In this document: positions 1 through 64,000 of the stretch, one piece after another
How the letters are laid out: each line of letters starts with the position of its first letter
How positions within the stretch are numbered: the first letter of the stretch is position 1
Source: Holdemania sp. Marseille-P2844
GTDB taxonomy: Bacteria > Bacillota_I > Bacilli_A > Erysipelotrichales > Erysipelotrichaceae
Assembly: GCF_900120005.1 (NCBI RefSeq)
Contig: NZ_LT635454.1
Location: forward strand, 278,759-342,758
Direction: 5' to 3'
DNA length: 64,000 nucleotides
The notes under the pieces: generated by a model
What the model was told of the DNA's origin: nothing
What the model saw: only the letters and a program-made list of their open reading frames with translations
The model's database searches: none
Made by a program: the position numbers and the translations under genes

Positions 1-468
1 GACGTTCAGTTTGTCGTTTTGGGCACCGGTGAAACGCACATCGAAAACCAGTTTAAGATGATGGAAGACAAGTATCGCCGCCGTGCCGTGTATTACTGCG
101 GTTACAACGACGAACTGGCGCATCGGATTTATGCCGGCTGCGACCTGTTCTTAATGCCGTCGTTATTTGAACCATGCGGAATCGGACAACTGATCGCGAT
201 GCACTACGGTTCGTTGCCGTTAGTTCGGGAAACCGGCGGTCTGCGCGATACGGTTCATCCGTACAACCAGTACACCAAGGAAGGCAACGGGTTCAGCTTT
301 ACGGCATTTAACAGCCATGACATGCTTTACACGCTGCGCTGCGCGGCTGATGCTTACTACCTCAACCGGGCGGATTGGGATCAGCTGGTCCAGCAGGCAA
401 TGGGCACCGACGTGAGCTGGAATCTGTCGGCGGATCAATATACCAAGCTTTACAACGAGATGGAATAA
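1..468 (+). CDS. glgA: Glycogen synthase, C-terminal part (5' end outside window)
   Basis: The reading frame is open from base 1, so only the last 155 residues are present. Glycogen synthase transfers glucose from ADP-glucose to the growing alpha-1,4-glucan. The fragment is the C-terminal GT-B Rossmann domain of a GT5 enzyme: the stretch FLMPSLFEPCGIGQL holds the nucleotide-sugar-binding Glu and the CGIGQ signature, and VRETGGLRDTV follows, as in GlgA. It ends with the helical tail usual for bacterial GlgA. A strong terminator directly follows, so this is probably the last gene of a glycogen operon lying to the left. The TTG at position 19 is not the real start. Confidence 0.93.
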   Translation, partial: DVQFVVLGTGETHIENQFKMMEDKYRRRAVYYCGYNDELAHRIYAGCDLFLMPSLFEPCGIGQLIAMHYGSLPLVRETGGLRDTVHPYNQYTKEGNGFSFTAFNSHDMLYTLRCAADAYYLNRADWDQLVQQAMGTDVSWNLSADQYTKLYNEME

Positions 469-490
469 GGAGCGGAAACGCTCCTTTCCT
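467..490 (+). terminator. Rho-independent terminator after glgA
   Basis: An 8-bp perfect stem, AAGGAGCG with CGCTCCTT, closes a GAAA tetraloop and is followed by a T-rich tail. The stem begins at the stop codon of glgA. Confidence 0.9.
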
Positions 491-583
491 TTTGAGCTGT
501 CCGCGTCGTCAGGGAGGTGGGGGAAACGCTGGAGAAAACGGCTTGGCGAAGGCAAAAAACAACAATCCTGCAGGGTTGTCAAA

Positions 584-597
584 AGAAAGCGCTATCA
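584..597. promoter_or_regulatory. Possible cre (CcpA) site upstream of pgk
   Basis: AGAAAGCGCTATCA matches the Bacillus cre consensus TGWAANCGNTNWCA at 13 of 14 positions; only the first base differs. It lies about 35 bp upstream of the pgk -35 box, a position suited to CcpA activation of glycolytic genes. The link to CcpA is inference, because no ccpA gene is in the window. Confidence 0.4.
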
Positions 598-632
598 CCT
601 TGATAAGATGATCACAAGCGGCTTTTTCCTAG

Positions 633-661
633 TTTACTTCACTTCTTTCGGGTGTTATAAT
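633..661 (+). promoter_or_regulatory. Sigma-A type promoter of pgk-tpiA
   Basis: TTTACT (633-638) and TATAAT (656-661) are separated by 17 bp, about 30 bp upstream of the pgk start codon. No other good promoter is seen before pgk. Confidence 0.75.
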
Positions 662-689
662 TTGAAATGTAAAAGGAGGAATTCTTAAC

Positions 690-1886
690 ATGGCAAAACA
701 AACTGTTCGTGACCTTGATGTTAAAGGAAAACGCGTCCTGGTTCGCGTCGACTTTAACGTACCTATCAAAGATGGAAAAATTACCAATGATAACCGGATC
801 GTTTCCGCTCTGCCGACGATTAACTATCTGACGGAGCATGGCGCAAAGGTTATCCTGATGTCGCATCTGGGCAAGATCGATCATAAAGATCCTGAAAAGT
901 GCGAAGCAGGCAAGAAAAAGAACAACATGGCTCCGGTTGCCGCACGGCTGCAGGAGCTGGTTTCCGGCAAAGTGACCTTCGTTCCGGTAACCCGCGGCGA
1001 AGAACTGGAAAATGCGATCGCGGCGATGAACGAAGGCGATATCGTCCTGATGCAGAACACCCGTTATGAAAAGGGCGAATCCAAGAATGATCCGGATCTG
1101 GCTGCGTATTGGGCAGGCTTAGGCGATCTGTTCGTTTCCGATGCGTTCGGCTCGGTTCACAGAGCGCATGCTTCCACCGTCGGCATTGCGACGCATCTGC
1201 CAAGCGCCTGCGGCTTCCTGGTTCAGAAAGAAATCGAGAACCTGAGCGCGGCGATCGACAATCCGAAGCGTCCGTTAGTCGCTATCTTAGGCGGTGCGAA
1301 AGTTTCCGATAAGATCGCTGTTATTGAAAACCTGCTGAACATCGCGGACAAGGTCATTGTCGGCGGCGGCATGGCGTACACCTTCTTAAAAGCTCAGGGG
1401 AAAGAAATCGGTACATCCCTGTTAGAAGAAGACCGGATCGAAATGGCGAAGGAATTTCTGGCTAAGGGCGGCGACAAGCTGATCCTGCCGGTCGACTCTG
1501 TCGTTGCCAACGCGTTTGAAAACGCAACGGAAGTCAAGACGGTCAGCAATGACGAAATTCCAGCGGGCTTTATGGGCCTGGATATCGGACCGAAGTCTGT
1601 CGAGCTGTTCAAGAAAGAACTGCAGGGCGCCAAGACGGTTGTCTGGAACGGACCGATGGGCGTCTTCGAGAACCCGGCTTATGCCAACGGCACGATCGAA
1701 GTCTGCAAGGCAATCTCCGAGCTGCCTGACGCGATGACGGTGATCGGCGGCGGCGATTCCGCGGCAGCGGCGATCCAGCTGGGCTTCAAAGATAAGTTCA
1801 CGCACATTTCCACTGGCGGCGGCGCTTCCCTGGAATACATGGAAGGCAAGGAACTGCCGGGCATCGCAATCATTCAGGAGAAATAA
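690..1886 (+). CDS. pgk: Phosphoglycerate kinase
   Basis: Converts 1,3-bisphosphoglycerate and ADP to 3-phosphoglycerate and ATP in cytosolic glycolysis. At 398 residues it has the normal bacterial length. The N-terminal substrate motif VRVDFNVP is at residues 18-25, GGAKVSDKI lies near residue 200, and the nucleotide-binding GGGDSAAA lies near residue 355. The ATG is preceded by AAGGAGG at good spacing. tpiA starts 5 bp after the stop codon, so the two genes share a transcript from the TTTACT/TATAAT promoter. No gapA adjoins it here. Confidence 0.98.
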
Positions 1887-1890
1887 ATCA

Positions 1891-2634
1891 ATGAGAAAAC
1901 CAATTATTGTCGGAAACTGGAAAATGAATAAGACCTGCGCGGAAGCGGTCAGCTTCATCAATGAAATTGAACCGAAGCTGCACGACGGCGCAGATTACGG
2001 CATCGCGGCTCCGTTCACAGCGCTGAAGGACTGCGTCAATACGGCGAAGGGTCTGATCGTTGCGGCAGAAAACTGCCACTTTGAAGACAACGGCGCATTC
2101 ACCGGTGAAGTCAGCGTACCAATGCTGGAAGAAATCGGTGTGAAATGGTGCATCATCGGCCATTCCGAACGCCGTCAGATGTTCAATGAAACAGACGAAA
2201 CGGTCAACAAAAAGGCCAAGCGTTTAATCGAAGCGGGGATCACGCCGATCCTGTGCATCGGTGAAACTGAAGCTCAGTTTGACGCCGGCCAGACCGAAGA
2301 AGTCATCCGCGCGCAGCTGAAGGGCGGCCTGGAAGGGCTGTGCCCGAAGTGCGTCGCCAAGATGGTTCTTGCATATGAACCGATCTGGGCGATCGGCACC
2401 GGCAAGAGCGCAACCAAGGAAATCGCGCAGAACTGCTGCCACATCGTCCGTGACCAGGTTCGCGTGATGTTTGGCGATGAAGCGGCGGAAGGCGTCCGCA
2501 TCCAGTACGGCGGATCGGTCAAGCCAAACAATATTAAGGAATACATGGCCATGGAAGATATCGACGGCGCTCTGATCGGCGGAGCTTCGTTGAAAACGGA
2601 TTCCTTTGAAGAAATTATCAACGCGACAAAATAA
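1891..2634 (+). CDS. tpiA: Triosephosphate isomerase
   Basis: Interconverts dihydroxyacetone phosphate and glyceraldehyde 3-phosphate. The 247-residue protein is a standard TIM barrel: GNWKMNK with the substrate Lys at residues 7-13, the electrophilic His in IIGHSERRQ near residue 90, the catalytic Glu in AYEPIWAIGTG near residue 165, and the phosphate loops YGGSVKP and IGGASL near the C-terminus. It lies 5 bp downstream of pgk and is probably translated from the same mRNA. No terminator is obvious before the next small gene. Confidence 0.98.
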   Translation: MRKPIIVGNWKMNKTCAEAVSFINEIEPKLHDGADYGIAAPFTALKDCVNTAKGLIVAAENCHFEDNGAFTGEVSVPMLEEIGVKWCIIGHSERRQMFNETDETVNKKAKRLIEAGITPILCIGETEAQFDAGQTEEVIRAQLKGGLEGLCPKCVAKMVLAYEPIWAIGTGKSATKEIAQNCCHIVRDQVRVMFGDEAAEGVRIQYGGSVKPNNIKEYMAMEDIDGALIGGASLKTDSFEEIINATK

Positions 2635-2696
2635 GGTAAAATGACAAAATTCCCATCGATCCTCTGTCTATAATGAAGCCAAAAGGAGGCGTCGTT

Positions 2697-2885
2697 ATGA
2701 AAAAGAGGATCGGCGGGATTCTGATTGTTTCCGGCGCCATCTTGTTGCTGAATCCGACTCTGGACGTCCAACAGCTGATGGCCGGTATGGAAACGATGCT
2801 GGTCAGCTACTGGCCGGTATTGCTGATCGTTCTGGGGCTGGCGCTGCAGAACGACGGCAGAAAAACAAAGAAAACACACCGTTAG
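2697..2885 (+). CDS. Small membrane protein (LiaI/LiaF-like transmembrane type)
   Basis: A 62-residue protein with a Lys/Arg start (MKKRIGG), a hydrophobic segment at about residues 5-20, a short loop, a second hydrophobic segment (YWPVLLIVLGLAL) and a basic tail. The tryptophan-proline turn and two-helix plan resemble the short LiaI/DUF5668-type membrane modules, but no specific function can be given. AAGGAGG at 2683-2689 fixes the start at 2697; an in-frame ATG at 2673 lies upstream of that ribosome site and is unlikely. It sits between tpiA and eno and may be a passenger of the glycolytic transcript. Confidence 0.7.
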   Translation: MKKRIGGILIVSGAILLLNPTLDVQQLMAGMETMLVSYWPVLLIVLGLALQNDGRKTKKTHR

Positions 2886-2907
2886 CATTTGACTTTTCCC
2901 CAAATGA

Positions 2908-4254
<1,347 letters not shown>

Positions 4255-4274
4255 GCAGAATACATCTTCATTTG

Positions 4275-4305
4275 AAAAGACAGTCTTTCACAGGCTGTCT
4301 TTTTT
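4275..4305 (+). terminator. Rho-independent terminator after eno
   Basis: The stem AAAAGACAG pairs with CTGTCTTTTT around an 11-base loop and runs into a T-tract. Confidence 0.88.
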
Positions 4306-4430
4306 CACAAAAAAGGAATGTCAACAGAGAAAAGAAGTTAAGCCAGCGGATTAAATCTCTTGTTCCTGGTGAACAATAAGGAAGAAGCGCAGGGAATTCC
4401 CGCTTTCCTCCTGAAATTCAGCGGAACTGT

Positions 4431-4459
4431 TTGCAATTTGACTACGCCTTTGTTATAAT
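4431..4459 (+). promoter_or_regulatory. Promoter of secG-rnr-smpB
   Basis: TTGCAA (4431-4436) and TATAAT (4454-4459) have 17-bp spacing, about 30 bp before the secG start. Confidence 0.75.
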
Positions 4460-4491
4460 AGAAAAGCGATAAATCTGAAAGGAGGATTAAG

Positions 4492-4716
4492 ATGCTTGAT
4501 ATCTTATTGATGGTGGTGTCCGTGATTTTAATACTTCTTTCTCTGTTACAAAGTGGAAAATCAGACGGGATCAGCGGTGCTTTTACTGGGAGCGGCGGAT
4601 TAAATCTGTTTGCCAATGTAAAAGAGAGAGGACCGGAGAAGATTATTTCCAATGCCACCTTGGTTGTCGGAATTTTGTTCTTCGTGCTGGTCATTGTGAT
4701 TAGGGTACTGAACTAA
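4492..4716 (+). CDS. secG: Protein translocase subunit SecG
   Basis: A small subunit of the SecYEG channel in the cytoplasmic membrane. The 74 residues form two hydrophobic helices (about 3-20 and 55-72) joined by a Gly/Ser-rich loop containing SDGISGAFTGSGG, the standard SecG plan. The start ATG follows AAAGGAGG. As in many Bacillota, secG precedes rnr and smpB. A terminator lies between secG and rnr, so secG probably gives a short transcript as well as some readthrough. Confidence 0.92.
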   Translation: MLDILLMVVSVILILLSLLQSGKSDGISGAFTGSGGLNLFANVKERGPEKIISNATLVVGILFFVLVIVIRVLN

Positions 4717-4717
4717 C

Positions 4718-4740
4718 GGCCGTCAACAGCGGCCTTTTTT
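4718..4740 (+). terminator. Terminator between secG and rnr
   Basis: GGCCG and CGGCC pair around a 7-base loop, followed by six T residues. Confidence 0.85.
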
Positions 4741-4771
4741 CATATTATTAAAGGAAATTCGAGGTGAGGTT

Positions 4772-7024
4772 ATGGAACAAATAGACATAAAACAACAAAT
4801 TGAAACGATGATTGCCGACGAGCATTACCGACCGTTGAGTCTGGCTCAGCTGCAGGAAACGTTAGGCTTAGCAACAACAGAAGAATTCGTGGCGATGAAT
4901 AAAGCGGTCAACGAACTGGCTGAACAATATGTGATCGTGTTCAGTCAGAAAGGCAATCTGATGCCGGCCAGAATGGGCGGTTACTATCAGGGAGCGTTAT
5001 CCGTAAACCGCAAAGGTTTCGGCTTTCTGGATTTGGAAGGAGAGAACAGCATCCACATCACGGAAGCCAATCTGCATGGGGCGATGAACGGCGATGTGGC
5101 AATCGTCAAGAAACTGCCGTCTTTCTACGGCAGCGACGAGGGCGAGGTCATCCGCGTTCTGCAGCACAAAACAAACACGCTGGTCGGGACGTTTTTCTCT
5201 TCGCCAGGCAAGGGTCTGCAGCTGCGGCTGGACGACGAGCGGATTAAAGCCCGGCTGATCGTCAAAAACTGGCAGGCCTTTAAAATGGTCAGCGGCACGA
5301 AGGTGTTATTGAAGGTCTTGCGCTACGGTGATCCGATGGAGCTGGAAATTGTCCAGCTGTTAGGCCATATCGACGATCCGGGCGTGGATATTTTGTCGGT
5401 GCTGCTGGAATACGATATCGACCCGCAGTTCCCACAGGAAGTCATGGAACAGGCGCAGCGGACGCCATCGCGCGTATCGCCGAAAGAAAAAGAAGGCCGC
5501 CGCGACTGCACTGGGAAAATGATTATCACGATTGACGGCGAGGATTCCAAGGATCTGGACGACGCGGTCTGCGTTGAGAAGATCGCCGGCGGATACCGGC
5601 TGGGCGTTCATATTGCGGACGTTTCCCACTATGTTCCAGAGAACAGTCCGCTTGATCAGGAAGCGCTCAAACGCGGCACGTCCACCTATGTCGTCGACCG
5701 TGTGGTACCGATGCTTCCGCACCTGTTATCCAACGGCATCTGTTCCTTGAATCCGAAAGTGCTGCGGTTAACGCTGTCGTGTGAAATGGAGATCAGCGAA
5801 GCTGGGGAAATCCTCAATTATGAGATCTTTCCATCCTATATTAAGACAACGGAGCGGATGACCTATACCGCGGTGAACGCAATTCTGGAAGGCGAGGAAG
5901 AAGCCTGCCGGAAATACAAAAAGCTGACGGAGATGATCGGTTTGATGCGGGATTGTTCCCGGGCGATCCGCAAGCGCCGTCATGAGGCCGGAGCGATCGA
6001 CTTTGAAACGCCGGAAGCGAAAATCATTTTAAACGAACAAAATAAAATTCAGGAAATTCAGGTGCGCGAGCGCAAGGAAGCGGAAATGATCATTGAGGAT
6101 TTCATGGTCACGGCTAACGAATGCGTGGCCCGGCACATGAAATGGCTTGAGATTCCGGCCTTGTACCGGGTGCATGAAGCGCCGGAGCCGAAGAAGCTGC
6201 GGGATTTTGCGAAGATTGTCCTGTTGATGGGCAAGCGCTTTAAAGGCAGCGTTGAACAAATCCGTCCGCTGCAGCTGCAGCAGCTTTTGGATTCGTTCAA
6301 AGACGATCCGGCCTATCCGGTCATCTCGACGATGATGCTGCGAAGCATGCAGAAGGCGAAATATGACCCGCGCTGTCTGGGCCATTTCGGACTGGCGCTG
6401 GAAGAATACACCCACTTCACCTCGCCGATCCGTCGGTATCCGGATTTGATCGTTCACCGGATGCTTCACAAATACGGTTTCGGAACTGCATTGGATCAGG
6501 AGATGATGAAGCAGGACGAACTCAAAATGGAGGAATACGGCAAGCTGACCTCTGAGCGGGAACGGGCCGCGATCGAGGCGGAACGCGAAGTCGAAGACAT
6601 GAAGAAAGCCGAATACATGGAGGATCAGATCGGCAAGATTGCCGAAGGCGTTATCAGCGGCGTTACGAAGTTCGGTTTCTTTGTCGAACTGGAAAACACC
6701 GTCGAAGGTCTGGTCCACGTGCAGAAGCTGACGGACGATTACTATCATTACGATCCGGATACGCTGAGCCTGAAGGGCGAGCGGACAAAGAAGATATACC
6801 GGCTGGGGCAGCGTGTCAAGATTAAAGTGACCGGCGCCAGTAAGCTCCATCAGGAGATCGACTTCGATCTCGTCCGGCCGCGCAAGGAAAAACGCGAGCC
6901 TATTCCCGCAGCGAAGAAAAAAGCCGGTCCCCGCAAGGAACCGAGCCGGCCTGCGGAACCGGCTCCGGTCAAAAGCAAACGTCGGCGCACCCGCCGGCGG
7001 AAACCGAAACCCACCCAAGCATAA
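4772..7024 (+). CDS. rnr: Ribonuclease R
   Basis: A 3'-5' exoribonuclease of the RNase II family that degrades structured RNA and works with tmRNA-SmpB on defective mRNA. The 750 residues show a winged-helix-like start (1-70), a cold-shock domain (RKGFGFLDLEGENSIHI, about 75-95), the RNB catalytic core with the metal-binding aspartates in DGEDSKDLDDAV (about 255-267), HFTSPIRRYPDL near residue 550, and an S1 domain (about 628-705). A Lys/Arg-rich tail ends with KRRRTRRRKPKPTQA. smpB begins 12 bp downstream, a classic functional pairing. Confidence 0.96.
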   Translation: MEQIDIKQQIETMIADEHYRPLSLAQLQETLGLATTEEFVAMNKAVNELAEQYVIVFSQKGNLMPARMGGYYQGALSVNRKGFGFLDLEGENSIHITEANLHGAMNGDVAIVKKLPSFYGSDEGEVIRVLQHKTNTLVGTFFSSPGKGLQLRLDDERIKARLIVKNWQAFKMVSGTKVLLKVLRYGDPMELEIVQLLGHIDDPGVDILSVLLEYDIDPQFPQEVMEQAQRTPSRVSPKEKEGRRDCTGKMIITIDGEDSKDLDDAVCVEKIAGGYRLGVHIADVSHYVPENSPLDQEALKRGTSTYVVDRVVPMLPHLLSNGICSLNPKVLRLTLSCEMEISEAGEILNYEIFPSYIKTTERMTYTAVNAILEGEEEACRKYKKLTEMIGLMRDCSRAIRKRRHEAGAIDFETPEAKIILNEQNKIQEIQVRERKEAEMIIEDFMVTANECVARHMKWLEIPALYRVHEAPEPKKLRDFAKIVLLMGKRFKGSVEQIRPLQLQQLLDSFKDDPAYPVISTMMLRSMQKAKYDPRCLGHFGLALEEYTHFTSPIRRYPDLIVHRMLHKYGFGTALDQEMMKQDELKMEEYGKLTSERERAAIEAEREVEDMKKAEYMEDQIGKIAEGVISGVTKFGFFVELENTVEGLVHVQKLTDDYYHYDPDTLSLKGERTKKIYRLGQRVKIKVTGASKLHQEIDFDLVRPRKEKREPIPAAKKKAGPRKEPSRPAEPAPVKSKRRRTRRRKPKPTQA

Positions 7025-7036
7025 GGAGGAATCACG

Positions 7037-7492
7037 ATGAGCGGTGAAAAAATCATTGCCGTCAACCGCAAGGCGTCCCATGACTATTCGTTGGAGGAAC
7101 GCTTTGAAGCCGGACTGGTCCTGACTGGAACTGAAATTAAATCGATCCGTCAGGGCAAGGCGCAGTTTAAGGATGCCTACGTCAGCTTCATCAGCGGTGA
7201 AGCCTGGATCAAGGAGATGCACATCGCGGCCTATGATCATGGCAACCAGTTCAATCATGACGAAACCCGCCAACGGAAGCTGCTGCTGCACAAGCTGGAG
7301 ATCGTCAAGCTCCAGCAGAAGGTCAAGCTGAAGGGCTATACTGTCGTCCCGGTGAAGCTGTATTTAAAAAACGGCCGGGCCAAGATGGAGATCGCGCTGG
7401 CTAAGGGGAAAGCGTTGTACGACAAGCGTGAGGACGCGAAGCTGAAGGACGCGAAGCGGGAGATGGAGAAAGCGATGAAAGCACGGTGGTAA
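7037..7492 (+). CDS. smpB: SsrA-binding protein SmpB
   Basis: Binds tmRNA and delivers it to ribosomes stalled on broken mRNA. The 151-residue protein has the family core: NRKASHDY at the start, ALTGTE-like VLTGTEIKSIR near residue 37, DAYV, KLLLHKLEI and the basic C-terminal helix (KGKALYDKREDAKLKD...) that enters the empty mRNA channel. AAGGAGG precedes the start. The tmRNA gene lies 6 kb downstream rather than directly adjacent, with unrelated genes between. A terminator overlaps the stop codon. Confidence 0.97.
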   Translation: MSGEKIIAVNRKASHDYSLEERFEAGLVLTGTEIKSIRQGKAQFKDAYVSFISGEAWIKEMHIAAYDHGNQFNHDETRQRKLLLHKLEIVKLQQKVKLKGYTVVPVKLYLKNGRAKMEIALAKGKALYDKREDAKLKDAKREMEKAMKARW

Positions 7493-7505
7493 GCCGTGTT
7501 TTTTT
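7482..7505 (+). terminator. Terminator after smpB
   Basis: CACGG pairs with CCGTG and is followed by eight T residues; the stop codon lies in the loop. From here to 7756 no gene or clear signal is seen. Confidence 0.8.
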
Positions 7506-7756
7506 GTTCTGCAATGGAAGTAGAAAAGCCTTTATTTTTGAGCGAATGACAGAGCATCAGCCTGAAACAAAGAACAAGATGAAAGTACTGCGCACGATAA
7601 AACGGCAATGCTGGCGGAACGAAGCTCGGCTCTTAAAGAAATAGGCGCTGCTTGTCTGAATGATCGGCAGAAGAAAAGCCGCAAGTTCTAATAATCTGCA
7701 GCTTTTGTGTTCATTGCGATTGGCGGATATTGAGATCAGAATGCGGATTGAGCTGC

Positions 7757-9631
7757 TTACCAGCCGCTGCCAGAGGTGCCGCCGAAGCCGCCGCCGGTAA
7801 AACCGCCGCCCCCGCCTCCGCCGAAGCTGCCGCCATGCGGACCCGAGCTTGAGGAAACCGGCGCGGAGGTCATGGCTCGCTGGAACGAATTCATATTGCG
7901 GTCCAGCCGGCTGATCATATACCACGTTGTCCAGCCATCCGGGCCGTAGTACCAGGTTGGCGGTTCCAAGGTCAGACCCCGGAAATGTTCCGCCCAGATA
8001 TCCGATAAGCCCAGCGCGTAGGCATAGGGCAGAATCGAGTAGAAGTAAGTTGGATCATCTTTTACCAACATGGCCAGACGGTCCTTTTCCGCGTACAGAA
8101 TGAAGTTTCGCAGACCTAAGACTTTCCCGGTTAACCGCTGTCCCCGCTCGGTCCGCTTCTTCATGAAAACCGCGCAGAGAGCGCTGATCAGCGTGCAGAT
8201 GCTTAAGAAAACCGGGCAGAGCCAGCTCTGGCGTGCTGTCAGAAAGGCAATCGCCAATAACAGCGCCCACAGACCCGTAAGCAGGACCATACCGAGAAGC
8301 ATACCGAATCGAAAGCCGCCGCCGGCACTGTGCCAGCGCTGCTGCAGACTGCTGCCCATGATGATGACGATGATCATCACGAAATACGGAATGATCAGGA
8401 ATACGATTGCCGCGAAGCTGAATTCAACGGCATAGAACTGCAAGGCCGCCAGAATCGCAATCGGCAGCGGCGCTAACAAGGTTAAAATTACCTGTAAGGT
8501 TGAAGAGAGCTTGGTGAACAACCGCTTTTCCGGCAGCCGGTAATAAGCGGAATAATCCTGGATCGCCTGATTGAGATGGGTGTAAAACTTCTCCTCCAGC
8601 TGTTTTGTCGTCACGCTGTCGCGATTGTTAAACAGCGCGTTGAACAACCGCAGCTCCGCGACCGGCGTATCCTCCGGCAAAGCTTGCAGCTTATTCAGCT
8701 TCAAGGTCTTCTTTTGATCCTCAATCGTCAGGTAGCCGCGATTCGCCCAGTCCAGAATCAGCGACAAGACTTCCTGGTTCTGCACGGAACCGTTTAGAAT
8801 CATACCGACCTCGGTGCTGGAGATCCCCTCCGGCGCTGTAAATTCGACCGGAATGATCAACGTTTCATCACGACCCCACCGCATCAGACAGAAAATGCTG
8901 AGCAGCGTGATAAAACCGCCGAGAATGGCGAGGGGCAGGGAATAATCAGCTTGTTTCGGATAGATGAAATACTGATCAGGCAAGTCCAGCTTAACCGTGA
9001 TCCCCTCAAACGGAGCCAGCGCGGATAAGGTTTCGCCGCTGAAGGTCGTCCCTTCCTGCTCAAAGCGGAATTGATCCTGCGGCAGATCAGAATAGAAGTA
9101 CAGCTGGCTGGCATCGAAGCTTTTTGGCATCGTGACCCGGAAGGTGACCTTCTCAATCGTTGTATCCCAGTGAACAGAAATCAGATTCCAGTAAAAACTC
9201 TGGATATTGCCCAACCTCAAATCGCGGGTATGCACCTGATAGCGGATCTGATAGGTTTCTTCAGATTGGGCGTAGGTATCGGCGCTGCCCAGGCGGAGGT
9301 TGTAGTAATCATCCTCATCGCTGAGCTTGGCTTCATGACCTGAGAGCACTTCGATGTGGTCGATCGGAAAGACGTAGCTGCGGTTTATCACGGTATCGCC
9401 AATCTGCCATGATACATTGCGGTAACGTTTGGGCAGCGTCAGATTTAAGCCGTGCAGGCGCTGCTGAAACTGAACGTCGAGCGTTTCCGTAACGGTATAC
9501 ACCCCATCTTCGCTGACCTCAATCTGAATGTCGTAATGGTCGATCGTGAAGCCTTCCTGAGCGTGAATCGGCTGCAGCCCGAGGAAAAGCAGAAACAGCG
9601 TCAGAACGCTGAATAAAATTCGTTTTTTCAT
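7757..9631 (-). CDS. DUF2207 membrane protein with Gly-rich tail
   Basis: A secreted or membrane protein of unknown function, 624 residues. It has a signal peptide (MKKRILFSVLTLFLLFLGL, cleavage likely near HAQ), an extracellular beta-rich DUF2207 domain (about 28-225), a membrane helix near residue 235, a cytoplasmic winged-helix-like part (about 265-370), further helices at about 385-480, and a Ser/Gly-rich end with a poly-Gly run. This is typical of the family. AAGGAG at 9640-9645 favours the ATG at 9631 over an upstream GTG. lemA lies just upstream on the same strand, and the two families are often paired, so they are probably co-transcribed. Confidence 0.85.
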   Translation of the reverse strand: MKKRILFSVLTLFLLFLGLQPIHAQEGFTIDHYDIQIEVSEDGVYTVTETLDVQFQQRLHGLNLTLPKRYRNVSWQIGDTVINRSYVFPIDHIEVLSGHEAKLSDEDDYYNLRLGSADTYAQSEETYQIRYQVHTRDLRLGNIQSFYWNLISVHWDTTIEKVTFRVTMPKSFDASQLYFYSDLPQDQFRFEQEGTTFSGETLSALAPFEGITVKLDLPDQYFIYPKQADYSLPLAILGGFITLLSIFCLMRWGRDETLIIPVEFTAPEGISSTEVGMILNGSVQNQEVLSLILDWANRGYLTIEDQKKTLKLNKLQALPEDTPVAELRLFNALFNNRDSVTTKQLEEKFYTHLNQAIQDYSAYYRLPEKRLFTKLSSTLQVILTLLAPLPIAILAALQFYAVEFSFAAIVFLIIPYFVMIIVIIMGSSLQQRWHSAGGGFRFGMLLGMVLLTGLWALLLAIAFLTARQSWLCPVFLSICTLISALCAVFMKKRTERGQRLTGKVLGLRNFILYAEKDRLAMLVKDDPTYFYSILPYAYALGLSDIWAEHFRGLTLEPPTWYYGPDGWTTWYMISRLDRNMNSFQRAMTSAPVSSSSGPHGGSFGGGGGGGFTGGGFGGTSGSGW

Positions 9632-9721
9632 AAATTCCACTCCTTACTGTCCGAATGCCGGCATTCCCAACTGGGTTCCGGCATCGCGCCAAGGTTTAAA
9701 AAATATCGCGGAAAGCGATAT

Positions 9722-10273
9722 TTAGAAAGAAACTTTGACGTTTTCGCGCTGAGCTTCATCCTTAACGACAAACAACGGCATTTTCTTAAAACCGCAGATC
9801 ATCGCGATCAGATTGCTCGGAATCGTTTCCGTGCGGGTATTGAAGGCTTTAACCACACCGTTGTAATACTTGCGGGCGTTGGCGATTTCCCCTTCCATGT
9901 CTTTCAGCTGCCGCTGCAGATCAATGAAGTTAGTGTTGGCCTTCAGATCCGGATAGCTCTCCGAGATCGCCATCAAACGGCCTAACAAGCCGGACAGATT
10001 CTGTTCCTGGGCGATTTTTTCATCCATCGAATGCGCGTTCATGGCCAGACTGCGGGCGGATACGACTTTTTCCAGTGTTTCCTTTTCATGCGCTGCATAA
10101 CCCTTGACCGTTTCGACTAAGTTCGGGATCAGGTCGTAACGCTTAACCAGATACACATCCATCGTGGAGAACGCTTCCTCAACTTTATTTTTTAACGATA
10201 CAAACCCGTTGTAGGCCGCGATAAACCAGATGACCAGCACCGCGAGCACGACCAGTAAAATAATCCACATCAT
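9722..10273 (-). CDS. lemA: LemA family protein
   Basis: A membrane-anchored coiled-coil protein of unknown exact role. The 183 residues begin with an N-terminal hydrophobic anchor (WIILLVVLAVLVIWFIAAYN) followed by the family core: NKVEEAFSTMDVYLVKRYDLIPNLV written in two parts as NKVEEAFS and KRYDLIPNLVETVKGYAAHE, then SYPDLKAN and ARKYYN-VVKAFN. The ATG is preceded by GAGGAGG. It is the first gene of a two-gene minus-strand unit with the DUF2207 protein, an arrangement seen widely in Bacillota. Confidence 0.92.
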   Translation of the reverse strand: MMWIILLVVLAVLVIWFIAAYNGFVSLKNKVEEAFSTMDVYLVKRYDLIPNLVETVKGYAAHEKETLEKVVSARSLAMNAHSMDEKIAQEQNLSGLLGRLMAISESYPDLKANTNFIDLQRQLKDMEGEIANARKYYNGVVKAFNTRTETIPSNLIAMICGFKKMPLFVVKDEAQRENVKVSF

Positions 10274-10541
10274 GCGTATATTCCTCCTCTGCCGTCCTAT
10301 GAGGACTTGGTCTTATTATAGCATAGCTTGCGCCGCAACATTCTATCCCTGCCCGCGTTTTAAGAATTCTGAAAGAAGTGGGAGAGATTGATGATTTCTG
10401 TGAATGAAGCCGGCGGCGCGAGGAAAACTAAGCGCGGCGCGGTTCAGCCGGTCGGATTTTACAGACCGGATCAGGAAGCCGATTCCTGAAAAAGGCAGTC
10501 ATTCTGACGGAAATCGTAAAAAAGCAGCGAATGAAGGCAGA

Positions 10542-10569
10542 TTAACGGAAAATTAACAGAAACTTAACA
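10542..10569 (+). promoter_or_regulatory. PhoP box (three TTAACA-like repeats) before the Na/Pi symporter
   Basis: Three direct repeats, TTAACG (10542), TTAACA (10553) and TTAACA (10564), are spaced exactly 11 bp apart, the pattern of the B. subtilis PhoP box (TT[ATC]ACA with 5-bp gaps). A TATCTT -10-like element follows at 10591. The gene downstream is a phosphate transporter, so phosphate-starvation control is a reasonable inference. The rest of 10274-10618 shows no gene; a TATAAT for lemA on the minus strand lies near 10312-10323. Confidence 0.75.
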
Positions 10570-10618
10570 GTCATTTTCTTTTTTTCTTGGTATCTTTACC
10601 TTTGAGAGGAGTGGAAGG

Positions 10619-12277
10619 ATGACGTTACAGGATATTCAGTGGGATATGATTTTAGGCGGCTTCGGGCTGTTCTTATTCGGCATCAAATTTATGGGGGACG
10701 GTTTAAAGAGCTTAGCCGGGGATAAGCTGCGGGATTACATTGATAAATATACGTCGAAACCGCTGATGGCGATTGTGATCGGGGCCCTGGTCACGATTAT
10801 GATCCAGTCCAGCTCAGCGACGACGGCGATTACAATCGGGTTGGTGCGGGCCGGGTTAATGCGGCTGGAACAGGCGGCGGGGATCGTCATGGGCGCCAAC
10901 ATCGGTACGACGGTGACGGCGTTTCTGATCGGCCTGAAGGTGGAACAGTTCGCCTTGTTCTTCGTGTTTGCGGGCGGCGTGGTGATTTCGTTTGCCAAGC
11001 GGAAAAAGAGCCGCACGGTTGGCGAGATTGTGATGGGCTTCGGCTTGTTGTTTTATGGGTTGCGGATTATGGGCGATTCTTTGTCGATGCTTAAGGACAT
11101 GCCGGAATTCATCGCCTTTGCGGAAATGATGGGCCGGCAGCCGCTTCTGGCATTGTTGGCAGGCACCGTGCTGACCGCGCTGATTCAGGGCTCGGCGGCG
11201 ACCATCGGCGTGGTGCAGAAGTTAGTGGAAGCGGGGGCGATGTCGATGTCGGCAGCGCTGCCGTTTGTGTTCGGCTCCAATATCGGCACGACCATCACCG
11301 GCGTCTTCGCGGCGATCGGCGGCAGTCTGGCGGCCAAACGGACGGCAGGCTTACATACGTTGTTCAATGTGATCGGCACCCTGATCGGCATGCTTCTGCT
11401 TCAGCCGTACATCCTGCTGATCCAAAAGCTGTCGGCGATGCTGAACATCGCGCCGATGATGCAGATCGCTGTTGCGCATATCCTGTTTAACGTCGGGGCG
11501 ACGATCCTGTTTTTCCCATTCTTAAAGCAGATGTGTCAGCTGGTCAAGAAACTGATTCCGGGGCAGGAACCGGAGCGGCTGGATATCAAAATCGACGATC
11601 TGGACGAGAAGATTATTCACGAGCTGCCGGCCTCGGCGCTGGAGCTTGTCCACAAGTCGATCTTTAAAATGGTCGACGTCGTAAGCAAGACGGTGCAGGA
11701 AGCAAAAAGTTATTTCGTCAAGGGCACCGACGAGGAGGACCGCGAGATGATCCTGCAGTCGGAGGCACTGATCAACAGTTTCGATGCGAAGATCACGCAG
11801 TATCTGATGCAGATCTCCAAGGAAAATCTGTCGGATAAGGAAATGGCGGACCTGAATCTCAATCTGCAGGTGATCAAAAATCTGGAACGGATCGGCGATC
11901 TGACCGTGAATCTCGTCGAGTTCTTCGAAATGGTCAGCGAAGATCAGTCTTCGTTCTCCGCCGGTGCGAAGGACGAGGTGCTGCAGATGTTCGACTTGTT
12001 TGATCACATGCTCGCCCAGTCCGTAAGAGTTTATGAATCGCAGGATTACACACTGTATTCCGCGCTGCTGGAAGATGAGAATTACATGGACTTGCTGGAA
12101 TACAAGGCCCGGCAGAATCACTTCGACCGGATGAGCCGCCAGGAGTGCAGTTCGGCTGTCGCGGGTTCCGTGTTCTGCGATATTCTGGGCAACCTGGAGC
12201 GAATGGCGGATCATACGTGCAATATCGCCCGCTGCGCGATTGAATCAACCGGCATGGAAGCGGCAGAGAAACATTAA
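10619..12277 (+). CDS. Na/Pi symporter with C-terminal PhoU domain
   Basis: A sodium-dependent phosphate transporter of the NptA/PNaS family in the cytoplasmic membrane. The 552 residues contain two inverted repeats, each with the family signatures: QSSSATT and GANIGTT (about 61-67 and 92-98), then QGSAAT and GSNIGTT (about 190-230). About eight membrane helices end near residue 310. A cytoplasmic helical PhoU-like domain (about 340-545) follows, as in many bacterial members. Three PhoP-box repeats upstream fit induction under phosphate limitation. It appears to be a single-gene unit. Confidence 0.92.
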   Translation: MTLQDIQWDMILGGFGLFLFGIKFMGDGLKSLAGDKLRDYIDKYTSKPLMAIVIGALVTIMIQSSSATTAITIGLVRAGLMRLEQAAGIVMGANIGTTVTAFLIGLKVEQFALFFVFAGGVVISFAKRKKSRTVGEIVMGFGLLFYGLRIMGDSLSMLKDMPEFIAFAEMMGRQPLLALLAGTVLTALIQGSAATIGVVQKLVEAGAMSMSAALPFVFGSNIGTTITGVFAAIGGSLAAKRTAGLHTLFNVIGTLIGMLLLQPYILLIQKLSAMLNIAPMMQIAVAHILFNVGATILFFPFLKQMCQLVKKLIPGQEPERLDIKIDDLDEKIIHELPASALELVHKSIFKMVDVVSKTVQEAKSYFVKGTDEEDREMILQSEALINSFDAKITQYLMQISKENLSDKEMADLNLNLQVIKNLERIGDLTVNLVEFFEMVSEDQSSFSAGAKDEVLQMFDLFDHMLAQSVRVYESQDYTLYSALLEDENYMDLLEYKARQNHFDRMSRQECSSAVAGSVFCDILGNLERMADHTCNIARCAIESTGMEAAEKH

Positions 12278-12372
12278 AGAAGAAGCTGTCCGGATCGTTT
12301 GCGGGTTTGCGGCAGGGCGGCGCTTGTCTTGGGACTGAATGCGGAAAAGCACTACATCGGCGAGCTGGATGA

Positions 12373-12401
12373 TTGACGTGCGCCAACCGCTCAGGTACAA
12401 T
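12373..12401 (+). promoter_or_regulatory. Promoter of the hydroxyacid dehydrogenase
   Basis: TTGACG (12373-12378) and TACAAT (12396-12401) are 17 bp apart. The position rules out the longer reading frame starting at 12339 and supports the ATG at 12426. Confidence 0.78.
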
Positions 12402-12425
12402 GAAGCCAGAAAGAAGGTTTGGGCA

Positions 12426-13403
12426 ATGGAAAAAGTAAAAGTTTGCTGGATCATTCCGACCGAGGCTTCCCTGCAAGAGACAATTCAGGCGGCTTGTCCG
12501 CAGGCGGAGATTGATTTCTGCGAACGCAACGAGCTGGATGAAGCGCGGCTTGCGGAAGCTGAAGTTGTGATCGGAAATCTTCCCAACCGCTGGCTGCCTC
12601 AGTCGAAGGCGCTGCGCTGGCTGCATCTGGAAAGCGCTGGCGCTGAGCAATATGTAAAGGAAGAAGGATTGGCCCAGGATGTCCTGCTGACCAATTCGAC
12701 CGGTGCTTACGGACCGGCGATTGCGGAGCACATGCTGGCAGGAGTGCTGTCGATCTATAAAAAATTAAATCTCTACCGGGAAAATCAGAAGCTGCGGGTG
12801 TGGAAAAATGAAGGAAAGGTTCGTTCGTTGAAAGGATCGTCAGTGCTGATCGTCGGTTTGGGCGACATCGGCCGGGAATTTGGCTGGCGGATGAAGGCGT
12901 TAGGGTGTACTGTAACGGGCGTGAAGCGAACCCCGGGCGGTTGTCCGGATTATGTTGACCGGCTGGTGCTGATGGATCAGATCGAGGAAGAACTGCCGCA
13001 AGCAGATATCGTCGCGCTGTGTCTGCCAAGCACGCCGGAAACCCGGCACTTCTTCGATCAGCGGCGGCTGGCGCTGACGCGTCGGGATTGTGTTCTCGTC
13101 AACGTTGGCCGAGGCGTTACGGTGGATACGCCGGCGTTGTGCGCGCTGCTGGATCAGGGACACTTCGGCGGGCTGGTTCTGGACGTCGTGGATCCGGAGC
13201 CGCTGCCAATGAATAATCCGTTATGGGGTTATGACCGCGTGATTCTGACGCCGCATGTCTCAGGCAACTACAACCAACAGAGCACCTACGACACGGTGAT
13301 CGCGATGGCGCTGGAAAATTTGCAGCGGTATCTGGACAGACAGCCGCTGAAATACCGGGTTGACCGTCAGAGCGGCTACCGAATTTCCAACAATGGCGAA
13401 TAA
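12426..13403 (+). CDS. D-2-hydroxyacid dehydrogenase, NAD-dependent
   Basis: Oxidises or reduces D-2-hydroxy acids with NAD(P). The 325-residue protein has the family's split substrate domain and a central Rossmann domain with GLGDIGREFG near residue 145, the catalytic Arg in VNVGRGVTVD near residue 226, the catalytic Glu in VVDPEPLP near residue 255, and the catalytic His in LTPHVSGN near residue 278. The substrate cannot be told from sequence. The ATG at 12426 is preceded by AGAAAGAAGG and by a good promoter. It stands alone between the phosphate transporter and tmRNA. Confidence 0.9.
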   Translation: MEKVKVCWIIPTEASLQETIQAACPQAEIDFCERNELDEARLAEAEVVIGNLPNRWLPQSKALRWLHLESAGAEQYVKEEGLAQDVLLTNSTGAYGPAIAEHMLAGVLSIYKKLNLYRENQKLRVWKNEGKVRSLKGSSVLIVGLGDIGREFGWRMKALGCTVTGVKRTPGGCPDYVDRLVLMDQIEEELPQADIVALCLPSTPETRHFFDQRRLALTRRDCVLVNVGRGVTVDTPALCALLDQGHFGGLVLDVVDPEPLPMNNPLWGYDRVILTPHVSGNYNQQSTYDTVIAMALENLQRYLDRQPLKYRVDRQSGYRISNNGE

Positions 13404-13404
13404 T

Positions 13405-13433
13405 TTGACGGAATGCGGTTTATGCTATATACT
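13405..13433 (+). promoter_or_regulatory. Promoter of tmRNA
   Basis: TTGACG (13405-13410), a 17-bp spacer and TATACT (13428-13433) lie directly before the mature tmRNA 5' end. The -35 box nearly touches the stop codon of the preceding gene. Confidence 0.82.
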
Positions 13434-13450
13434 GTTATAGCATAACAACT

Positions 13451-13827
13451 GGGGTTGTCATGGTTTCGACAGGTCTAAGTTGGATTCAGACTGCAGTGGG
13501 GCGGCTGCCTAACAGCCAACAAAAAATAACTGGAAAATCTTTTTTAGCTAATCTGTTCGGTGGAAACCGTCAGGTTGCTTTCGCTGCTTAATATCTCGGC
13601 ATAGAGATTGCAGCTGCTGCCGGTGATTCTTTCTTCAGGTTGCCGGACAGTATCAGAAATGAAGGATAAGGAGATTCGGCGTCTGGACGGATTTCCCGAC
13701 AATCAACAGACAAACTCAGATCGTTTTGTCCGTTAACATATCTGTTTTATAAGCAAACGGAATAAACTGTAGATGTCTGAATGGGGACTATTCCTGGACC
13801 GGGGTTCGACTCCCCGCAGCTCCACCA
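13451..13827 (+). ncRNA. ssrA: tmRNA (10Sa RNA)
   Basis: Rescues stalled ribosomes and tags the nascent peptide for proteolysis. The 5' end GGGGTTG pairs with CAGCTCC next to the genomically encoded ACCA, and the T-arm GGGGTTCGACTCCCC is intact. The tag frame starts at GGA 13532 and ends at TAA 13589, coding GKSFLANLFGGNRQVAFAA; with the alanine from the charged tmRNA the tag has 20 residues and ends in the proteolysis signal VAFAA. A strong promoter precedes it and a terminator follows. The length, 377 nt, is normal. Confidence 0.97.
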
Positions 13828-13838
13828 AAAGTCGAACA

Positions 13839-13868
13839 GCCGAGCGCATGCGCCCGGTTTTTTATTTT
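13839..13868 (+). terminator. Terminator after tmRNA
   Basis: CCG-A-GCGC pairs with GCGC-C-CGG around a short loop, followed by TTTTTTATTTTT. Confidence 0.85.
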
Positions 13869-13938
13869 TATCCCTACAATTCTAAAACCGGTGGTTTTAT
13901 GGCGAAACACAGTTCCCAAAGAGGGAAGGGTGCCGGCT

Positions 13939-13978
13939 TGAGCTTATTTTTCAGAAGTGGTATACTATACTAAACCAC
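13939..13978 (+). promoter_or_regulatory. Promoter and overlapping operator of the GntR locus
   Basis: TTGAGC (13939) and TATACT (13961) are spaced by 16 bp. The -10 box lies inside an inverted repeat GTGGT...ACCAC (13957-13978) that contains TGGTATA, the same half-site found twice before the PTS genes. This placement predicts autorepression by the GntR protein. Confidence 0.65.
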
Positions 13979-13996
13979 TAGGAAAACGGTGAAATT

Positions 13997-14509
13997 ATGA
14001 ATGATGAAGTCTATGTCACACGCCAGCTGGATCAATTTGAATCAATTACTCAGGCTTTGGAAGCCCGAGGTTTTCATTACGTCTATCCGATTCTGGATCA
14101 GTCGGTGATCGAAGCAAATAAGCTGATCAGCGAACAGCTTCAGATCCCGATCGCCACCCGGATCTTCAGCTATCGAAAACTGCGGATCGTGGAAGGCAAA
14201 CCGCGGTCAGTCGAACAGGTCTATATCGAATATGAAAAAGTCCGCGGAATCGAAACGCTGCCGCTGGAAAACCGGTCGCTGTACCGTGTCCTGCGCGAAC
14301 AATTCGGCTATGATATTTGCCGGAATGAAGAGGAAATCCGGATCGTGCATGCCAGCGAGGAAGAAGCGCAGCTGCTGCAGGTGGAAGACGACGCCGAGAT
14401 TCTGATGAGCACCGGTCTGACTTATCTGGATTCGATGAAACCGCTGGAATATTTTCAGATCGTTGCAATCCCCAGCTTTTTCAAGTTCAGGAGCGTGACG
14501 ACGGTATGA
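13997..14509 (+). CDS. UTRA-only ligand-binding protein (GntR/HutC relative without HTH)
   Basis: A 170-residue protein that matches the UTRA effector domain (FSYRKLRIVEGKP, VYIEY, LENRSLYRVL, SEEEAQLLQVEDDAEIL, YFQIVAIP) but has no winged-helix DNA-binding part. The next gene, a full GntR/UTRA regulator, overlaps it by 4 bases (ATGA), so both are made together. It may pair with that regulator as a sensor partner or modulate its ligand response; this is inference. A simple frameshift split of one regulator is unlikely because the downstream gene has its own complete UTRA domain. Confidence 0.75.
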   Translation: MNDEVYVTRQLDQFESITQALEARGFHYVYPILDQSVIEANKLISEQLQIPIATRIFSYRKLRIVEGKPRSVEQVYIEYEKVRGIETLPLENRSLYRVLREQFGYDICRNEEEIRIVHASEEEAQLLQVEDDAEILMSTGLTYLDSMKPLEYFQIVAIPSFFKFRSVTTV

Positions 14510-15228
14510 GTATGGAAAAAGCAGTCTATGTGCAGCTGATGGAAAACATTCTGGAGAAAATCCGCACCGGCGAATACCGCGTGGGCGAGAAAATCATGTC
14601 GGAACGGCAGATGGCGCAGCAATACGGAATCAACCGCCTGACGGTGCGCAGCGCGATCAAAAAACTGGTGGAAGAAGGAACGCTGGTCTCGATCCAGGGC
14701 AAAGGCACCTTTGTCAGCCGGCTGCCAAAAAATGAAAAAAAAGTAACGTTCGGTGATAATGAAAACGTCAGCTTAAGCCGCAATCTGGTGCAGAGCGGTT
14801 TCCAGTCCACCCGGACGGTGCTGTCGTTTAAGCAAATTGAAAACCAGGGAGCAACCCGTGATTACTTTCCCGACAGTCCGCAGCTGTATGAATTGATCCG
14901 GCTTTCCCGGATCGACAATCAGCCCTATGCCCTGCAGATCTGTTACTTTCCCGTCTCGCTGTTTAAGCAGCCGGAGCGGTTTAACTTCGGAGAAGGTTCC
15001 TTATATACCTATATGGAGCTGCAGGGGCATATGCCCAAGACCATCATCTCGGATATGGAAGTCCAGGAAATCCCGGCCGCCTATCGGCAGGTGATGGAGG
15101 CGGATCCGAAAAAGCAGGTCTTCGCTTACCAATATTTCGGATTTGACGAACAGCATCGTTTAGTTGAGTTTACGAAAGCCTATTATATGCCGGAATATAC
15201 GTCGTTTAAATATGTAACAAAGAAATAG
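14506..15228 (+). CDS. GntR/HutC family transcription regulator with UTRA domain
   Basis: A DNA-binding repressor of 240 residues. The N-terminal winged helix (about 5-72) shows the GntR core GEKIMSERQMAQQYGINRLT and GKGTFVSR; the UTRA sugar-phosphate-binding domain occupies about 95-235. It is translationally coupled to the UTRA-only gene and is followed by a terminator and then the PTS operon. TGGTATA palindromes at its own promoter and at the PTS promoter are the likely operators. The effector is probably the phosphorylated sugar made by the PTS. Confidence 0.9.
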   Translation: MSMEKAVYVQLMENILEKIRTGEYRVGEKIMSERQMAQQYGINRLTVRSAIKKLVEEGTLVSIQGKGTFVSRLPKNEKKVTFGDNENVSLSRNLVQSGFQSTRTVLSFKQIENQGATRDYFPDSPQLYELIRLSRIDNQPYALQICYFPVSLFKQPERFNFGEGSLYTYMELQGHMPKTIISDMEVQEIPAAYRQVMEADPKKQVFAYQYFGFDEQHRLVEFTKAYYMPEYTSFKYVTKK

Positions 15229-15250
15229 TGTGAATTTCACACTTTTTTTA
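15227..15250 (+). terminator. Terminator after the GntR gene
   Basis: AGTGTG pairs with CACACT and seven T residues follow. It overlaps the stop codon and separates the regulator genes from the PTS operon. Confidence 0.8.
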
Positions 15251-15331
15251 TTGCAATCCGGGGATAGAAGGTGTATAAAATAATTAAGTGGTATAGTAAC
15301 TATACCAGATGAATAAACTGGTATAGTTACA
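15251..15331 (+). promoter_or_regulatory. PTS operon promoter with two GntR operators
   Basis: TTGCAA (15251) and TATAAA (15274) are 17 bp apart. Just downstream is a perfect 19-bp palindrome TGGTATAGTAACTATACCA (15289-15307), followed by a half-site TGGTATAGT at 15320-15328. The operators would cover the start of transcription, fitting repression that is relieved by a sugar phosphate. Confidence 0.78.
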
Positions 15332-15361
15332 ACAGTCTTGTAAGGAGGAGGAAAAATCATT

Positions 15362-16132
15362 ATGTCTGCATTGCAAGCTGCTTTGATCGGCGTTGTCGCA
15401 GCCTTGTCCGTTTTGGAAGGCGGATGGCTGGGAGAATGCAAACTCCGCGAACCGGTGGTCACCGGTTTTCTGGTCGGTTTGATTTTAGGGAATGTGAAGG
15501 AAGGGCTGATCATCGGCGCTCAGCTGGAACTGATCTGGATGGGGACGGCTTCAATCGGTCCGACGGCCGGTTTGAGCATCGGCACCGGCGGGACGATCGG
15601 CACCGCAGTTGCGCTGTCAACCGGCTCGGGCATCGAAGTCGCGATGGCCTTCGGCGTTCCAGTTTCCATTCTGATGCAATTTTTACAAACGTTGGTGGAT
15701 ACGGCGTATTCCGGACCGATGCACACCGTCGATAAACTGATCGACGAGGGCGGCAAGGATAAGCAGATCATCTGGATTCACTGGTTATGCGGAATCCTGA
15801 CCTTCCTGATCTATCTTAGTCTGACATTCGTGGCCTTATACTTCGGCAATGAAGCGATCAACGTGATCGTCAACAATCTGCCGGCCTGGATGACCAATGG
15901 TCTGAATGCGGTTGCCAAAGTTCTGCCGGCGCTGGGCTTCGCCTTGTTGATGAACCTGTTATTGGAACAGGACCTGATTCCTTATCTGATTATCGGCTTC
16001 GCGCTGACCGCCTGGTTAGGCATGTCGATGATCGGCGTGGCCGCGGTTTCCGTCGCGCTGGCCTGGATTATCTACCTGCTGAAACGGGATCAGCTCAATT
16101 CAGCATCTGAACCGGAAGAGGAGGAATTGTAA
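15362..16132 (+). CDS. PTS system mannose/fructose/sorbose family IIC component
   Basis: Membrane subunit of a mannose-family phosphotransferase transporter that carries the sugar across the membrane. The 256 residues are mostly hydrophobic, with family marks such as LGECKLREPVVTGFLVGLILG near residues 21-40, GAQLELIWMG and PTAGLSIGTGGTIGTA. The ATG follows AAGGAGGAGG. It is the first gene of the IIC-IID-IIB-SIS-IIA operon; the IID start codon directly abuts the stop codon. The substrate is not known, but the SIS gene suggests an amino sugar or a glycated amino acid. Confidence 0.93.
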   Translation: MSALQAALIGVVAALSVLEGGWLGECKLREPVVTGFLVGLILGNVKEGLIIGAQLELIWMGTASIGPTAGLSIGTGGTIGTAVALSTGSGIEVAMAFGVPVSILMQFLQTLVDTAYSGPMHTVDKLIDEGGKDKQIIWIHWLCGILTFLIYLSLTFVALYFGNEAINVIVNNLPAWMTNGLNAVAKVLPALGFALLMNLLLEQDLIPYLIIGFALTAWLGMSMIGVAAVSVALAWIIYLLKRDQLNSASEPEEEEL

Positions 16133-16963
16133 ATGACAACGTCGATGCAGGACAATCCGCGCAAGCTGTCCAAAAAAGAATTCAATCAAATCTACTGGCG
16201 TTCCTTTACGCTGTTAGGCTCCTTCAACTACGAACGTATGGAAGGCTTGGGCTTCCTGTACGCGATGATGCCGAGCTTGAAGCGGATCTGGAAGGATGAT
16301 CCGGAAGGCTACAAGGCCGCGCTTCATCGTCATATCGCTGCTTTCAATATGACGGTTGCCCCTTCGCCGTTTGTCATGGGCATCGCGGTCGCAATGGAAG
16401 AGCTGGCGCATGATAACGAGAACTTCGATGTCGAATCGATCAACGCCGTCAAGGTTTCCCTGATGGGACCGTTGTCCGGGATCGGCGATACGTTCTTCTG
16501 GGGAATTTTCAAAGTCATCGCCTGTTCATTAGGCGTCAGCTTCGCCAGTCAGGGCAGTATTCTCGGCCCGATCATTCTGCTTCTGGCCTTCAACATTCCG
16601 AACTTTCTGACCCGGTATTACTGCCTGAAGATCGGCTACAACAACGGCAGCAAGCTGCTTGAGAACCTGCAGCAATCCGGCAAGATGCAGCTGTTCACCT
16701 ATTGCGCCGGAATTGTCGGCGTCGCTGCGATCGGCTGTATGATCGCCGCCTGGATTGGTCTGGAATGCCCGATCGCCTTCACGATCTCCGGCAGCGAAGT
16801 TGTCGTTCAGCAATATCTCGACGAAATCTGTCCGCAGCTGCTTTCGTTAGGCGCAACGCTGTTGATCTACCGGCTGCTGAAAAAGAAAATCAGCATCATG
16901 AAGCTGATCCTGATCATCGTCGTCGTGGCGTTTATCTGCGGCGTGTTCGGCATTTTGGCATAA
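16133..16963 (+). CDS. PTS system mannose/fructose/sorbose family IID component
   Basis: Second membrane subunit of the mannose-family PTS, found only in this family. The 276 residues begin with a cytoplasmic stretch, LSKKEFNQIYWRSFTLLGSF, then ERMEGLGFLYAMMP and ALHRHIAAFNMTVAPSPF, which are hallmark IID motifs; KVSLMGPLSGIGDTFFWG follows near residue 105. A C-terminal group of helices completes it. It starts immediately at the IIC stop codon (TAAATG) and forms the transport channel with IIC. Confidence 0.95.
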   Translation: MTTSMQDNPRKLSKKEFNQIYWRSFTLLGSFNYERMEGLGFLYAMMPSLKRIWKDDPEGYKAALHRHIAAFNMTVAPSPFVMGIAVAMEELAHDNENFDVESINAVKVSLMGPLSGIGDTFFWGIFKVIACSLGVSFASQGSILGPIILLLAFNIPNFLTRYYCLKIGYNNGSKLLENLQQSGKMQLFTYCAGIVGVAAIGCMIAAWIGLECPIAFTISGSEVVVQQYLDEICPQLLSLGATLLIYRLLKKKISIMKLILIIVVVAFICGVFGILA

Positions 16964-16975
16964 GGAGGAAACTGC

Positions 16976-17458
16976 ATGGCGATTGTTGAAGTAAGAATTG
17001 ACGACCGGCTGATCCATGGGCAGGTCTGCGGCTACTGGGTACCGCATCACAGCGTGGAAAAAATCGTCGTGATCGACGATAAAATCGCAAAGGACGAAAT
17101 GCGCAAGACAGCGCTGAAATTCGGCTGTCCGGCGAAAGTGAAGCTGTCGATTCTGGACGCGCTGACGGCTTCCGACAAGCTGAAGCGCAATCTTGACAAA
17201 GGCAGCCGCGTAATGCTGCTGGCGGCGGGGCCGGAACCGTTGTTAAAGATGGTGGAGGACGGTTATGCGATCAAACAGATCACCGTTGGCAATTTGTCCG
17301 GCAAGCCGGGTTATCAACATGTGAAAAAGACATTGTATCTCTCCGACGCCGATATTGACAACTTCAAACGGCTGGCGGATCACGGCGTTAAGCTGCTGGT
17401 TCAGATGGTGCCGGATGATGTGCCGGAGGATCTGGCGGAAATCGTTCGAAAACTGTAG
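16976..17458 (+). CDS. PTS system mannose/fructose/sorbose family IIB component
   Basis: Cytoplasmic phosphotransfer subunit that passes phosphate from IIA to the incoming sugar. The 160-residue protein begins with VRIDDRLIHGQVCGYW, in which His14 is the phosphorylated residue of this family. AGGAGG precedes the ATG by a normal distance and the gene follows IID by 12 bp. It forms one transport complex with the neighbouring IIC, IID and IIA. Confidence 0.95.
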   Translation: MAIVEVRIDDRLIHGQVCGYWVPHHSVEKIVVIDDKIAKDEMRKTALKFGCPAKVKLSILDALTASDKLKRNLDKGSRVMLLAAGPEPLLKMVEDGYAIKQITVGNLSGKPGYQHVKKTLYLSDADIDNFKRLADHGVKLLVQMVPDDVPEDLAEIVRKL

Positions 17459-17478
17459 AAAGGAACTGGGAAGAAACT

Positions 17479-18567
17479 ATGGAAAAACCAACGGTATTAG
17501 GTTATATGAAAGATCAGCCGCGGGCGTTAAGAGCTGCCTTTGCACGCCGCGCGGAGTTTGTGGAGCCCTTCCGTCAGTTGTTTGTGCAGCTGCCGATCAA
17601 AAAAGTGCTGTTTTTCGGTTCCGGGACCTCCTATAACGCTTCGCAGATTGCCGCCTATGAATTTAAGCATCTGTGCAAACTGGAGGCGCAGGGTCATTAT
17701 CCGACGGTGTTTGCCCATTATGAACAAGCCGATTGGACCGGCATGCTGAAAAAAGAAGAAATTCTGTTTGTCGGCATCAGCCAGTCCGGGACTTCGATTT
17801 CAACGATTGAGGTCATGGACAAGGCCCGCCGCGAAGGCTATCCGACCGTGGCGTTGACGGAGAACCTTGACAGCGAGATCACCCGGCATGTCGATCATGT
17901 CATCCATCTGTTATGCGGCAAGGAAGAAACGCCGCCGGAAACCCGCGGATATACGGTTACACTGCTGCAGCTGTATCTGTGGGCACTGGCCGCCGCCGAG
18001 GTTCGCGGCACGCTGACCGCTCAGAAAATCAGTCAGGCGCTGGCGGAAACCGAAACGTTTGTCAATCAGTTTGATCAGGTGATAACAGAGAGTGAAGCCT
18101 GGTATGACCGCAACGCGACGACGATTGTCAACAGCGACCGAATCTACGTGCTGGGCTATGGCATCGACTATGGTTCAGCTTTAGAGGGCATGCTGAAGAT
18201 CGGCGAAATGCTGCGGCTGCCGACGATCGGCTATGAAATTGAGGAATATTCGCATGGACCGACGATGGCGATCACACCGAAACAGACCATCCTGATGCTG
18301 GGGTCGGATGAAGCAGAGTGGAACCGTTGTTTACAGTTCCGGGAAGCGTTTCGCAAATACACCGACCGCGTGCATCTGATCACGGTCAAGGAGGCCCCGT
18401 CGGATAAGCGGGATCTGGTATTCAGCGTCAAAGCAAACAAATATCTGGCGCCGATCATGCTGACAGTTCCTTTCCAGTTTGTCGCCGCCAAGGGGGCGAA
18501 GGATACCAACATTGATACGAATGTAAATCCGTTTAAAGAAGAGCTGGCGCATCTGCCTGAAGAATAA
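17479..18567 (+). CDS. SIS-domain sugar-phosphate isomerase/deaminase-like enzyme
   Basis: A 362-residue protein with two SIS domains (about 30-165 and 200-335). Sugar-phosphate-binding Ser/Thr loops are visible as FGSGTSYNASQIA and GISQSGTSISTIEV in the first domain. The segment EIEEYSHGPTMAI corresponds to the catalytic Glu-His region of GlmS-type isomerases and of FrlB/AgaS relatives. It probably acts on the phosphorylated product of the PTS around it, as a deaminase, isomerase or deglycase of an amino sugar or fructosamine phosphate. Which of these is not decidable from sequence. It lies between the IIB and IIA genes in the same operon. Confidence 0.85.
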   Translation: MEKPTVLGYMKDQPRALRAAFARRAEFVEPFRQLFVQLPIKKVLFFGSGTSYNASQIAAYEFKHLCKLEAQGHYPTVFAHYEQADWTGMLKKEEILFVGISQSGTSISTIEVMDKARREGYPTVALTENLDSEITRHVDHVIHLLCGKEETPPETRGYTVTLLQLYLWALAAAEVRGTLTAQKISQALAETETFVNQFDQVITESEAWYDRNATTIVNSDRIYVLGYGIDYGSALEGMLKIGEMLRLPTIGYEIEEYSHGPTMAITPKQTILMLGSDEAEWNRCLQFREAFRKYTDRVHLITVKEAPSDKRDLVFSVKANKYLAPIMLTVPFQFVAAKGAKDTNIDTNVNPFKEELAHLPEE

Positions 18568-18581
18568 ACCGGGAGAAAAAA

Positions 18582-19016
18582 ATGAGCACAGGAATTATTG
18601 TGATGGGACATGGTCATTTCGCCACCGGCATCACCTCGGCGCTGGAATTGATCATGGGTTCTCAGCCGGCCTATGAAGCGCTTGATTTTCCGGCAGAATC
18701 GGATAAGGAAGATTTGAAAAAGCGGCTGAGTGCAGCGTTGGAAAGACTGGAAAAGCAGGATCAAATCATCATTCTGACCGATCTGTTCAGCGGCACGCCG
18801 TTTAACGTGGCGATGGAAGCCGTGGCTGAGAAGCCAGGTCTGAAATTGTATTATGGCTTAAATCTGGGAATGTTGATGGAACTGATTTCGCGCCGGATGT
18901 TTCAAGGCGATGCCAAACTGAGCGAAGGCCTGATCGAGATCGGCCGGCAGCAGGTCGGCTTGTTTGATCCGGAAGCGATGGAGGCTTATACGGAAACCGG
19001 CGAGGATGAATTATAG
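18582..19016 (+). CDS. PTS system mannose family IIA component
   Basis: Cytoplasmic IIA domain that receives phosphate from HPr. The 144 residues start with the family motif IIVMGHGHFATG, whose first His (about residue 10) is the phosphorylation site. ILTDLFSGTPFNVAM near residue 66 is the second conserved block. It is a free-standing IIA rather than an IIAB fusion, encoded last in the operon. A strong hairpin terminator shared with the convergent FRG gene follows. Confidence 0.93.
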   Translation: MSTGIIVMGHGHFATGITSALELIMGSQPAYEALDFPAESDKEDLKKRLSAALERLEKQDQIIILTDLFSGTPFNVAMEAVAEKPGLKLYYGLNLGMLMELISRRMFQGDAKLSEGLIEIGRQQVGLFDPEAMEAYTETGEDEL

Positions 19017-19123
19017 GAAAAAATGAGTCAGGATTCCGGCATCTTGTTAACAATGATCGGGATCATTGCTTTGAGCCGGAAAGGGTGAGGGAATCCACAG
19101 CCTGAAATTATCCACAAATAGAA

Positions 19124-19173
19124 AAATACCAGGATCTTCTTCCTTATCCAGGAAGGAGGCCCTGGTATTTTTT
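19124..19173. terminator. Bidirectional terminator between PTS operon and FRG gene
   Basis: AAATACCAGG (19124-19133) pairs with CCTGGTATTT (19161-19170), with T-runs on both strands. The two neighbouring transcription units converge here. Confidence 0.85.
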
Positions 19174-19189
19174 ATGGAAACGGAAAGTT

Positions 19190-20047
19190 TCACTCAATTC
19201 CAGCCTGCTTTTGCAAGGCCTGAGTAACGATGGAATCACAGAGATTCTGAAGATCGGGGAACAGCCGCTGTTTGTTATAACCCATGTTGTCCAGGAAACC
19301 AAGCGTTTCCCGGCGTTCTTTATCCGACAGCTGGATCGAAATGCAGCGGGCGCGGCGGCGAATTTCTTCTGCGGCTTCATCACCTTCAATGGAAGAGGGG
19401 ATGGAGAACAACCCGGCCTGGGCGATCAGCCGGGCATTGCTAAAGCTGCCGTTGTAGATGATCAAGCCTTGGGGATGAGGATCGTCAGCGGCGATCTTCA
19501 GTGCGTTTAACGCGGCGTTTCGTTTCTGAACTAAAGAAAGAAACCGGGCTTTATCGCGAAGCAGCTTCAGGAATGCGGCATATTCCTCAATAAACTCCGG
19601 ATCTGCTTCCTTCATTGGCGAATAACAGCGGTGAATGATAATTTGTTCCCTGAGCGGCAGCACGAATAATTCATACTCCCCGTTGTCGGGCTGCTTATTT
19701 TCCGCCAGCGCAAAGTATAGCGCGGTAAAGGGATTACAGGTCCAGTCGATCAGCCGGGTCGGGATGCCGTAATGCTGGGCACAGGCAACATAATCGAGCG
19801 TTTCCATCGTGCCGGATAACAGGTTGGAGGCCTGCTGACGGAAAGCATGAAGCAGTGCGAATTCCTGATCTTTTAGATTGACAAGGGTCTGTGTTTCCCG
19901 GTCGTATTTGCGGCAGATCGAAGGATTTAATTCAATCCGCCGGCTGACGCCGCGGAAGATATACTGATCGCTGCGGGTAAGCCGGATCAGATCGTTAATG
20001 AGTGACTTTGAGCTCGTATATTGTTCTTTGATCGGCGATTCGTTCAT
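19190..20047 (-). CDS. FRG domain-containing protein
   Basis: A 285-residue protein with the FRG domain in its N-terminal half, marked by the Phe-Arg-Gly in YIFRGVSRR and by AQHYGIPTRLIDWTCNPFTALYFALA, here quoted as QHYGIPTRLIDWT and NPFTALYFA. The family's biochemical function is unknown; members are often found in accessory loci. The downstream half contains a second conserved-looking block (GLIIYNGSFSNARLIAQAG). AGGAGG at 20057-20062 supports the ATG at 20047. It is a lone minus-strand gene between the PTS operon and a tRNA gene. From 20048 to 20319 no other gene is supported. Confidence 0.82.
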   Translation of the reverse strand: MNESPIKEQYTSSKSLINDLIRLTRSDQYIFRGVSRRIELNPSICRKYDRETQTLVNLKDQEFALLHAFRQQASNLLSGTMETLDYVACAQHYGIPTRLIDWTCNPFTALYFALAENKQPDNGEYELFVLPLREQIIIHRCYSPMKEADPEFIEEYAAFLKLLRDKARFLSLVQKRNAALNALKIAADDPHPQGLIIYNGSFSNARLIAQAGLFSIPSSIEGDEAAEEIRRRARCISIQLSDKERRETLGFLDNMGYNKQRLFPDLQNLCDSIVTQALQKQAGIE

Positions 20048-20319
20048 AAACATGTCCCTCCTGACTGATCGGCGACGGGTTTTTGTTTTCTTTAAGTCTA
20101 TCATAAAACGAAGCGAGAGCGCTGACAAGCAAAACTGCTGAAGGGGATAAGCGTAAGGAAAGAAACGAAGGCAGCCTTTGTTGAAATGCCTGCCGTTTCT
20201 GAACGGGGATTGCTTTTAAGAAGAAGGCGGTGGGGACAAGCGCTGCGAATGAAAGAGGCAAGGGGAAGCTGGAAAATCGGAAAACTGCGGGAAATCAGTC
20301 TCAGCGTCCGATTAAACGC

Positions 20320-20348
20320 TTGACGAAATGCGCTTCCCATTGTAAAAT
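20320..20348 (+). promoter_or_regulatory. Promoter of tRNA-Arg
   Basis: TTGACG and TAAAAT are separated by 17 bp and end 11 bp before the tRNA. Confidence 0.75.
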
Positions 20349-20359
20349 AATAACGTTAC

Positions 20360-20436
20360 GTGCCCATGGCGCAATTGGATAGCGCATTTGATTCCGATTC
20401 AAAAGGTTGCAGGTTCGAGTCCTGTTGGGCGCACCA
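20360..20436 (+). tRNA. tRNA-Arg (anticodon CCG)
   Basis: A 77-nt cloverleaf: acceptor GTGCCCA/TGGGCGC with encoded ACCA, D-stem GCGC/GCGC, anticodon stem TTTGA/TCAAA with loop TTCCGAT (anticodon CCG, reads CGG), and T-arm GCAGG-TTCGAGT-CCTGT. It has its own promoter and terminator. Confidence 0.95.
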
Positions 20437-20449
20437 TTCGAAAATCAAG

Positions 20450-20518
20450 TTGGAGAGCTGACCTTGATTCATGCGGGAAACCGAAATGAAAGAGGCTGGT
20501 TCTCCAATTTTTTATTTT
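20450..20518 (+). terminator. Long-stem terminator after tRNA-Arg
   Basis: TTGGAGA (20450-20456) and TCTCCAA (20501-20507) pair across about 44 bases and are followed by TTTTTTATTTT. The loop is longer than usual, so further pairing inside it is likely. Confidence 0.6.
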
Positions 20519-20721
20519 GCGCTTTTCCTGGCATTTGAAACGTTTTTCCAGCGATCAAAAGGCAGCCGCGAATCAATCGGAACTGATGAAAATTGAACCA
20601 TGGCCAAAGAGCGTGGAATAGCGCATTAATCAGTTCCCAATGGCGAAGAAACATCAACTTATCCCAAAGAGCGGCTGAATTTATGCTATACTAAGGCAGA
20701 AAGAGAAGAAGACGAGGTTGA

Positions 20722-21933
20722 ATGATGGATCGAAATTACGCAAAAGTAATCATTTCGCAAGAGGGCGAAAAATGGCTGGATAAAGGACAGATGTGGATGT
20801 ACCGCAATAACCTGATCAGAATTGAGGGACATCCGGAAAACGGAGCGCCGGTGGATATTGCAACGGAAGGCGGCCGCTATCTGGGAACTGGTTTTTACTC
20901 GGAAACCAGTCATATCGTCGTGCGGATTCTGACGAAAAATCCGCAGGCAGTGATCGACCGGGATTTTTTCAGACAGCGGATCCAGTTTGCTTATGCTTTC
21001 CGAAAAACGGTGGAAGCGGCGAATCTTACCAACTGCCGCCTGATTTTCGGCGAGGCAGATCAGCTGCCGGGTTTGACGGTGGATCGGTATAACGACATAC
21101 TCGTCACACAGATCAGCGCTTACGGTATGGAAAAGATTAAACCGATGATCTACGACTTGTTGTTGGAGACGCTGCGTCAGGAGGGCCAGACGATTCAGGG
21201 AATCTATGAACGCAATGATATACAGGTTCGAAGCAAGGAAGGCTTACCGATGGAAAAGGGTTTCTGGGGCGGCGTGTCACTGCCGACGACGACGGTGATC
21301 CAGGAAAACGGCCTGAAATTAAATGTGGATATTGAAAACGGACAGAAGACCGGCTACTTCCTGGATCAAAAGTCAAATCGGATGCTGCTGCGGCAGATGG
21401 CGCATGATCAGCGGGTGCTGGACTGTTTCAGCCATACCGGCGGATTTGCCTTAAACGCGGCCTATGGCAAGGCTCAAAGCGTCGTCGCGGTCGACGTCTC
21501 CCAGACGGCGTTGGATCAGGGCCGGGCGAATGCTAAACTGAATCATCTGGAAGACCGGATTCAATTTGTGAAAGCCGACGTTTTTGAATATCTGGATCAA
21601 TGTAAAATTGGGCAATACGATATCATCGTGCTGGATCCGCCGGCGTTCACCAAGTCCCGGAAAACGATCCATCAGGCGTATGCCGGATATAAACGGATCA
21701 ATTATCAGGCGATGAAGCTGCTTCAAAACGGCGGCTATCTGATCACCTGCAGCTGTTCGCGGTTCATGGAAATCGACAATTTTGAAAAGATGCTGCGGGA
21801 AGCGGCGCAGGAAGCCGGCGTGACGCTGAAGCAGGTTTCTGTTACCCAGCAGAATCATGATCACCCGATTCTCTGGACGATGGAGGAGACCTCTTATCTT
21901 AAATTTTATATTTTTCAGATCGTTCAGGCTTAA
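20722..21933 (+). CDS. Class I SAM-dependent rRNA (cytosine-C5) methyltransferase, RlmI/RlmK-like
   Basis: A 403-residue methyltransferase predicted to modify 23S rRNA. It has an N-terminal PUA-type RNA-binding region (about 1-80), a middle domain with AYAFRKT and DQLPGLTVDRYND, and a Rossmann methyltransferase domain with the SAM loop CFSHTGGFALNAA (about 234-246), VVAVDVS and the catalytic-site motif VLDPPAFTKS (about 303-312), then TCSCSRFM. This order matches the RlmI/YwbD family. The exact target base is not known for this protein. A TATACT -10 box lies near 20689. Confidence 0.9.
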   Translation: MMDRNYAKVIISQEGEKWLDKGQMWMYRNNLIRIEGHPENGAPVDIATEGGRYLGTGFYSETSHIVVRILTKNPQAVIDRDFFRQRIQFAYAFRKTVEAANLTNCRLIFGEADQLPGLTVDRYNDILVTQISAYGMEKIKPMIYDLLLETLRQEGQTIQGIYERNDIQVRSKEGLPMEKGFWGGVSLPTTTVIQENGLKLNVDIENGQKTGYFLDQKSNRMLLRQMAHDQRVLDCFSHTGGFALNAAYGKAQSVVAVDVSQTALDQGRANAKLNHLEDRIQFVKADVFEYLDQCKIGQYDIIVLDPPAFTKSRKTIHQAYAGYKRINYQAMKLLQNGGYLITCSCSRFMEIDNFEKMLREAAQEAGVTLKQVSVTQQNHDHPILWTMEETSYLKFYIFQIVQA

Positions 21934-21960
21934 GCGGGCAGGCGTGGAAAGAAAGGCTCA

Positions 21961-22260
21961 ATGAAGCAGAGCGTGGGGAATATCGTAATGGAGCAAACCG
22001 CAGTTATGGAGCAGGAAAACTTACTTCTGCAAAATCTGGATCAGCTGCATACGACGGTGATGGGCGTCGAGCGGATCCGCAGAAACTTGCAAATCAATGA
22101 GGAAGATGTCGTCGTCTGGTGCCGCAAGTTGATCGCGTCGCCGCAGGCTGTGATTCAGCGCAGGGGGAAAAACTGGTATGTGTTGACGGGAGATTGCCGA
22201 ATTACAATCAATGCGCACAGTTACACCATGATCACAGCCCATCGTGAGAAATTGGAATAA
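21961..22260 (+). CDS. DUF3781 domain-containing protein
   Basis: A 99-residue protein of unknown function. The body LDQLHTTVMGVERIRRNL, DVVVWCRKLI, RGKNWYV and ITINAHSYTMITAH is the conserved DUF3781 pattern found in many Bacillota. No catalytic residues are known for the family, though the C-terminal NAHSYTxITAH motif is strongly conserved. It starts 28 bp after the methyltransferase gene with a weak AAAGG ribosome site and could share its transcript. Confidence 0.8.
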   Translation: MKQSVGNIVMEQTAVMEQENLLLQNLDQLHTTVMGVERIRRNLQINEEDVVVWCRKLIASPQAVIQRRGKNWYVLTGDCRITINAHSYTMITAHREKLE

Positions 22261-22298
22261 TCGTTTTTTCCATGCAGGCAGGGTCAGCGTGAAATCCC

Positions 22299-22327
22299 TT
22301 GCCGGCGTTGTTTTTGTTCGCTATAAT
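22299..22327 (+). promoter_or_regulatory. Promoter upstream of a 40-residue membrane peptide
   Basis: TTGCCG and a perfect TATAAT have 17-bp spacing; transcription would start near 22334. Confidence 0.6.
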
Positions 22328-22370
22328 GAGGATAAAGCATGACGCTAAAGAAAGTTGGGGCATAATCCAG

Positions 22371-22493
22371 ATGGCAGAGTTTATGGTGACGGTCAATATC
22401 GTTGTTCAATTTTTTTTGAAATACATTTTCGATATTGTAGAAATTGTTTTATTAATCATGATTTACCGCTTATTAAAAAAGAAATCAGGCTGA
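22371..22493 (+). CDS. Small hydrophobic peptide, 40 residues
   Basis: The short reading frame codes a single long membrane-type helix (VTVNIVVQFFLKYIFDIVEI and on to LLIMIYRLL) ending in the basic tail KKKSG. A consensus promoter lies 44 bp upstream, and the frame ends well before the next gene. The ribosome site is weak, so translation is uncertain. It could be a small regulatory or toxin-like membrane peptide; no family is recognised. Confidence 0.4.
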   Translation: MAEFMVTVNIVVQFFLKYIFDIVEIVLLIMIYRLLKKKSG

Positions 22494-22589
22494 CGCCGCA
22501 AACAGGCATTCGGATAACGTTGATGAACAGCATTCCGGATGCCTGTTTGAATATACGATATCCGCATTTCAGGAAAGGAGGGAACAAGC

Positions 22590-23177
22590 ATGGAAAGACC
22601 TGTTTTAAATCGATCGCTGGACGCGGCGACGTTTAGGAATCATTATTATCTGAAAGAAGAATTAGTCCGTTTTTGCCGGGCATCGGGATTGCCAGCGGCG
22701 GGCGGAAAATCAGAACTGACGGAGAGAATTGCCTGTTTTTTAGAAGGCAAACCTGTTGAGATCATGAAGGTGAGGAAAATCAAGCCGAAGACCGCCGGCA
22801 CACTGAGGGAAGAAATGTCAATCGAATCTCCGTTTGTCTGTTCCGAAAAACACCGGGCTTTTTTCAAAGCGAAGATCGGGCCGTCGTTTTCGTTTAACGT
22901 CGCGTTTCAGAAATGGCTGAAAAGTAATGCGGGCAAAACGTATGGCGACGCGATTCAAGCTTATGCCCAGATTCTTGTTGAGAAAAAAACAAAGCAAACT
23001 CCGATTGATCCGCAGTTCGAATACAATACCTATATCCGCACCTTCTTCGCCGAGAATCCGGGCTGCAGCTTGAATGAAGCCATTTGCTGCTGGAAATGGA
23101 AGAAAAGCAAAGCCGGCAGTCATCGTTATGATCCCGCGGATCTGATCGCACTGGAAGGGGAAAAGAGGTTAAAATAA
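22590..23177 (+). CDS. SAP domain-containing protein with DUF6434 region
   Basis: A 195-residue protein. The N-terminal part (about 8-58) has a SAP-like helix-extension-helix pattern, YYLKEELVRFCRASGLP followed by GGKSELTERIACFL, usually linked to nucleic-acid binding. The rest, from about residue 75 (SIESPFVCSEKHRAFFKAK, GPSFSFNVAFQKWLKSNAGK, WKWKKSKAG), matches the DUF6434 pattern of similar Bacillota proteins. GGAGG precedes the ATG. The broken gene at 23179 starts 1 bp after its stop codon, so the two were probably one operon. Function is unknown. Confidence 0.8.
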   Translation: MERPVLNRSLDAATFRNHYYLKEELVRFCRASGLPAAGGKSELTERIACFLEGKPVEIMKVRKIKPKTAGTLREEMSIESPFVCSEKHRAFFKAKIGPSFSFNVAFQKWLKSNAGKTYGDAIQAYAQILVEKKTKQTPIDPQFEYNTYIRTFFAENPGCSLNEAICCWKWKKSKAGSHRYDPADLIALEGEKRLK

Positions 23178-23178
23178 G

Positions 23179-23619
23179 ATGGGAGAAAAAACACTGGAAA
23201 GTGCGCTGAATGAGATCAATTCGATCCTGCGGCGGTGTGAGAAAATCCAGCCCCAATTTGCCAGGGGCAGCGCGCATTAAAGTTTATTGGAAAATCGAAT
23301 AGCGGCGCTGCGGATTGCCAAGCTGCTGCTTCAACAGGAACAACAGAAGGAACAAGCGGATCAGCCGAGGCAGATCTCCTCAGAATTAACTGCCATAACC
23401 TGTCCATCTGTGGTATTGAGTTGGGAAGAGCTTGAAAAAGCATTGGCTCCAATCGGTTCCATCCTTCATAAATGCCGTGCGGCGCAGGTGAAGCACGAAG
23501 AAGCTTCCGCAACTTTTCGCCGGCTGCAAAAGCAGATTGACGTGATGGTTCTGGCGGAGGCGTTAATTCGCAAGGAACTCAACATGAAAATGACCGGCAA
23601 GCCAGCGAAAGGTTCATAA
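23179..23619 (+). pseudogene. Hypothetical protein gene interrupted by an in-frame TAA
   Basis: Translation from the ATG at 23179 runs MGEKTLESALNEINSILRR... for 33 codons, reaches a TAA at 23278-23280, then continues in the same frame as SLLENRIAALRIAKLLLQ... to 23619. The sequence across the stop (GSAH-stop-SLLENRIAALRIA) reads like one continuous helical protein of the type found in Bacillota (CEKIQPQFA...LLxNRIxALxIA), so a single CAA-to-TAA change is the simplest explanation. The intact product would have 146 residues. Function is unknown. Restart at the TTG 23287 is possible but has no ribosome site. Confidence 0.7.
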
Positions 23620-23788
23620 GTTAAATCATGAGCTTGTGCGGACTGAATCAGAATGAGTAAAGATTAGGGCTATCGCGTGAAGCAAAGCAGGCTGGATAAG
23701 CGGATTGCTTGAAAATCATCCTGTTTTGAAACAAAAATAATGTTTTTCAGAAAGGTTGATTGGAATTCGTTTTGAATCCGGTCTTTCC

Positions 23789-23818
23789 TTCACACTTTTT
23801 CTGAAATTCTGCTAGAAT
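23789..23818 (+). promoter_or_regulatory. Promoter of the HAD hydrolase
   Basis: TTCACA and TAGAAT are 18 bp apart, some 55 bp before the ATG at 23874. Confidence 0.5.
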
Positions 23819-23873
23819 GTTAAAGAAGCTGTTTTTAGAAAATAGGAAATCAGGGAGCAGGGGGAGTACTACA

Positions 23874-24704
23874 ATGATAGAAGACTTTCGTCTGGTAATT
23901 TGCGATATCGACAGCACGTTAATTACTTCTGATCGAATTTTAACAGAACATGCAAAGGACGTCATCAATCGGCTGCATGCCCATGGCGTTTATTTTGGCA
24001 TTGCATCGGGACGATCCATTGATCAGCAGCTGCATAAGCAGGCGCGGGACTGGGGATTTGATTTCGATTTTGAAGTGTTGATCGGAATGAATGGCTCTGA
24101 ATTGTGGGATGGAGTCCACCAGAAACGGCATGATTATTACAAATTGAAAAGGGAATGGATCAAGGAGATTCTGGAATTGATGGCCCCGTTTGATTTAAAC
24201 CCATTTATGTATGTCAAAGATAAAATGATGTGTCTGCGGGTCGATGAAGCGACGGAGCGATCGTCGAAGAAAAACCGTACGGATCTGATCGTTGTGGACG
24301 ATATTTCCGAGTTTTATGCGGAAGAAAATGCGAAGATCATGTTTCGAATGCCGGAGGAACTGATGGCGGAGGTCGTCGACTATGTCGGTAAGCATCCTTC
24401 ATCGCACTTCAAGGCGTTTAAGACGCAGACGACAATGCTGGAATTTACTGATCAGCGGGTTTCCAAAGCGGTAGCGCTGGAACATTATTGCGAAATGAAT
24501 CAGTTACCGTTAAGCAAAGTGATCGCATTTGGAGATATGAGCAATGATAACGAAATGCTGGAATGCAGCGGCTGGGGCGTATGTATGGCTAACGGCGGCG
24601 CGGATACCAAGGCGATTGCGGATGAGATAACGGAAAAAACAAACGATGAGGACGGGTTTGCGGAATATATGGAAAAGCATTTCTTGAGGCCGCGCGGCTG
24701 GTGA
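23874..24704 (+). CDS. HAD-superfamily Cof-type hydrolase
   Basis: A predicted sugar-phosphate or nucleotide phosphatase, 277 residues. HAD motif I is CDIDSTLIT (nucleophile and acid Asp near residues 10-12), motif II is in IASGRS, motif III is the Lys in RVSKAVALEHYC, and motif IV is GDMSNDNEML. The C2-type cap between motifs II and III identifies the Cof/YbiV subfamily. An upstream in-frame ATG at 23817 overlaps the -10 box, so 23874 with its AGGGGGAG site is preferred. The substrate cannot be told from sequence. Confidence 0.88.
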   Translation: MIEDFRLVICDIDSTLITSDRILTEHAKDVINRLHAHGVYFGIASGRSIDQQLHKQARDWGFDFDFEVLIGMNGSELWDGVHQKRHDYYKLKREWIKEILELMAPFDLNPFMYVKDKMMCLRVDEATERSSKKNRTDLIVVDDISEFYAEENAKIMFRMPEELMAEVVDYVGKHPSSHFKAFKTQTTMLEFTDQRVSKAVALEHYCEMNQLPLSKVIAFGDMSNDNEMLECSGWGVCMANGGADTKAIADEITEKTNDEDGFAEYMEKHFLRPRGW

Positions 24705-25000
24705 ACGAGAAATGCACCGGGCAATCCGCAGCCGCGAAATTGCGAAGATTGCCGGAAAACAGCAGGCGAGCAGAAGAAAATCGGACGTTTCTGATCTGTA
24801 CTGTCTCTTGGCTGGCGCTGTGAGTTCAGCGCGGCAAGAGAGGCGTGCAGAACAGGCGCCTGTTCTGCGGGCGGAGCTGTTTAAGAAGGAACATCATTTT
24901 GAGGGATGAAGGTGGGGCACGAGAGTTTATAAAATCGTTGGAAAGCAGGCGGAAAAAGAAATAAATCAAGCGCTGAATGCAACCTTTTTAAGATTAGGGC
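24705..25000. other. Intergenic stretch without supported gene
   Basis: A 66-codon frame exists here but has no ribosome site and an ordinary, low-complexity product. No promoter, repeat or RNA signal is evident until the tRNA-Ala promoter. Confidence 0.6.
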
Positions 25001-25029
25001 TTGAAATCTTTTTGTCAATTTGTTAATAT
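25001..25029 (+). promoter_or_regulatory. Promoter of tRNA-Ala
   Basis: TTGAAA and TAATAT are separated by 17 bp and end 11 bp before the tRNA, the same geometry as the tRNA-Arg promoter. Confidence 0.7.
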
Positions 25030-25040
25030 TTATAAGCAAT

Positions 25041-25116
25041 GGGGTTGTAGCTCACCTGGGAGAGCGCTACACTGGCAGTGTAGAGGTAGTCGGTTCGAGC
25101 CCGATCAGCTCCACCA
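25041..25116 (+). tRNA. tRNA-Ala (anticodon GGC)
   Basis: A 76-nt cloverleaf with acceptor GGGGTTG/CAGCTCC and encoded ACCA, anticodon stem CTACA/TGTAG with loop CTGGCAG (anticodon GGC) and T-arm GTCGG-TTCGAGC-CCGAT. It is a single gene with its own promoter and terminator. Confidence 0.95.
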
Positions 25117-25128
25117 TGAAAAAAACAG

Positions 25129-25176
25129 AGATATCCGGACGATTGGGGAAGACCGAAGCGTAAGGATATCTTTTTT
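25129..25176 (+). terminator. Terminator after tRNA-Ala
   Basis: AGATATCC (25129-25136) pairs with GGATATCT (25164-25171), followed by TTTTTTG. The following 290 bases to 25467 show no supported gene. Confidence 0.75.
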
Positions 25177-25467
25177 GTTGTCCTTTTCTTTTTCACGGCG
25201 AGTGATTGATTCGCTTCCCAGGCAACTGCCGGTGTTGACGGTTCAGGAAAACCGGTTTATTCTTAAATCAGAAGACGCAGAAGAGCGCAGGATAAGATCA
25301 TTGGAAATGATGGAATATTGAACAGGGATGAAAGCCTGCATTGGACTGGACTGAAATAGTAGAGGAAATCCATCGGCGGGGATCGCGGCAGGAGTTGTAT
25401 TTTTGTTCGGCAGAAAATTTCCCGATCTGTTCTCGCTGCCGCTTCTTAAAAAACGGGAGGTCTTGCC

Positions 25468-26133
25468 ATGCAATCAAAATGGACTGAAAACGATCTGTTT
25501 CTTTTCCAACATCTGATTCCTGACGACGTAGATTTAGATTATGCCGTTTCACAAAGCCATGAGAATCAGTTCCCGGAACATGAAGTCTCCAAGACGCAGG
25601 GTATGTTCTTATCCCTGCTCATCAGGATAAGCCAATCGAAACGGGTTTTGGAATTGGGGACGCTTGCGGGATACAGCGCCATTTGGATGGCAAAGGCCGT
25701 TCCTGATGATGGAAAAGTGGTCAGTCTGGAATGTGATCGGGAGAAATTTGAATTAGCTTCCCGGAATATTGCGCACGCCGGGCTTCAGAATAAAGTAGAG
25801 CTGCTTTGCGGGCCGGCTGCTCAATCGCTGCAGAATTTGATCGACGAAGGGACAGAACCATTTGACTTCATTTTTATTGATGCGGACAAACCGAATAATC
25901 CGCTGTATTTGCAGCTTTGCCTGCAGCTGAGTCATCCGGGAACCGTTATTTTCGGAGATAATGTTATCCGTGATGGCAAACTGTGCGAAAAGACAAGCGA
26001 AGATCCGAAGGTGAAGGGTGTCAGACAGTATATTGAAGATTTGGGAATGTCAGACCGTCTGGATTCCACGGCGTTGCAAACAGTAGGCATTAAAGGATAT
26101 GATGGTTTCACTCTGACATTGGTTAAGTCTTGA
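25468..26133 (+). CDS. O-methyltransferase, class I SAM-dependent (COMT-like family 3)
   Basis: A 221-residue methyltransferase of the group that includes caffeoyl-CoA and catechol O-methyltransferases. Motif I is VLELGTLAGYSAIWMA (about 60-75), the acidic SAM-ribose residue is in VVSLECDREK (about 88), and the metal and substrate region FDFIFIDADKPNN lies near 132-144. FGDNVIRDGK near 168 is also conserved. The substrate is unknown. GGGAGG precedes the ATG. The gene stands alone and is followed by a terminator hairpin. Confidence 0.88.
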   Translation: MQSKWTENDLFLFQHLIPDDVDLDYAVSQSHENQFPEHEVSKTQGMFLSLLIRISQSKRVLELGTLAGYSAIWMAKAVPDDGKVVSLECDREKFELASRNIAHAGLQNKVELLCGPAAQSLQNLIDEGTEPFDFIFIDADKPNNPLYLQLCLQLSHPGTVIFGDNVIRDGKLCEKTSEDPKVKGVRQYIEDLGMSDRLDSTALQTVGIKGYDGFTLTLVKS

Positions 26134-26258
26134 TCGGAAAAGCGCTGGGATAAAGCGGAAAGGCAAGATTCTGTCCTGCCAGGAATACTTTATCAAAAAA
26201 GCGGATAAATTGAGAGGTAAAGGACAACGCTGAAAAGATAAATCAGAAGAAGGAAGCG

Positions 26259-26290
26259 AAGCTGTCGTGAATGCGGCAGCTTTTCTTTTA
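26259..26290 (+). terminator. Terminator downstream of the O-methyltransferase
   Basis: AAGCTG pairs with CAGCTT, followed by TTTCTTTTA. The stretch 26291-26597 contains only a weak 60-codon minus-strand frame and no supported gene. Confidence 0.65.
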
Positions 26291-26597
26291 GGGGATCGGG
26301 ATTGTGCAGCGTTCAAAATGAGGATGGGTCAACAATGATCAACGCATCCTTTAATAATCCAATACTCTCAGTACGTTTTTTCGCATTCCTTTTATCAAAG
26401 TAGAGTAACAAGTTTCCTTCCACCCCTGAAAAACAATCTCTTTGTTCAATAAAAAACCTCTTCCCCATAAATCTCAATGTGGGAAAAAGGTTCATTCGTC
26501 ATTCCTTTTTTGTTAATCCATTTTTGCCTTATTAAAACAAGGGGCCGAGGATTCAGCGGATAGGAAAATCTTGAAGAAGCTTGCCTGCGACTTCTTT

Positions 26598-27368
26598 TTA
26601 TTTTGAACTCAGAAGATGCCTTTCAACCCAATCTGCGACGCCGTCTTCATCGTTGGATAACGCAAGATCGTCGGCGCAGGATTTTAATTCATCAGCGGCA
26701 TTGCCCATCACGACGGCATGGCCGGCAGCTTTCAGAATGTCCAGGTCATTGTAATCGTCGCCAAAGGCGATAACGTCGCAGAGCTCAATGTTGAGATGAG
26801 CGCATAAATCCATTAAGCCGGTGAGCTTGGATACCTTACTGTTGAGAATCGCAAAATAATTGGGATCCTTGGCGTTATCGACCAACTTGCAATGATAGGC
26901 TTCAAGATCCAGCTGCCTGATCATTTCCGGAAGTTGAGTAACAATGGAAATCTTGGCGATCTCAACGGTGTCGATCGTCGTATAATCGGTATATTCGTGG
27001 ACATGATCGCCGGTGACCAGACTGCGGTTATTGGTCAGAATCACATCGGGATAAGTGACGTTGACATGGGTGTCAGGAAGGGTCAGCAGCTCGCGGATCA
27101 GTGCTTCCGCCTTGTCAGCTTCAACCCCGTATTTGCTGAGTGTCTGATCATGATAAATTGTCTTTGCGCCGTTTAATGAAATGATCCCGTCAGCTTCGAT
27201 CGCCTCCATGTATTCTTTAGCGCGCATGACGGCTCGGCCGGTCGCCACAATCACCTGATGATCGGTTTCTGTTTTCAGTCTGTGGAAAATTTCCCGGGTC
27301 ATTGCGGATACGGTCTTGTCGGTGTGAAGCAGTGTCTGATCTAAATCAATCGCCAGTAATTTCATCAT
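26598..27368 (-). CDS. HAD-superfamily Cof-type hydrolase
   Basis: A second Cof-type phosphatase, 256 residues, on the minus strand. Motif I is AIDLDQTLLHTD (Asp near residues 8 and 10; the usual DGT is DQT), motif II is VATGRAVM, motif III is the Lys in SKVSKLTGLMDL, and motif IV is FGDDYNDLDIL. The cap type matches the YidA/Cof group that hydrolyses sugar phosphates. Promoter elements are not clear. It is only about 30% like the HAD protein at 23874 by eye, so it is not a recent duplicate. Confidence 0.88.
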   Translation of the reverse strand: MMKLLAIDLDQTLLHTDKTVSAMTREIFHRLKTETDHQVIVATGRAVMRAKEYMEAIEADGIISLNGAKTIYHDQTLSKYGVEADKAEALIRELLTLPDTHVNVTYPDVILTNNRSLVTGDHVHEYTDYTTIDTVEIAKISIVTQLPEMIRQLDLEAYHCKLVDNAKDPNYFAILNSKVSKLTGLMDLCAHLNIELCDVIAFGDDYNDLDILKAAGHAVVMGNAADELKSCADDLALSNDEDGVADWVERHLLSSK

Positions 27369-27506
27369 TGAAGCCTCCTGTTTTCATTAATGATAGTATA
27401 GCACTAAAAAAGGAAAAGGGTTGATTGCGAACAAACAGAGGACAAATAAAGAACAATGGTCTCAGCATGGTTGCGGCAAACAAAGTTTTTTAGAGCGAAC
27501 AGCCAT

Positions 27507-27546
27507 AAAAAAACTGGAAGAAATGCGCTCAGGCACATCTTCCAGC
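27507..27546 (-). terminator. Terminator after the peptide-binding lipoprotein
   Basis: On the minus strand CTGGAAGA and TCTTCCAG pair and are followed by seven T residues, 20 bases after the stop codon of the lipoprotein gene. Confidence 0.8.
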
Positions 27547-27567
27547 TTTAGTGGACAGCGATTGTTT

Positions 27568-29202
27568 TTACGCAGCGTCGGATTGAAGGGTGCAATGCCC
27601 ATAGAACGGCGTCAGGCCCCACATCTCAACACCCTGGACTGCAGTGCTCTTTAAGCCCGGCGTGTTGTAATTGAATAAGGGAATCAGGTAGACGTTCTCT
27701 TCGATCAGATAACGTTCAGCGTCATGCAAAGCGTTCATGTATTCCGTATGATCGACCAGATATCCCGCTTCATCAACCATTTTATCATAAATCGGATCGT
27801 CCACGGAGGCTACGATCTGCTGACCAGTCGTCCACAAATTGAGGAACTGGGAAGGATCATCCCCGGCGCTGTATCCATAACGGGAGGTTTCAAAATCGCC
27901 ATTGTCAACCTGATTGTAGAAGACGCCGGATTCCACGACCTGCAGCTCACATTGAATCCCGGCTTTTTCCCACATCTGCTGCAGAATCTGCGCCACGTCA
28001 GCGTGCAGCTGGCTTTGCGAATACTTGTAAACAATTTTTAACGGATGGCTTTCATCATAACCCGCTCTGGCTAATAAAGCTTTGGCTTCATCCAGGTTGT
28101 ATTCCAGATATTTTTCTCTGGCGTCCTGTTCCTTGCGGAAATCGCCCTCAGCCCCGGCTAAGCCTTCCGGAACATAACCATGCAGAACGCGGTAGTATTC
28201 CTCGCTGCCGACAGCGCTGACCAAGGCTTCCTTGTCGATAGAAAGGGCTAAGGCCCGGCGGACGTCGACATTTTTTAAATAGTCAGGACCGGTAGAGCCG
28301 GAATTTAAAGCGATGAAATAACTGGAGATTTGTGGGATTTTCCAGATTTCTTCCGGATTTGGATACCCTTCGGCAATCGTCGCGGTTATGTTGAGCGCCA
28401 TATCAATTTCGTTGTTTTTAAACGCCAGGGACTGCGCGTCGGAATCGGCCATGACCAGGAATGTGATCCGCGGCATCGTGATGCTATCGGCGTCATAGTA
28501 GTTGTCGTTCTTCACAACGACGGCTTTTTCATTTTCATTGCATTCTTCCAGCGTGTACGGACCGGCAGTCGGATAACCGGGCTTGAAGGCCCATAGCGAT
28601 TCGTGGGCGTCGGCGATGTCAGCGCGCAGCGGCCGCCAGACATAGTTGGTCAGCATTTGTGGGAACCAGGCGCAGGGCTTGATCAGTTTGAGAACCAATG
28701 TCTGATCATCAGGCGTGCTGACGCCTTCAATTTCAATCTGCGTCGGATCCAGGTCCATGTTGCCGGCGATTTCTTCAGCGCCGGCCAGATAGGTCATTGG
28801 GTAGTAAATCGACCAGGAATTGTCGGCGCCGTAGGTGAGATTCCGCAGGATTCCATATTTGAAATCGGCGGATGTCAGCGGCTGACCGTCGCTCCACACA
28901 ACGCCGTCGCGCAGAGTGAACGTGTAGGTCAGCCCATCGTCAGAAAGAGTATAATCCTGGCACAGATCGTTGATGATCTGATTGCTGTCGTCAGCTCGAA
29001 ACAGACCGGCGGTCAAATGACGCAGTACGTAATCATTGACTGTTTCCTGGGTTAAGCCTGGATCTAAGGTTGTGATCTGACCTCCGATCGCGACGACCAG
29101 TCCCTCATCTGAAGCCCGGTTTCCCTGAGCGGCGTTTTGCGACGAACAGGCCGCGGTGAACAGCAGCATGATGGAGCATAGAAGGGTAAATACTTTCTTC
29201 AT
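27568..29202 (-). CDS. ABC-type oligopeptide substrate-binding lipoprotein (SBP family 5)
   Basis: A 544-residue extracellular lipoprotein that captures substrate for an ABC importer. The signal peptide MKKVFTLLCSIMLLFTAAC ends in the lipobox with Cys19. The mature part has the OppA/DppA pattern: TLDPGLTQ near residue 40, LRDGVVWSDGQPLTSADF near 105, AGPYTLEE, VRRALALSIDKEALV near 285, and AKALLARAGYDE. GAGGAGG upstream favours the ATG at 29202. No permease or ATPase gene is adjacent, so it must serve a transporter encoded elsewhere. A lysine riboswitch in its leader suggests lysine or lysine-containing peptides as the ligand. Confidence 0.9.
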   Translation of the reverse strand: MKKVFTLLCSIMLLFTAACSSQNAAQGNRASDEGLVVAIGGQITTLDPGLTQETVNDYVLRHLTAGLFRADDSNQIINDLCQDYTLSDDGLTYTFTLRDGVVWSDGQPLTSADFKYGILRNLTYGADNSWSIYYPMTYLAGAEEIAGNMDLDPTQIEIEGVSTPDDQTLVLKLIKPCAWFPQMLTNYVWRPLRADIADAHESLWAFKPGYPTAGPYTLEECNENEKAVVVKNDNYYDADSITMPRITFLVMADSDAQSLAFKNNEIDMALNITATIAEGYPNPEEIWKIPQISSYFIALNSGSTGPDYLKNVDVRRALALSIDKEALVSAVGSEEYYRVLHGYVPEGLAGAEGDFRKEQDAREKYLEYNLDEAKALLARAGYDESHPLKIVYKYSQSQLHADVAQILQQMWEKAGIQCELQVVESGVFYNQVDNGDFETSRYGYSAGDDPSQFLNLWTTGQQIVASVDDPIYDKMVDEAGYLVDHTEYMNALHDAERYLIEENVYLIPLFNYNTPGLKSTAVQGVEMWGLTPFYGHCTLQSDAA

Positions 29203-29232
29203 CTTTTCTTCCTCCTCAGAATTGACTCTGAT

Positions 29233-29264
29233 AAACAAAAACCGCGTACTATTACATACGCGGT
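29233..29264 (-). terminator. Riboswitch-controlled terminator in the lipoprotein leader
   Basis: On the minus strand ACCGCGTA and TACGCGGT pair around an 8-base loop and run into TTTTTG, 30 bases before the ATG. It is the likely off-state of the lysine riboswitch. Confidence 0.85.
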
Positions 29265-29275
29265 GAATTACCGTT

Positions 29276-29446
29276 TTCTATGCAATAGCGCCTCTTCATT
29301 GAATGAAGGAGTGCTGCGGGTATTTCCTGCAGCCCCATAACCAACTTCTGCCGAAGCCTGTTATTCGGCGGTGGTTGCCTTTCTGAAAAGATCATCGCCC
29401 GCCGGCTCCCCTTTCGTACTCATCTGCACCGCTACCTCTACATGTT
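29276..29446 (-). promoter_or_regulatory. Lysine riboswitch (L box)
   Basis: Read on the minus strand, the leader shows the L-box signatures in order: GTAGAGGTAGCG at the 5' side, ATGAGTA, AGCCGGCGGGCGATGA, CTTTTCAGAAAGG, ACCGCCGAA, the TGGTTATGGGGCTGCAG and CCGCAGCACTCC arm, and AGAGGCGCTATTGC closing P1. The family normally turns lysine synthesis and transport genes off when lysine is bound. A terminator between the aptamer and the gene fits transcriptional control. Confidence 0.88.
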
Positions 29447-29462
29447 TTTGTTGTATGTTATA

Positions 29463-29490
29463 AGTCTATCCGTTATTCGTGAAAAGTCAA
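29463..29490 (-). promoter_or_regulatory. Promoter of the lysine-riboswitch transcript
   Basis: On the minus strand TTGACT (29490-29485) and TAGACT (29468-29463) are separated by 16 bp, just upstream of the aptamer. From 29491 to 29690 nothing else is seen. Confidence 0.6.
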
Positions 29491-29692
29491 GCGATTAAAA
29501 ACGATTTCCAGAAATTAAAATGAAAATTTTGTTATTTTATGAAAATTGAAGAAAATTATTTTCATGGAATAAAATGCAAGGCGGGCAGGGATTGAAACGG
29601 CCGGGATGATAAAGAACCGGCACGAAGTTAAGCGTTCCTTTAGCACACAGGGGATAACGCAAGCTGAGCGGCGGGGATCAGCAAAATGGAAA

Positions 29693-29721
29693 AAATAAAA
29701 AAGCTCCGCAATCCGGAGCTT
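29693..29721 (-). terminator. Terminator at the host-prophage border
   Basis: On the minus strand AAGCTCCG and CGGAGCTT pair and are followed by TTTTTTATTTTT. It would end transcripts coming from the integrase. Confidence 0.8.
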
Positions 29722-29783
29722 TGATGACCATGGAGCAGATGAGCGGAAACGTTTGATCGCACTTTTTGAGTTTTGAATCATTG

Positions 29784-29809
29784 GAAAACCCTTTGTTTAA
29801 AGGCTTTTC
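29784..29809. other. Candidate attL core (26-bp imperfect dyad)
   Basis: GAAAACCCTTT and AAAGGCTTTTC flank a 4-base centre with one mismatch, about 45 bp beyond the integrase stop codon, where attL would be expected. Without attR this cannot be confirmed; a terminator-like role is possible. Confidence 0.3.
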
Positions 29810-29840
29810 GATACATGTCGCAAATATAGATTTTAGAAAA

Positions 29841-29864
29841 TCATGCCACGGATCATGCCACGGA
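29841..29864. repeat. Perfect tandem 12-mer at the integrase 3' end
   Basis: TCATGCCACGGA occurs twice without a gap. The second copy contains the integrase stop codon. Such repeats can be arm-type integrase sites or part of attL; no function is shown. Confidence 0.6.
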
Positions 29865-30917
29865 TTCTTTTAATTCTTCTAATTTATCCACTAATTCATC
29901 CGCATTTTTTTCTAATAAGTGCGTGTATACTTTTAGCGTCATATTGATGTCACTGTGGCCAAGCCTTTTGGATACAGCGACGATGTTAACGCCGTTGTTG
30001 ATCAGTATTGTTGCATGGCTGTGTCGTAAGTCATGGATGCGGATTTTTTTAAGTGGATGTCCGTCAGCGTTGGCAGCAGCGATGGCTTTGTCAAAAGCTC
30101 TTTGAATAGTGGTAATTCCTAATGGTTCAAAATCTCCGAATAAATAGGGCCCATCTTTAGCCAGGAGCGGTTTTAATATCTCAAGGGTATATTTATCCAA
30201 TTTTATTTTTCGCACGCTAGACGCTGTCTTAGGGGCTCTCACGCCTTGCTTATTATGCTTAATAGTTTTGTCGATCATTACCCATCCATCTTTGATATCT
30301 GATTTCAAGACCGCTTTTCCTTCCGATCGACGGCAGCCGGTGTAGAATAGAAAGGTGAAGTAAGCCCGAATTGTATAATTCTTGATGTAAGACGCAAAGA
30401 GATTGAATTCTTCGATTGTCCAGGTTTGCATCTCTTTTTTATCTGCAGCCGTTGCACGGAAAGGCTCAATGATTTTGGCGAAATCTGGTGTGTTGTAGTA
30501 TTTATACCCGAACGCAGACACAGACCGGACAAAGGAAATTACATTGTTTTTTGTGCGAGTCGCTAACTTTTTTTCCGCTAATTCGTTTCTCCATTTTAAA
30601 ACATCTTTCGGTTTAATCTGGTTCAATGGCATATCCATAAAAACAGTTGCGTATGTTTTTGCAAGATGGTACTTGCTTCGCTTGGTTTCTTCGTTGGCGG
30701 ATGTTCTACTTTTCAAATATTCCTCCATCATAATGCCAAAGGTGGCGGAGGACTGCACTTCTTGATTATTTGCACGGATTTCTGCTTCCCATGCCTGTGC
30801 TTCTCTTTTTAGCTCAAAGCCACGTTTTTTCTTGGTGACTAGCTTGCCGGTGAGCGGATCGCGCAGCTGCACCTGCGCAAACCAGGTTCCTCGATCTTTA
30901 TCTTTGTGAACGCTCAT
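29853..30917 (-). CDS. int: Phage integrase, tyrosine recombinase family
   Basis: Catalyses integration and excision of the prophage. The 354-residue protein has an N-terminal arm-binding part (DKDRGTWFAQVQLRDPLTGK), a core-binding SAM-like domain (about 65-155) and a catalytic domain with the first Arg in FYTGCRRSEG (about 205), the HDLRHSHAT box (about 298) and HLGHSDINMTLKVYTHL holding the last His and the nucleophilic Tyr (about 330-340). AGGAGG supports the ATG at 30917. It reads outward at the left prophage end, as usual. A possible promoter on the opposite strand overlaps its start. Confidence 0.93.
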   Translation of the reverse strand: MSVHKDKDRGTWFAQVQLRDPLTGKLVTKKKRGFELKREAQAWEAEIRANNQEVQSSATFGIMMEEYLKSRTSANEETKRSKYHLAKTYATVFMDMPLNQIKPKDVLKWRNELAEKKLATRTKNNVISFVRSVSAFGYKYYNTPDFAKIIEPFRATAADKKEMQTWTIEEFNLFASYIKNYTIRAYFTFLFYTGCRRSEGKAVLKSDIKDGWVMIDKTIKHNKQGVRAPKTASSVRKIKLDKYTLEILKPLLAKDGPYLFGDFEPLGITTIQRAFDKAIAAANADGHPLKKIRIHDLRHSHATILINNGVNIVAVSKRLGHSDINMTLKVYTHLLEKNADELVDKLEELKESVA

Positions 30918-30945
30918 TGTTTTTGTCCTCCTATTTTGATATAAT
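30917..30945 (+). promoter_or_regulatory. Plus-strand promoter overlapping the integrase start
   Basis: TTGTTT (30917-30922) and TATAAT (30940-30945) are 17 bp apart and face away from the integrase, toward a pair of hairpins. Confidence 0.5.
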
Positions 30946-30951
30946 GAGCGC

Positions 30952-31051
30952 ATAGAAAAAGCATTGTCCGCACGACATTTTTTCTATGCTGTGAGCGGTG
31001 TTACCAGCACCAGCTCACCATTTCTCGGAGTTACCAGCTCCGGGATTTTTT
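30952..31051 (+). ncRNA. Candidate phage small RNA with two like-looped hairpins
   Basis: About 100 nt between a TATAAT-type promoter and a T-tract. Hairpin 1 (30991-31018) has GTGAGC/GCTCAC and GGTG/CACC stems; hairpin 2 (31026-31042) has CGGAG/CTCCG and is followed by GGGATTTTTTA, which makes it a terminator. Both present the identical 7-base loop TTACCAG. No reading frame of note lies within. The small size, own promoter and terminator fit a regulatory RNA; function and expression are inferred. Confidence 0.5.
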
Positions 31052-31101
31052 ATGACATACTTTTGAAGATTTGTGGTATATTACAAATAGAGGTGATAAA
31101 T

Positions 31102-31251
31102 ATGTTCACTGATAGTTCAGTTGCTATTTGCATAATCGTTATTTTTATTGTCTTTCTTAAAAGGTTTGAGGAGCAAGACAAGGAAATTGCTAAGCTGAAA
31201 ATTTATCTTGAAGATGCGAAAGAAGAAATAAAAACTTTATCTCAAGATTGA
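31102..31251 (+). CDS. Small single-helix membrane protein, 49 residues
   Basis: The start ATG follows AGAGGTGATAAAT. Residues 7-23 (VAICIIVIFIVFLKRF) form one membrane helix, followed by a charged coiled-coil-like tail EEQDKEIAKLKIYLEDAKEE. The plan resembles small phage or type I toxin-like membrane peptides, but no family is recognised. It faces the minus-strand lysogeny genes, ending 2 bp from the next gene's stop codon. Confidence 0.55.
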   Translation: MFTDSSVAICIIVIFIVFLKRFEEQDKEIAKLKIYLEDAKEEIKTLSQD

Positions 31252-31253
31252 CA

Positions 31254-31631
31254 TTACTGCCTTTGATTGATTTCTGTTAATCTTGTTTTAATATCCTCTA
31301 AGTGAATTTGATTTGCTTCATCATAACTTTCCGCAATATACTTTGATAACCATGTTTTTTTCAGTAAAGGCAGCCCCGCCCATATCAGAATGCACAAGAA
31401 TATTCCCCAAAGTCGGTTAGTATCACAATCTATTAAGTAGTTGATCCCTTCGTCAATAATAATTCCCCCAAGTACGCTTTTGATGCCAATTCCTGCGTTA
31501 AACTTGATTTTATTTATTTTAGTACATATAAAATCATACTCTATTTTCATTAGCTTAACTTCATCGTGCGAAGTCAAACTAATGACTGAAGGTTTAGTAA
31601 TTTTGTAGTTTTCTTTTTTCACCATTGTCAA
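31254..31631 (-). CDS. Phage hypothetical membrane protein
   Basis: A 125-residue protein with a soluble N-terminal half (KPSVISLTSHDEVKLMKIEY) and a hydrophobic stretch near residues 55-90 (SVLGGIIIDEGINYL and LWGIFLCILIWAGLPLL) that looks like one or two membrane helices, then a charged tail. It overlaps the upstream zinc-ribbon gene by 4 bases, so the two are translationally coupled, last in the minus-strand lysogeny operon. It may act in superinfection exclusion, as other membrane proteins in this position do; that is speculation. Confidence 0.7.
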   Translation of the reverse strand: MTMVKKENYKITKPSVISLTSHDEVKLMKIEYDFICTKINKIKFNAGIGIKSVLGGIIIDEGINYLIDCDTNRLWGIFLCILIWAGLPLLKKTWLSKYIAESYDEANQIHLEDIKTRLTEINQRQ

Positions 31632-31888
31632 TCGTCTGCCTTATTCCAATCGGGATTTTCCAACATTTCTACAGTTGCTAATTTAGCGTTTAATACATTA
31701 ACAAAGTGAATGTAACCACAATTTTCGCATGTTATTGAAATAACAGGAGTGCATTTTGTTTCTTCCGGGTACTCTATTAAGGCGAATACATAATCAGAAA
31801 CTTCCCATTGTTCATGATCACATAAAGGACATTTACCTAATGTGATCTTTTTTAAATATTCACTTAATTTATTTGAATCTATTCGCAT
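31628..31888 (-). CDS. Phage zinc-ribbon protein
   Basis: An 86-residue protein with two Cys pairs, GKCPLCDHEQW near residue 18 and ITCENCGYIHF near residue 53, forming a probable zinc ribbon. The C-terminal VNVLNAKLATVEML is predicted helical. Such proteins are common beside phage repressors; the role is unknown. It follows the ImmA-like gene in the same operon and shares an ATGA overlap with the membrane protein gene downstream. Confidence 0.75.
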   Translation of the reverse strand: MRIDSNKLSEYLKKITLGKCPLCDHEQWEVSDYVFALIEYPEETKCTPVISITCENCGYIHFVNVLNAKLATVEMLENPDWNKADD

Positions 31889-31905
31889 AGTTAATTACCT
31901 CTTTT

Positions 31906-32340
31906 CTAAATTAAGCTATCGTACACTTTAACAGCGATCTGCTCAGGTACACCCTTGCTGATCAGCAGCGCAATAATGTTCTGATCATAAATGTCTTCAC
32001 CTTTAAGCAGATTTAACGCTGCAAACGTATTTGCTTCCCGTTCGGTTTTCCACGCAAATCTTGATAAGTAAAAGTTAAAGTGCATATTCTCATCGTAGTG
32101 AAGCTTGAAGTGTCCGTACTCGTGCCACAGAAGAAATTGCCTATATTCCTCCGGTAGATCTGGTTTGATGAAAATTCCAATAGTTCCCTCAGAGGCCAGT
32201 ATGGCTGAGTCGCATTTTCTTTTTAATAGGCGCTGATCCTCTATAATTTCTATGTTTTCATTATAGAGCAGCTCGTAGATACAAACATCGGGGACTCCGT
32301 CAACAACTTCCCGGATCTGAGCCGTATTCACTTCAATCAC
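31906..32340 (-). CDS. ImmA/IrrE-type metallopeptidase
   Basis: A 144-residue protein with the zinc-protease motif LWHEYGHFKLH (HExxH near residue 73) and the downstream ERE-type acid group in KTEREANTFAALNLL. In ICEBs1 and related elements ImmA cleaves the neighbouring XRE repressor to trigger induction. Here it lies 2 bp downstream of such a repressor gene, so antirepressor control of the lysogenic switch is the natural reading. The length matches the family. Confidence 0.87.
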   Translation of the reverse strand: MIEVNTAQIREVVDGVPDVCIYELLYNENIEIIEDQRLLKRKCDSAILASEGTIGIFIKPDLPEEYRQFLLWHEYGHFKLHYDENMHFNFYLSRFAWKTEREANTFAALNLLKGEDIYDQNIIALLISKGVPEQIAVKVYDSLI

Positions 32341-32342
32341 TC

Positions 32343-32738
32343 CTACTTCTTATACTTTTTACCTAACAATTCGATCATGCCAGCTACGTCGTTCGCAAAT
32401 TCGATAATTTCTTCGTCAGTCATTTTGTCGAGGTCATAGCCGCCAAACTGTGCCACCATAGGCTGTTCAAGGATAAACTTAACGGCGTCTTCCGCAGAAG
32501 AAAAGTTTGTTTCTTTTTCATCTTCTCGTTCATCTGTTAAATCACGCATGCTTATACCTAGAGCATCTGCTAGACGCTGCATGCTATCAACCCGCGGATA
32601 GCTTTGTCCATTGTACCAACTAGAGATAGTAGATAGCGGGAGCCCTAGAATTGATGCGAGCCTACTTTGCGTCATTTTTTTATTCAGCATCCATGTGTGA
32701 AAATTTTCAACAAATATGTCTCTTGCTCTATTACTCAT
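32343..32738 (-). CDS. XRE-family phage repressor (CI-like)
   Basis: A 131-residue DNA-binding protein. The N-terminal helix-turn-helix (about 15-65) reads MTQSRLASILGLPLSTISSW then GQSYPRVDSMQRLADALGI. The C-terminal half is acidic and lacks a LexA-type protease domain, which fits control by the ImmA-like protease next door. It is divergent from the Cro-like gene; the shared 140-bp region holds operator palindromes. Likely binds TTACAGTTAAACTGTAA, which lies in its own promoter, or the ACGATT sites; which one is not known. Confidence 0.88.
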   Translation of the reverse strand: MSNRARDIFVENFHTWMLNKKMTQSRLASILGLPLSTISSWYNGQSYPRVDSMQRLADALGISMRDLTDEREDEKETNFSSAEDAVKFILEQPMVAQFGGYDLDKMTDEEIIEFANDVAGMIELLGKKYKK

Positions 32739-32770
32739 TTCTTTGCACCTCTATTGATTATAGTTCTATA

Positions 32771-32787
32771 TTACAGTTAAACTGTAA
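32771..32787 (-). promoter_or_regulatory. Operator inside the repressor promoter
   Basis: TTACAGTTAAACTGTAA is a perfect 17-bp palindrome. On the minus strand it sits between TTGAAC and TAATAT (17-bp spacing), so a protein bound here would block repressor transcription. Confidence 0.7.
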
Positions 32788-32826
32788 AAAGTTCAAGAAC
32801 ATATTTAAAAAACTACATTTTAAGCG

Positions 32827-32858
32827 TTGACTCAACGATTAAATCGTAGTATTATAAT
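32827..32858 (+). promoter_or_regulatory. Early promoter with embedded operator
   Basis: TTGACT (32827) and TATTAT (32850) are 17 bp apart; TATAAT at 32853 overlaps. Between them lies CAACGATTAAATCGTAG (32833-32849), a near-perfect palindrome that is repeated at 33104. This promoter drives the Cro-like gene. Confidence 0.65.
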
Positions 32859-32877
32859 GCCAAGGAGGTGGTCATAC

Positions 32878-33084
32878 GTGTCTTGCGATGTAAGAATCAG
32901 TTATGCAGCTGCAAGAGTAAACAAAGGAATAACGCAAGAAGAAGCTGCGAAAGGCTTGAAAATAAGCGTTTTCACACTGATTAACTACGAAAATGGTAAA
33001 ACAGTGCCAACCTGGGATCGGCATAATAAAATGGCTGATTTCTATGGGATTCCGAAAGAAATGCTTTGCAGTCCTAAGAAGTGA
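32878..33084 (+). CDS. Cro-like XRE DNA-binding protein
   Basis: A 68-residue single-domain helix-turn-helix protein (YAAARVNKGITQEEAAKGLK, VFTLINYENGKTVPTWDRH) divergent from the repressor. The start is a GTG at 32878, chosen because AGGAGGTG lies 7 bases upstream; an ATG at 32857 overlaps that ribosome site. It would be the first gene of the lytic side. Its promoter contains one ACGATT palindrome and another copy follows the gene, suggesting that it or the repressor binds both. Confidence 0.85.
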   Translation: MSCDVRISYAAARVNKGITQEEAAKGLKISVFTLINYENGKTVPTWDRHNKMADFYGIPKEMLCSPKK

Positions 33085-33103
33085 AATTTTTTTTGAAGTT
33101 GTA

Positions 33104-33120
33104 CTACGATTTAATCGTAG
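33104..33120. promoter_or_regulatory. Second ACGATT operator
   Basis: CTACGATTTAATCGTAG is a perfect 17-bp palindrome, 20 bp after the Cro-like gene. It matches the early-promoter operator except for the central base and one arm base. Confidence 0.7.
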
Positions 33121-33147
33121 ATGATGCACGGGGAGTGAGGTGAGTAG

Positions 33148-33393
33148 ATGGAGTTTAAAAGCCCTGCAGAGGAGCAACGGTATTTATTTAAAGTGGAGTT
33201 ACCTAATTTGATCACACGAATTCTCTTGTTGAGCGCATGTCAGAGAGAGAGCAAAGAACGAATTCTCCGCGATTCTGAAGCATTAAAAAAGGCTTCAATC
33301 CAGTCTATTGAAGCCTGCAAGAGTTCACTTGTTAAAGTAAGCTGTGATCGAAGCACTGATGACATTGATAGCGATCTTTTGCAAAGTGCTTAG
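33148..33393 (+). CDS. Possible small phage protein, 81 residues
   Basis: The frame has an acceptable ribosome site (GGGGAGTGAGGTGAG) and a helical, charged product beginning MEFKSPAEEQRYLFKVELPN. However, its last 70 bases overlap the convergent DUF2513 gene and it contains that gene's terminator hairpin. It may be real with an overlapping 3' end, or only its first half may be ancestral coding sequence. No family is recognised. Confidence 0.4.
   Translation: MEFKSPAEEQRYLFKVELPNLITRILLLSACQRESKERILRDSEALKKASIQSIEACKSSLVKVSCDRSTDDIDSDLLQSA
33284..33316 (-). terminator. Terminator of the DUF2513 gene
   Basis: AGGCTTCAAT and ATTGAAGCCT form a perfect 10-bp stem; the minus strand then has six T residues. 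It lies 9 bases past the stop codon. Confidence 0.8.
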
Positions 33394-33702
33394 TGAATCT
33401 GCGCCAACTTCCGCGGCAACTTTCTTTACTTTATCCCAAGTGTTGTTGTTTCGGATATTGTCAAGAAACTCATGGCCTTTCCAAGTCAATGATTTCACGA
33501 AAATATCAAGGTTCCCAGAAAGATCTTCATCCGTGATTATCGTAATGAAGTCAGCTTCACTTAGCCTTAACAAAGTATAAGCGACTTCGTCCGCCGTAAC
33601 TTCTGGGATCGTTATCTTAGTGCTATCAAGCTCATCATTGAGCTCTAAACGATCCTCTAAGTATAAAAGGACTTCTCTAACGATATCATGATTCAATTTC
33701 AC
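33325..33702 (-). CDS. DUF2513 domain-containing phage protein
   Basis: A 125-residue protein with the DUF2513 pattern: MKLNHDIVREVLLYLEDRLE at the start, the middle block EVAYTLLRLSEADFI, and the closing SLTWKGHEFLDNIRNNNTWDK. These resemble winged-helix folds and are common in Bacillota prophages, but the function is unknown. The start is a GTG preceded by AAGGAGG. It is transcribed against the early genes and has its own terminator, which suggests expression in the lysogen (a moron-like gene). Confidence 0.82.
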   Translation of the reverse strand: MKLNHDIVREVLLYLEDRLELNDELDSTKITIPEVTADEVAYTLLRLSEADFITIITDEDLSGNLDIFVKSLTWKGHEFLDNIRNNNTWDKVKKVAAEVGADSLSTLQKIAINVISASITAYFNK

Positions 33703-33776
33703 AGATAACCACCTCCTTTCTTGAAAATATTATATCAGGAAAGTTTACCAACACCGCTAGGAAGCGAGGTGAGAAA

Positions 33777-34061
33777 GTGACCCGTTTGGAAATACTCTCT
33801 CAGTATTATGTAACGCAAACAGACATCCAGAAGCTTCTGCAGATGTCCCATAAGAAGGCCAAGAAGATCTACGAGATGGTTAGTGAAATGGAGAATCAGG
33901 AACTGGGAGAGTTTCGAGCGCATGACAACAAGGTAGCACTGAAAAAAGTGCTGAGGTGCCTGAAAATCGACTACAACTTCCTAGTTCGGCAGTGCCAGCT
34001 GGAAGAACAAAAAAAGGAACCCTCGGCGAGCTTGGCGGCAACCGAGAGTTCAACAAGATGA
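33777..34061 (+). CDS. Phage HTH-like protein (possible excisionase or early regulator)
   Basis: A 94-residue protein beginning at GTG 33777 with GAGGTGAGA before it. VTQTDIQKLLQMSHKKAKKIYEMV near residues 12-36 reads as a helix-turn-helix, here quoted as TQTDIQKLLQMSHKKAKKIY. The C-terminal part is charged and low in complexity. Position after cro suggests an excisionase or an early regulator, but no specific family is recognised. A hairpin terminator overlaps its end. Confidence 0.65.
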   Translation: MTRLEILSQYYVTQTDIQKLLQMSHKKAKKIYEMVSEMENQELGEFRAHDNKVALKKVLRCLKIDYNFLVRQCQLEEQKKEPSASLAATESSTR

Positions 34062-34092
34062 TCTTATTGGATTGAGATCATCTCTATTTTAT
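34058..34092 (+). terminator. Terminator in the early region
   Basis: AGATGATCT (34058-34066) and AGATCATCT (34076-34084) pair, followed by CTATTTTAT. It could be a site of antitermination. Confidence 0.7.
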
Positions 34093-34129
34093 CACAAGCA
34101 ATCAAGCTTGTGAAGGAAGGGAGAAATAA

Positions 34130-34306
34130 ATGACAATAACAAACGAAGCAGCTCGCGCTTATGCAGCAATCGCCGCACAGAACATCGGCATCAAGGTAGA
34201 TGATATCATGCTCCTTGTCGATGAAATGATGTATCTAATGGACGTTTATACAGAGGCAGAGATCCTTGCCAAAATGCGCAAATTGATCGGCCAGGAGGAT
34301 CGGTAG
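34130..34306 (+). CDS. Small phage protein, 58 residues
   Basis: A short acidic helical protein beginning MTITNEAARAYAAIAAQNIG and ending KLIGQEDR. GGAAGGGAG precedes the ATG. Its stop codon TAG overlaps the GTG start of the glucosaminidase gene by one base, so the two are coupled. No family is recognised. Confidence 0.65.
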   Translation: MTITNEAARAYAAIAAQNIGIKVDDIMLLVDEMMYLMDVYTEAEILAKMRKLIGQEDR

Positions 34307-34827
34307 TGCGCCGGCTTAGACGCCCAGTGCTCGTGGCTCTCACGGCTGCGATTACCGCCGGCGTGACGCTTAACCTGCCTGCAGCTGAGGCCGAGACACC
34401 AGTACGGCAGACGGTGACCGTGATCGATCTCTATCAGCCTGATACGCCGGCTTACACCGCAGAGATGGACGTCAGTTGGCACGACTGGCAGCCGATCGGC
34501 AAGGCCGCCGGCGTGGTGCCGGTAGCACTGCTGGAGCTGGCTGAGGAGTACAACATCAGCCCAGTCTACGCCGCGGCGGTGTTTGTCCTTGAGACTGGCT
34601 GGGGTAGCTCATCGGCCTGGCTGGCCAAGCACAATCCGGCCGGCATCCGGTGCGGTGACCGGTACTGCCAGTACAGCACGGCGACGGAGGGCCTGCGGCG
34701 CATGATGGAGATCATGGCTGACTACTACGGCAACGGGTTGACCACTGTAGTACAGCAGCGTTCGCTGTGGTCGGAGGTCGAGGATACAGATTTAATTGTC
34801 CAGTTGATGATCCAGCTGGCGGAGTAG
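34306..34827 (+). CDS. Secreted glucosaminidase-like protein
   Basis: A 173-residue protein with an Arg-rich signal peptide (RRLRRPVLVALTAAITAGV, cleavage likely after AEA) and a C-terminal glucosaminidase/lysozyme-like domain: ISPVYAAAVFVLETGWGSS with the catalytic Glu near residue 100, KHNPAGIRC and YCQYSTATEGLRRMM. It would cleave peptidoglycan glycan strands outside the membrane. The location among early genes, not in a lysis cassette, is unusual, and its base composition is richer in G and C than its neighbours. The last nine codons lie in a 27-bp sequence repeated at 36499; the reading frame after the second copy would end ...QLAEGR. Confidence 0.8.
   Translation: MRRLRRPVLVALTAAITAGVTLNLPAAEAETPVRQTVTVIDLYQPDTPAYTAEMDVSWHDWQPIGKAAGVVPVALLELAEEYNISPVYAAAVFVLETGWGSSSAWLAKHNPAGIRCGDRYCQYSTATEGLRRMMEIMADYYGNGLTTVVQQRSLWSEVEDTDLIVQLMIQLAE
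34797..34823 (+). repeat. Left 27-bp direct repeat of the nested element
   Basis: This copy lies in the last codons of the glucosaminidase gene. It matches 36499-36525 at 26 of 27 positions. It contains CCAGTTG-ATGAT-CCAGCTGG, a pair of arms around a 5-bp centre that resembles a tyrosine-recombinase core site. Confidence 0.85.
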
Positions 34828-34830
34828 CTT

Positions 34831-35448
34831 ATGGAGACAATCATCAACGGTATCAATAGGATGGCGGGCAGTTATCACGCTCAAGACATCTTCCAGGACT
34901 GGGTGCAGATGGCTGGGATCTCTATATCAAACCAGTTGTTTTACGACCAACGCCTGGAAGATCAGTATCTGACACTTGCGAAAAAATACACCACTGAGCA
35001 GTTAAAAGAAATGTGCCGATGGACCGCAAGGCTTGTAGAGCTGTTTGAGGATGATATCAATGATTACCTCGGCAGCATCTACATGATGTTAAATGCTGGG
35101 AATTCGAGGACAGGTCAATTTTTCACACCATTTCATGTGTGTGTGTTGATGGCCAGGGTGGAGCTTACTGGATATAGCGGGGGAAAAATCACAGCCAATG
35201 AACCAAGTGTCGGCGGCGGGGCCAATATTCTGGCAGCAGCCAAGGAGATCCAGCGTTTAGGTTACGATTATCAAAGTTTGCTTGACGTTGTCGCCCAGGA
35301 TCTCGACTACAAATGTGTGTGGATGTCTTATCTACAGTTTAGCTTTGCGGGTATTAGTGCGATATGTGTGCAAGGCAATACCCTGCAAAATGAAATCAAT
35401 TTTACCTTAGTCACGCCAATGTATTGCTTGAGAGGTGTGTCACCGTGA
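34831..35448 (+). CDS. N6-adenine methyltransferase-like protein (catalytic motif absent)
   Basis: A 205-residue protein resembling the core of type I-style N6 methyltransferases: helical start, MLNAGNSRTGQFFTPFHVC near residue 90 (the QFxTP motif), and the SAM-binding motif I as ANEPSVGGGANILAAA near residue 115-130. VVAQDLDYKCVWMSYLQ follows. The target-site motif (N/D)PP(Y/F) is not present; the protein ends soon after with VTPMYCL. It may be a diverged, non-catalytic or truncated enzyme. It overlaps the recombinase gene by four bases (GTGA). It lies inside the nested element and may be its cargo. Confidence 0.65.
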   Translation: METIINGINRMAGSYHAQDIFQDWVQMAGISISNQLFYDQRLEDQYLTLAKKYTTEQLKEMCRWTARLVELFEDDINDYLGSIYMMLNAGNSRTGQFFTPFHVCVLMARVELTGYSGGKITANEPSVGGGANILAAAKEIQRLGYDYQSLLDVVAQDLDYKCVWMSYLQFSFAGISAICVQGNTLQNEINFTLVTPMYCLRGVSP

Positions 35449-36497
35449 AAAATGATGTAATCAATTTAATCATTTTGAAGCTAAATGATAAAATTGAAAG
35501 CCGCGAAATTGAGCTTGTAAAGAATACACTGATCACTTGCCTCGAAGATTATGATCTGGTACCTAAAAAGAATGAAGTCGTACCGTATGGCTACGAAGAC
35601 GAAAAGCTGATTCAGCTGTTCTTGGTAAGCAAAAAGATTGATGGATTGAGTGATCGATCCATTAAAGTGTATAGGCAGGAGTTAAATTCACATCTACACC
35701 TATACATTCAAAAAAAGATCACCGACATTACAACGGACGATCTGCGGATGCACTTCGCAAAGCGGATGATCGACAGTCCGAATTTGTCAAAAGCCACACT
35801 GAACGGCGAGCGTCGATATCTGTCCAGCTTCTTTACTTGGCTCGCGGATAATGGATATATTCCAAGGAATCCAATGCGGGCGATTAAGAAGATGAAAGAA
35901 GACAAGCGGATCAAGAAACCATTCAGCCAGGAAGAAATCGAACTCATGCGAGACGAATTGAAGAACCGGGTTGAAAAGGCAAGAAATACACGGGATCGGT
36001 TTGTCGCAATAAGAATGCAAGCACTTTTTGAATTTATGCTCAGCACCGGTTGCCGTGTAAGCGAAGCTTCTGGAGCTAAGCTTAAGGATTTAAACCTGAC
36101 AAGCAACGAAATTCTCGTGTTTGGTAAAGGCGCCAAAGAACGGATCTGTTATCTGAACGAGATATCAATCATCCGGTTAAAACAATGGCTTGAAGTGAGA
36201 TCAGAAATGTCAGTAGACAGCGAGTATCTGTTCACCGGGTATCAAAATTCATACAATACCGGAACGATACTCGGCGCAGGTGGAATCGAAAGCTATTTCC
36301 GGCATTTAGGCGATCAACTCGGGATCAAGTGTCATCCGCATAAATTCAGACGTACCTGCGCGACTATGGCACTCACGAAAGGAATGCCGATCGAAGAAGT
36401 GCAACAGATGCTTGGCCACAATGAGATCAACACAACGATGATCTATGCCCAGGTATCACAGGAAAATGTTAAACATAGCCACAGAAAATATATGTAA
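35445..36497 (+). CDS. Second tyrosine recombinase/integrase
   Basis: A 350-residue XerC/D-like recombinase, distinct from the prophage integrase. A core-binding domain (about 70-155: SDRSIKVYRQELNSHLHLYI) is followed by the catalytic domain with Arg in MLSTGCRVSEASG (about 205), the HKFRRTCATMAL box (about 297) and MLGHNEINTTMIYAQV with the last His and nucleophilic Tyr (about 322-335). GTG 35445 is chosen for its AGAGGTG site and coupling to the methyltransferase-like gene. Its end abuts a 27-bp direct repeat, suggesting that it moves the segment it lies in. Phase-variation recombinase is an alternative role. Confidence 0.88.
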   Translation: MKNDVINLIILKLNDKIESREIELVKNTLITCLEDYDLVPKKNEVVPYGYEDEKLIQLFLVSKKIDGLSDRSIKVYRQELNSHLHLYIQKKITDITTDDLRMHFAKRMIDSPNLSKATLNGERRYLSSFFTWLADNGYIPRNPMRAIKKMKEDKRIKKPFSQEEIELMRDELKNRVEKARNTRDRFVAIRMQALFEFMLSTGCRVSEASGAKLKDLNLTSNEILVFGKGAKERICYLNEISIIRLKQWLEVRSEMSVDSEYLFTGYQNSYNTGTILGAGGIESYFRHLGDQLGIKCHPHKFRRTCATMALTKGMPIEEVQQMLGHNEINTTMIYAQVSQENVKHSHRKYM

Positions 36498-36498
36498 A

Positions 36499-36525
36499 TG
36501 TCCAGCTGATGATCCAGCTGGCGGA
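36499..36525 (+). repeat. Right 27-bp direct repeat of the nested element
   Basis: Second copy, with CCAGCTG-ATGAT-CCAGCTGG arms. It immediately follows the recombinase gene and supplies the GGAAGGG ribosome site of the next gene. Confidence 0.85.
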
Positions 36526-36537
36526 AGGGAGATAAAG

Positions 36538-36732
36538 GTGACCGATAGAAAAGTTCCAATTGCCAATATATCGTTAGTAAAATCAGATCGATCAGGTCTT
36601 GAATTAAAAGCTCTTACGATTGAAATTATTGATATTTTTATCGAAAATGAGGTCACTGTAGGAGAAGCAAACGCAATATTAAAAGATGCTCTTCTTTATG
36701 TGAAGAGCACCTCAGATGGGAAGAAGCTTTAA
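36538..36732 (+). CDS. Small phage protein, 64 residues
   Basis: Starts at GTG 36538, 8 bases after GGAAGGG. The product (MTDRKVPIANISLVKSDRSG to LYVKSTSDGKKL) is helical in its second half; no family is recognised. If the preceding segment is an insertion, this gene originally followed the glucosaminidase gene directly. It converges on the small minus-strand gene at 36729, overlapping it by four bases. Confidence 0.6.
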   Translation: MTDRKVPIANISLVKSDRSGLELKALTIEIIDIFIENEVTVGEANAILKDALLYVKSTSDGKKL

Positions 36733-36914
36733 AAATCGATTTCTACATCATCATAGACGTCATATATATCGTTTTTGCGGCGAAGATATGACTTTATGAA
36801 AAATTCAGTTTCTTCTTCACATCCAATGCTTTCCGGATGCTCCTTGCGAAAATCAGCAAGGCATACTTGAGCAAAAGCGACGGAAAGATCATGAATGATT
36901 TGAGTTTTATCCAC
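36729..36914 (-). CDS. Small minus-strand phage protein, 61 residues
   Basis: Starts at GTG 36914 with AAGGAGG ten bases upstream. The product is acidic and helical (MDKTQIIHDLSVAFAQVCLA, ending YDVYDDVEIDF). No family is recognised. An isolated minus-strand gene inside the early plus-strand operon may be expressed in the lysogen. Confidence 0.6.
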   Translation of the reverse strand: MDKTQIIHDLSVAFAQVCLADFRKEHPESIGCEEETEFFIKSYLRRKNDIYDVYDDVEIDF

Positions 36915-36981
36915 TTAACATAGCCTCCTTTCTTGATTTCATTATAACAAGAAAGAACAAAACAAGAGTAAAGGAGAGAAC

Positions 36982-38277
36982 ATGGAAACAGTAAAAATAA
37001 ATCAGCTTGAAATCGAAAACGTCAAACGAGTCAAAGCGGTCAAGATTGAGCCAACAGCCAACGGTCTGACTGTCATTGGCGGCCGCAACAGCCAAGGTAA
37101 GACCTCTGTGCTCGACAGCATTGCCTGGGCGCTGGGTGGTGATCGTTACAAGCCATCACAGGCACAACGAGATGGATCCGTCTTGCCTCCACAGCTGCAC
37201 GTCGAGCTGTCAAATGGTCTAATCGTGGAGCGCAAAGGTAAAAATAGTGATCTCAAGGTTATCGACCCAAGCGGCCGCAAAGGCGGTCAGCAGCTGCTTA
37301 ATCAGTTTGTGGAGCAGCTGGCATTGGACTTGCCTAAGTTTATGAGTGCATCGGGTAAGGATAAAGCGCAGACGCTGCTGCAAATCATCGGCGTAGGCGA
37401 TCAGCTCGCACAGCTTGAGATGGACGAGCAAAAGCTGTACCAGGAGCGGCTGTACATTGGCCGCACGGCAGATCAAAAAGAAAAATATGCCAAGGAAATG
37501 GAGAGTTTTGAGGGTGTGCCGAAGGAACCCGTCTCTGCATCGGAGCTGATCCGCCAACAGCAAGATATTTTAGCCAGAAACGGTGAAAACCAGCGGAAGC
37601 GTGAACGAGTATCTCAATATGAGTATCTGGTCAGCACTAAAACAGAGGAAGTCATCCGGCTGCAGCAACAGCTGCAGATCAAGCAGGCAGAGCTGCAGCA
37701 AGCTCAGGCTGACCTGCAGATCGCAAAGACCTCTGCATTAGATCTACATGACGAATCTACGGAGGAGCTGGAAAGGAACATTCAAGAGATTGACGAGCTC
37801 AATCGAAAGGTAAGAGCTAATCTTGACAAGGAAAAAGCGGAAGAAGACGCCAGGATCTATAAAAACCAATATGATGCCTTGACCGTACAGATCAACGATA
37901 TCCGACAGGCAAAGATGGATCTGCTTAAGGGCGCCGATCTGCCACTGCCTGGCCTGTCAGTGCAGGATGGAGAGCTGATTTATCAAGGATATAAGTGGGA
38001 CAACATGTCCGGATCCGATCAGCTCAAGGTAGCCACGGCCATCGTCCGCAAACTCAATCCGCAGTGCGGGTTTGTGTTATTGGACAAGCTCGAGCAGATG
38101 GATCTGCAGACAATGCAGGAGTTCGGCTCCTGGTTAGAGTTCCAGGGACTACAGGCCATTGCGACACGAGTCAGCACCGGCGATGAGTGCTCGATCATCA
38201 TCGAGGATGGCACTGTAGTTTCGCAGCCGGAAGTGGCCCAAGCTCCGCAACCACGCTGGAAAGCAGGTGAGTTCTGA
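36982..38277 (+). CDS. SMC/Rad50-like AAA ATPase of phage recombination
   Basis: A 431-residue ATPase with the N-terminal half of an ABC-type head (IENVKRVKAVKIEP, Walker A GGRNSQGKTS near residue 34-43), a central coiled coil (about 165-300, rich in Gln, Glu and Lys), and a C-terminal half with the signature region MSGSDQLKVATAIV and the Walker B-like CGFVLLDKLEQMD. It resembles the AAA_23/RecF-like proteins in phage replication modules. It probably handles DNA ends or repair intermediates along with the Sak4-like ATPase encoded next, whose start overlaps its last base. Confidence 0.82.
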   Translation: METVKINQLEIENVKRVKAVKIEPTANGLTVIGGRNSQGKTSVLDSIAWALGGDRYKPSQAQRDGSVLPPQLHVELSNGLIVERKGKNSDLKVIDPSGRKGGQQLLNQFVEQLALDLPKFMSASGKDKAQTLLQIIGVGDQLAQLEMDEQKLYQERLYIGRTADQKEKYAKEMESFEGVPKEPVSASELIRQQQDILARNGENQRKRERVSQYEYLVSTKTEEVIRLQQQLQIKQAELQQAQADLQIAKTSALDLHDESTEELERNIQEIDELNRKVRANLDKEKAEEDARIYKNQYDALTVQINDIRQAKMDLLKGADLPLPGLSVQDGELIYQGYKWDNMSGSDQLKVATAIVRKLNPQCGFVLLDKLEQMDLQTMQEFGSWLEFQGLQAIATRVSTGDECSIIIEDGTVVSQPEVAQAPQPRWKAGEF

Positions 38278-39401
38278 TGTTTACGATTACTAAAGGCAAA
38301 ATTCCATCTGCACTGAAATGTGTCATATACGGCCCGGAAGGCATTGGTAAATCTACCTTTGCCTCTCGGTTTCCGGATCCATTATTTATTGACACCGAAG
38401 GATCCACAAAGCACATGAATGTCGATCGTTTAGATGCACCATCCAGTTGGACTTTACTTATGCAGGAAGTCCAGTTTGTTAAATCAACGCCAGGGCTTTG
38501 CAAAACATTGGTCATTGACACCGCGGATTGGGCAGAGCAGCTGTGTAACCAACAGATCTGTGCTCAAAAAAACTGGGGCGGCATTGAGGACGCCGGCTGG
38601 GGTAAAGGCTACACCTACTTAGCAGAGGAGTTTGGTAAGCTGCTTAATTTGTTAGAGGATGTCGTCAGATCGGGGATCAACGTCGTTGTGACGGCTCATG
38701 CGCAAATGCGTAAATTCGAGCAGCCGGACGAACTGGGGTCTTATGATCGTTGGGAATTAAAACTCCAAAAAAAGACAGCGGCGATGGTCAAGGAGTGGGC
38801 AGATATGGTGCTGTTTGCCAACTATAAAACGATTGTCGTCAATGTCGATGGACAGGGCGCAATCAAGGGTAAAAACAAAGCCCAGGGCGCTGGCCAGCGG
38901 GTCATGTACACAACGCACCACAGCTGTTGGGATGCGAAAAACCGTCACGGCCTGCCGGATGAGCTACCGTTTGATTTTGGCGCTATTGCTCATTTGTTTG
39001 CGGATCAAGCCGCAGTGCAACCGCCGATCCAGCAACCAATCCAGGCACCGATCCAACAACCGGTACAGCCGCCAGTCGTCCAGGTAACACAGCCAGTCAC
39101 TCAGCCAACACAGCCACTACAGATGGATATCGCCGCAGGAGAGGGTATCCAAGAGGGGCAGCTAGTGCAGCCTGATCCGCAGTTTGAAGTTGATTACACA
39201 GGGATCCCGCAATCGCTTTTAGACTTGATGAAAAAGGACAACATTATGCCGATGCAGATCCAGCGAGCAGTAGCTGAACGGAATTATTATCCAGTAGATA
39301 CACCAATTAGCAACTATGACCCTATGTTCATTGAAGCTAAATTAGTAGGTGCATGGGATCAGGTATTAAATGTTATCAGCCATTTAGATTTACCATTTTG
39401 A
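38277..39401 (+). CDS. Phage nucleotide-binding protein, AAA_24/Sak4-like
   Basis: A 374-residue RecA-core ATPase with Walker A GPEGIGKSTF (about 17-26), FIDTEGST, and Walker B-like TLVIDTADWAEQL near residue 85. VVVTAHAQMRKFEQ near residue 140 is typical. Sak4-type proteins anneal single-stranded DNA with the partner SSB in phage recombination. From residue about 245 to 295 there is a Pro/Gln-rich linker (PPIQQPIQAPIQQPVQPP), and the C-terminal piece is a small helical domain. The DUF669 gene, a predicted SSB-like partner, follows within 13 bp. Confidence 0.88.
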   Translation: MFTITKGKIPSALKCVIYGPEGIGKSTFASRFPDPLFIDTEGSTKHMNVDRLDAPSSWTLLMQEVQFVKSTPGLCKTLVIDTADWAEQLCNQQICAQKNWGGIEDAGWGKGYTYLAEEFGKLLNLLEDVVRSGINVVVTAHAQMRKFEQPDELGSYDRWELKLQKKTAAMVKEWADMVLFANYKTIVVNVDGQGAIKGKNKAQGAGQRVMYTTHHSCWDAKNRHGLPDELPFDFGAIAHLFADQAAVQPPIQQPIQAPIQQPVQPPVVQVTQPVTQPTQPLQMDIAAGEGIQEGQLVQPDPQFEVDYTGIPQSLLDLMKKDNIMPMQIQRAVAERNYYPVDTPISNYDPMFIEAKLVGAWDQVLNVISHLDLPF

Positions 39402-39413
39402 GGAGGATAAGAG

Positions 39414-39935
39414 ATGACACAGTATAATTCTTACGCACAGCAGCCGCAGTACAATCAACAGTCACAATATGGTCAACAGTCTCAGACACAGGATCGCGAA
39501 TATGGTTGGGATGACACAATCGTCTCTGATGGTCCGGAATTTATTCTGTTGCCGGCCGGAGATTATGAATTTGTCGTAGAAAGCTATGAAAGAAGTAGAA
39601 CGAAAGGAACAGGATCGCTTCCTCCATGCAATATGGCAATTGTCACTTTGCGCATTGATACACCGAATGGAAGATCCTATATTAAGCATTATTTAACTTT
39701 GCACAGTAAATGTGAAGGTATGCTTTCAGCTTTCTTTACTTGCATTGGGCTAAAGAAAAAAGGGCAGCCATTGCAGATGCGCTGGGATTTAATCCCAGGC
39801 TGTGTTGGTAAGTGCAAGGTGGGAATCCGAAAAGGGAATGACGGTAACGATTACAACGAAGTAAAACAGTTTTATCCAGCACCTGATTTAAATCAGATGC
39901 CAAGCGGCACTCAATATACGCCGAACACATTTTAA
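39414..39935 (+). CDS. DUF669 family protein, probable single-strand DNA-binding
   Basis: A 173-residue protein with a Gln/Tyr-rich N-terminus (YAQQPQYNQQSQYGQQSQ) and then a DUF669-type domain: YGWDDTIVSD, FILLPAGDYEFVVESYERS, PCNMAIVTLRI, CIGLKKKGQPLQMRWDLIPG. DUF669 proteins lie beside Sak4-like ATPases and act like SSBs in phages. AGGAGG precedes the ATG. The low-complexity tail is at the N-terminus here, whereas in SSB it is normally C-terminal. Confidence 0.82.
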   Translation: MTQYNSYAQQPQYNQQSQYGQQSQTQDREYGWDDTIVSDGPEFILLPAGDYEFVVESYERSRTKGTGSLPPCNMAIVTLRIDTPNGRSYIKHYLTLHSKCEGMLSAFFTCIGLKKKGQPLQMRWDLIPGCVGKCKVGIRKGNDGNDYNEVKQFYPAPDLNQMPSGTQYTPNTF

Positions 39936-39948
39936 AGGGTAACTGATT

Positions 39949-41574
39949 ATGGAGTTACGTCCATATCAGGAAGCTGCCAAAACAGCCATATTTGAACAGT
40001 GGAACCAGGGGATAAAGAAAACACTCCTGGTCTTACCTACAGGCTGCGGTAAGACGATCGTCTTTGCCAAAGTCACGGAAGAGTGTGTCAGACAGGGCAA
40101 GCGGGTGCTTATCATGGCTCACCGCGGCGAGCTGCTGGATCAGGCTGCGGATAAAATCATGCAAGCAACCGGCCTGGGAAGCGCCGTAGAAAAGGCGGAG
40201 GAATCCTGCCTTGGCAGCTGGTATCGGATCGTTGTTGGGTCTGTGCAAAGCTTAACCCGGCCGCAACGCCTGGCAAAATTTAAACCGGACTATTTTGATA
40301 CCATCATTATCGACGAGGCTCATCACTGCCTCTCAGATAGCTATCAGCGAGTCCTAGAGCACTTTTCAGACGCGGAGGTGCTTGGGGTTACAGCAACGCC
40401 GGATCGTGGTGATATGCGTAATCTGGGTCAATACTTCGAGTCGTTGGCTTATGAGTACACGCTGCCGCAGGCAATCAAAAGCGGTTACTTGGTGCCGATC
40501 AAGGCGATGACGATTCCGCTGCAGTTGGATCTGAGTGGCGTCGGTATACAATCCGGGGACTTTAAAGTGTCCGATCTTGGCACTGCGCTGGATCCATATC
40601 TTTATCAGATTGCCGATGAGATGCTCAAATACTGCAAAGATCGTAAGACTGTCGCATTTTTACCGCTTGTAAAAACCAGTCAAAAATTCTGCGAGATTCT
40701 CAATCAAAAAGGTTTTCGGGCCGCTGAAGTTAACGGCGAGAGTTCTGATCGCGCGCAGATCCTCGCTGATTATGATGCAGGCCGATATAACGTTTTATGC
40801 AACAGTATGTTACTGACAGAGGGATGGGATTGCCCTACGGTGGATTGTATCATCGTGTTGCGTCCGACCAAGGTGAGAAGTCTATACAGTCAGATGGTGG
40901 GCAGAGGCACGCGCCTCGCACAAGATAAGGCTGACTTGTTATTGCTGGACTTTCTTTGGCACACGGAACGGCACGAACTTTGCCACCCGGCATCACTGAT
41001 CTGTGAGAATGACGAAGTCGCAAAGAAAATGACGGAGAATCTTGAAAAGGCTGCTGGATGCCCGGTTGACTTGGAAGAAGCAGAAGAACAAGCATCGTCT
41101 GATGTTGTAGCTGAGCGAGAACAGGCGTTAGCGGAACAGTTGAAGCAGATGAGAGCAAGAAAGAGAAAACTTGTGGATCCGCTGCAATTTGAAATGAGCA
41201 TCCAAGCCGAGGACTTATCAAGCTATGTCCCGGCGTTTGGTTGGGAGTGTGCGCCAGCAACAAATAAGCAAAAAGAAGCACTTGAAAAACTCGGAATTAT
41301 GCCGGATGAGATTGATAATGCCGGCAAAGCAACAATGCTGCTTGATCGGCTACATAAGCGGCAAACGGAAGGATTGACAACGCCGAAACAGATCCGATTT
41401 CTGGAAGGTAGAGGATTCAAAAATGTTGGAACCTGGCAGTTTGAAGCAGCAAGCAATATGATTAACCGGATCGCCGCTTGCGGATGGCATATCCCGCAAG
41501 GAGTAGATCCTAAGAATTATACACCGGAGGTAAGCAGTCATGATCGATTTGAAGGCAATTTTGGAATATATTGA
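39949..41574 (+). CDS. DEAD/DEAH-box superfamily 2 helicase
   Basis: A 541-residue helicase of the type common in phage replication modules. Walker A is LVLPTGCGKTIVF (about 27-39), the DEAH box is IIIDEAHHC (about 119-127), motif III is TATPDR, and motif VI is QMVGRGTRLAQ (about 313-323). A charged linker leads to a C-terminal region with paired helical repeats (ATNKQKEALEKLGI and TPKQIRFLEGRGF) seen in related phage helicases. It overlaps the primase-helicase gene by 35 bases. Confidence 0.92.
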   Translation: MELRPYQEAAKTAIFEQWNQGIKKTLLVLPTGCGKTIVFAKVTEECVRQGKRVLIMAHRGELLDQAADKIMQATGLGSAVEKAEESCLGSWYRIVVGSVQSLTRPQRLAKFKPDYFDTIIIDEAHHCLSDSYQRVLEHFSDAEVLGVTATPDRGDMRNLGQYFESLAYEYTLPQAIKSGYLVPIKAMTIPLQLDLSGVGIQSGDFKVSDLGTALDPYLYQIADEMLKYCKDRKTVAFLPLVKTSQKFCEILNQKGFRAAEVNGESSDRAQILADYDAGRYNVLCNSMLLTEGWDCPTVDCIIVLRPTKVRSLYSQMVGRGTRLAQDKADLLLLDFLWHTERHELCHPASLICENDEVAKKMTENLEKAAGCPVDLEEAEEQASSDVVAEREQALAEQLKQMRARKRKLVDPLQFEMSIQAEDLSSYVPAFGWECAPATNKQKEALEKLGIMPDEIDNAGKATMLLDRLHKRQTEGLTTPKQIRFLEGRGFKNVGTWQFEAASNMINRIAACGWHIPQGVDPKNYTPEVSSHDRFEGNFGIY

Positions 41575-43747
41575 TCCATCCGACTGCAATTATCAGGAGT
41601 GGGTCAATGTCGGCATGGCACTTAAGCATGAGGGCTACACCGCGGCAGATTGGGACGCCTGGTCTGCCCGAGATGGTGGCCGGTATCATGCAGGCGAATG
41701 CTTTAAAAAATGGGCGACATTTGAGGGCACTGGCACGCCTGTAACTGGCGGGACGATTGTGCAGATGGCAAAGGATCGCGGCTGGTCTCCTGCTTTATCC
41801 TCTGATCCGGGCTATAGCTTGGATTGGGATAGCGTGATCCAACAGGACGATGTTGTTATTGTGGACAAAGGATGGGTAGAGGCTCGTGAGATTAAAGAGC
41901 CTGTCAGCTGGGATCCAGTCAAGGAACTCATTACATATCTGGAAACATTGTTTGAATCCGATGAAAATGTCGGATACGTTACGCGAAGTTTTGAGCGAGA
42001 TGGAAAGTATTTACCAACCAAAGGCTGCTGGGATCGTAGTGCAGGACAGCTCATTGATGCGCTGCTCAAATGTAAAGGCGATATTGGAGCCGTGCTTGGT
42101 GATTACAACCCAGAGGTAGGAGCTTGGATTCGATTCAATCCGCTGGATGGCAAAGGTATTAAAAACGATAATGTTACAGATTACCGGTTTGCGCTTGTAG
42201 AGTCCGATAGCACGGACCTCGAAAAGCAAAACGCGATTATCCATGAGTTGGAGCTGCCGGTTGCTTGCCTGGTGTTTTCAGGCAAAAAGAGCGTCCATGC
42301 CATCGTCAGGGTGGACGCTGCTAACTACGATGAGTACCGCAAGCGTGTTGATTATCTTTATGCGGTCTGCAAAAAAAATGGTCTGGAGATAGACCAGCAG
42401 AATAAAAATCCATCCCGGCTGTCCCGGATGCCGGGCGTGATCCGCGCCGGGCGCAAGCAGTTCCTCATGGAAACCAATGTCGGCAAGGGTAGCTGGGACG
42501 AATGGCGGGAATGGATCGAGGCAGTCAACGATGATTTGCCGGATCCGGAACCGCTGGAAGCAGTTTGGGATAACTTGCCTGCGCTGGCTGCACCGTTGAT
42601 TGACGGCGTCCTGCGTCAGGGGCATAAGATGTTGCTTGCCGGACCTTCAAAAGCCGGTAAGAGTTTTTCGCTCATTGAGCTGTGTATCGCGATCGCTGAG
42701 GGCTCTTCCTGGTTCGGGTGGCCATGCACTCGTGGGCGTGTTTTATATGTCAATCTGGAGCTCGATCGAGCCAGCTGCTTACACCGTTTCAAAGACGTTT
42801 ACCAAGCGCTAGGGATTAAGCCGGAGCACCTCCAGAACATTGATATCTGGAATCTGCGAGGCCGCTCAGTGCCGATGGACAAGCTGGCTCCTAAGTTGAT
42901 CCGAAGGGCAGCTAAAAAGGACTATATCGCCATTGTGATTGATCCAATTTACAAAGTCATTACAGGCGACGAAAATAGTGCCGACCAGATGGCCAACTTC
43001 TGCAATCAGTTTGACAAGGTGTGTACGGAGCTGGGAGTCGCGGTAATCTACTGCCATCACCATAGCAAGGGCAGCCAAGGTAACAAGCGCAGCATGGACC
43101 GTGCGTCCGGATCCGGAGTCTTTGCCCGGGATCCTGATGCTCTTCTGGATCTGATCGAGCTAGACCTGCCGGAGAGCCTGCAGAAGCAGCAGGACGATCA
43201 GATGGTCTGCCAGGTATGCAAAGACTACCTGCAGCGTGCCGGGCAGCTGTACAAAATATCCCAGGACGATCAGTGCAGCGCGTCACGGATGACGCAGACT
43301 TGCAGAGAGACGTTTGACGATCGGGAGTATCAACGGTTGTGTGATGACATTCTCGCAGCCAGGACGGCAATGCAAGGGCGCACGGCGTGGCGGATCGAGG
43401 GCACGCTCCGGGAGTTCCCCAAGTTCGCTCCAGTCAACCTCTGGTTTGATTATCCCGTGCATCATGTCGACAATATCGGTGTGTTAGCGGACGTAGAACC
43501 GGATGGCGATGTTCCGCTGTGGAAAAAGGCTGCAGAAAAGAGGAAGCCACCTGGAGATAAAAGAAAAGAACGAAAAGAAGCCATTGAAACAGCATACAGT
43601 GCATGCACAATCGACGGTGATGTGACTGTGGAGGCGATGGCTGAATATATGGGAGTGACTGAAAAAACAGTCAGAAATCGAATAAAAGAACACGGTGATT
43701 TTTGGGTTGACGAAGGCAAAGTGGGCAGAAAATCACAGGGAAAATAG
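41540..43747 (+). CDS. Phage primase-helicase (PriCT-2 and RepA-like AAA ATPase)
   Basis: A 735-residue replication protein. The N-terminal PriCT-2-like region (about 1-80: CNYQEWVNVGMALKHEG) is followed by a primase-type segment (about 140-330) with LVFSGKKSVHAIVRVD and SRLSRMPGV, and a RepA/AAA_25 helicase domain with Walker A AGPSKAGKSFS (about 367-377) and VIDPIYKV. The C-terminus carries a helix-turn-helix (VEAMAEYMGVTEKTVRNRI). GGAGG precedes the ATG. The repeat-dense candidate origin starts at its stop codon, a normal place for an initiator's target. Confidence 0.88.
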   Translation: MIDLKAILEYIDPSDCNYQEWVNVGMALKHEGYTAADWDAWSARDGGRYHAGECFKKWATFEGTGTPVTGGTIVQMAKDRGWSPALSSDPGYSLDWDSVIQQDDVVIVDKGWVEAREIKEPVSWDPVKELITYLETLFESDENVGYVTRSFERDGKYLPTKGCWDRSAGQLIDALLKCKGDIGAVLGDYNPEVGAWIRFNPLDGKGIKNDNVTDYRFALVESDSTDLEKQNAIIHELELPVACLVFSGKKSVHAIVRVDAANYDEYRKRVDYLYAVCKKNGLEIDQQNKNPSRLSRMPGVIRAGRKQFLMETNVGKGSWDEWREWIEAVNDDLPDPEPLEAVWDNLPALAAPLIDGVLRQGHKMLLAGPSKAGKSFSLIELCIAIAEGSSWFGWPCTRGRVLYVNLELDRASCLHRFKDVYQALGIKPEHLQNIDIWNLRGRSVPMDKLAPKLIRRAAKKDYIAIVIDPIYKVITGDENSADQMANFCNQFDKVCTELGVAVIYCHHHSKGSQGNKRSMDRASGSGVFARDPDALLDLIELDLPESLQKQQDDQMVCQVCKDYLQRAGQLYKISQDDQCSASRMTQTCRETFDDREYQRLCDDILAARTAMQGRTAWRIEGTLREFPKFAPVNLWFDYPVHHVDNIGVLADVEPDGDVPLWKKAAEKRKPPGDKRKERKEAIETAYSACTIDGDVTVEAMAEYMGVTEKTVRNRIKEHGDFWVDEGKVGRKSQGK

Positions 43748-43960
43748 GGAAAATTTCCCTCAATTTCCCTTTCCCTGAAAATCTTAGGGAAGGAAAAAAA
43801 CATGACAATTTCCTTCCTTTCCCTAAGGGAAAGTAGGGAAAAAAACGAAAATTTCCTTTCCCTAGGGAAGGAAAAAAACATGTTATTTTCTTTCCTTTCC
43901 CGGGAAGGGAAAATCTATATATATAAATATATAAATTTCCGTTTCCCTGACGGTCAAAGG
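43745..43960. other. Candidate phage replication origin: dense TTTCCC/GGGAAA repeats and AT-rich tract
   Basis: About twenty TTTCCC or GGGAAA units lie within 200 bp, forming many dyads such as TTTCCCTAAGGGAAA and TTTCCCGGGAAGGGAAA. A 20-bp direct repeat (TAGGGAAGGAAAAAAACATG) occurs at 43785-43804 and 43863-43882, and a run of TA repeats at 43915-43936 could be an unwinding element. The site follows the primase-helicase gene. Reading frames on the minus strand here are low-complexity artefacts. Confidence 0.65.
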
Positions 43961-44074
43961 GGGAAAGTAAGGCGGGCTTAAGCACTGCCCGCCCTTACCT
44001 TCCTTCCCCTGTCCTTTGACAATAAAAAGTTTTCCTCAGCACATAACTCAATAGAATTTCAGTGAGACGAAACA

Positions 44075-44311
44075 ATGAGAAAAGTAAAAAACAAAAAAGT
44101 TTTGGTAACTATGAATATGCCACCTTTGTATCACACAATTCCTGGAGAACGATTTGACATAAGAAAAAGCGAATGTATACAGTGGCTAATTCGTCGACCA
44201 GATATTTTGAATTATTTGTGGGATCAGATAAAACAATCTGGATATATCGTGTTTGACCCACAGACCGGTAAATGGCATGGCGTCGATTTCAGAAAAGAGG
44301 AGAATGAATGA
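44075..44311 (+). CDS. Phage hypothetical protein, 78 residues
   Basis: A short basic protein (MRKVKNKKVLVTMNMPPLYH) with a helical middle, QWLIRRPDILNYLWDQIKQS, and the ending GYIVFDPQTGKWHGVDF. It resembles small winged-helix or HTH-like phage proteins but no family can be named. Its end overlaps the next gene by four bases (ATGA). A weak ribosome site GTGAGACG precedes it. The gene lies directly after the candidate origin. Confidence 0.65.
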   Translation: MRKVKNKKVLVTMNMPPLYHTIPGERFDIRKSECIQWLIRRPDILNYLWDQIKQSGYIVFDPQTGKWHGVDFRKEENE

Positions 44312-44529
44312 AAGTGAATATTACACAACATCGACCAGGGCAAGGCGGCATCCTCTGCTTGCCGATGCTTAAAAATATCCCGACTGGGCGAGAAGGATGG
44401 AAAAAGACGACCTGCCCAATTTGTGGACGCGAATGTTGGATCACACCCGGGCACGTAGAAGCCATGTCAAAAGAGCCCGAGCTTAAAGCAGCATGTACGG
44501 AGTGTGCGCTGCGGAGTGGCAATGCTTGA
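44308..44529 (+). CDS. Small zinc-finger phage protein
   Basis: A 73-residue protein with CPICGREC near residues 36-43 and CTECAL near residue 64, a four-Cys zinc-binding pattern. The N-terminal part is basic. It overlaps the preceding gene by four bases and the RusA gene by eight, in a tightly coupled series. Function is unknown; such proteins are frequent next to RusA in phages. Confidence 0.72.
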   Translation: MKVNITQHRPGQGGILCLPMLKNIPTGREGWKKTTCPICGRECWITPGHVEAMSKEPELKAACTECALRSGNA

Positions 44530-44914
44530 GTTTTTTCTGCCGATGGTCCCGCCGACGGTGACCGCCCAGGAGCACAAGGTTACAGTGGCCAACGGTAAGC
44601 CACGATTTTACGATCCACCGAAGCTATCTGCAGCGCGTAGTAAGCTGACTGGGGCGCTTGCCTATCACCGACCGGATACGCCGCTCAGCGGGCCTCTGAG
44701 GCTTGTGGTCAAGTGGTGCTTCCCAGCGAGCAGGCATTTGGATGGCCAGTACAAGGATACTCGGCCGGACACTGACAATCTGCAGAAGCTGCTCAAGGAC
44801 TGCATGACGGCTTGTGGGTACTGGCGTGATGATGCCCAGGTGGCCAGTGAGATCGCCGAGAAGTTCTGGGCAACGGTTCCGGGGATTTATATCAAAGTGG
44901 AGGAGTTATCATGA
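44522..44914 (+). CDS. RusA-family Holliday junction resolvase
   Basis: Cuts four-way DNA junctions made during phage recombination and before packaging. The 130-residue protein, counted from ATG 44522, shows the family core: FFLPMVPPTVTAQEH at the start, and KDTRPDTDNLQKLLKDCMTA followed by YWRDDAQVASE, with the catalytic aspartates in RPDTDN and RDDAQV. GCGGAG lies upstream. It is placed inside a chain of overlapping small genes. Confidence 0.9.
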   Translation: MLEFFLPMVPPTVTAQEHKVTVANGKPRFYDPPKLSAARSKLTGALAYHRPDTPLSGPLRLVVKWCFPASRHLDGQYKDTRPDTDNLQKLLKDCMTACGYWRDDAQVASEIAEKFWATVPGIYIKVEELS

Positions 44915-45072
44915 GTAAAACATTAGACGACGCCTACAAGGCGCTCAGCTGGATGGGGGCCAACATGCGGCCAGTCTGCATTAACGACATGGACACAGGA
45001 TACAAGATGGAGCTAGCGGTTAAAGCCGCTTTGGATGAGCTAAAGGCAAGGGAGAAAAAAGATGAAATGTAG
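44911..45072 (+). CDS. Small phage protein, 53 residues
   Basis: Starts at ATG 44911 inside the RusA stop (ATGA overlap) with AGGAG upstream. The product is MSKTLDDAYKALSWMGANMR and on to KAREKKDEM, helical and charged. It overlaps the Cys-rich gene by 11 bases. No family is recognised, but the coupling argues that it is translated. Confidence 0.6.
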   Translation: MSKTLDDAYKALSWMGANMRPVCINDMDTGYKMELAVKAALDELKAREKKDEM

Positions 45073-45253
45073 CGAATGTAAACACTGCAAATTTATGGAG
45101 TCCAACGGAAGCCCTAACCGGTATTACTGCACACATCCCATAGCAGCTCAGCTCGTTTGTGCAGGGGCAAGGATGATCTGCAGAACTGAGCGGGGATCAA
45201 GGGAGATCACGGTCAAAACGGCACCAAAGTGGTGCCCACTTAAAGAAAAATGA
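45062..45253 (+). CDS. Cys-rich small phage protein
   Basis: A 63-residue protein with MKCSECKHCKF at the start, YYCTHP near residue 21, and later CAGARMIC and WCPLKEK. Seven to eight cysteines suggest one or two zinc sites. Similar short proteins with a CxxCxxC start occur in many Bacillota phages; the function is unknown. It overlaps both neighbours by a few bases. Confidence 0.72.
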   Translation: MKCSECKHCKFMESNGSPNRYYCTHPIAAQLVCAGARMICRTERGSREITVKTAPKWCPLKEK

Positions 45254-45513
45254 AACAGGTTTTAAAATATCCTGGAGCTAAAACTAGGCTGGCGCCCTGG
45301 ATCTGCTCATATATCCCCGATCACAAGGTATATCTGGAGCCATTTTTCGGATCTGGCGCGGTGTTTTTTAACAAAGTTCCATGTCGAGTAGAGACTATCA
45401 ACGACCTTAACGAAGAGGTCTACAACTATTTCAAAGTGCTGAGAGATTGGCCTGATGAACTGATCCGGTTGATTGAGCTTACAACTTACGGTCGCGCAGA
45501 GTACGTTACTTGA
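45250..45513 (+). pseudogene. Truncated D12-class (Dam-type) DNA adenine methylase
   Basis: Only the first 87 residues of a D12 methylase remain. The N-terminal block LKYPGAKTRLAPWICSYIP and the SAM motif YLEPFFGSGAVFFNK (about 29-43) are intact, and INDLNEEVYNYFKVLRD follows. The frame stops after LTTYGRAEYVT, exactly where family members continue with a long target-recognition and DPPY-containing part. The missing portion is not found downstream; instead a new HTH gene and a different methyltransferase begin. It is probably a recombination remnant. Confidence 0.78.
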
Positions 45514-45546
45514 ACAGCGTCGTGCAATAGAGAGGATGAAATACTG

Positions 45547-45999
45547 ATGGCGTCATCCGCATATACGATAAAGCAAGAACAATATGAAAAAAATATCAAA
45601 CTTGTTTACGAGTATGAAAGCGAAAGAAATATGAATCATACGGAATTTGCCAGAATCTGCGGAATTAACTATAACACATTTGCGCAAATTGCTTCTGGAC
45701 GGTTCAGCGGAACAATTTTTACATGGAGAAAGATAAAAGCCGCAACAAACTTAAAAATCGAATATGATCAAAAGATATGCGATTGCCTGCCGCCAAAACT
45801 GAGCAAAAATGAAATATTTTTGACGGATTATGTTATTCCCCATATCGTGAAATTTGGGAATGTGTATATGAATCCGATGAGAGTGAAACAGTTAGGAGGC
45901 AAGAAAAAAACAATAGATGTGATGAAAGCATACGGGCTTAATTGCCAATTTAGAAACGAAAGTGAAGGGAAGGGATTTACCTTGGAGGTAGTCAAATAA
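45547..45999 (+). CDS. HTH-containing phage protein of unknown function
   Basis: A 150-residue protein. Residues about 15-65 (YESERNMNHTEFARICGI, NTFAQIASGRFSGTIF) look like an XRE-type helix-turn-helix. The C-terminal half (IFLTDYVIPHIVKFGNVYMN, KTIDVMKAYGLN) is not recognised. It overlaps the methyltransferase gene by one base, suggesting a linked function, perhaps its controller. The region is richer in A and T than the genes before it, and it follows the truncated D12 gene, so the pair may have arrived together. Confidence 0.65.
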   Translation: MASSAYTIKQEQYEKNIKLVYEYESERNMNHTEFARICGINYNTFAQIASGRFSGTIFTWRKIKAATNLKIEYDQKICDCLPPKLSKNEIFLTDYVIPHIVKFGNVYMNPMRVKQLGGKKKTIDVMKAYGLNCQFRNESEGKGFTLEVVK

Positions 46000-46751
46000 T
46001 GAAAATTGAATTATACAATGATCACTTTGAAAACGCCAAACGATACCAGATCCCACGGGCGCAGTTGATCATTGCGGATATACCGTACAATATCGGGATC
46101 AACGCTTACGGAAGCCGTTCTGATTGGTATATTGGCGGCGACAACAAAAATGGCGAAAGTGATAAGGCGGGAAAGGAATTCTTTGACACGGACAAGGATT
46201 TCAAAATTTATAACTTTTTCCAGTTCGGCACGCGGCTTCTCAGGCCGGAGCCGAAGGAAAGAGGAAAAGCGCCGTGTATGATCATCTTCTGCAGTTGGCA
46301 ACAACTGAACGAGATCACAGACTATGCCAAACAATTTGGATTTAATCATACACAGCCGCTGTTCTTCATAAAAAAATCATCGTCGCAGGTATTAAAAGCA
46401 AATATGCGTATCTGTGGCGCAACAGAAACAGCGCTTGTCCTGTATCGTGACAAACTGCCTAAATTTAATAACGGTGGGAATATGATTCTGGATTGGTTTG
46501 AGTGGGATAAGTCAGGAAAATACCCGAAGATTCACCCAACACAAAAGCCAGTTCCAGTGCTAAAACGACTGATTGAAATCTACACGGATCCAGGCGATGT
46601 TGTGATTGATCCGGTGGCCGGTAGCGGAAGCACATTAAGAGCTTGCGCCGAGCTGAATCGGAATTGCTATGGGTTTGAGATCAAGAAAGAGTTTTACAGA
46701 GCAGCTAAAGAAAAGATGTTGTCGGATGTGCCTGTATGCTTGAATTTGTGA
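45999..46751 (+). CDS. DNA methyltransferase (N4/N6, beta-type motif order)
   Basis: A 250-residue amino-methyltransferase. The catalytic motif IV is near the start (LIIADIPYNIG, DIPY at about residue 27) and the SAM motif I is near the end (VVIDPVAGSGSTLRACAELN, about 205-224), the order of the beta group. IHPTQKPVPVLKRLI near 182 is the usual lead-in. It probably methylates adenine or cytosine in phage DNA to evade restriction. No cognate endonuclease is visible nearby. It replaces, in position, the truncated D12 methylase. Confidence 0.88.
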   Translation: MKIELYNDHFENAKRYQIPRAQLIIADIPYNIGINAYGSRSDWYIGGDNKNGESDKAGKEFFDTDKDFKIYNFFQFGTRLLRPEPKERGKAPCMIIFCSWQQLNEITDYAKQFGFNHTQPLFFIKKSSSQVLKANMRICGATETALVLYRDKLPKFNNGGNMILDWFEWDKSGKYPKIHPTQKPVPVLKRLIEIYTDPGDVVIDPVAGSGSTLRACAELNRNCYGFEIKKEFYRAAKEKMLSDVPVCLNL

Positions 46752-46763
46752 GGGAAATGAAAA

Positions 46764-46958
46764 ATGATCAAATTTAAGAAATCAGAAAAAATTGCAGCAA
46801 AAGATCGAACAGTCTTTTGCGGATGGGAAAAGAAAGCGATCCAGCCATCGACGGCAATGAAAAGAATTGCAGAGAACAATGGAATCGATCCGGAATTGAT
46901 AAACATTGACGAATTTGAAGAAATGGCAGCCAGTCTTGGGTATTGGAGGACGAGATGA
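46764..46958 (+). CDS. Small phage protein, 64 residues
   Basis: A charged helical protein (MIKFKKSEKIAAKDRTVFCG, ending FEEMAASLGYWRTR). GAGGGAAATGAAAA precedes the ATG. It overlaps the next micro-gene by four bases. No family is recognised. Confidence 0.55.
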   Translation: MIKFKKSEKIAAKDRTVFCGWEKKAIQPSTAMKRIAENNGIDPELINIDEFEEMAASLGYWRTR

Positions 46959-47032
46959 AAAAGAAACTGAATCTCATCAGCAAAACGACGAACATCCGGA
47001 GTCCTAAAAAGGGCCAGAGGAAAGGAAGGTAA
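46955..47032 (+). CDS. Possible 25-residue basic micro-protein
   Basis: Starts at ATG 46955 within the preceding stop (ATGA overlap, GGAGG upstream) and reads MKKKLNLISKTTNIRSPKKG then QRKGR. It is strongly basic. Its own end supplies the AGGAAAGGAAGG ribosome site of the next gene, so it may be only a coupling leader. Confidence 0.35.
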   Translation: MKKKLNLISKTTNIRSPKKGQRKGR

Positions 47033-47034
47033 AG

Positions 47035-47232
47035 ATGATTAAATTAACAGAAATCGAGAAAAAGATTATTAACGATATTGCTGACCCTTTATATACCGCT
47101 GAGTTTGTTGAGGAGTGGATCAACCGTGACGATAATGTGATTATTAATCCATTTGCTGCTTTGCAAGCTATGGGAGCAAAAGGATACCATCAAGCCGTTA
47201 AACGTATGGCGGCGCTTAGGGGGTCAAAATGA
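47035..47232 (+). CDS. Small phage protein, 65 residues
   Basis: Begins MIKLTEIEKKIINDIADPLY after AGGAAAGGAAGG. The sequence is helical and ends RMAALRGSK. No family is recognised. It overlaps the following 24-residue membrane peptide by four bases. Confidence 0.6.
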   Translation: MIKLTEIEKKIINDIADPLYTAEFVEEWINRDDNVIINPFAALQAMGAKGYHQAVKRMAALRGSK

Positions 47233-47303
47233 TCCCCGTGATACTTGCTACCGCCTTTGTGGCGGTCGTTCTGTTGATCGATCGGATCGGGGGTGATCGC
47301 TGA
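47229..47303 (+). CDS. Possible 24-residue membrane micro-protein
   Basis: The frame reads MIPVILATAFVAVVLLIDRI then GGDR, one hydrophobic helix with a charged end. It begins at an ATGA overlap with the upstream gene and its stop codon overlaps the ATG of the HAD gene, so it bridges two real genes by translational coupling. GGGG lies upstream. Expression is inferred. Confidence 0.45.
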   Translation: MIPVILATAFVAVVLLIDRIGGDR

Positions 47304-47803
47304 TGAGCAAGATAGTATCATTTGACTTTGATGGCACCCTGGCGGTGACCAAGTGGCCGGAGATTATCCGGCCAATCTATCCGATCGTTGAGTATGCCAA
47401 GCAATGCAAGGCCGCAGGTGATCAGATCATCCTCAACACGATGCGTGAGGGCGATCGGTTACAAGAGGCTGTTGATTGGTGTCTGGCACAAGGTATTGAG
47501 TTTGACGCTGTCAACGATAATGTCCTTTGCATGCAGGAGCTTTATAAAAATAATCCGCGTAAAATTTTTGCCGACGAATACATCGATGATCGCAATCTGG
47601 TGTTTGCTGGTGTTGGCAATGGGAGCCGACGTAATCTGGATAAGTATGTCGCAGAACTTTGTATCACGGTGGCGAGGAGCAACTCTTGTTACTTTGACCG
47701 CGAATGCGAATCTTGTGAATTGAATGGACTTTGTTGTGATGAGGATAAGCTGCTGGCGTTTATGATGCAGCCAGCGGATGAGAGCAATCGACAAACAGAG
47801 TAG
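47303..47803 (+). CDS. HAD-like phage hydrolase with Cys-rich tail
   Basis: A 166-residue protein. The first 115 residues form a minimal HAD fold: motif I FDFDGTLA (about 7-14), motif II in LNTMREGDRL, and motif IV-like FADEYIDDRN near 95. No cap domain is present, as in phage polynucleotide phosphatases. The end carries a Cys cluster (CYFDRECESCELNGLCCDED near 132-151) that may bind metal. The substrate could be a nucleotide or DNA end, but this is inference. Confidence 0.75.
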   Translation: MSKIVSFDFDGTLAVTKWPEIIRPIYPIVEYAKQCKAAGDQIILNTMREGDRLQEAVDWCLAQGIEFDAVNDNVLCMQELYKNNPRKIFADEYIDDRNLVFAGVGNGSRRNLDKYVAELCITVARSNSCYFDRECESCELNGLCCDEDKLLAFMMQPADESNRQTE

Positions 47804-47821
47804 CCAATAGGAGGGATAGCG

Positions 47822-48253
47822 GTGACGGATGAGCGGATCAAACGGACAAAGGATAAGCTGCGAGTGTACGGGTCATACTCCCGTGAGATTAGCAAGTTAC
47901 GAGTATGGCTACTTGATCTTAGCACCTATCTTTGGCTGCATGAGGACTGGCCAGAGCAGGCAGCCAGAGAGATGCACATCAGAGGCTTAGATAACAAGCA
48001 TCCACCAGGCCAGCAACTCTGCGTGCAAAAGGCAGCCATCGAGGCACAGCTGCAGCAGACGTTAACCGCAAGATCTGCTTTAGGCTTGGATGACTGGCTT
48101 GACAGCTTAAGCGTTGAGGATCGGCAGATCATCCGGTTGGTATATGAGGAGGGATACAGCTATCAGGCAGCTGCGCCTATGGTCAATATGTCAAAAACAG
48201 GTTTACAGTATCGTATCGATCAAATTTGTAAAAGTCCGTACGCGTACGGTTGA
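47822..48253 (+). CDS. ArpU/sigma-70 region 4-like late transcription regulator
   Basis: A 143-residue protein starting at GTG 47822 behind AGGAGGG. Its C-terminal part, SVEDRQIIRLVYEEGYSYQA and MVNMSKTGLQYRIDQI, is a sigma region 4-like helix-turn-helix. Proteins of this type (ArpU, DUF1492, RinA-like) sit just before the terminase genes in Bacillota phages and activate late transcription. A perfect 14-bp palindrome CCGTACGCGTACGG overlaps its 3' end (48236-48249), and a structured RNA candidate follows. Confidence 0.8.
   Translation: MTDERIKRTKDKLRVYGSYSREISKLRVWLLDLSTYLWLHEDWPEQAAREMHIRGLDNKHPPGQQLCVQKAAIEAQLQQTLTARSALGLDDWLDSLSVEDRQIIRLVYEEGYSYQAAAPMVNMSKTGLQYRIDQICKSPYAYG
48236..48249. 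promoter_or_regulatory. 14-bp palindrome before the late region
   Basis: CCGTACGCGTACGG is a perfect palindrome in the last codons of the late regulator gene. TTGACT follows at 48250 but no -10 box at normal spacing is seen, so an activator site is possible. Confidence 0.4.
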
Positions 48254-48277
48254 CTTTTGTGGTACTATACGCGCGTA

Positions 48278-48540
48278 AGATGCCAGAAGGTATCTGAGCC
48301 GATAGTAGCATCCCCACGATACGGGATCGGCGCGAGATCGGTAATTATGGCCAGTGCACACGGATGGACGCATCCTATATGCTGCCAGCGCCAGAGCCTG
48401 TGATGAGATGCCTTTGCGCCGGGCACGGAGTAACGCTGGGCTCCCGAATGGGAGTAAGTCACAGGATTAAATTAAGACTAGCGGTGGATGAATTCTAAGT
48501 GAACCCATCTGCGGAAGCACTCAGCGATGGGTGCTTTTTC
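48278..48540 (+). ncRNA. Candidate structured RNA upstream of the terminase genes
   Basis: About 260 nt without a coding frame but with many stems: AGATGCC/GGTATCT (48278-48295), GCCGAT/ATCGGC (48298-48331) enclosing CCC/GGG, GGATG/CATCC (48362-48375), a 7-bp perfect long-range stem CCTGTGA/TCACAGG (48397-48465) enclosing CTCCC-GAAT-GGGAG (48441-48454), and a closing AGCAC/GTGCT terminator with T-tract (48516-48540) that competes with CCCATC/GATGGG. It may be a regulatory or packaging RNA, or a cos/pac region. Confidence 0.55.
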
Positions 48541-48721
48541 TTTGGTTTCCAGCCTTCCTTCCCCGGCTGGATGAGGCAGGCACCCCATCTTTTCTCCTTT
48601 CTACTTTCTGACCTCCCTTTTACACTTTATACTTTTAGCCTGCAAACTCACGGCCCCGCGTATCGCCTTGCGGGGTTTTAATTTACATTTAACGCATTGA
48701 CATGAATCTGGAGGTGATAGG

Positions 48722-49159
48722 ATGCGCGGAAAATACGAGACACATGTTAAACCTAAGCTGGATCTGATTGCCCAGTGGGCGCGTGATGGCGCGATTGAGC
48801 GAGACATTGCTAAAAAGCTCGGCGTGTCCGAGAGCACGTTCAGTGGGTATAAAAAAGAGCATGAAGAGTTGATGCAGACCCTTACAGTCAACAAAGAGGT
48901 CGCGGATGCCCGAGTCGAGAGCGCGCTGTATAAGAGGGCGATCGGGTTCGAGTACACGGAAACCAGTAAAGAGGATGGCCCCGATGGCGTAAAAACCAAA
49001 ACAATGATCAAGCGGGTAGCACCTGACGTCACCGCGCAGATCTACTGGCTCAATAACCGCCGGCCGGATCGTTGGCGCAACAAGCAGGACATCAGCATTG
49101 AGGGGGCATCCAAAGTGGAGATCATCAATGACATCCCAAAGCATACCGACCCGGATTAA
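48722..49159 (+). CDS. terS: Terminase small subunit
   Basis: Recognises phage DNA for packaging. The 145-residue protein has an N-terminal helix-turn-helix (LIAQWARDGAIERDIAKKLG and VSESTFSGYKKEHEEL), a helical oligomer part and a C-terminal tail with APDVTAQIYWLNNRRPDRWR, a typical phage terS pattern. AGGTGATAGG precedes the ATG. It overlaps the large subunit gene by 32 bases. The structured RNA region lies about 180 bp upstream. Confidence 0.85.
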   Translation: MRGKYETHVKPKLDLIAQWARDGAIERDIAKKLGVSESTFSGYKKEHEELMQTLTVNKEVADARVESALYKRAIGFEYTETSKEDGPDGVKTKTMIKRVAPDVTAQIYWLNNRRPDRWRNKQDISIEGASKVEIINDIPKHTDPD

Positions 49160-50414
49160 ACTGACGGAGCTGATCGCCCCGTCTTTTTATGATCTGTACT
49201 GGGATATTACAGATCACCGGCACACTCACTACAAGCTGGCCGGCGGCCGTGGATCCACCAAGTCGTCGTTTATCAGCATCATGATCGTGCTGGGCATGAT
49301 GTCCAACCCAGACGCTAATGCGATGGTGCTGCGTAAGGTCGGCCGATATCTTGAGGAGTCCGTTTTCGAGCAGCTGCTGTGGGCGATTGATAAACTCGGT
49401 GTCGATCATCTCTGGCGGCCTAAATATTCGCCGCTTGGTTTGACGTATCTGCCAACCGGCCAGCGCATTGTTTTTCGTGGCGCGGATGAGCCGAAAAAGA
49501 TTAAGTCCGTCAAGCTGCAGCATGGCTACTTCGCGTACACCTGGTACGAAGAACGGGATGAGTTTGATGGTGACGAGGAGGAACGCACGATCAACCAGTC
49601 CCTGATGCGCGGCGGCGATCGGTACTGGATCTTCTACAGCTGGAACCCGCCAAAGAGCATCAATAACTGGGTCAACCAAGACGTGCTGCTGCCGCGAGCG
49701 GATACGATCGTGCATCACAGTGACTACCGATCGGTACCGCGCGAGTGGCTGGGTCCACAGTTTTACATTGAGGCCGAGGAGCTTAAGCGCAACAAGCCGA
49801 TGGCTTACCGGCATGAGTACCTCGGCGAGGCTACCGGTACAGGCGGACAGGTATTTGACAATGTCACGATCCGGGAGATCGCCGCGGATGAGCTGGCGGT
49901 CTTTGACAAGATCCATCACGGCTTAGACTTTGGCTTTGCGGCAGATCCGCTGGCTTACGTTAAAAACCACTTCGATAAGACGCGCCGACGTCTTTTTATT
50001 TTCGGCGAGTTGTATCAGGTTGGGCTGTCCAATGCCAAGGCAGTCCAGCAGATCAAGCTGCTCAATCCGCTCAATCAGTTAGTTGTCGCGGACAGTGAGG
50101 ATCCACGGACAATCAACGAGTTTAGGGAGCTCGGTCTGCGGATCATCGGCGCTAAAAAAGGTCCCGGATCCGTTGACCACGGGATTAAGTGGCTGCAGGA
50201 TCTCAACGAGATCATTATCGATCCGCGTTATTGCCCCAATACAGCCCGGGAGTTCAGCAGCTATGAGCTGGAGCGAGACAAAAACGGCAACTTCAAGGGA
50301 TCATATCCCGATAAAAACAACCACAGCATTGACGCCACCAGGTACAGCCTGGAGGATCAGATGACAATGAGCAAAGCGAAAGCCCGCCGGAAATCCCGGT
50401 ATGGCATTGTGTGA
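49128..50414 (+). CDS. terL: Terminase large subunit (PBSX/SPP1 type)
   Basis: The packaging motor and nuclease that fills the head. The 428-residue protein has the ATPase domain with Walker A AGGRGSTKSSF (about 30-40), the Walker B and catalytic Glu region FAYTWYEERDEFDG (about 135-148), and a C-terminal RNase H-like nuclease with GLDFGFAADP (about 265) and VVADSEDPRTINEF (about 315). ATG 49128 with GTGGAG is preferred to the upstream frame start. A headful (pac) mechanism as in SPP1 is likely. Confidence 0.93.
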   Translation: MTSQSIPTRIKLTELIAPSFYDLYWDITDHRHTHYKLAGGRGSTKSSFISIMIVLGMMSNPDANAMVLRKVGRYLEESVFEQLLWAIDKLGVDHLWRPKYSPLGLTYLPTGQRIVFRGADEPKKIKSVKLQHGYFAYTWYEERDEFDGDEEERTINQSLMRGGDRYWIFYSWNPPKSINNWVNQDVLLPRADTIVHHSDYRSVPREWLGPQFYIEAEELKRNKPMAYRHEYLGEATGTGGQVFDNVTIREIAADELAVFDKIHHGLDFGFAADPLAYVKNHFDKTRRRLFIFGELYQVGLSNAKAVQQIKLLNPLNQLVVADSEDPRTINEFRELGLRIIGAKKGPGSVDHGIKWLQDLNEIIIDPRYCPNTAREFSSYELERDKNGNFKGSYPDKNNHSIDATRYSLEDQMTMSKAKARRKSRYGIV

Positions 50415-50423
50415 GGTGAGAGC

Positions 50424-51839
50424 ATGAGGAAAATGAAATATATCGGTGCATTCGATGAGCAGAATTTGGATAAGTCCAGAATCCTGCAGCTGATCAATGC
50501 GCATCGAAGTACGGAAGGCGTGCGGATCCATCGGAATCTGGATTATTACGACGGAAGTCACGCCATCCTTCGGCGAAAAAAGAAAAATGAAGCCGCAAGC
50601 AACAATCGATTAGTATGCAACCACGCAAAGGATATCGCCGATACGGCCACCAGTTACTTTTTAGCGGCACCGATCACTTACAGCACCAGTGATAAGGCAA
50701 TGGATATTGACCGGCTTACCGACTACTTCGATATGGCGGACGTGGATGAAACCGATCACGACAATGCCCTTGATATGTCCCGGACAGGTGTAGCGTATGA
50801 ATACATCTATGCTGCACAGGATGAGGCGCGTCCTTTAATCAAAAATCTTGAGCCGCAGCACACATTTTTGGTCTATGACGATACGATTGAAGAAAATGTA
50901 CTGTTTGGCGTTTACTACTATTGGATCGTGGACGCAGCGACAAAGCAGGAAATTTACAAAGCGGTCGTGGCTACAAAGCGTTTTATCCACACGATCGACA
51001 TTATCAATGATTCTGCTGCCGCTCAAACTGCTCAGGGCAATCCAGAACCGCATCGGTTTAATGACGTACCGATCGTTGAGTATCGGAACAACAAAGATGG
51101 AATCGGTGATTATGAGCAGCAGATCAGCCTGATCGACGCGTACAACACGCTGATGTCAGATCGCGTCAATGACAAGGAACAATTTTTAGAAGCAATCCTA
51201 GTCCTTATCGGAGCGCTGCTGGGCGATGATGAAAAGGAAACAGGCGAGGCTGCAAAGCAGATCAAAGATCTGGGTATACTGGAGCTGCCCTCAGGCGCCA
51301 GCGCGGAATACATCACACGAACCTTTGATGAATCCTCGGTCGAGGTGCTAAAAAAGGCGATCAAGGATGACATTTACACTTTTTCTCATGTGCCATGCCT
51401 GACTGATGAGAACTTTGTCGGCAACAGTTCTGGCGTGGCCATGGAGTATAAGCTGCTTGGTCTGGAGATGATTACCAAGACCAAAGAGCGATATTACACC
51501 AAAGGGCTAAAGCAGCGGATGCGCTTGATCTGTAATTATCTCGGCTTGAAAAATATCGCACTGAATCCGGCGGCGATCATACCCGAGTTTAAGCGCGGGC
51601 TACCAAAAAATATGCTGGAGCTGTCACAGATGATTGCGAATCTGTCTGGTGCGGTGAGCCAGAAAACTTTGATCAGTCAGCTGGACTTTGTTGAGGATCC
51701 GGACGCAGAAGTGGAAGCAGTAAAGAAGGAAAGTCAGGAAAAGCTGAAACAGCAACAGCAGGCTTTTGGAAACTATGCAGAAGGCGATCCTGACGATCAG
51801 ACAGAGCCACAGAAGTACGAAAAAGAGCTGAATGAGTAA
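50424..51839 (+). CDS. Phage portal protein, SPP1 family
   Basis: Forms the ring through which DNA enters and leaves the head. The 471 residues match the SPP1 gp6 group: LQLINAHRSTEG at the start, YYDGSHAILRR, VCNHAKDIADTATSYFLAAP near residue 65-85, and LSLIDAYNTLMSDRVND near 235. A Gln-rich coiled tail closes it. GAGGTGAGAG precedes the start. It overlaps the head-morphogenesis gene by eight bases, the usual portal-MuF order. Confidence 0.93.
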   Translation: MRKMKYIGAFDEQNLDKSRILQLINAHRSTEGVRIHRNLDYYDGSHAILRRKKKNEAASNNRLVCNHAKDIADTATSYFLAAPITYSTSDKAMDIDRLTDYFDMADVDETDHDNALDMSRTGVAYEYIYAAQDEARPLIKNLEPQHTFLVYDDTIEENVLFGVYYYWIVDAATKQEIYKAVVATKRFIHTIDIINDSAAAQTAQGNPEPHRFNDVPIVEYRNNKDGIGDYEQQISLIDAYNTLMSDRVNDKEQFLEAILVLIGALLGDDEKETGEAAKQIKDLGILELPSGASAEYITRTFDESSVEVLKKAIKDDIYTFSHVPCLTDENFVGNSSGVAMEYKLLGLEMITKTKERYYTKGLKQRMRLICNYLGLKNIALNPAAIIPEFKRGLPKNMLELSQMIANLSGAVSQKTLISQLDFVEDPDAEVEAVKKESQEKLKQQQQAFGNYAEGDPDDQTEPQKYEKELNE

Positions 51840-53556
51840 TCCTGACTACTGGCAAGAACGTGCCGAGAAACGCATCCACAGAGCTCACAAGAACAGCGAC
51901 AAGACGATCAAAGAGATCACAGCAGCCTATCAACAGGCAATTGATGATATTAACAGCGATATTGAAAAAATCTTTTACCGCTATGCAGGCAAGAACGATC
52001 TGTCCTCCGCGGAGGCGAAAGATATCTTAAACCAGAGAATCAGTGAGAATGAATGGAATAAGATTAAGCTGCAGATCAGTTCAATCAAGGATCCAGCCAT
52101 AAAAAAGCAGCTGCGGGCGAAGCTGGAGGCTTCCGCTTATGGTGCGAGAATTGACCGGCTGGAAGCGTTGAAACAAGACATCTACATCAAGACTAAGCAA
52201 GTCGCTGATGTAGAGCTGCAGAAGTCTACCGAGCTGTATAGAAAAACAGTTGAAGACAATTATTTGCACAATGTCTTCGACTTCCAGCAGGGGACAGGAT
52301 ACGCCTATGAATTTGCGTCAATGTCACCGGAACACGTTGAGGAAATCCTGAAAAACAACTGGAGCGGGAAGCATTACTCAAAAAGCGTCTGGGACAATAC
52401 CGATGTTCTTGCGGAGAAGCTGCAGCAAACACTGACCGCAGGCTTGATGTCAGGCAAAAGCTACAAACGCATGGCAGCGGAGCTGACAGAACTGACTAGC
52501 TATGGTCAGTATGCTGCAGAGCGTCTGATCAGGACGGAAACGGCCTATTTAATCGAAGAATCGGACAAAGCGGCAGCGATTGACCGCGGAACGAAAGTCA
52601 GAATTTTCAGAGCAACCTTAGATTTGAAGACGTCTAAGATTTGTCAAGAACATGATGGAGATCGGGTGCCGATTGAAAAATCAGTACCTGGAAAGAACGT
52701 ACCACCGCTTCATCCACACTGTCGGTCGTGGATGGAAGAAGAAATTGAAGGCTATGAGCATCGGATTCGAGCAGCAAAGGATCCAGTCACTGGAGAACGA
52801 ATTACTGTTCCGGCAGATATGACATACACTGATTGGAAAGAGAACTATTCACAATTAAGCGAAGATGATGATGTTCTTACAAAGTTTAAAAGAAAAGTCA
52901 AGAGTAGTATTTCACAGGTCATATCGGGAAAAGAAGTCATTTCATATTCTGAAGTTCCTGAAAACATTCGTAAACCTTTTGAAGCTCAGCTGAAAAGGGC
53001 AGATCCCTATGTGAGAAAAATTTTAACAAACTATTATTCACAAGTAGACTATCGTGTTGGAACTGAAAAAAGTAGAAATATCAGTGTACTCAACGTTGTT
53101 GACTTAGCAAAAAATGTTGTTCCAGGATCGATTGCGCATGAATTATTTCATGTTATCGATCGTGATAGAGCGGTAACACAGATATTCAATTTTAATTCAG
53201 CACTTAGAAAAGACTTTGATGTATTGAAACGGTGTGCGGATCAGAGTAAAATGGGTTTGAAAGAATATCTTTATGCTAAGTATCCGGATGCGTTTGAAAA
53301 CAGCAAAACAATGGGTGAAAGATATAGAGGAATATCAGATATTCTGTCGGGCTTAACAAAAGGAAATGTAAAATTTGGCTACGGTCACAGCAAAGATTAC
53401 TGGAAATTAAGTGAAGATCGTTTAAGCATGGAAGCCTGGGCTCAATTCGGAAGAATTGGATATGAGAATGATGAAGAAGTTATCCAAATGTTAAAAGATA
53501 TTTTTCCCCAATTTGCAAAGGAAGCGCTTGAAACTTTGAAGGGATTGATTACTTAA
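51832..53556 (+). CDS. MuF-type head protein fused to a metallopeptidase-like C-terminus
   Basis: A 574-residue protein. The first 300 residues are the phage head morphogenesis (SPP1 gp7/Mu gpF) part, marked by GQYAAERLIRTETAYLIEES, CQEHDGDRVPIEKSVPG and the closing PLHPHCRSW (about 292-300). From about residue 345 the composition turns AT-rich and a new domain appears, with the zinc-protease motif SIAHELFHVIDRDR (His436, Glu437, His440) and SEDRLSMEAWAQFGRIGY as a likely third-ligand region. Fusion of a toxin-like domain to MuF is known for phage polymorphic toxins. Two small genes and a terminator follow. Confidence 0.85.
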   Translation: MSNPDYWQERAEKRIHRAHKNSDKTIKEITAAYQQAIDDINSDIEKIFYRYAGKNDLSSAEAKDILNQRISENEWNKIKLQISSIKDPAIKKQLRAKLEASAYGARIDRLEALKQDIYIKTKQVADVELQKSTELYRKTVEDNYLHNVFDFQQGTGYAYEFASMSPEHVEEILKNNWSGKHYSKSVWDNTDVLAEKLQQTLTAGLMSGKSYKRMAAELTELTSYGQYAAERLIRTETAYLIEESDKAAAIDRGTKVRIFRATLDLKTSKICQEHDGDRVPIEKSVPGKNVPPLHPHCRSWMEEEIEGYEHRIRAAKDPVTGERITVPADMTYTDWKENYSQLSEDDDVLTKFKRKVKSSISQVISGKEVISYSEVPENIRKPFEAQLKRADPYVRKILTNYYSQVDYRVGTEKSRNISVLNVVDLAKNVVPGSIAHELFHVIDRDRAVTQIFNFNSALRKDFDVLKRCADQSKMGLKEYLYAKYPDAFENSKTMGERYRGISDILSGLTKGNVKFGYGHSKDYWKLSEDRLSMEAWAQFGRIGYENDEEVIQMLKDIFPQFAKEALETLKGLIT

Positions 53557-53765
53557 TGGGTGAATGGAATGGAAAAAAAACAAAATATCTTGATAAAATA
53601 TCACATGAGCATTGTGATTTGTTTGGTATGTTTCCTGATGGAAATTTTCAATTTGATCCTAATTTTTTAGATTATGATCTGTATGTTGAACTGATTGAGC
53701 TGGCAATTAAATATAAGATTCCCGCTTGGGATATTTTAGGTGATGAATATTTGCGCGATACATAA
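53556..53765 (+). CDS. Small acidic protein, candidate immunity gene 1
   Basis: A 69-residue acidic protein beginning MGEWNGKKTKYLDKISHEHC and ending PAWDILGDEYLRDT. Its ATG overlaps the stop codon of the MuF fusion by one base. It belongs to the same AT-rich island and is not a known head gene. Position and size fit an immunity protein, but no family is recognised. Confidence 0.6.
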   Translation: MGEWNGKKTKYLDKISHEHCDLFGMFPDGNFQFDPNFLDYDLYVELIELAIKYKIPAWDILGDEYLRDT

Positions 53766-53818
53766 CACTGAAAGAAAGAAGTTGTCAGCATAGTCACTCG
53801 ATCTACAGTAAAGGAAGG

Positions 53819-54103
53819 ATGGAAAAAGTTATGAAAACAGTTAAAGCTCTACTTAATCTATTTGAAGAATTGTTTGCAGGAAGAATCTCTTGCTTGGCTT
53901 TTTCTTATGACTTTCCTAATTTGATGCTTGATCTCAAGGATGATTCAATACAGAAAACACTCGACGATATGCCTGAATTGTGTGCGTTCTATTCACCCTA
54001 CAAAGATTCAAATTATGATGATGAAGAGATATTGAATGACGAGGAGTTTTTGAAAAAGATCAAGCCTATATACCACAAATTAAAAATGCAAATGAAAGAT
54101 TAA
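53819..54103 (+). CDS. Small acidic protein, candidate immunity gene 2
   Basis: A 94-residue (or 90 if ATG 53831 is used) helical acidic protein with LLNLFEELFAGRISCLAFSY near the N-terminus and a run of acidic residues (SNYDDEEILNDEEFLKK). The helical start resembles colicin D immunity-type proteins, though no match can be asserted. AAGGAAGG precedes it. A terminator follows its stop codon, marking the end of an AT-rich module inside the head operon. Confidence 0.6.
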   Translation: MEKVMKTVKALLNLFEELFAGRISCLAFSYDFPNLMLDLKDDSIQKTLDDMPELCAFYSPYKDSNYDDEEILNDEEFLKKIKPIYHKLKMQMKD

Positions 54104-54132
54104 AGCGGGTTAAATGCAAGCCTGCTTTTTTC
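54103..54132 (+). terminator. Terminator after the toxin-immunity-like module
   Basis: AAGCGGG and CCTGCTT pair (one G-T) and are followed by TTTTTTC. A terminator in the middle of the head operon is unusual and supports the idea of an inserted module. Confidence 0.65.
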
Positions 54133-54256
54133 ATGCCCTGGACATGGCATAAAACTGTCTTTTTATTATGGCTGCACACTGCCCGGGCACGAACTGGGCG
54201 GGGTAATGCAATAAATAGGACTGCCTTGGCATAGACTCGGCGGGACGGAAAGGACG

Positions 54257-54943
54257 ATGCATATGAATTTATTTTTGAAGCGACTACCACTCAACATCCA
54301 GCTGTTTGCGGAGGGGGACGGCGGTAATGCCGGAGGTACTGAAGGATCAGCTGGCACAGAAGGAAGTCAAGGCGCTGGGGGAACTACAGGAAGCCTTGAC
54401 GATGTTTTGAAGGCGTTTAAGCCGGAGGAAGTCTTGAACCATCCTTCATTTAAGTCGGTTCTGGACAGCCGGATCGGATCAGCGACCAGTACCGCCCTGG
54501 CGAATGCCAGAGCACGCTGGGAAGCGGAACAGAATGAAAATCTGAGTGAAGCTGAGAAGCTGGCCAAGATGACCAAAGAAGAACGGGAACGGTATCAATT
54601 CAAAAAAGATCAGGAAAAGTTTGCAGCTGAACGATCTAAGTTTGAACATGAAAAGCTGATTGTTGAAGCCGCAAAAGAACTGACAGGAAAAGGAATTGAT
54701 GCCGCACTTGCGAGCTTTGTCGTTGGCAAAGACGCGGATGAAACAAAAAAGAACCTGGAAGCCTTTGAAAAATCCTACAACGCTGCGGTAGAAGCTGCAG
54801 TTAACGAGAAGCTGAAAGGTGGAGTGCCACCGAAGAAAGCCCCATCCAACACAACAACTTATACTGATGATCAGTTACGGAATATGACACCGGAACAGAT
54901 CAATGCCAATTGGGACGCTGTTGTTGCGTCCATGAAAAAATAG
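54257..54943 (+). CDS. Phage scaffolding protein, DUF4355-like
   Basis: Guides coat protein assembly and is removed later. The 228-residue protein begins MHMNLFLKRLPLNIQLFAEG, the hydrophobic start and LQLFAEG-type box seen in these proteins, followed by a Gly/Thr-rich linker. A long charged coiled coil (about 75-190: ALANARARWEAEQNENLSEA, EKFAAERSKFEHEKLIVEAA) and a C-terminal helix complete it. It directly precedes the coat gene. The start could also be the ATG at 54263. Confidence 0.85.
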   Translation: MHMNLFLKRLPLNIQLFAEGDGGNAGGTEGSAGTEGSQGAGGTTGSLDDVLKAFKPEEVLNHPSFKSVLDSRIGSATSTALANARARWEAEQNENLSEAEKLAKMTKEERERYQFKKDQEKFAAERSKFEHEKLIVEAAKELTGKGIDAALASFVVGKDADETKKNLEAFEKSYNAAVEAAVNEKLKGGVPPKKAPSNTTTYTDDQLRNMTPEQINANWDAVVASMKK

Positions 54944-54958
54944 GAGGAGTGAACAATT

Positions 54959-55807
54959 ATGTCTATTCAGAATTTTATCCCTACCATTTGGAGCGCTCGT
55001 TTGCTGAACCATCTGGACAAAAGCCATGTTTATTTAAACCTGCTCAATCGCGATTATGAAGGTGAAATCAAAAACTTCGGCGACACCGTTAAGATTAACC
55101 AGGTCGGTGACGTGTCGATTAAGGACTACACCAAAGGTACAGATATTGATGCGCCGGAAGATATCACCGGTGAACAGCAGGAGCTGAAGATCGACCAGGC
55201 GAAGTATTTTAACTTTGCGGTGGATGATGTCGATAATGCACAAACCAATCCGAAGTTGATGGATAAAGCGATGCAGCGTGCAGCCTATGCGATGAACGAT
55301 GTTGTTGACGCTTTTGCGGCGAACCTGCTGGCGATCAATGTTCATGCTGACAACGCGATCGGAACCAACGAAGCGCCGATCGTACCGACCAAAGCCGATG
55401 CTTATGATTACCTGGTCGATCTGAACACGAAGCTGACAGAAGCCAACGTCGCCAAAATGGGGCGCTGGGTTGTCATTCCAGCCTTTTACCACGGCCTGCT
55501 GCTGAAGGATGACCGCTTTGTCGGCAATGGCACGGACTACAACCAGGCAATCCTGGAAGGCGGCGAGGTTGGTAAGGCTGCTGGTTTCACGGTTTATGTA
55601 TCGAACAACGTGCCGCACACCGAAGGAACGAAGTACAAGGTTATTGCGGGTACCACAGAAGCGGGCTCTTATGCGGAACAGATCTTGAACACGGAAGCCT
55701 ACCGCCCAGAGAAGCGCTTTTCGGATGCCGTTAAGGGTCTGCATACTTATGGCGCGAAGGTGCTGCAGAGCAAGTGCATCGCCGTCTTAACTTGCAATAA
55801 AGCGTAA
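54959..55807 (+). CDS. Major capsid protein (P22 coat-like fold)
   Basis: The 282-residue shell protein. The N-terminal FIPTIWSARLLNHLDKSHVY and GDTVKINQVGDVSIKDYTKG are typical of the P22/N4-gp56 coat group, as are FAVDDVDNAQTNP and the middle GRWVVIPAFYHGLLLKDDRF. HTYGAKVLQSKCIAVL ends it. GGAGG precedes the ATG. Its GC content returns to the normal phage value after the AT-rich module upstream. Confidence 0.9.
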   Translation: MSIQNFIPTIWSARLLNHLDKSHVYLNLLNRDYEGEIKNFGDTVKINQVGDVSIKDYTKGTDIDAPEDITGEQQELKIDQAKYFNFAVDDVDNAQTNPKLMDKAMQRAAYAMNDVVDAFAANLLAINVHADNAIGTNEAPIVPTKADAYDYLVDLNTKLTEANVAKMGRWVVIPAFYHGLLLKDDRFVGNGTDYNQAILEGGEVGKAAGFTVYVSNNVPHTEGTKYKVIAGTTEAGSYAEQILNTEAYRPEKRFSDAVKGLHTYGAKVLQSKCIAVLTCNKA

Positions 55808-55827
55808 GCAGAGAGAGGAGAGTTACT

Positions 55828-56136
55828 ATGGCTTTTATCTACAACTTAAAAACCAAGCTGCTGCATGAGTGTACCAATGCCGATGTAGCAAAATATTGTA
55901 AAAACAGACCGGATGAATACCTAGTTTCCGAGGATAAGGAAAAGCTGACGCAGGTGCTGATGCTGAACAATGCACTGGAAAGTACAGAACCTGCCAAGCA
56001 GGAAAAGAAGAAGTCACCTTCGCAGATGAATCTTGAAGAGCTGAAAGCCTGGGCAGCTGAGCTGCAGCTGGAAATCCCGGAATCCCTGACCAAGGCTGAG
56101 ATCCTCGCGCTGATCAGAGAAAAGCAAGGCGCATGA
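55828..56136 (+). CDS. Head-associated protein with SAP/Rho-N-like C-terminus
   Basis: A 102-residue protein. The first half (IYNLKTKLLHECTNADVAKY) is of unknown fold. The end, MNLEELKAWAAELQLEIPES and LTKAEILALIREK, forms a SAP/LEM-like helix-extension-helix. Small proteins of this kind follow the coat gene in many siphoviruses. It overlaps the connector gene by four bases. Confidence 0.72.
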   Translation: MAFIYNLKTKLLHECTNADVAKYCKNRPDEYLVSEDKEKLTQVLMLNNALESTEPAKQEKKKSPSQMNLEELKAWAAELQLEIPESLTKAEILALIREKQGA

Positions 56137-56459
56137 AAACCCCTGCAGAAGTAATCACTGCTCTAACCGGCTGTAAAAATGCTGATCTGATTGCGATTGT
56201 CTTGGAAGCTGCAGAACAGACGATCTTGAGCCTGACCAACCGCACGAAGCTGATCCCTCCGTTAGAAGCTGCACGTCGGGATCTGGCGGTTGTGATGATC
56301 AACCGACTGGGAACGGAAGGCGAATCCAGCCGCAGCGAGGGCGGCATCAGCGTTAGTTTTGAGGAAATGCCGAAGGCAATCCAGACAGCGATTGAAACCT
56401 ATAGATTAGCGAGGGTGGGCGGTCATGCGTTTGAGGCAGTGCCGAATCAAGACGTATAG
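56133..56459 (+). CDS. Head-tail connector protein (gp6/gp15-like)
   Basis: A 108-residue helical protein (PAEVITALTGCKNADLIAIV, AAEQTILSLTNRTKLIP, LAVVMINRLG) that matches the small DNA-packaging or connector proteins below the portal ring. The ending SEGGISVSFEEMPKAIQTAI is characteristic. It overlaps the next gene by 35 bases. Confidence 0.82.
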   Translation: MKTPAEVITALTGCKNADLIAIVLEAAEQTILSLTNRTKLIPPLEAARRDLAVVMINRLGTEGESSRSEGGISVSFEEMPKAIQTAIETYRLARVGGHAFEAVPNQDV

Positions 56460-56748
56460 CCTTAAACGGCACGTCACGGCTCAAAACGAGGAAGGCAATA
56501 CTTACTCGACCTGGGGAAGTCCTGTTGAAATTGATGCTGAAATCTGGCCTGCTGGCGGACAGCTGCAGGCGCAGGTCTATGGTCAGGAGCTGCAGTATAT
56601 GTTGAACATGCTGTATCAAGGCGAACAGGAGATCAAAGAAACGGATGGAATTTGTGTTTTTGTTGCTGCAGATCAGGATCCTGACTACCAGGTGATATCA
56701 CAGCAGCGATACGCTAGCCATCAGCTTTTTGTGCTCAAAAAGCGATGA
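56425..56748 (+). CDS. Head-tail adaptor/closure protein
   Basis: A 107-residue beta-rich protein. SRIKTYSLKRHVTAQNEEGN-like start, then WGSPVEIDAEIWPAGGQLQA and GICVFVAADQDPDYQVISQQ, fits the SPP1 gp16-type stopper group. ATG 56425 overlaps the preceding gene and its own stop codon overlaps the gp10-like gene (ATGA). Confidence 0.78.
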   Translation: MRLRQCRIKTYSLKRHVTAQNEEGNTYSTWGSPVEIDAEIWPAGGQLQAQVYGQELQYMLNMLYQGEQEIKETDGICVFVAADQDPDYQVISQQRYASHQLFVLKKR

Positions 56749-57278
56749 GTGATCTTGTTGGTTTGAAAAAGCTGTTGGATCAGTTGGATGCCGTGTCTGA
56801 AAACGCCCAGGACGTCCTGTTAAAATCCATGAAAAAGGCTGCAGGTTTTGTTCGGGATGATGCCCGTTTACGGGTGCCGTTTAAAACGGGGGATCTGCGC
56901 AGGAGGATTCACAGTCGTACAACCAAGACAGAAACTGGTGTCCGGTCAGTTGTGTCTGTGAGTTCTGAATATGGCGCTTATGTCGAGTTTGGTACGGGTC
57001 CTCGGGGTGAAGAAAATCACGAGGGAATCTCACCAGAGCTGAATCCACACTACTCGCAAACAGGCTGGATGATCCCGGCCAGCGCTATGTCTGAAAAAGA
57101 CGCAGAGGATTATGGTCTGGGGATTGCTAAAAAGGACGGTAAGGTCATTGGTTATTATACCAAGGGTATGCCAGCCCGTCCTTTTATGTATCCTGCACTT
57201 AAAGACAACGAGGATCAGATCAATAAAAACATAGCGAAGGATCTCAAAAAAGCGATCAAGGAGGCAGCGAATGATTGA
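56745..57278 (+). CDS. HK97 gp10-family tail-neck protein
   Basis: A 177-residue protein with LKKLLDQLDAVSENAQDVLL, then AGFVRDDARLRVPFKTGDLR and YGAYVEFGTGPRGEENHEG, and the closing GMPARPFMYPALKDNEDQI. These are the hallmark blocks of HK97 gp10/minor tail proteins that join head and tail. It overlaps the next gene by eight bases. Confidence 0.88.
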   Translation: MSDLVGLKKLLDQLDAVSENAQDVLLKSMKKAAGFVRDDARLRVPFKTGDLRRRIHSRTTKTETGVRSVVSVSSEYGAYVEFGTGPRGEENHEGISPELNPHYSQTGWMIPASAMSEKDAEDYGLGIAKKDGKVIGYYTKGMPARPFMYPALKDNEDQINKNIAKDLKKAIKEAAND

Positions 57279-57627
57279 TGTCAAAAAGATTATCTTCGAG
57301 GAATTAAAGAAGATCTCAGAGAACATAACGGATACATATCCGGATGATTGGAAGAAGTTTCCCTGCATTCAGTTTTTAGAAGAAGAAAATATCCCGCAGG
57401 AGATTACCGACGACACAGAGCGCATGTCGTATATTCGCTATAAAGTGGATATATGGGATAAAGTCAGCACAACGGCGGCAGCCCTGCAGGTCAATGCGGT
57501 ATTTGCCGGATTAGGACTGAATCGATCATCCAGCGTGGATGTACCGGAGCAGTCTTATTTAAAGCACAAAATGATGCGTTTTGAGGGTGTTGTGGATCAC
57601 GATACCCTGATTGTTTATCAGAAATAG
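57271..57627 (+). CDS. Tail terminator/completion protein
   Basis: A 118-residue alpha/beta protein that starts MIDVKKIIFEELKKISENIT and includes PCIQFLEEENIPQEITDDTE and YIRYKVDIWDKVST, the pattern of gp17/DUF3168-like tail-completion proteins. By position, between gp10-like and tail tube genes, it should cap the tail tube. Confidence 0.78.
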   Translation: MIDVKKIIFEELKKISENITDTYPDDWKKFPCIQFLEEENIPQEITDDTERMSYIRYKVDIWDKVSTTAAALQVNAVFAGLGLNRSSSVDVPEQSYLKHKMMRFEGVVDHDTLIVYQK

Positions 57628-57642
57628 AAAGGGGCGAAGTGA

Positions 57643-58056
57643 ATGCTTGCCAATGGAATTAAGTTAGGCTACAAAGAAACAGCGGAAGCCGCAGATTTTA
57701 CTGATTTGACTGGATTGAAGGAAGTGCCAGAACTTGGATCAGACCCTGAAAAAGTGGATAACACCGATTTAGCTGCTGATGTAAAGCAGTACGAAATGGG
57801 AATCGGTGATGCCGGGGATATGGAGTATAAGTTCAAGTATGTGAATACGGCTAATTCCTCTTATCGAAAACTGCGGACTGCTGCAGATAGTAAGAAGGTT
57901 TATCCTTTCCAGCAGACGATGCCGGACGGAACTAAGTATCAGTTTGATGCGCAGGTCAACGTCAAAGTTGGAGGCGGTGGCGTGAATGCCGCGATTGAAT
58001 TTACAGCGTCGATGGCGCTGCAGAGTAAGATCACAGTTGTGGATCCGACGGAATAG
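57643..58056 (+). CDS. Major tail tube protein
   Basis: A 137-residue beta-rich protein: MLANGIKLGYKETAEAADFT, GLKEVPELGSDPEKVDNTDL, and QTMPDGTKYQFDAQVNVKVG. This is the tail tube family of long-tailed Bacillota phages. AAGGGGCG precedes the ATG. Many copies stack to form the tail tube; its length is set by the tape measure protein encoded downstream. Confidence 0.87.
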   Translation: MLANGIKLGYKETAEAADFTDLTGLKEVPELGSDPEKVDNTDLAADVKQYEMGIGDAGDMEYKFKYVNTANSSYRKLRTAADSKKVYPFQQTMPDGTKYQFDAQVNVKVGGGGVNAAIEFTASMALQSKITVVDPTE

Positions 58057-58069
58057 GAGATGAAAAATA

Positions 58070-58450
58070 ATGAATGAAACAAAAAGAAAGCCCTTTGCGG
58101 TCTGGACTGTTGGAGAAACCGACTACAGGCTTAAACTGGACACAGCCACGATCGCAGAACTAGAAACAAAGTTTAAATGCAATTTGTTGACCCTGCTGGA
58201 AAGCAGCGGCAGTATGCCGGCTTTGTCAGTCATGCTGACGATCATCCATGGGGCGATGAAAAAATTCAATCATGGCGTTACCTATAAAGAGGTTCAGAGT
58301 TTGTTTGATCAGTATTTGGATGAGGGCGGTTCTCAGGTAGCGTTTCTGTCAGATATTGTACTGCCGGTTTATCAGGTGTCCGGTTTTTTCTCGGAAGCTC
58401 AGACGGAAGTCATGGACAGCCAGATGGCGGAGGTTCGCGAGAATATCTAA
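58070..58450 (+). CDS. Tail assembly chaperone, short form (gpG-like)
   Basis: A 126-residue protein, DUF6096-like: KPFAVWTVGETDYRLKLDTA, IAELETKFKCNLLTLL, MLTIIHGAMKKFNHGVTYKE. It coats the tape measure protein during tail assembly. A slippery heptamer T-TTT-TTC at 58384-58390 lies near the end, and the -1 frame from there is open to 58836, so a longer gpGT-type fusion is expected. Confidence 0.85.
   Translation: MNETKRKPFAVWTVGETDYRLKLDTATIAELETKFKCNLLTLLESSGSMPALSVMLTIIHGAMKKFNHGVTYKEVQSLFDQYLDEGGSQVAFLSDIVLPVYQVSGFFSEAQTEVMDSQMAEVRENI
58384..58390 (+). promoter_or_regulatory. -1 ribosomal frameshift site
   Basis: The heptamer T TTT TTC is in the reading phase required for X XXY YYZ slippage (zero frame GGT TTT TTC). 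The -1 frame then continues without a stop codon through the second chaperone part. Confidence 0.7.
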
Positions 58451-58836
58451 CTGTTACTGACTATCTGAATGAGCTTTATGTTCAGGCGCTGAAATTTGGA
58501 ATCACCCCCGATTGTTTCTGGGCGTCAACGGTCCAAGAGATCATTGACATGATCGATGCCCGGCAGGAAAAACAAACAGAGGAGCTTAAGCTGCAGATCA
58601 CGATGCTGTCTGTCCAAGCAGAACAGATTTTTGAAGGCATGGTCACAATTTGGAGCGATAAAAACAGCAAGCCTCAGCGTCGGCAAATTTGGGATTTTTA
58701 CCCGAAGCTTTTTGAAAAAGAGCGTGAGGCGTATGAAATTCAGCGTCAAAAAGACGAAATGGCTTTGTATCAAGCGAAATTCAATGATTTCGTGCTCAGG
58801 CATAATCGCAAATATGGAGGTGATGACCAAGCATGA
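58390..58836 (+). CDS. Tail assembly chaperone, frameshift extension (gpT-like)
   Basis: After a -1 shift, codons from 58390 give 148 residues beginning with a Gly/Ser-rich linker (LGSSDGSHGQPDGGGSRE) and then a protein-like stretch, YLTVTDYLNELYVQALKFG and TVQEIIDMIDARQEKQTEEL. The first ATG in this frame (58549) falls inside that stretch and has no ribosome site. The long form made with the upstream 107 codons would have 255 residues. Its end overlaps the tape measure start by four bases. Confidence 0.75.
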   Translation, partial: LGSSDGSHGQPDGGGSREYLTVTDYLNELYVQALKFGITPDCFWASTVQEIIDMIDARQEKQTEELKLQITMLSVQAEQIFEGMVTIWSDKNSKPQRRQIWDFYPKLFEKEREAYEIQRQKDEMALYQAKFNDFVLRHNRKYGGDDQA

Positions 58837-61334
58837 ACGGAATCACTCTTGAAAAGCTGCAGGTCATCATTGAAGCGCAGACTCAGGATCTGCGCAACGA
58901 GCTTGCTAAAGTAAAGCAGCAGCTCACATCAACCTCAGCCGCAGTAAAAAAAGAAACCGGGAAGATCGGAAATTCCTTCGGCGGAATGATGAAAAAGGTC
59001 ATGGGTTTGGTAGGAATTACCGCCGTTGTCACCTCTCTTAAGAAAGTAGGATCAGCCGCAATCGAGATGGCCAGTGATCTGCAGGAGGTGCAAAACGTCG
59101 TCGATACGGCGTTTGGTGACATGGCTTATATGGTTGAGAATTTCTCAAAGAAAGCGATCGATCAGTTCGGCATGTCGGAGCTGACGGCGAAGCGGACAGC
59201 GTCCACCTACATGGCCATGTCAAAGGGCATGGGAATCGCCGGGGACAAAGCGGCGAAGATGGCGATCAGTGTTGCGGGATTAACTGGCGATGTCGCTTCG
59301 TTTTACAATGTCAGCCAGTCGGTAGCGGACACAGCGCTGAAATCCATCTGGACAGGTGAGACAGAAAGCCTGAAGCAATTCGGCGTTGTCATGACGCAAA
59401 CGAATCTGCAGCAGTTTGCTTATAGCAAAGGGATCCAGAAGACGATTGCCGACATGGATCAGGCAGAACAGACAACGCTGCGGTATATGTACGTCACTGA
59501 GCAGCTTAGTCTGGCTCAGGGTGACTTTTCCAAGACCAGCGGCAGCTGGGCAAACCAGATCCGCATCTTGCAAGAGCGCTGGAAGCAGATGCTGGGGATC
59601 ATCGGAAACGGTTTGGTTCAGGTGCTGACGCCGGTTATTCAGTTTATCAATATGATCGTTTCCAAGTTGTTGTGGTTTGCGCAGGTGCTGCAGTCTGTCT
59701 TCCGCGGCTTATTTGGCGGTGGTAAAGCGGATCCAGTAGCAGGCGCGGCTGCATCAGCGAGCAAAGCGGAATCCGCCCAAAACGGGTACACTAACTCGCT
59801 AAAAAAATCAGATGCTCAGGCTAAAAAGAATCAGAAAACTTTGGCCGGCTTCGATGAAATCAATAACATCAATCAACCGCAATCTGGAGCTGAGGGTGCT
59901 GATATGTCCGGGCTTGGCGGCGATGGATTCGCAATAGATTTCGGAGATCTCGGGCTGGATGAAGAGCCTGATACATCCGGAATTGAGAAAGCGGCCGAGA
60001 AGATCAGAAACATCATCAAGGGGGTGCTGGACTTCCTTGATGAGAATAAGGCTAAAATTCTTGCGATTATGGGTGGCGTTGCCGCCTTTTTAATTGCCTT
60101 GAAATGGCCTGCAATTGCAGCAGCGATTGGAAAGATTGTGATGCCGCTTAAAAAAGCATTTGACTGGTTAAAGGCGTTTATGAGCCTGGCGTCAAGCGAA
60201 GGGATCATCGGAGCTTTAAAAGCTGCCTTCTTGGGATTCAGTACAACAGGGCTGATTGTAGCGGCGGTCATCGGAGCTGTGGTAGCGGCGGTGATTTACC
60301 TCTGGAACACCTCAGACGAATTCCGCAACAATGTGATGGCTGTTGTGGAGGGCCTGATGTCAGTGTTGAATCAGTTGTGGCAAGGCGTGTTGGTACCGAT
60401 CGGGAATTTTATCTTGGATTTGATCGACAATGTGATCATGCCGTTGGTCAATATCATCGCTCAAGCCGTTTGTGCTGTCGTTTTAGAGTTGAGTGGTGTA
60501 TTATCCGCTTTATGGGTCAATATACTGCAGCCCATCGCTGAATTTATTGTGGGTGTTTTATCGGTTTGCTTCCAAGGATTGTATGATATCTGGGTGGCTA
60601 TGCTGCCAGCGATCAATGAGATGATGGCAATCTTGCAGACAATTTGGGTTGACACACTGCAGCCGATTGCTGCTTTTATTGCGGATGTGCTCATTGTTGC
60701 TATTCAACTATTGGGTACAATCATCCAAACCGTTCTGACAACCGCGCAGACAATGTTTAATAAGCTGGTTACTTTCTTGACTGGTACCTTTGCAAAAAGC
60801 TGGGAAACCGTCTGGGGTGGCTGTAAAACTGTGTTTGCAACGATCTGGAACACGATTATCGACATCATAGAAACAGCTGTGAATTTTATCATCGACGCGA
60901 TTAACTGGTGTATTGATCAAATTAATAAGATCCACATTGATGTGCCTGGGTGGGTTACGGCCTTAACCGGAATGACCACTTTTGGCTTTAATATCGCTCG
61001 TATAGAGCGTGTGTCGTTACCGCGGATTGAGATGCCGAAACTGGCCAACGGTGGTTTGGCCTACGGTCCTACTACGGCGATTGTCGGTGACAATCCAGGG
61101 GCATCGTCGGATCCAGAGGTTATCGCACCACTGTCTAAGCTGCAGAACTTAATGGGCTTCGGCAGCGCGGAAACGCTGAACGCTTTGAATCGTCTATACG
61201 ATATCCTGCTCATGATTTATGAAAAGGACGACACCGTTATCATTGATGGGGAATCATTGGCCGATCGAATCAACAGGATCAACAAGGACAATGATCGCAG
61301 GCGGGGAAATCCGGTATTTGCCTTGGAAAGATAG
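58833..61334 (+). CDS. Tape measure protein
   Basis: Sets tail length and enters the host at infection. The 833-residue protein has an N-terminal coiled coil (QAQTQDLRNELAKVKQQLTS), hydrophobic segments at about 50-70 and 470-490, a TMP core (MASDLQEVQNVVDTAFGDMA, KTSGSWANQIRILQERWKQM), a long alpha-helical hydrophobic repeat region (about 480-690, with repeated LWxxxLxPIxxFI), and the family end PKLANGGLAYGPTTAIVGDN. By the usual 0.15 nm per residue the tail would be near 120 nm. Confidence 0.92.
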   Translation: MNGITLEKLQVIIEAQTQDLRNELAKVKQQLTSTSAAVKKETGKIGNSFGGMMKKVMGLVGITAVVTSLKKVGSAAIEMASDLQEVQNVVDTAFGDMAYMVENFSKKAIDQFGMSELTAKRTASTYMAMSKGMGIAGDKAAKMAISVAGLTGDVASFYNVSQSVADTALKSIWTGETESLKQFGVVMTQTNLQQFAYSKGIQKTIADMDQAEQTTLRYMYVTEQLSLAQGDFSKTSGSWANQIRILQERWKQMLGIIGNGLVQVLTPVIQFINMIVSKLLWFAQVLQSVFRGLFGGGKADPVAGAAASASKAESAQNGYTNSLKKSDAQAKKNQKTLAGFDEINNINQPQSGAEGADMSGLGGDGFAIDFGDLGLDEEPDTSGIEKAAEKIRNIIKGVLDFLDENKAKILAIMGGVAAFLIALKWPAIAAAIGKIVMPLKKAFDWLKAFMSLASSEGIIGALKAAFLGFSTTGLIVAAVIGAVVAAVIYLWNTSDEFRNNVMAVVEGLMSVLNQLWQGVLVPIGNFILDLIDNVIMPLVNIIAQAVCAVVLELSGVLSALWVNILQPIAEFIVGVLSVCFQGLYDIWVAMLPAINEMMAILQTIWVDTLQPIAAFIADVLIVAIQLLGTIIQTVLTTAQTMFNKLVTFLTGTFAKSWETVWGGCKTVFATIWNTIIDIIETAVNFIIDAINWCIDQINKIHIDVPGWVTALTGMTTFGFNIARIERVSLPRIEMPKLANGGLAYGPTTAIVGDNPGASSDPEVIAPLSKLQNLMGFGSAETLNALNRLYDILLMIYEKDDTVIIDGESLADRINRINKDNDRRRGNPVFALER

Positions 61335-61346
61335 GAGGGATAGGCA

Positions 61347-61724
61347 ATGATCTATATTTGGACAGACGATGATCCAACACCACGAGAATTACCAATCCCT
61401 TGTAAATTTGACTGGCAGTTCTCTGACCTAGATCGGGGATCCGGGCGAAATGATTTTGGCTTAATGATGAGAGAAAGAATTGGGTCAAAAGTAAAATTAA
61501 CTCTGAGCTGGAATCCAAAAAAGCAAAACAGAAAAGCAAATGAGGCAATGATCCGTTTTTTGAAATCATTGCCTCCTTATTGTTATTTGAAATATCCGGA
61601 TCCGGACGGAACAACGCCAACGATTGAGTGCTATCGCGGCGATATTAAATCTGGGATGTATCATTATGATCCGATCAGTGGATCCATCTGGAAGGATACA
61701 TCAACATCCTTCACTGAAAGGTAG
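61347..61724 (+). CDS. Phage tail protein, distal tail region
   Basis: A 125-residue protein beginning MIYIWTDDDPTPRELPIPCK and containing KLTLSWNPKKQNRKANEAMI and YLKYPDPDGTTPTIECYRGD. The WNP and YPDP blocks resemble DUF6711-type proteins that follow tape measure genes. AGGAGGGATAGG precedes the ATG. It probably sits at the tail tip, but no direct evidence exists here. Confidence 0.7.
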   Translation: MIYIWTDDDPTPRELPIPCKFDWQFSDLDRGSGRNDFGLMMRERIGSKVKLTLSWNPKKQNRKANEAMIRFLKSLPPYCYLKYPDPDGTTPTIECYRGDIKSGMYHYDPISGSIWKDTSTSFTER

Positions 61725-61732
61725 GCGGCAGC

Positions 61733-63691
61733 ATGGCAAAAACAACGCAGACCTTTTATGAAAATTCTGTTTACAAATTTCGTGACACCGAATCCGAGAT
61801 TGACATTGATGTATTTGACAACACCGCCAAGGGCGATATCGCCGCCGTGACCGCAAGCCAGCAGCGTCTTGCGCATCTCAATGAGGTGTACGACGGGGAT
61901 CGGGATATTCCTAAACGCTTTGCGACCTGTGAGTACGATCAGTTTTTACTTGACGGATCCATGACGCTTCTTCCAGACAATTACGCCCGGGAAAAGGTTG
62001 GCTGGTGGTCGGAGTTGTCCGATGACAACTGCGAGTTTATCCAACCGCAGATCATCACGGTGAAGTTTGACAAGCGGCACAGCTCCGCGGGGATCACTTG
62101 CTATTACGATGAGTATAGCAAGCCAGTGGAATCAATCTGCCGCTGGTATCGCGGGGAGAAGCTGCTTGCAGAGCACAAGCTGCTTTATCCGGCATGGACC
62201 GTTGAGTCGTTTAACAGCGCCAACATTACCGTGGATCAATTTAACACGATGACTGTCGGGTCGTTGAATTACGGCGAGGCTCCGGCCAAGCAGGAGTATG
62301 GCCAGAGCGTTGATGGCTACGATCGTATTGAGGTCGAGATGATCCAGACACAAAACCCGCAGACCTATGTCAAGCTGTATGAAATTGATTTTGGGCTGAC
62401 TTATGCGCTGACGGGAGAGCAGACGCAGGGAGCAAAGGTTAAGGAGCAGGTATCACTGTTAAGCAATACGCTCTATCCCAACGAGCTGTCGTTTAACCTC
62501 GAGAACTATGAGCGCAAATATGATCTACTTAACCCGTCGGATCTGCTGCGCTATTTCAAAAAAGGGCAGGAGGTGCGGGTGCAGGCCGGTGTCAAAAACC
62601 GCAAGACTGGGATCTTCGAGCGGGTCAACATGGGCAAGTATTATCTGGATCCGCCATCCAGCAAGTCTGCCAAGCTGACCTGTAAGGCGTTTGGGATCTT
62701 AAACATGCTGCTGGACGACGAGGATTATTACTCGCCGTTTTGGCAGGATGCCGCGGTTGCCGATATCGTCGCGGATATCTTGATCGGTTATGATCACTAC
62801 GTCCATCCCAATGTCGGCGGGATTAAGCTGACCGGCTACATCCCAACGCAAAACAAAAAGGACGCGTTAAAGGTGGTGGCCATCGCGGTCGGCGCCATCG
62901 TTAAAGAGGGCCGCAACGGTAAGATTTATTTTTACCAGGCCACTGAGGAGCTGATCAGCAATCAGATCATCGCGGAGGACACAGTTTATACCGGCTGGCC
63001 ACATGCAGGCATGTTGATGGCCGGCCTGGTGCCACTGCCACAGACGATCATTGCGCTGCCGTATGTACTTAAGGCAGATCGCAACACCCGGCTGGGAGAT
63101 ATCGACTCCAAAGATATTGGCAGCTACACCAAGGTGTCTGTCAATTACTTTAATTACGGATCTGCGGATCCAGCCGCCGAACTGCAGGAGCTGTTTAGCG
63201 GCGAGGTGATCACCGATGAGGACGGCAACGCCAAGATTACTTACTCGGATGCACCGGTCTATGATCTGACCTGTGATCTGCCGGAGGGCTGCACAATTAA
63301 GCACTACGCTGACGTCAGCCTTTTCCATGGCGATCCTGGGATGATTTACGAGCTGATAGTCAATGGTAGGGTGCGCAAGGTATCAAGCGCTACGGCCAGC
63401 GCAACGTTGCCACAGATCGAGATTGACCCGCAGGCACAGACGCTGGTACTGGACAGCTGTAATGAGCTGATCGGCAGTGCTCAGCAGGCCAGGGCGGCCG
63501 CCAGATGGTATTTGGAGCAGATGCAAAAGAGGCTGGACATCAGCTTTAAATGGTGGGCGGTAGCAACCACGGAGGCCTCAGAGTATTTAGAGGTGGAGAC
63601 CACTTACGGGACCATTGTTAAAGCGCAGATCAGCAGCATAGAGTATGACCTTGGCAGCGGTCTGACCGCAACCGTTAAGGGGGTGGTTTGA
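61733..63691 (+). CDS. Phage tail/baseplate structural protein
   Basis: A 652-residue protein in the position of a distal tail or tail-spike hub. It contains a gp27/Dit-like part: ELSFNLENYERKYDLLNPSD, FKKGQEVRVQAGVKNRKTGI and TCKAFGILNMLLDDEDYYSP, then beta-rich domains with YVLKADRNTRLGDIDSKDIG. The first 200 residues include a jelly-roll-like region (NYAREKVGWWSELSDDNCEF). No catalytic motifs are seen. The next gene starts one base after its stop codon. Confidence 0.78.
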   Translation: MAKTTQTFYENSVYKFRDTESEIDIDVFDNTAKGDIAAVTASQQRLAHLNEVYDGDRDIPKRFATCEYDQFLLDGSMTLLPDNYAREKVGWWSELSDDNCEFIQPQIITVKFDKRHSSAGITCYYDEYSKPVESICRWYRGEKLLAEHKLLYPAWTVESFNSANITVDQFNTMTVGSLNYGEAPAKQEYGQSVDGYDRIEVEMIQTQNPQTYVKLYEIDFGLTYALTGEQTQGAKVKEQVSLLSNTLYPNELSFNLENYERKYDLLNPSDLLRYFKKGQEVRVQAGVKNRKTGIFERVNMGKYYLDPPSSKSAKLTCKAFGILNMLLDDEDYYSPFWQDAAVADIVADILIGYDHYVHPNVGGIKLTGYIPTQNKKDALKVVAIAVGAIVKEGRNGKIYFYQATEELISNQIIAEDTVYTGWPHAGMLMAGLVPLPQTIIALPYVLKADRNTRLGDIDSKDIGSYTKVSVNYFNYGSADPAAELQELFSGEVITDEDGNAKITYSDAPVYDLTCDLPEGCTIKHYADVSLFHGDPGMIYELIVNGRVRKVSSATASATLPQIEIDPQAQTLVLDSCNELIGSAQQARAAARWYLEQMQKRLDISFKWWAVATTEASEYLEVETTYGTIVKAQISSIEYDLGSGLTATVKGVV

Positions 63692-64000
63692 TTGGAGCTT
63701 AAAACCTTCCGGGCGACAGATCGGTATAATGTCGACGATCTGATGCGTGTTGAGCATAACTGCCAGCTCCTGCGGGATCGGATCGCTGCGCTGCTCGGTG
63801 TTAACCTGCAGCTGGATATCCGGACGGACTGGGATCTGACCAGCTTGCCGACGATCGGTCAGATGGATCGGATCCGGTGCAACATCGAGCAGCTGGCCCG
63901 CACCATGCGTGACGCCTACACCATCCCTGACTTCGGGGATTTTTTTGATTACACAATCGCTAATCAATTTGAGCGGGCGTTTGAGTTTATGGATCAGTAC
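63692..64000 (+). CDS. Phage tail protein, 3' end outside window
   Basis: The frame is open from TTG 63692 to the edge (103 codons). GTTAAGGGGGTGG provides a good ribosome site and the gene begins just after the preceding stop codon. The product starts MELKTFRATDRYNVDDLMRV and contains DLTSLPTIGQMDRIRCNIEQ and FGDFFDYTIANQFERAF, a pattern seen in small tail or receptor-related proteins. Its function cannot be given. Confidence 0.65.
   Translation, partial: MELKTFRATDRYNVDDLMRVEHNCQLLRDRIAALLGVNLQLDIRTDWDLTSLPTIGQMDRIRCNIEQLARTMRDAYTIPDFGDFFDYTIANQFERAFEFMDQY

What the first reader, a model, noticed from the sequence alone, without database searches (positions are those of the whole stretch)
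48278..48540. Highly structured candidate RNA directly upstream of the terminase genes
About 260 nt between the late regulator and terS lack coding frames but contain at least six perfect or near-perfect stems, including a 62-nt long-range CCTGTGA/TCACAGG helix, a CTCCC-GAAT-GGGAG tetraloop hairpin, and two mutually exclusive hairpins ahead of a T-tract. This could be a packaging-linked RNA, a late-gene leader that switches a terminator, or a DNA packaging site. It does not match an RNA class that I recognise.
Basis: partly seen in the sequence, partly recalled or inferred. Interest (0 to 1): 0.76.

Follow-up and report, generated by a model that had tools for sequence, protein, structure and literature searches.

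The report
Phage RNA mimicking a toxin-linked RNA
Just upstream of its packaging genes this prophage encodes a small structured RNA whose core is a rearranged (circularly permuted) copy of a previously undescribed RNA that elsewhere always sits beside a predicted RNA-cutting defence protein, so it may be a phage-borne RNA antidote to that defence.

Summary
A candidate promoter (48260-48268) and an intrinsic terminator (48515-48536) delimit an RNA of about 265 nt. Its "long-range helix" and "tetraloop hairpin" form one 69-nt three-way junction (48397-48465). That junction is a circularly permuted relative of an RNA family absent from Rfam and from the papers I could search. I found the family here in Bacillota and Actinomycetota and their phages. 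Its canonical form (about 90 nt) is convergent with, and abuts, a DUF3644 HEPN + REase-like gene (PADLOC candidate PDC-S19) in 77 of 77 testable phage loci; 13 of 24 pairs covary (0/500 shuffles). All 61 non-redundant proteins keep the HEPN RNase motif R[N/D]xxxH. About 55 of 178 loci, including the window, carry the RNA without DUF3644. Several sit in the window's position (late regulator, RNA and tRNAs, terS) or in phage tRNA clusters. Best explanation: the canonical pair is an RNA-antitoxin/HEPN-RNase module, and phage orphan copies, this one included, are RNA decoys carried in the late-operon leader, functionally like pseudo-ToxI or Racr RNAs. Identity is well supported; function is inferred. 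A packaging role is not supported. A leader/terminator role is possible and compatible.

The parts
48260..48268 (+). candidate extended -10 (TGG-TACTAT) of the RNA; predicted start about 48275
   Evidence: sequence; GTGnTA...GCG.GTAA conserved in four related prophage leaders; no consensus -35 in register, and the sigma-70 scan found no promoter
48275..48540 (+). predicted transcript of about 265 nt
   Evidence: promoter and terminator bounds; no transcript data
48278..48295 (+). 5' hairpin AGAUGCC-AGAA-GGUAUCU, part of the shared leader
   Evidence: present in L238, GGTAT retained in all four leaders
48397..48465 (+). circularly permuted three-way-junction domain related to the DUF3644-linked RNA
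48397..48404 (+). P4 5' strand CCUGUGAU (closing stem in the permuted form)
   Evidence: pairs with 48458-48465
48405..48418 (+). conserved strand GAGAUGCCUUUGCG (B-type AGAUGCC, then P2 5' strands CCU and GCG)
   Evidence: 13 nt GAGATGCCTTTGC identical in L261, L264, L375, L385 RNAs
48419..48433 (+). CCGGGCACGGAGUAA: P1 of the family reduced to a 3-bp CCG/CGG capped hairpin; GGAGUAA as in L188
48434..48440 (+). P2 3' strands CGC and GGG
   Evidence: pair with 48416-48418 and 48411-48413; the same pairs covary in the family
48441..48454 (+). P3 hairpin CUCCC-GAAU-GGGAG, the invariant signature of the family
   Evidence: CM R1 hit 48441-48470, 19.2 bits
48458..48465 (+). P4 3' strand GUCACAGG
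48483..48509 (+). hairpin presenting GAAUUCUAAGUGAA; the same loop motif in the paralogous leader L065
48515..48536 (+). intrinsic terminator ending the RNA
   Evidence: conserved in L238, L239, L065
48652..48677 (+). second intrinsic terminator before terS
   Evidence: also in L238
47822..48253 (+). late transcription regulator (sigma-70 region 4-like)
   Evidence: PHROG 36 transcriptional regulator, PHROG 3512 sigma factor; Pfam Sigma70_r4 just under cut-off
48722..49159 (+). terminase small subunit
   Evidence: PHROG 309, 1.8e-47

Best explanation
The region makes a leader-type small RNA of about 265 nt from a promoter just after the late regulator gene and stops it at an intrinsic terminator before terS. 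Inside it lies a compact three-way junction that is a circular permutant of the RNA partner of DUF3644 (HEPN RNase + REase-like) proteins. The canonical RNA and DUF3644 form a two-gene module, most likely an RNA antitoxin holding a HEPN ribonuclease in check. Phages that carry only the RNA use it in trans: the RNA occupies the toxin's RNA-binding site and keeps it off while the phage replicates. Shown: the RNA family, its covarying structure, its universal pairing with DUF3644, the intact HEPN motif, the orphan copies, and the permuted core in the window. Inferred: transcription, binding, neutralisation and protection.
For: Family: 41 non-redundant RNAs, 24 pairs, 13 with both-side changes, 97% of cells paired, 0/500 shuffles; not in Rfam. 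Partner: protein-first search, 77/77 untruncated viral DUF3644 loci have the RNA convergent at the gene's 3' end; motif-first, 118 of 178; Pfam DUF3644 + EC042_2821, PADLOC PDC-S19; R[N/D]xxxH in 61/61; DUF3644 is a HEPN family (PMC3710099); the AlphaFold model's best PDB neighbours are HEPN domains, weakly. Orphans: 55 loci without adjacent DUF3644, none in the whole 112-kb circular genome of Eggerthella phage LE2-3 nor in 14 other phage records, two positive controls ringing; several between late regulator and terS or abutting tRNAs. Window: P3 and P2 of the family plus the B-type GAGAUGCCUUUGC strand, in exact rotated order, closed by an 8-bp P4. The window's one departure from the otherwise invariant U before P3 is a C; most B-type RNAs also have C there, able to pair with the G of AUGCC. 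Precedents: RNA antitoxin of the HEPN toxin AbiF (PMC12373285), phage pseudo-ToxI (PMC3475682), Racr RNAs (PMC10651486).
Against: No transcript, binding or phage-plating data. The window copy scores only 19.2 bits with the family model (E 7.5e-5 over 521 nt, 0.024 over 170 kb) because it is permuted and lacks P1. Searches found no other permutant. The host genome has no DUF3644, so no local target is known. That DUF3644 is toxic and that its RNA is an antitoxin is inference by analogy.
Confidence: 0.55

Rival explanations
1. Late-operon leader: the RNA is mainly a terminated leader like the lambda pR'-6S RNA-tR' segment, and a phage factor (the sigma-like regulator or an antiterminator) lets polymerase through into terS. 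The three-way junction is incidental or helps antitermination.
For: Order regulator, promoter, leader, terminator, second terminator, terS; promoter and terminator conserved in related prophages whose middle part differs; L024 and L026 also show terminator hairpins before terS without the core.
Against: It explains the chassis, not the DUF3644-RNA core; leaders without the core exist, so the core is not needed for late expression. The proposed switching strand ACCCATC is absent in L238.
Confidence: 0.25
2. Relic or sensor: the core descends from a lost DUF3644 module and has no function now, or it acts as a trigger or cofactor for DUF3644 rather than an inhibitor.
For: Some orphans are clearly degraded (L168, L176); no DUF3644 in this genome; whether the RNA inhibits or activates the protein is untested.
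Against: The window copy keeps all P2/P3/P4 pairs and the motif strand; loss of the protein gene alone cannot permute the RNA; phage tRNA-array copies keep the ~50-nt core nearly exactly while flanks diverge.
Confidence: 0.15
3. DNA packaging site or packaging RNA (pac/cos or phi29-like pRNA).
For: Position directly upstream of terS.
Against: The core lies beside DUF3644 genes, often at integrase ends, in over 100 loci; a prophage with near-identical terS lacks it; no pRNA family match.
Confidence: 0.03

Closest known systems
AbiF (Abi_2 HEPN toxin) with abiF-motif RNA antitoxin, e.g. RCd22 of C. difficile (PMC12373285; Rfam RF03085)
   Same: Prophage-borne HEPN protein paired with a structured non-coding RNA that neutralises it in trans by direct binding
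   Different: Other HEPN family; RNA unrelated by Rfam; here the RNA is convergent with the gene, not upstream and co-transcribed; neutralisation not shown here
pseudo-ToxI of phage PhiTE (PMC3475682)
   Same: Phage-encoded RNA resembling a defence system's RNA antitoxin
   Different: ToxI is a repeat-array pseudoknot for ToxN; this is a single three-way junction for a HEPN protein, and permuted
Racr RNA anti-CRISPRs (PMC10651486)
   Same: Solitary copy of a defence RNA in viral genomes; the RNA decoy logic
   Different: Mimics CRISPR repeats and targets Cas proteins
DUF3800 RNA motifs (Rfam, e.g. RF02967 DUF3800-VII, RF02969 DUF3800-I)
   Same: Structured RNA named for a neighbouring protein family of unknown function; a DUF3800-VII copy lies in the same phage as one orphan (L109)
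   Different: No match of the present RNA to any of these models
GOLLD and ROOL phage RNAs (PMC12286853)
   Same: Phage RNAs of unknown role near tRNA islands
   Different: Far larger; no Rfam match here
lambda 6S RNA / tR' late leader (own knowledge)
   Same: Short terminated transcript between late regulator and late genes
   Different: No Q-type regulator identified; carries an unrelated RNA core

Membership tests
DUF3644-linked RNA family (defined here) | P3 UCCC-GAAU-GGGA and P2 GC/GC + GGG/CCU | tested here: met
DUF3644-linked RNA family (defined here) | conserved strand AGAAUUCC (A-type) or AGAUGCC (B-type) followed by UUUGC | tested here: met
   B-type, 13/13 nt, but upstream instead of downstream
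DUF3644-linked RNA family (defined here) | canonical order with closing stem P1 | tested here: not met
   order rotated; P1 reduced to a 3-bp hairpin
DUF3644-linked RNA family (defined here) | convergent DUF3644 gene adjacent | tested here: not met
   none in the window's phage or genome
Type III toxin-antitoxin | toxin is an endoribonuclease | tested here: inconclusive
   HEPN motif intact in 61/61 linked proteins; activity untested
Type III toxin-antitoxin | antitoxin RNA binds and inhibits the toxin protein | not testable with these tools
   needs a bench assay
Type III toxin-antitoxin | antitoxin gene upstream of and co-transcribed with the toxin, repeat array | tested here: not met
   canonical RNA is single-copy and convergent with DUF3644
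abiF, DUF3800, GOLLD, ROOL, phi29 pRNA (Rfam) | match to the family's covariance model | tested here: not met
   no hit in the region at E<=1; canonical RNAs also unmatched
lambda-type late leader with antitermination | promoter and intrinsic terminator between late regulator and late genes | tested here: met
   at consensus level only; the promoter is by eye and by conservation
lambda-type late leader with antitermination | antitermination factor acting at the leader | not testable with these tools
   regulator resembles a sigma region 4 activator

The most novel reading that the evidence does not exclude
A phage uses a circularly permuted copy of a defence module's RNA antitoxin, embedded in its late leader transcript, to disarm DUF3644 HEPN ribonucleases. 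It is one of a wider class of solitary antitoxin-like RNAs that phages carry among their tRNAs and late leaders.
Probability: 0.45. Interest if true: 0.86.

Novelty: new variant of a known kind. Interest (0 to 1): 0.76.

Why it matters
It points to an apparently undescribed RNA family obligatorily paired with an uncharacterised HEPN defence candidate (DUF3644 / PDC-S19) in prophages, satellite phages and bacterial genomes, and gives that candidate a concrete mechanism to test (RNA-controlled HEPN RNase). The solitary copies in phage tRNA arrays and late leaders suggest RNA-based counter-defence beyond CRISPR (Racr) and ToxIN. A natural circular permutant would show that the junction, not the strand order, is what the protein recognises.

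Tried and rejected
Coding gene: only small unsupported ORFs. Known RNA: Rfam at gathering and permissive thresholds. Homologues by DNA similarity in 60 relatives: only the own genome's leaders share the 5' end; the other hits looked like chance. Rhodobacter phage hit H6: chance match inside a coding gene. Comparison of terS-upstream regions of terS relatives: short leaders or genes instead. First fit of the core to the family downstream (GAATTC 48490, CCC 48504, GCG 48511 as P2/P4 partners) was dropped when the permuted fit explained the upstream strand exactly. Search for other permutants: 23 of 24 B-type and 2 of 2 A-type pattern hits are coding or chance; the remaining one is the window's own phage. 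GAGATGCCTTTGC in 296 genomes of the class: of 20 places read, one more real B-type RNA (L385), the rest coding or chance. The AAA-ATPase gene beside L261/L262 is not accepted as a partner, because B-type RNA L375 sits beside a DUF3644 gene and L264/L385 beside apparent DUF3644 C-termini (by eye). Papers on DUF3644 or PDC-S19 RNAs: none beyond the HEPN survey; Weinberg 2017 is not held.

Full report
OBSERVATION. The whole 263-nt region is only modestly more stable than shuffles (z -1.78), but the sub-domain 48396-48467 is clearly stable (z -2.63). There is no convincing ORF and no Rfam match even at E<=1. The RNA is bounded by a candidate extended -10 box TGG-TACTAT (48260-48268; the sigma-70 consensus scan itself found no promoter) and an intrinsic terminator (48515-48536). 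A second terminator (48652-48677) follows before terS.

A SHARED LEADER WITH VARIABLE CONTENT. Three related prophage leaders, two in the same genome (L065 and the L064/L239 type) and one elsewhere (L238), share the promoter region, the start GCGxGTAA..ATGC and the terminator, but their middles differ: almost nothing in L239, an unrelated 100 nt in L238, another structure in L065. So the locus is a leader between the late regulator and terS into which different RNA content is placed.

A NEW RNA FAMILY. A DNA search with the region hit only 40 nt in Streptococcus, satellite and Listeria phages, each time beside a ~330-aa gene. That gene is Pfam DUF3644 + EC042_2821, PADLOC candidate PDC-S19, a HEPN family in the survey of Anantharaman et al. 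(PMC3710099). Pattern scans of viral and genome contigs gave well over 150 loci across Bacillota and Actinomycetota. The RNA is about 90 nt: closing stem P1 that doubles as terminator in most loci, a P2 helix, invariant hairpin P3 UCCC-GAAU-GGGA, variable hairpin P4, and an invariant AGAAUUC strand. Across 41 non-redundant members 97% of cells are paired, 13 of 24 pairs show changes on both sides, and none of 500 shuffles or slid structures comes near. It matches no Rfam family.

OBLIGATORY PARTNER. Starting from the protein, 80 viral DUF3644 loci were fetched. In 77 the RNA lies on the opposite strand at the gene's 3' end. By the lengths listed, the other three loci end at or within a few bases of the gene, so they cannot be tested. 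All 61 non-redundant linked proteins keep R[N/D]xxxH. An AlphaFold model (pLDDT 82) has HEPN toxins of HEPN-MNT systems and the sacsin HEPN domain as nearest PDB neighbours, though with weak E-values. A second subtype of the RNA carries AGAUGCC in place of AGAAUUCC. One such locus (L375) abuts a divergent DUF3644 gene (Pfam 2.3e-40); two more (L264, L385) appear to abut C-terminal ends of the same clade, judged by eye.

ORPHANS. Of 178 motif loci, 118 have DUF3644 convergent and adjacent, 5 are cut off, and 55 (window included) lack it. Two of the 55 have DUF3644-like sequence further away, and a few may be relics. A recurrent orphan position is late regulator, RNA, terS, often directly abutting phage tRNAs (L118, L253, L113, L123 with both genes found; L079, L124/L141 with the regulator; L110 with the terminase). 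In the Eggerthella phage LE2-3 the core lies in the tRNA cluster, and neither that complete genome nor 14 other phage records encode DUF3644, while two positive controls rang. In several of these copies P1 is lost while the ~50-nt core is kept almost letter for letter. Others retain full P1 and lie at integrase ends next to other defence-type genes (Abi_2 in L101, SIR2 in L080/L180).

THE WINDOW COPY IS CIRCULARLY PERMUTED. Reading 48397-48465 as CCUGUGAU-GAGAUG-CCU-UU-GCG-[CCGGGCACGGAGUAA]-CGC-U-GGG-CUCCC-GAAU-GGGAG-UAA-GUCACAGG, every element of the family is present but rotated: the strand that normally follows P4 comes first, P4 becomes the closing stem, and P1 is reduced to a 3-bp capped hairpin. 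The strand GAGAUGCCUUUGC is identical over 13 nt to B-type RNAs (expected by chance 4e-6 in the region). The one base that departs from the invariant P3 context, C for U at 48441, is also C in most B-type RNAs, where it can pair with the G of AUGCC. Because of the rotation the family model scores it only 19.2 bits. I therefore describe it as a permuted relative, not an ordinary member.

MECHANISM. Best-supported reading: DUF3644 is a HEPN RNase held in check by its RNA, as AbiF is by RCd22 (PMC12373285). Phages carrying only the RNA would supply a decoy, as PhiTE does with pseudo-ToxI (PMC3475682) and others do with Racrs (PMC10651486). Shown here: structure, partner, motif, orphan distribution, permuted core. 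Inferred: transcription, binding, inhibition, benefit to the phage. The late-leader role is compatible and probably explains when the RNA is made. Packaging is not supported.

LIMITS.

Noticed in passing
L238:3225-3825: A related prophage carries an AbrB-like/MazF-like gene pair (by sequence, not scanned) between the leader RNA and terS, so this interval seems to be an insertion hotspot for accessory genes.
   Followed up: no
window 48483-48509 and L065 ~3165-3200: Two otherwise different leaders share a hairpin presenting GAAUUCUAAG[U/C]GAA; function unknown, possibly a second RNA module.
   Followed up: partly
window 48296-48396: The 5' half of the leader folds into further stems with no relatives found outside this phage lineage.
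   Followed up: partly
L109:1719-1808 (-): A DUF3800-VII RNA (Rfam RF02967) lies about 600 nt from the orphan RNA in the same phage contig, which has no DUF3800 or DUF3644 gene: perhaps a collection of orphan defence RNAs.
   Followed up: partly
L113, L123, L079, L253 just upstream of the RNA core: The core directly abuts an unusual phage tRNA with an anticodon ARAGORN reads as four bases (cccc), with another tRNA-like sequence after it.
   Followed up: no
L261 and L262: RNAs of the B subtype end within about 5 nt of a convergent 432-aa AAA-ATPase gene instead of DUF3644.
   Followed up: partly
L260, L263, L265: A third subtype with GCAUUCC in place of AGAAUUCC; no partner protein identified.
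   Followed up: no
L101 and L180: Full-length copies of the RNA convergent with an Abi_2 gene and a SIR2-domain gene respectively.
   Followed up: partly
window 43732-43944 (-): Three unrelated Rfam sRNA models match the same stretch below their gathering scores (best E 0.007, rliI); possibly a structured region, possibly chance.
   Followed up: no
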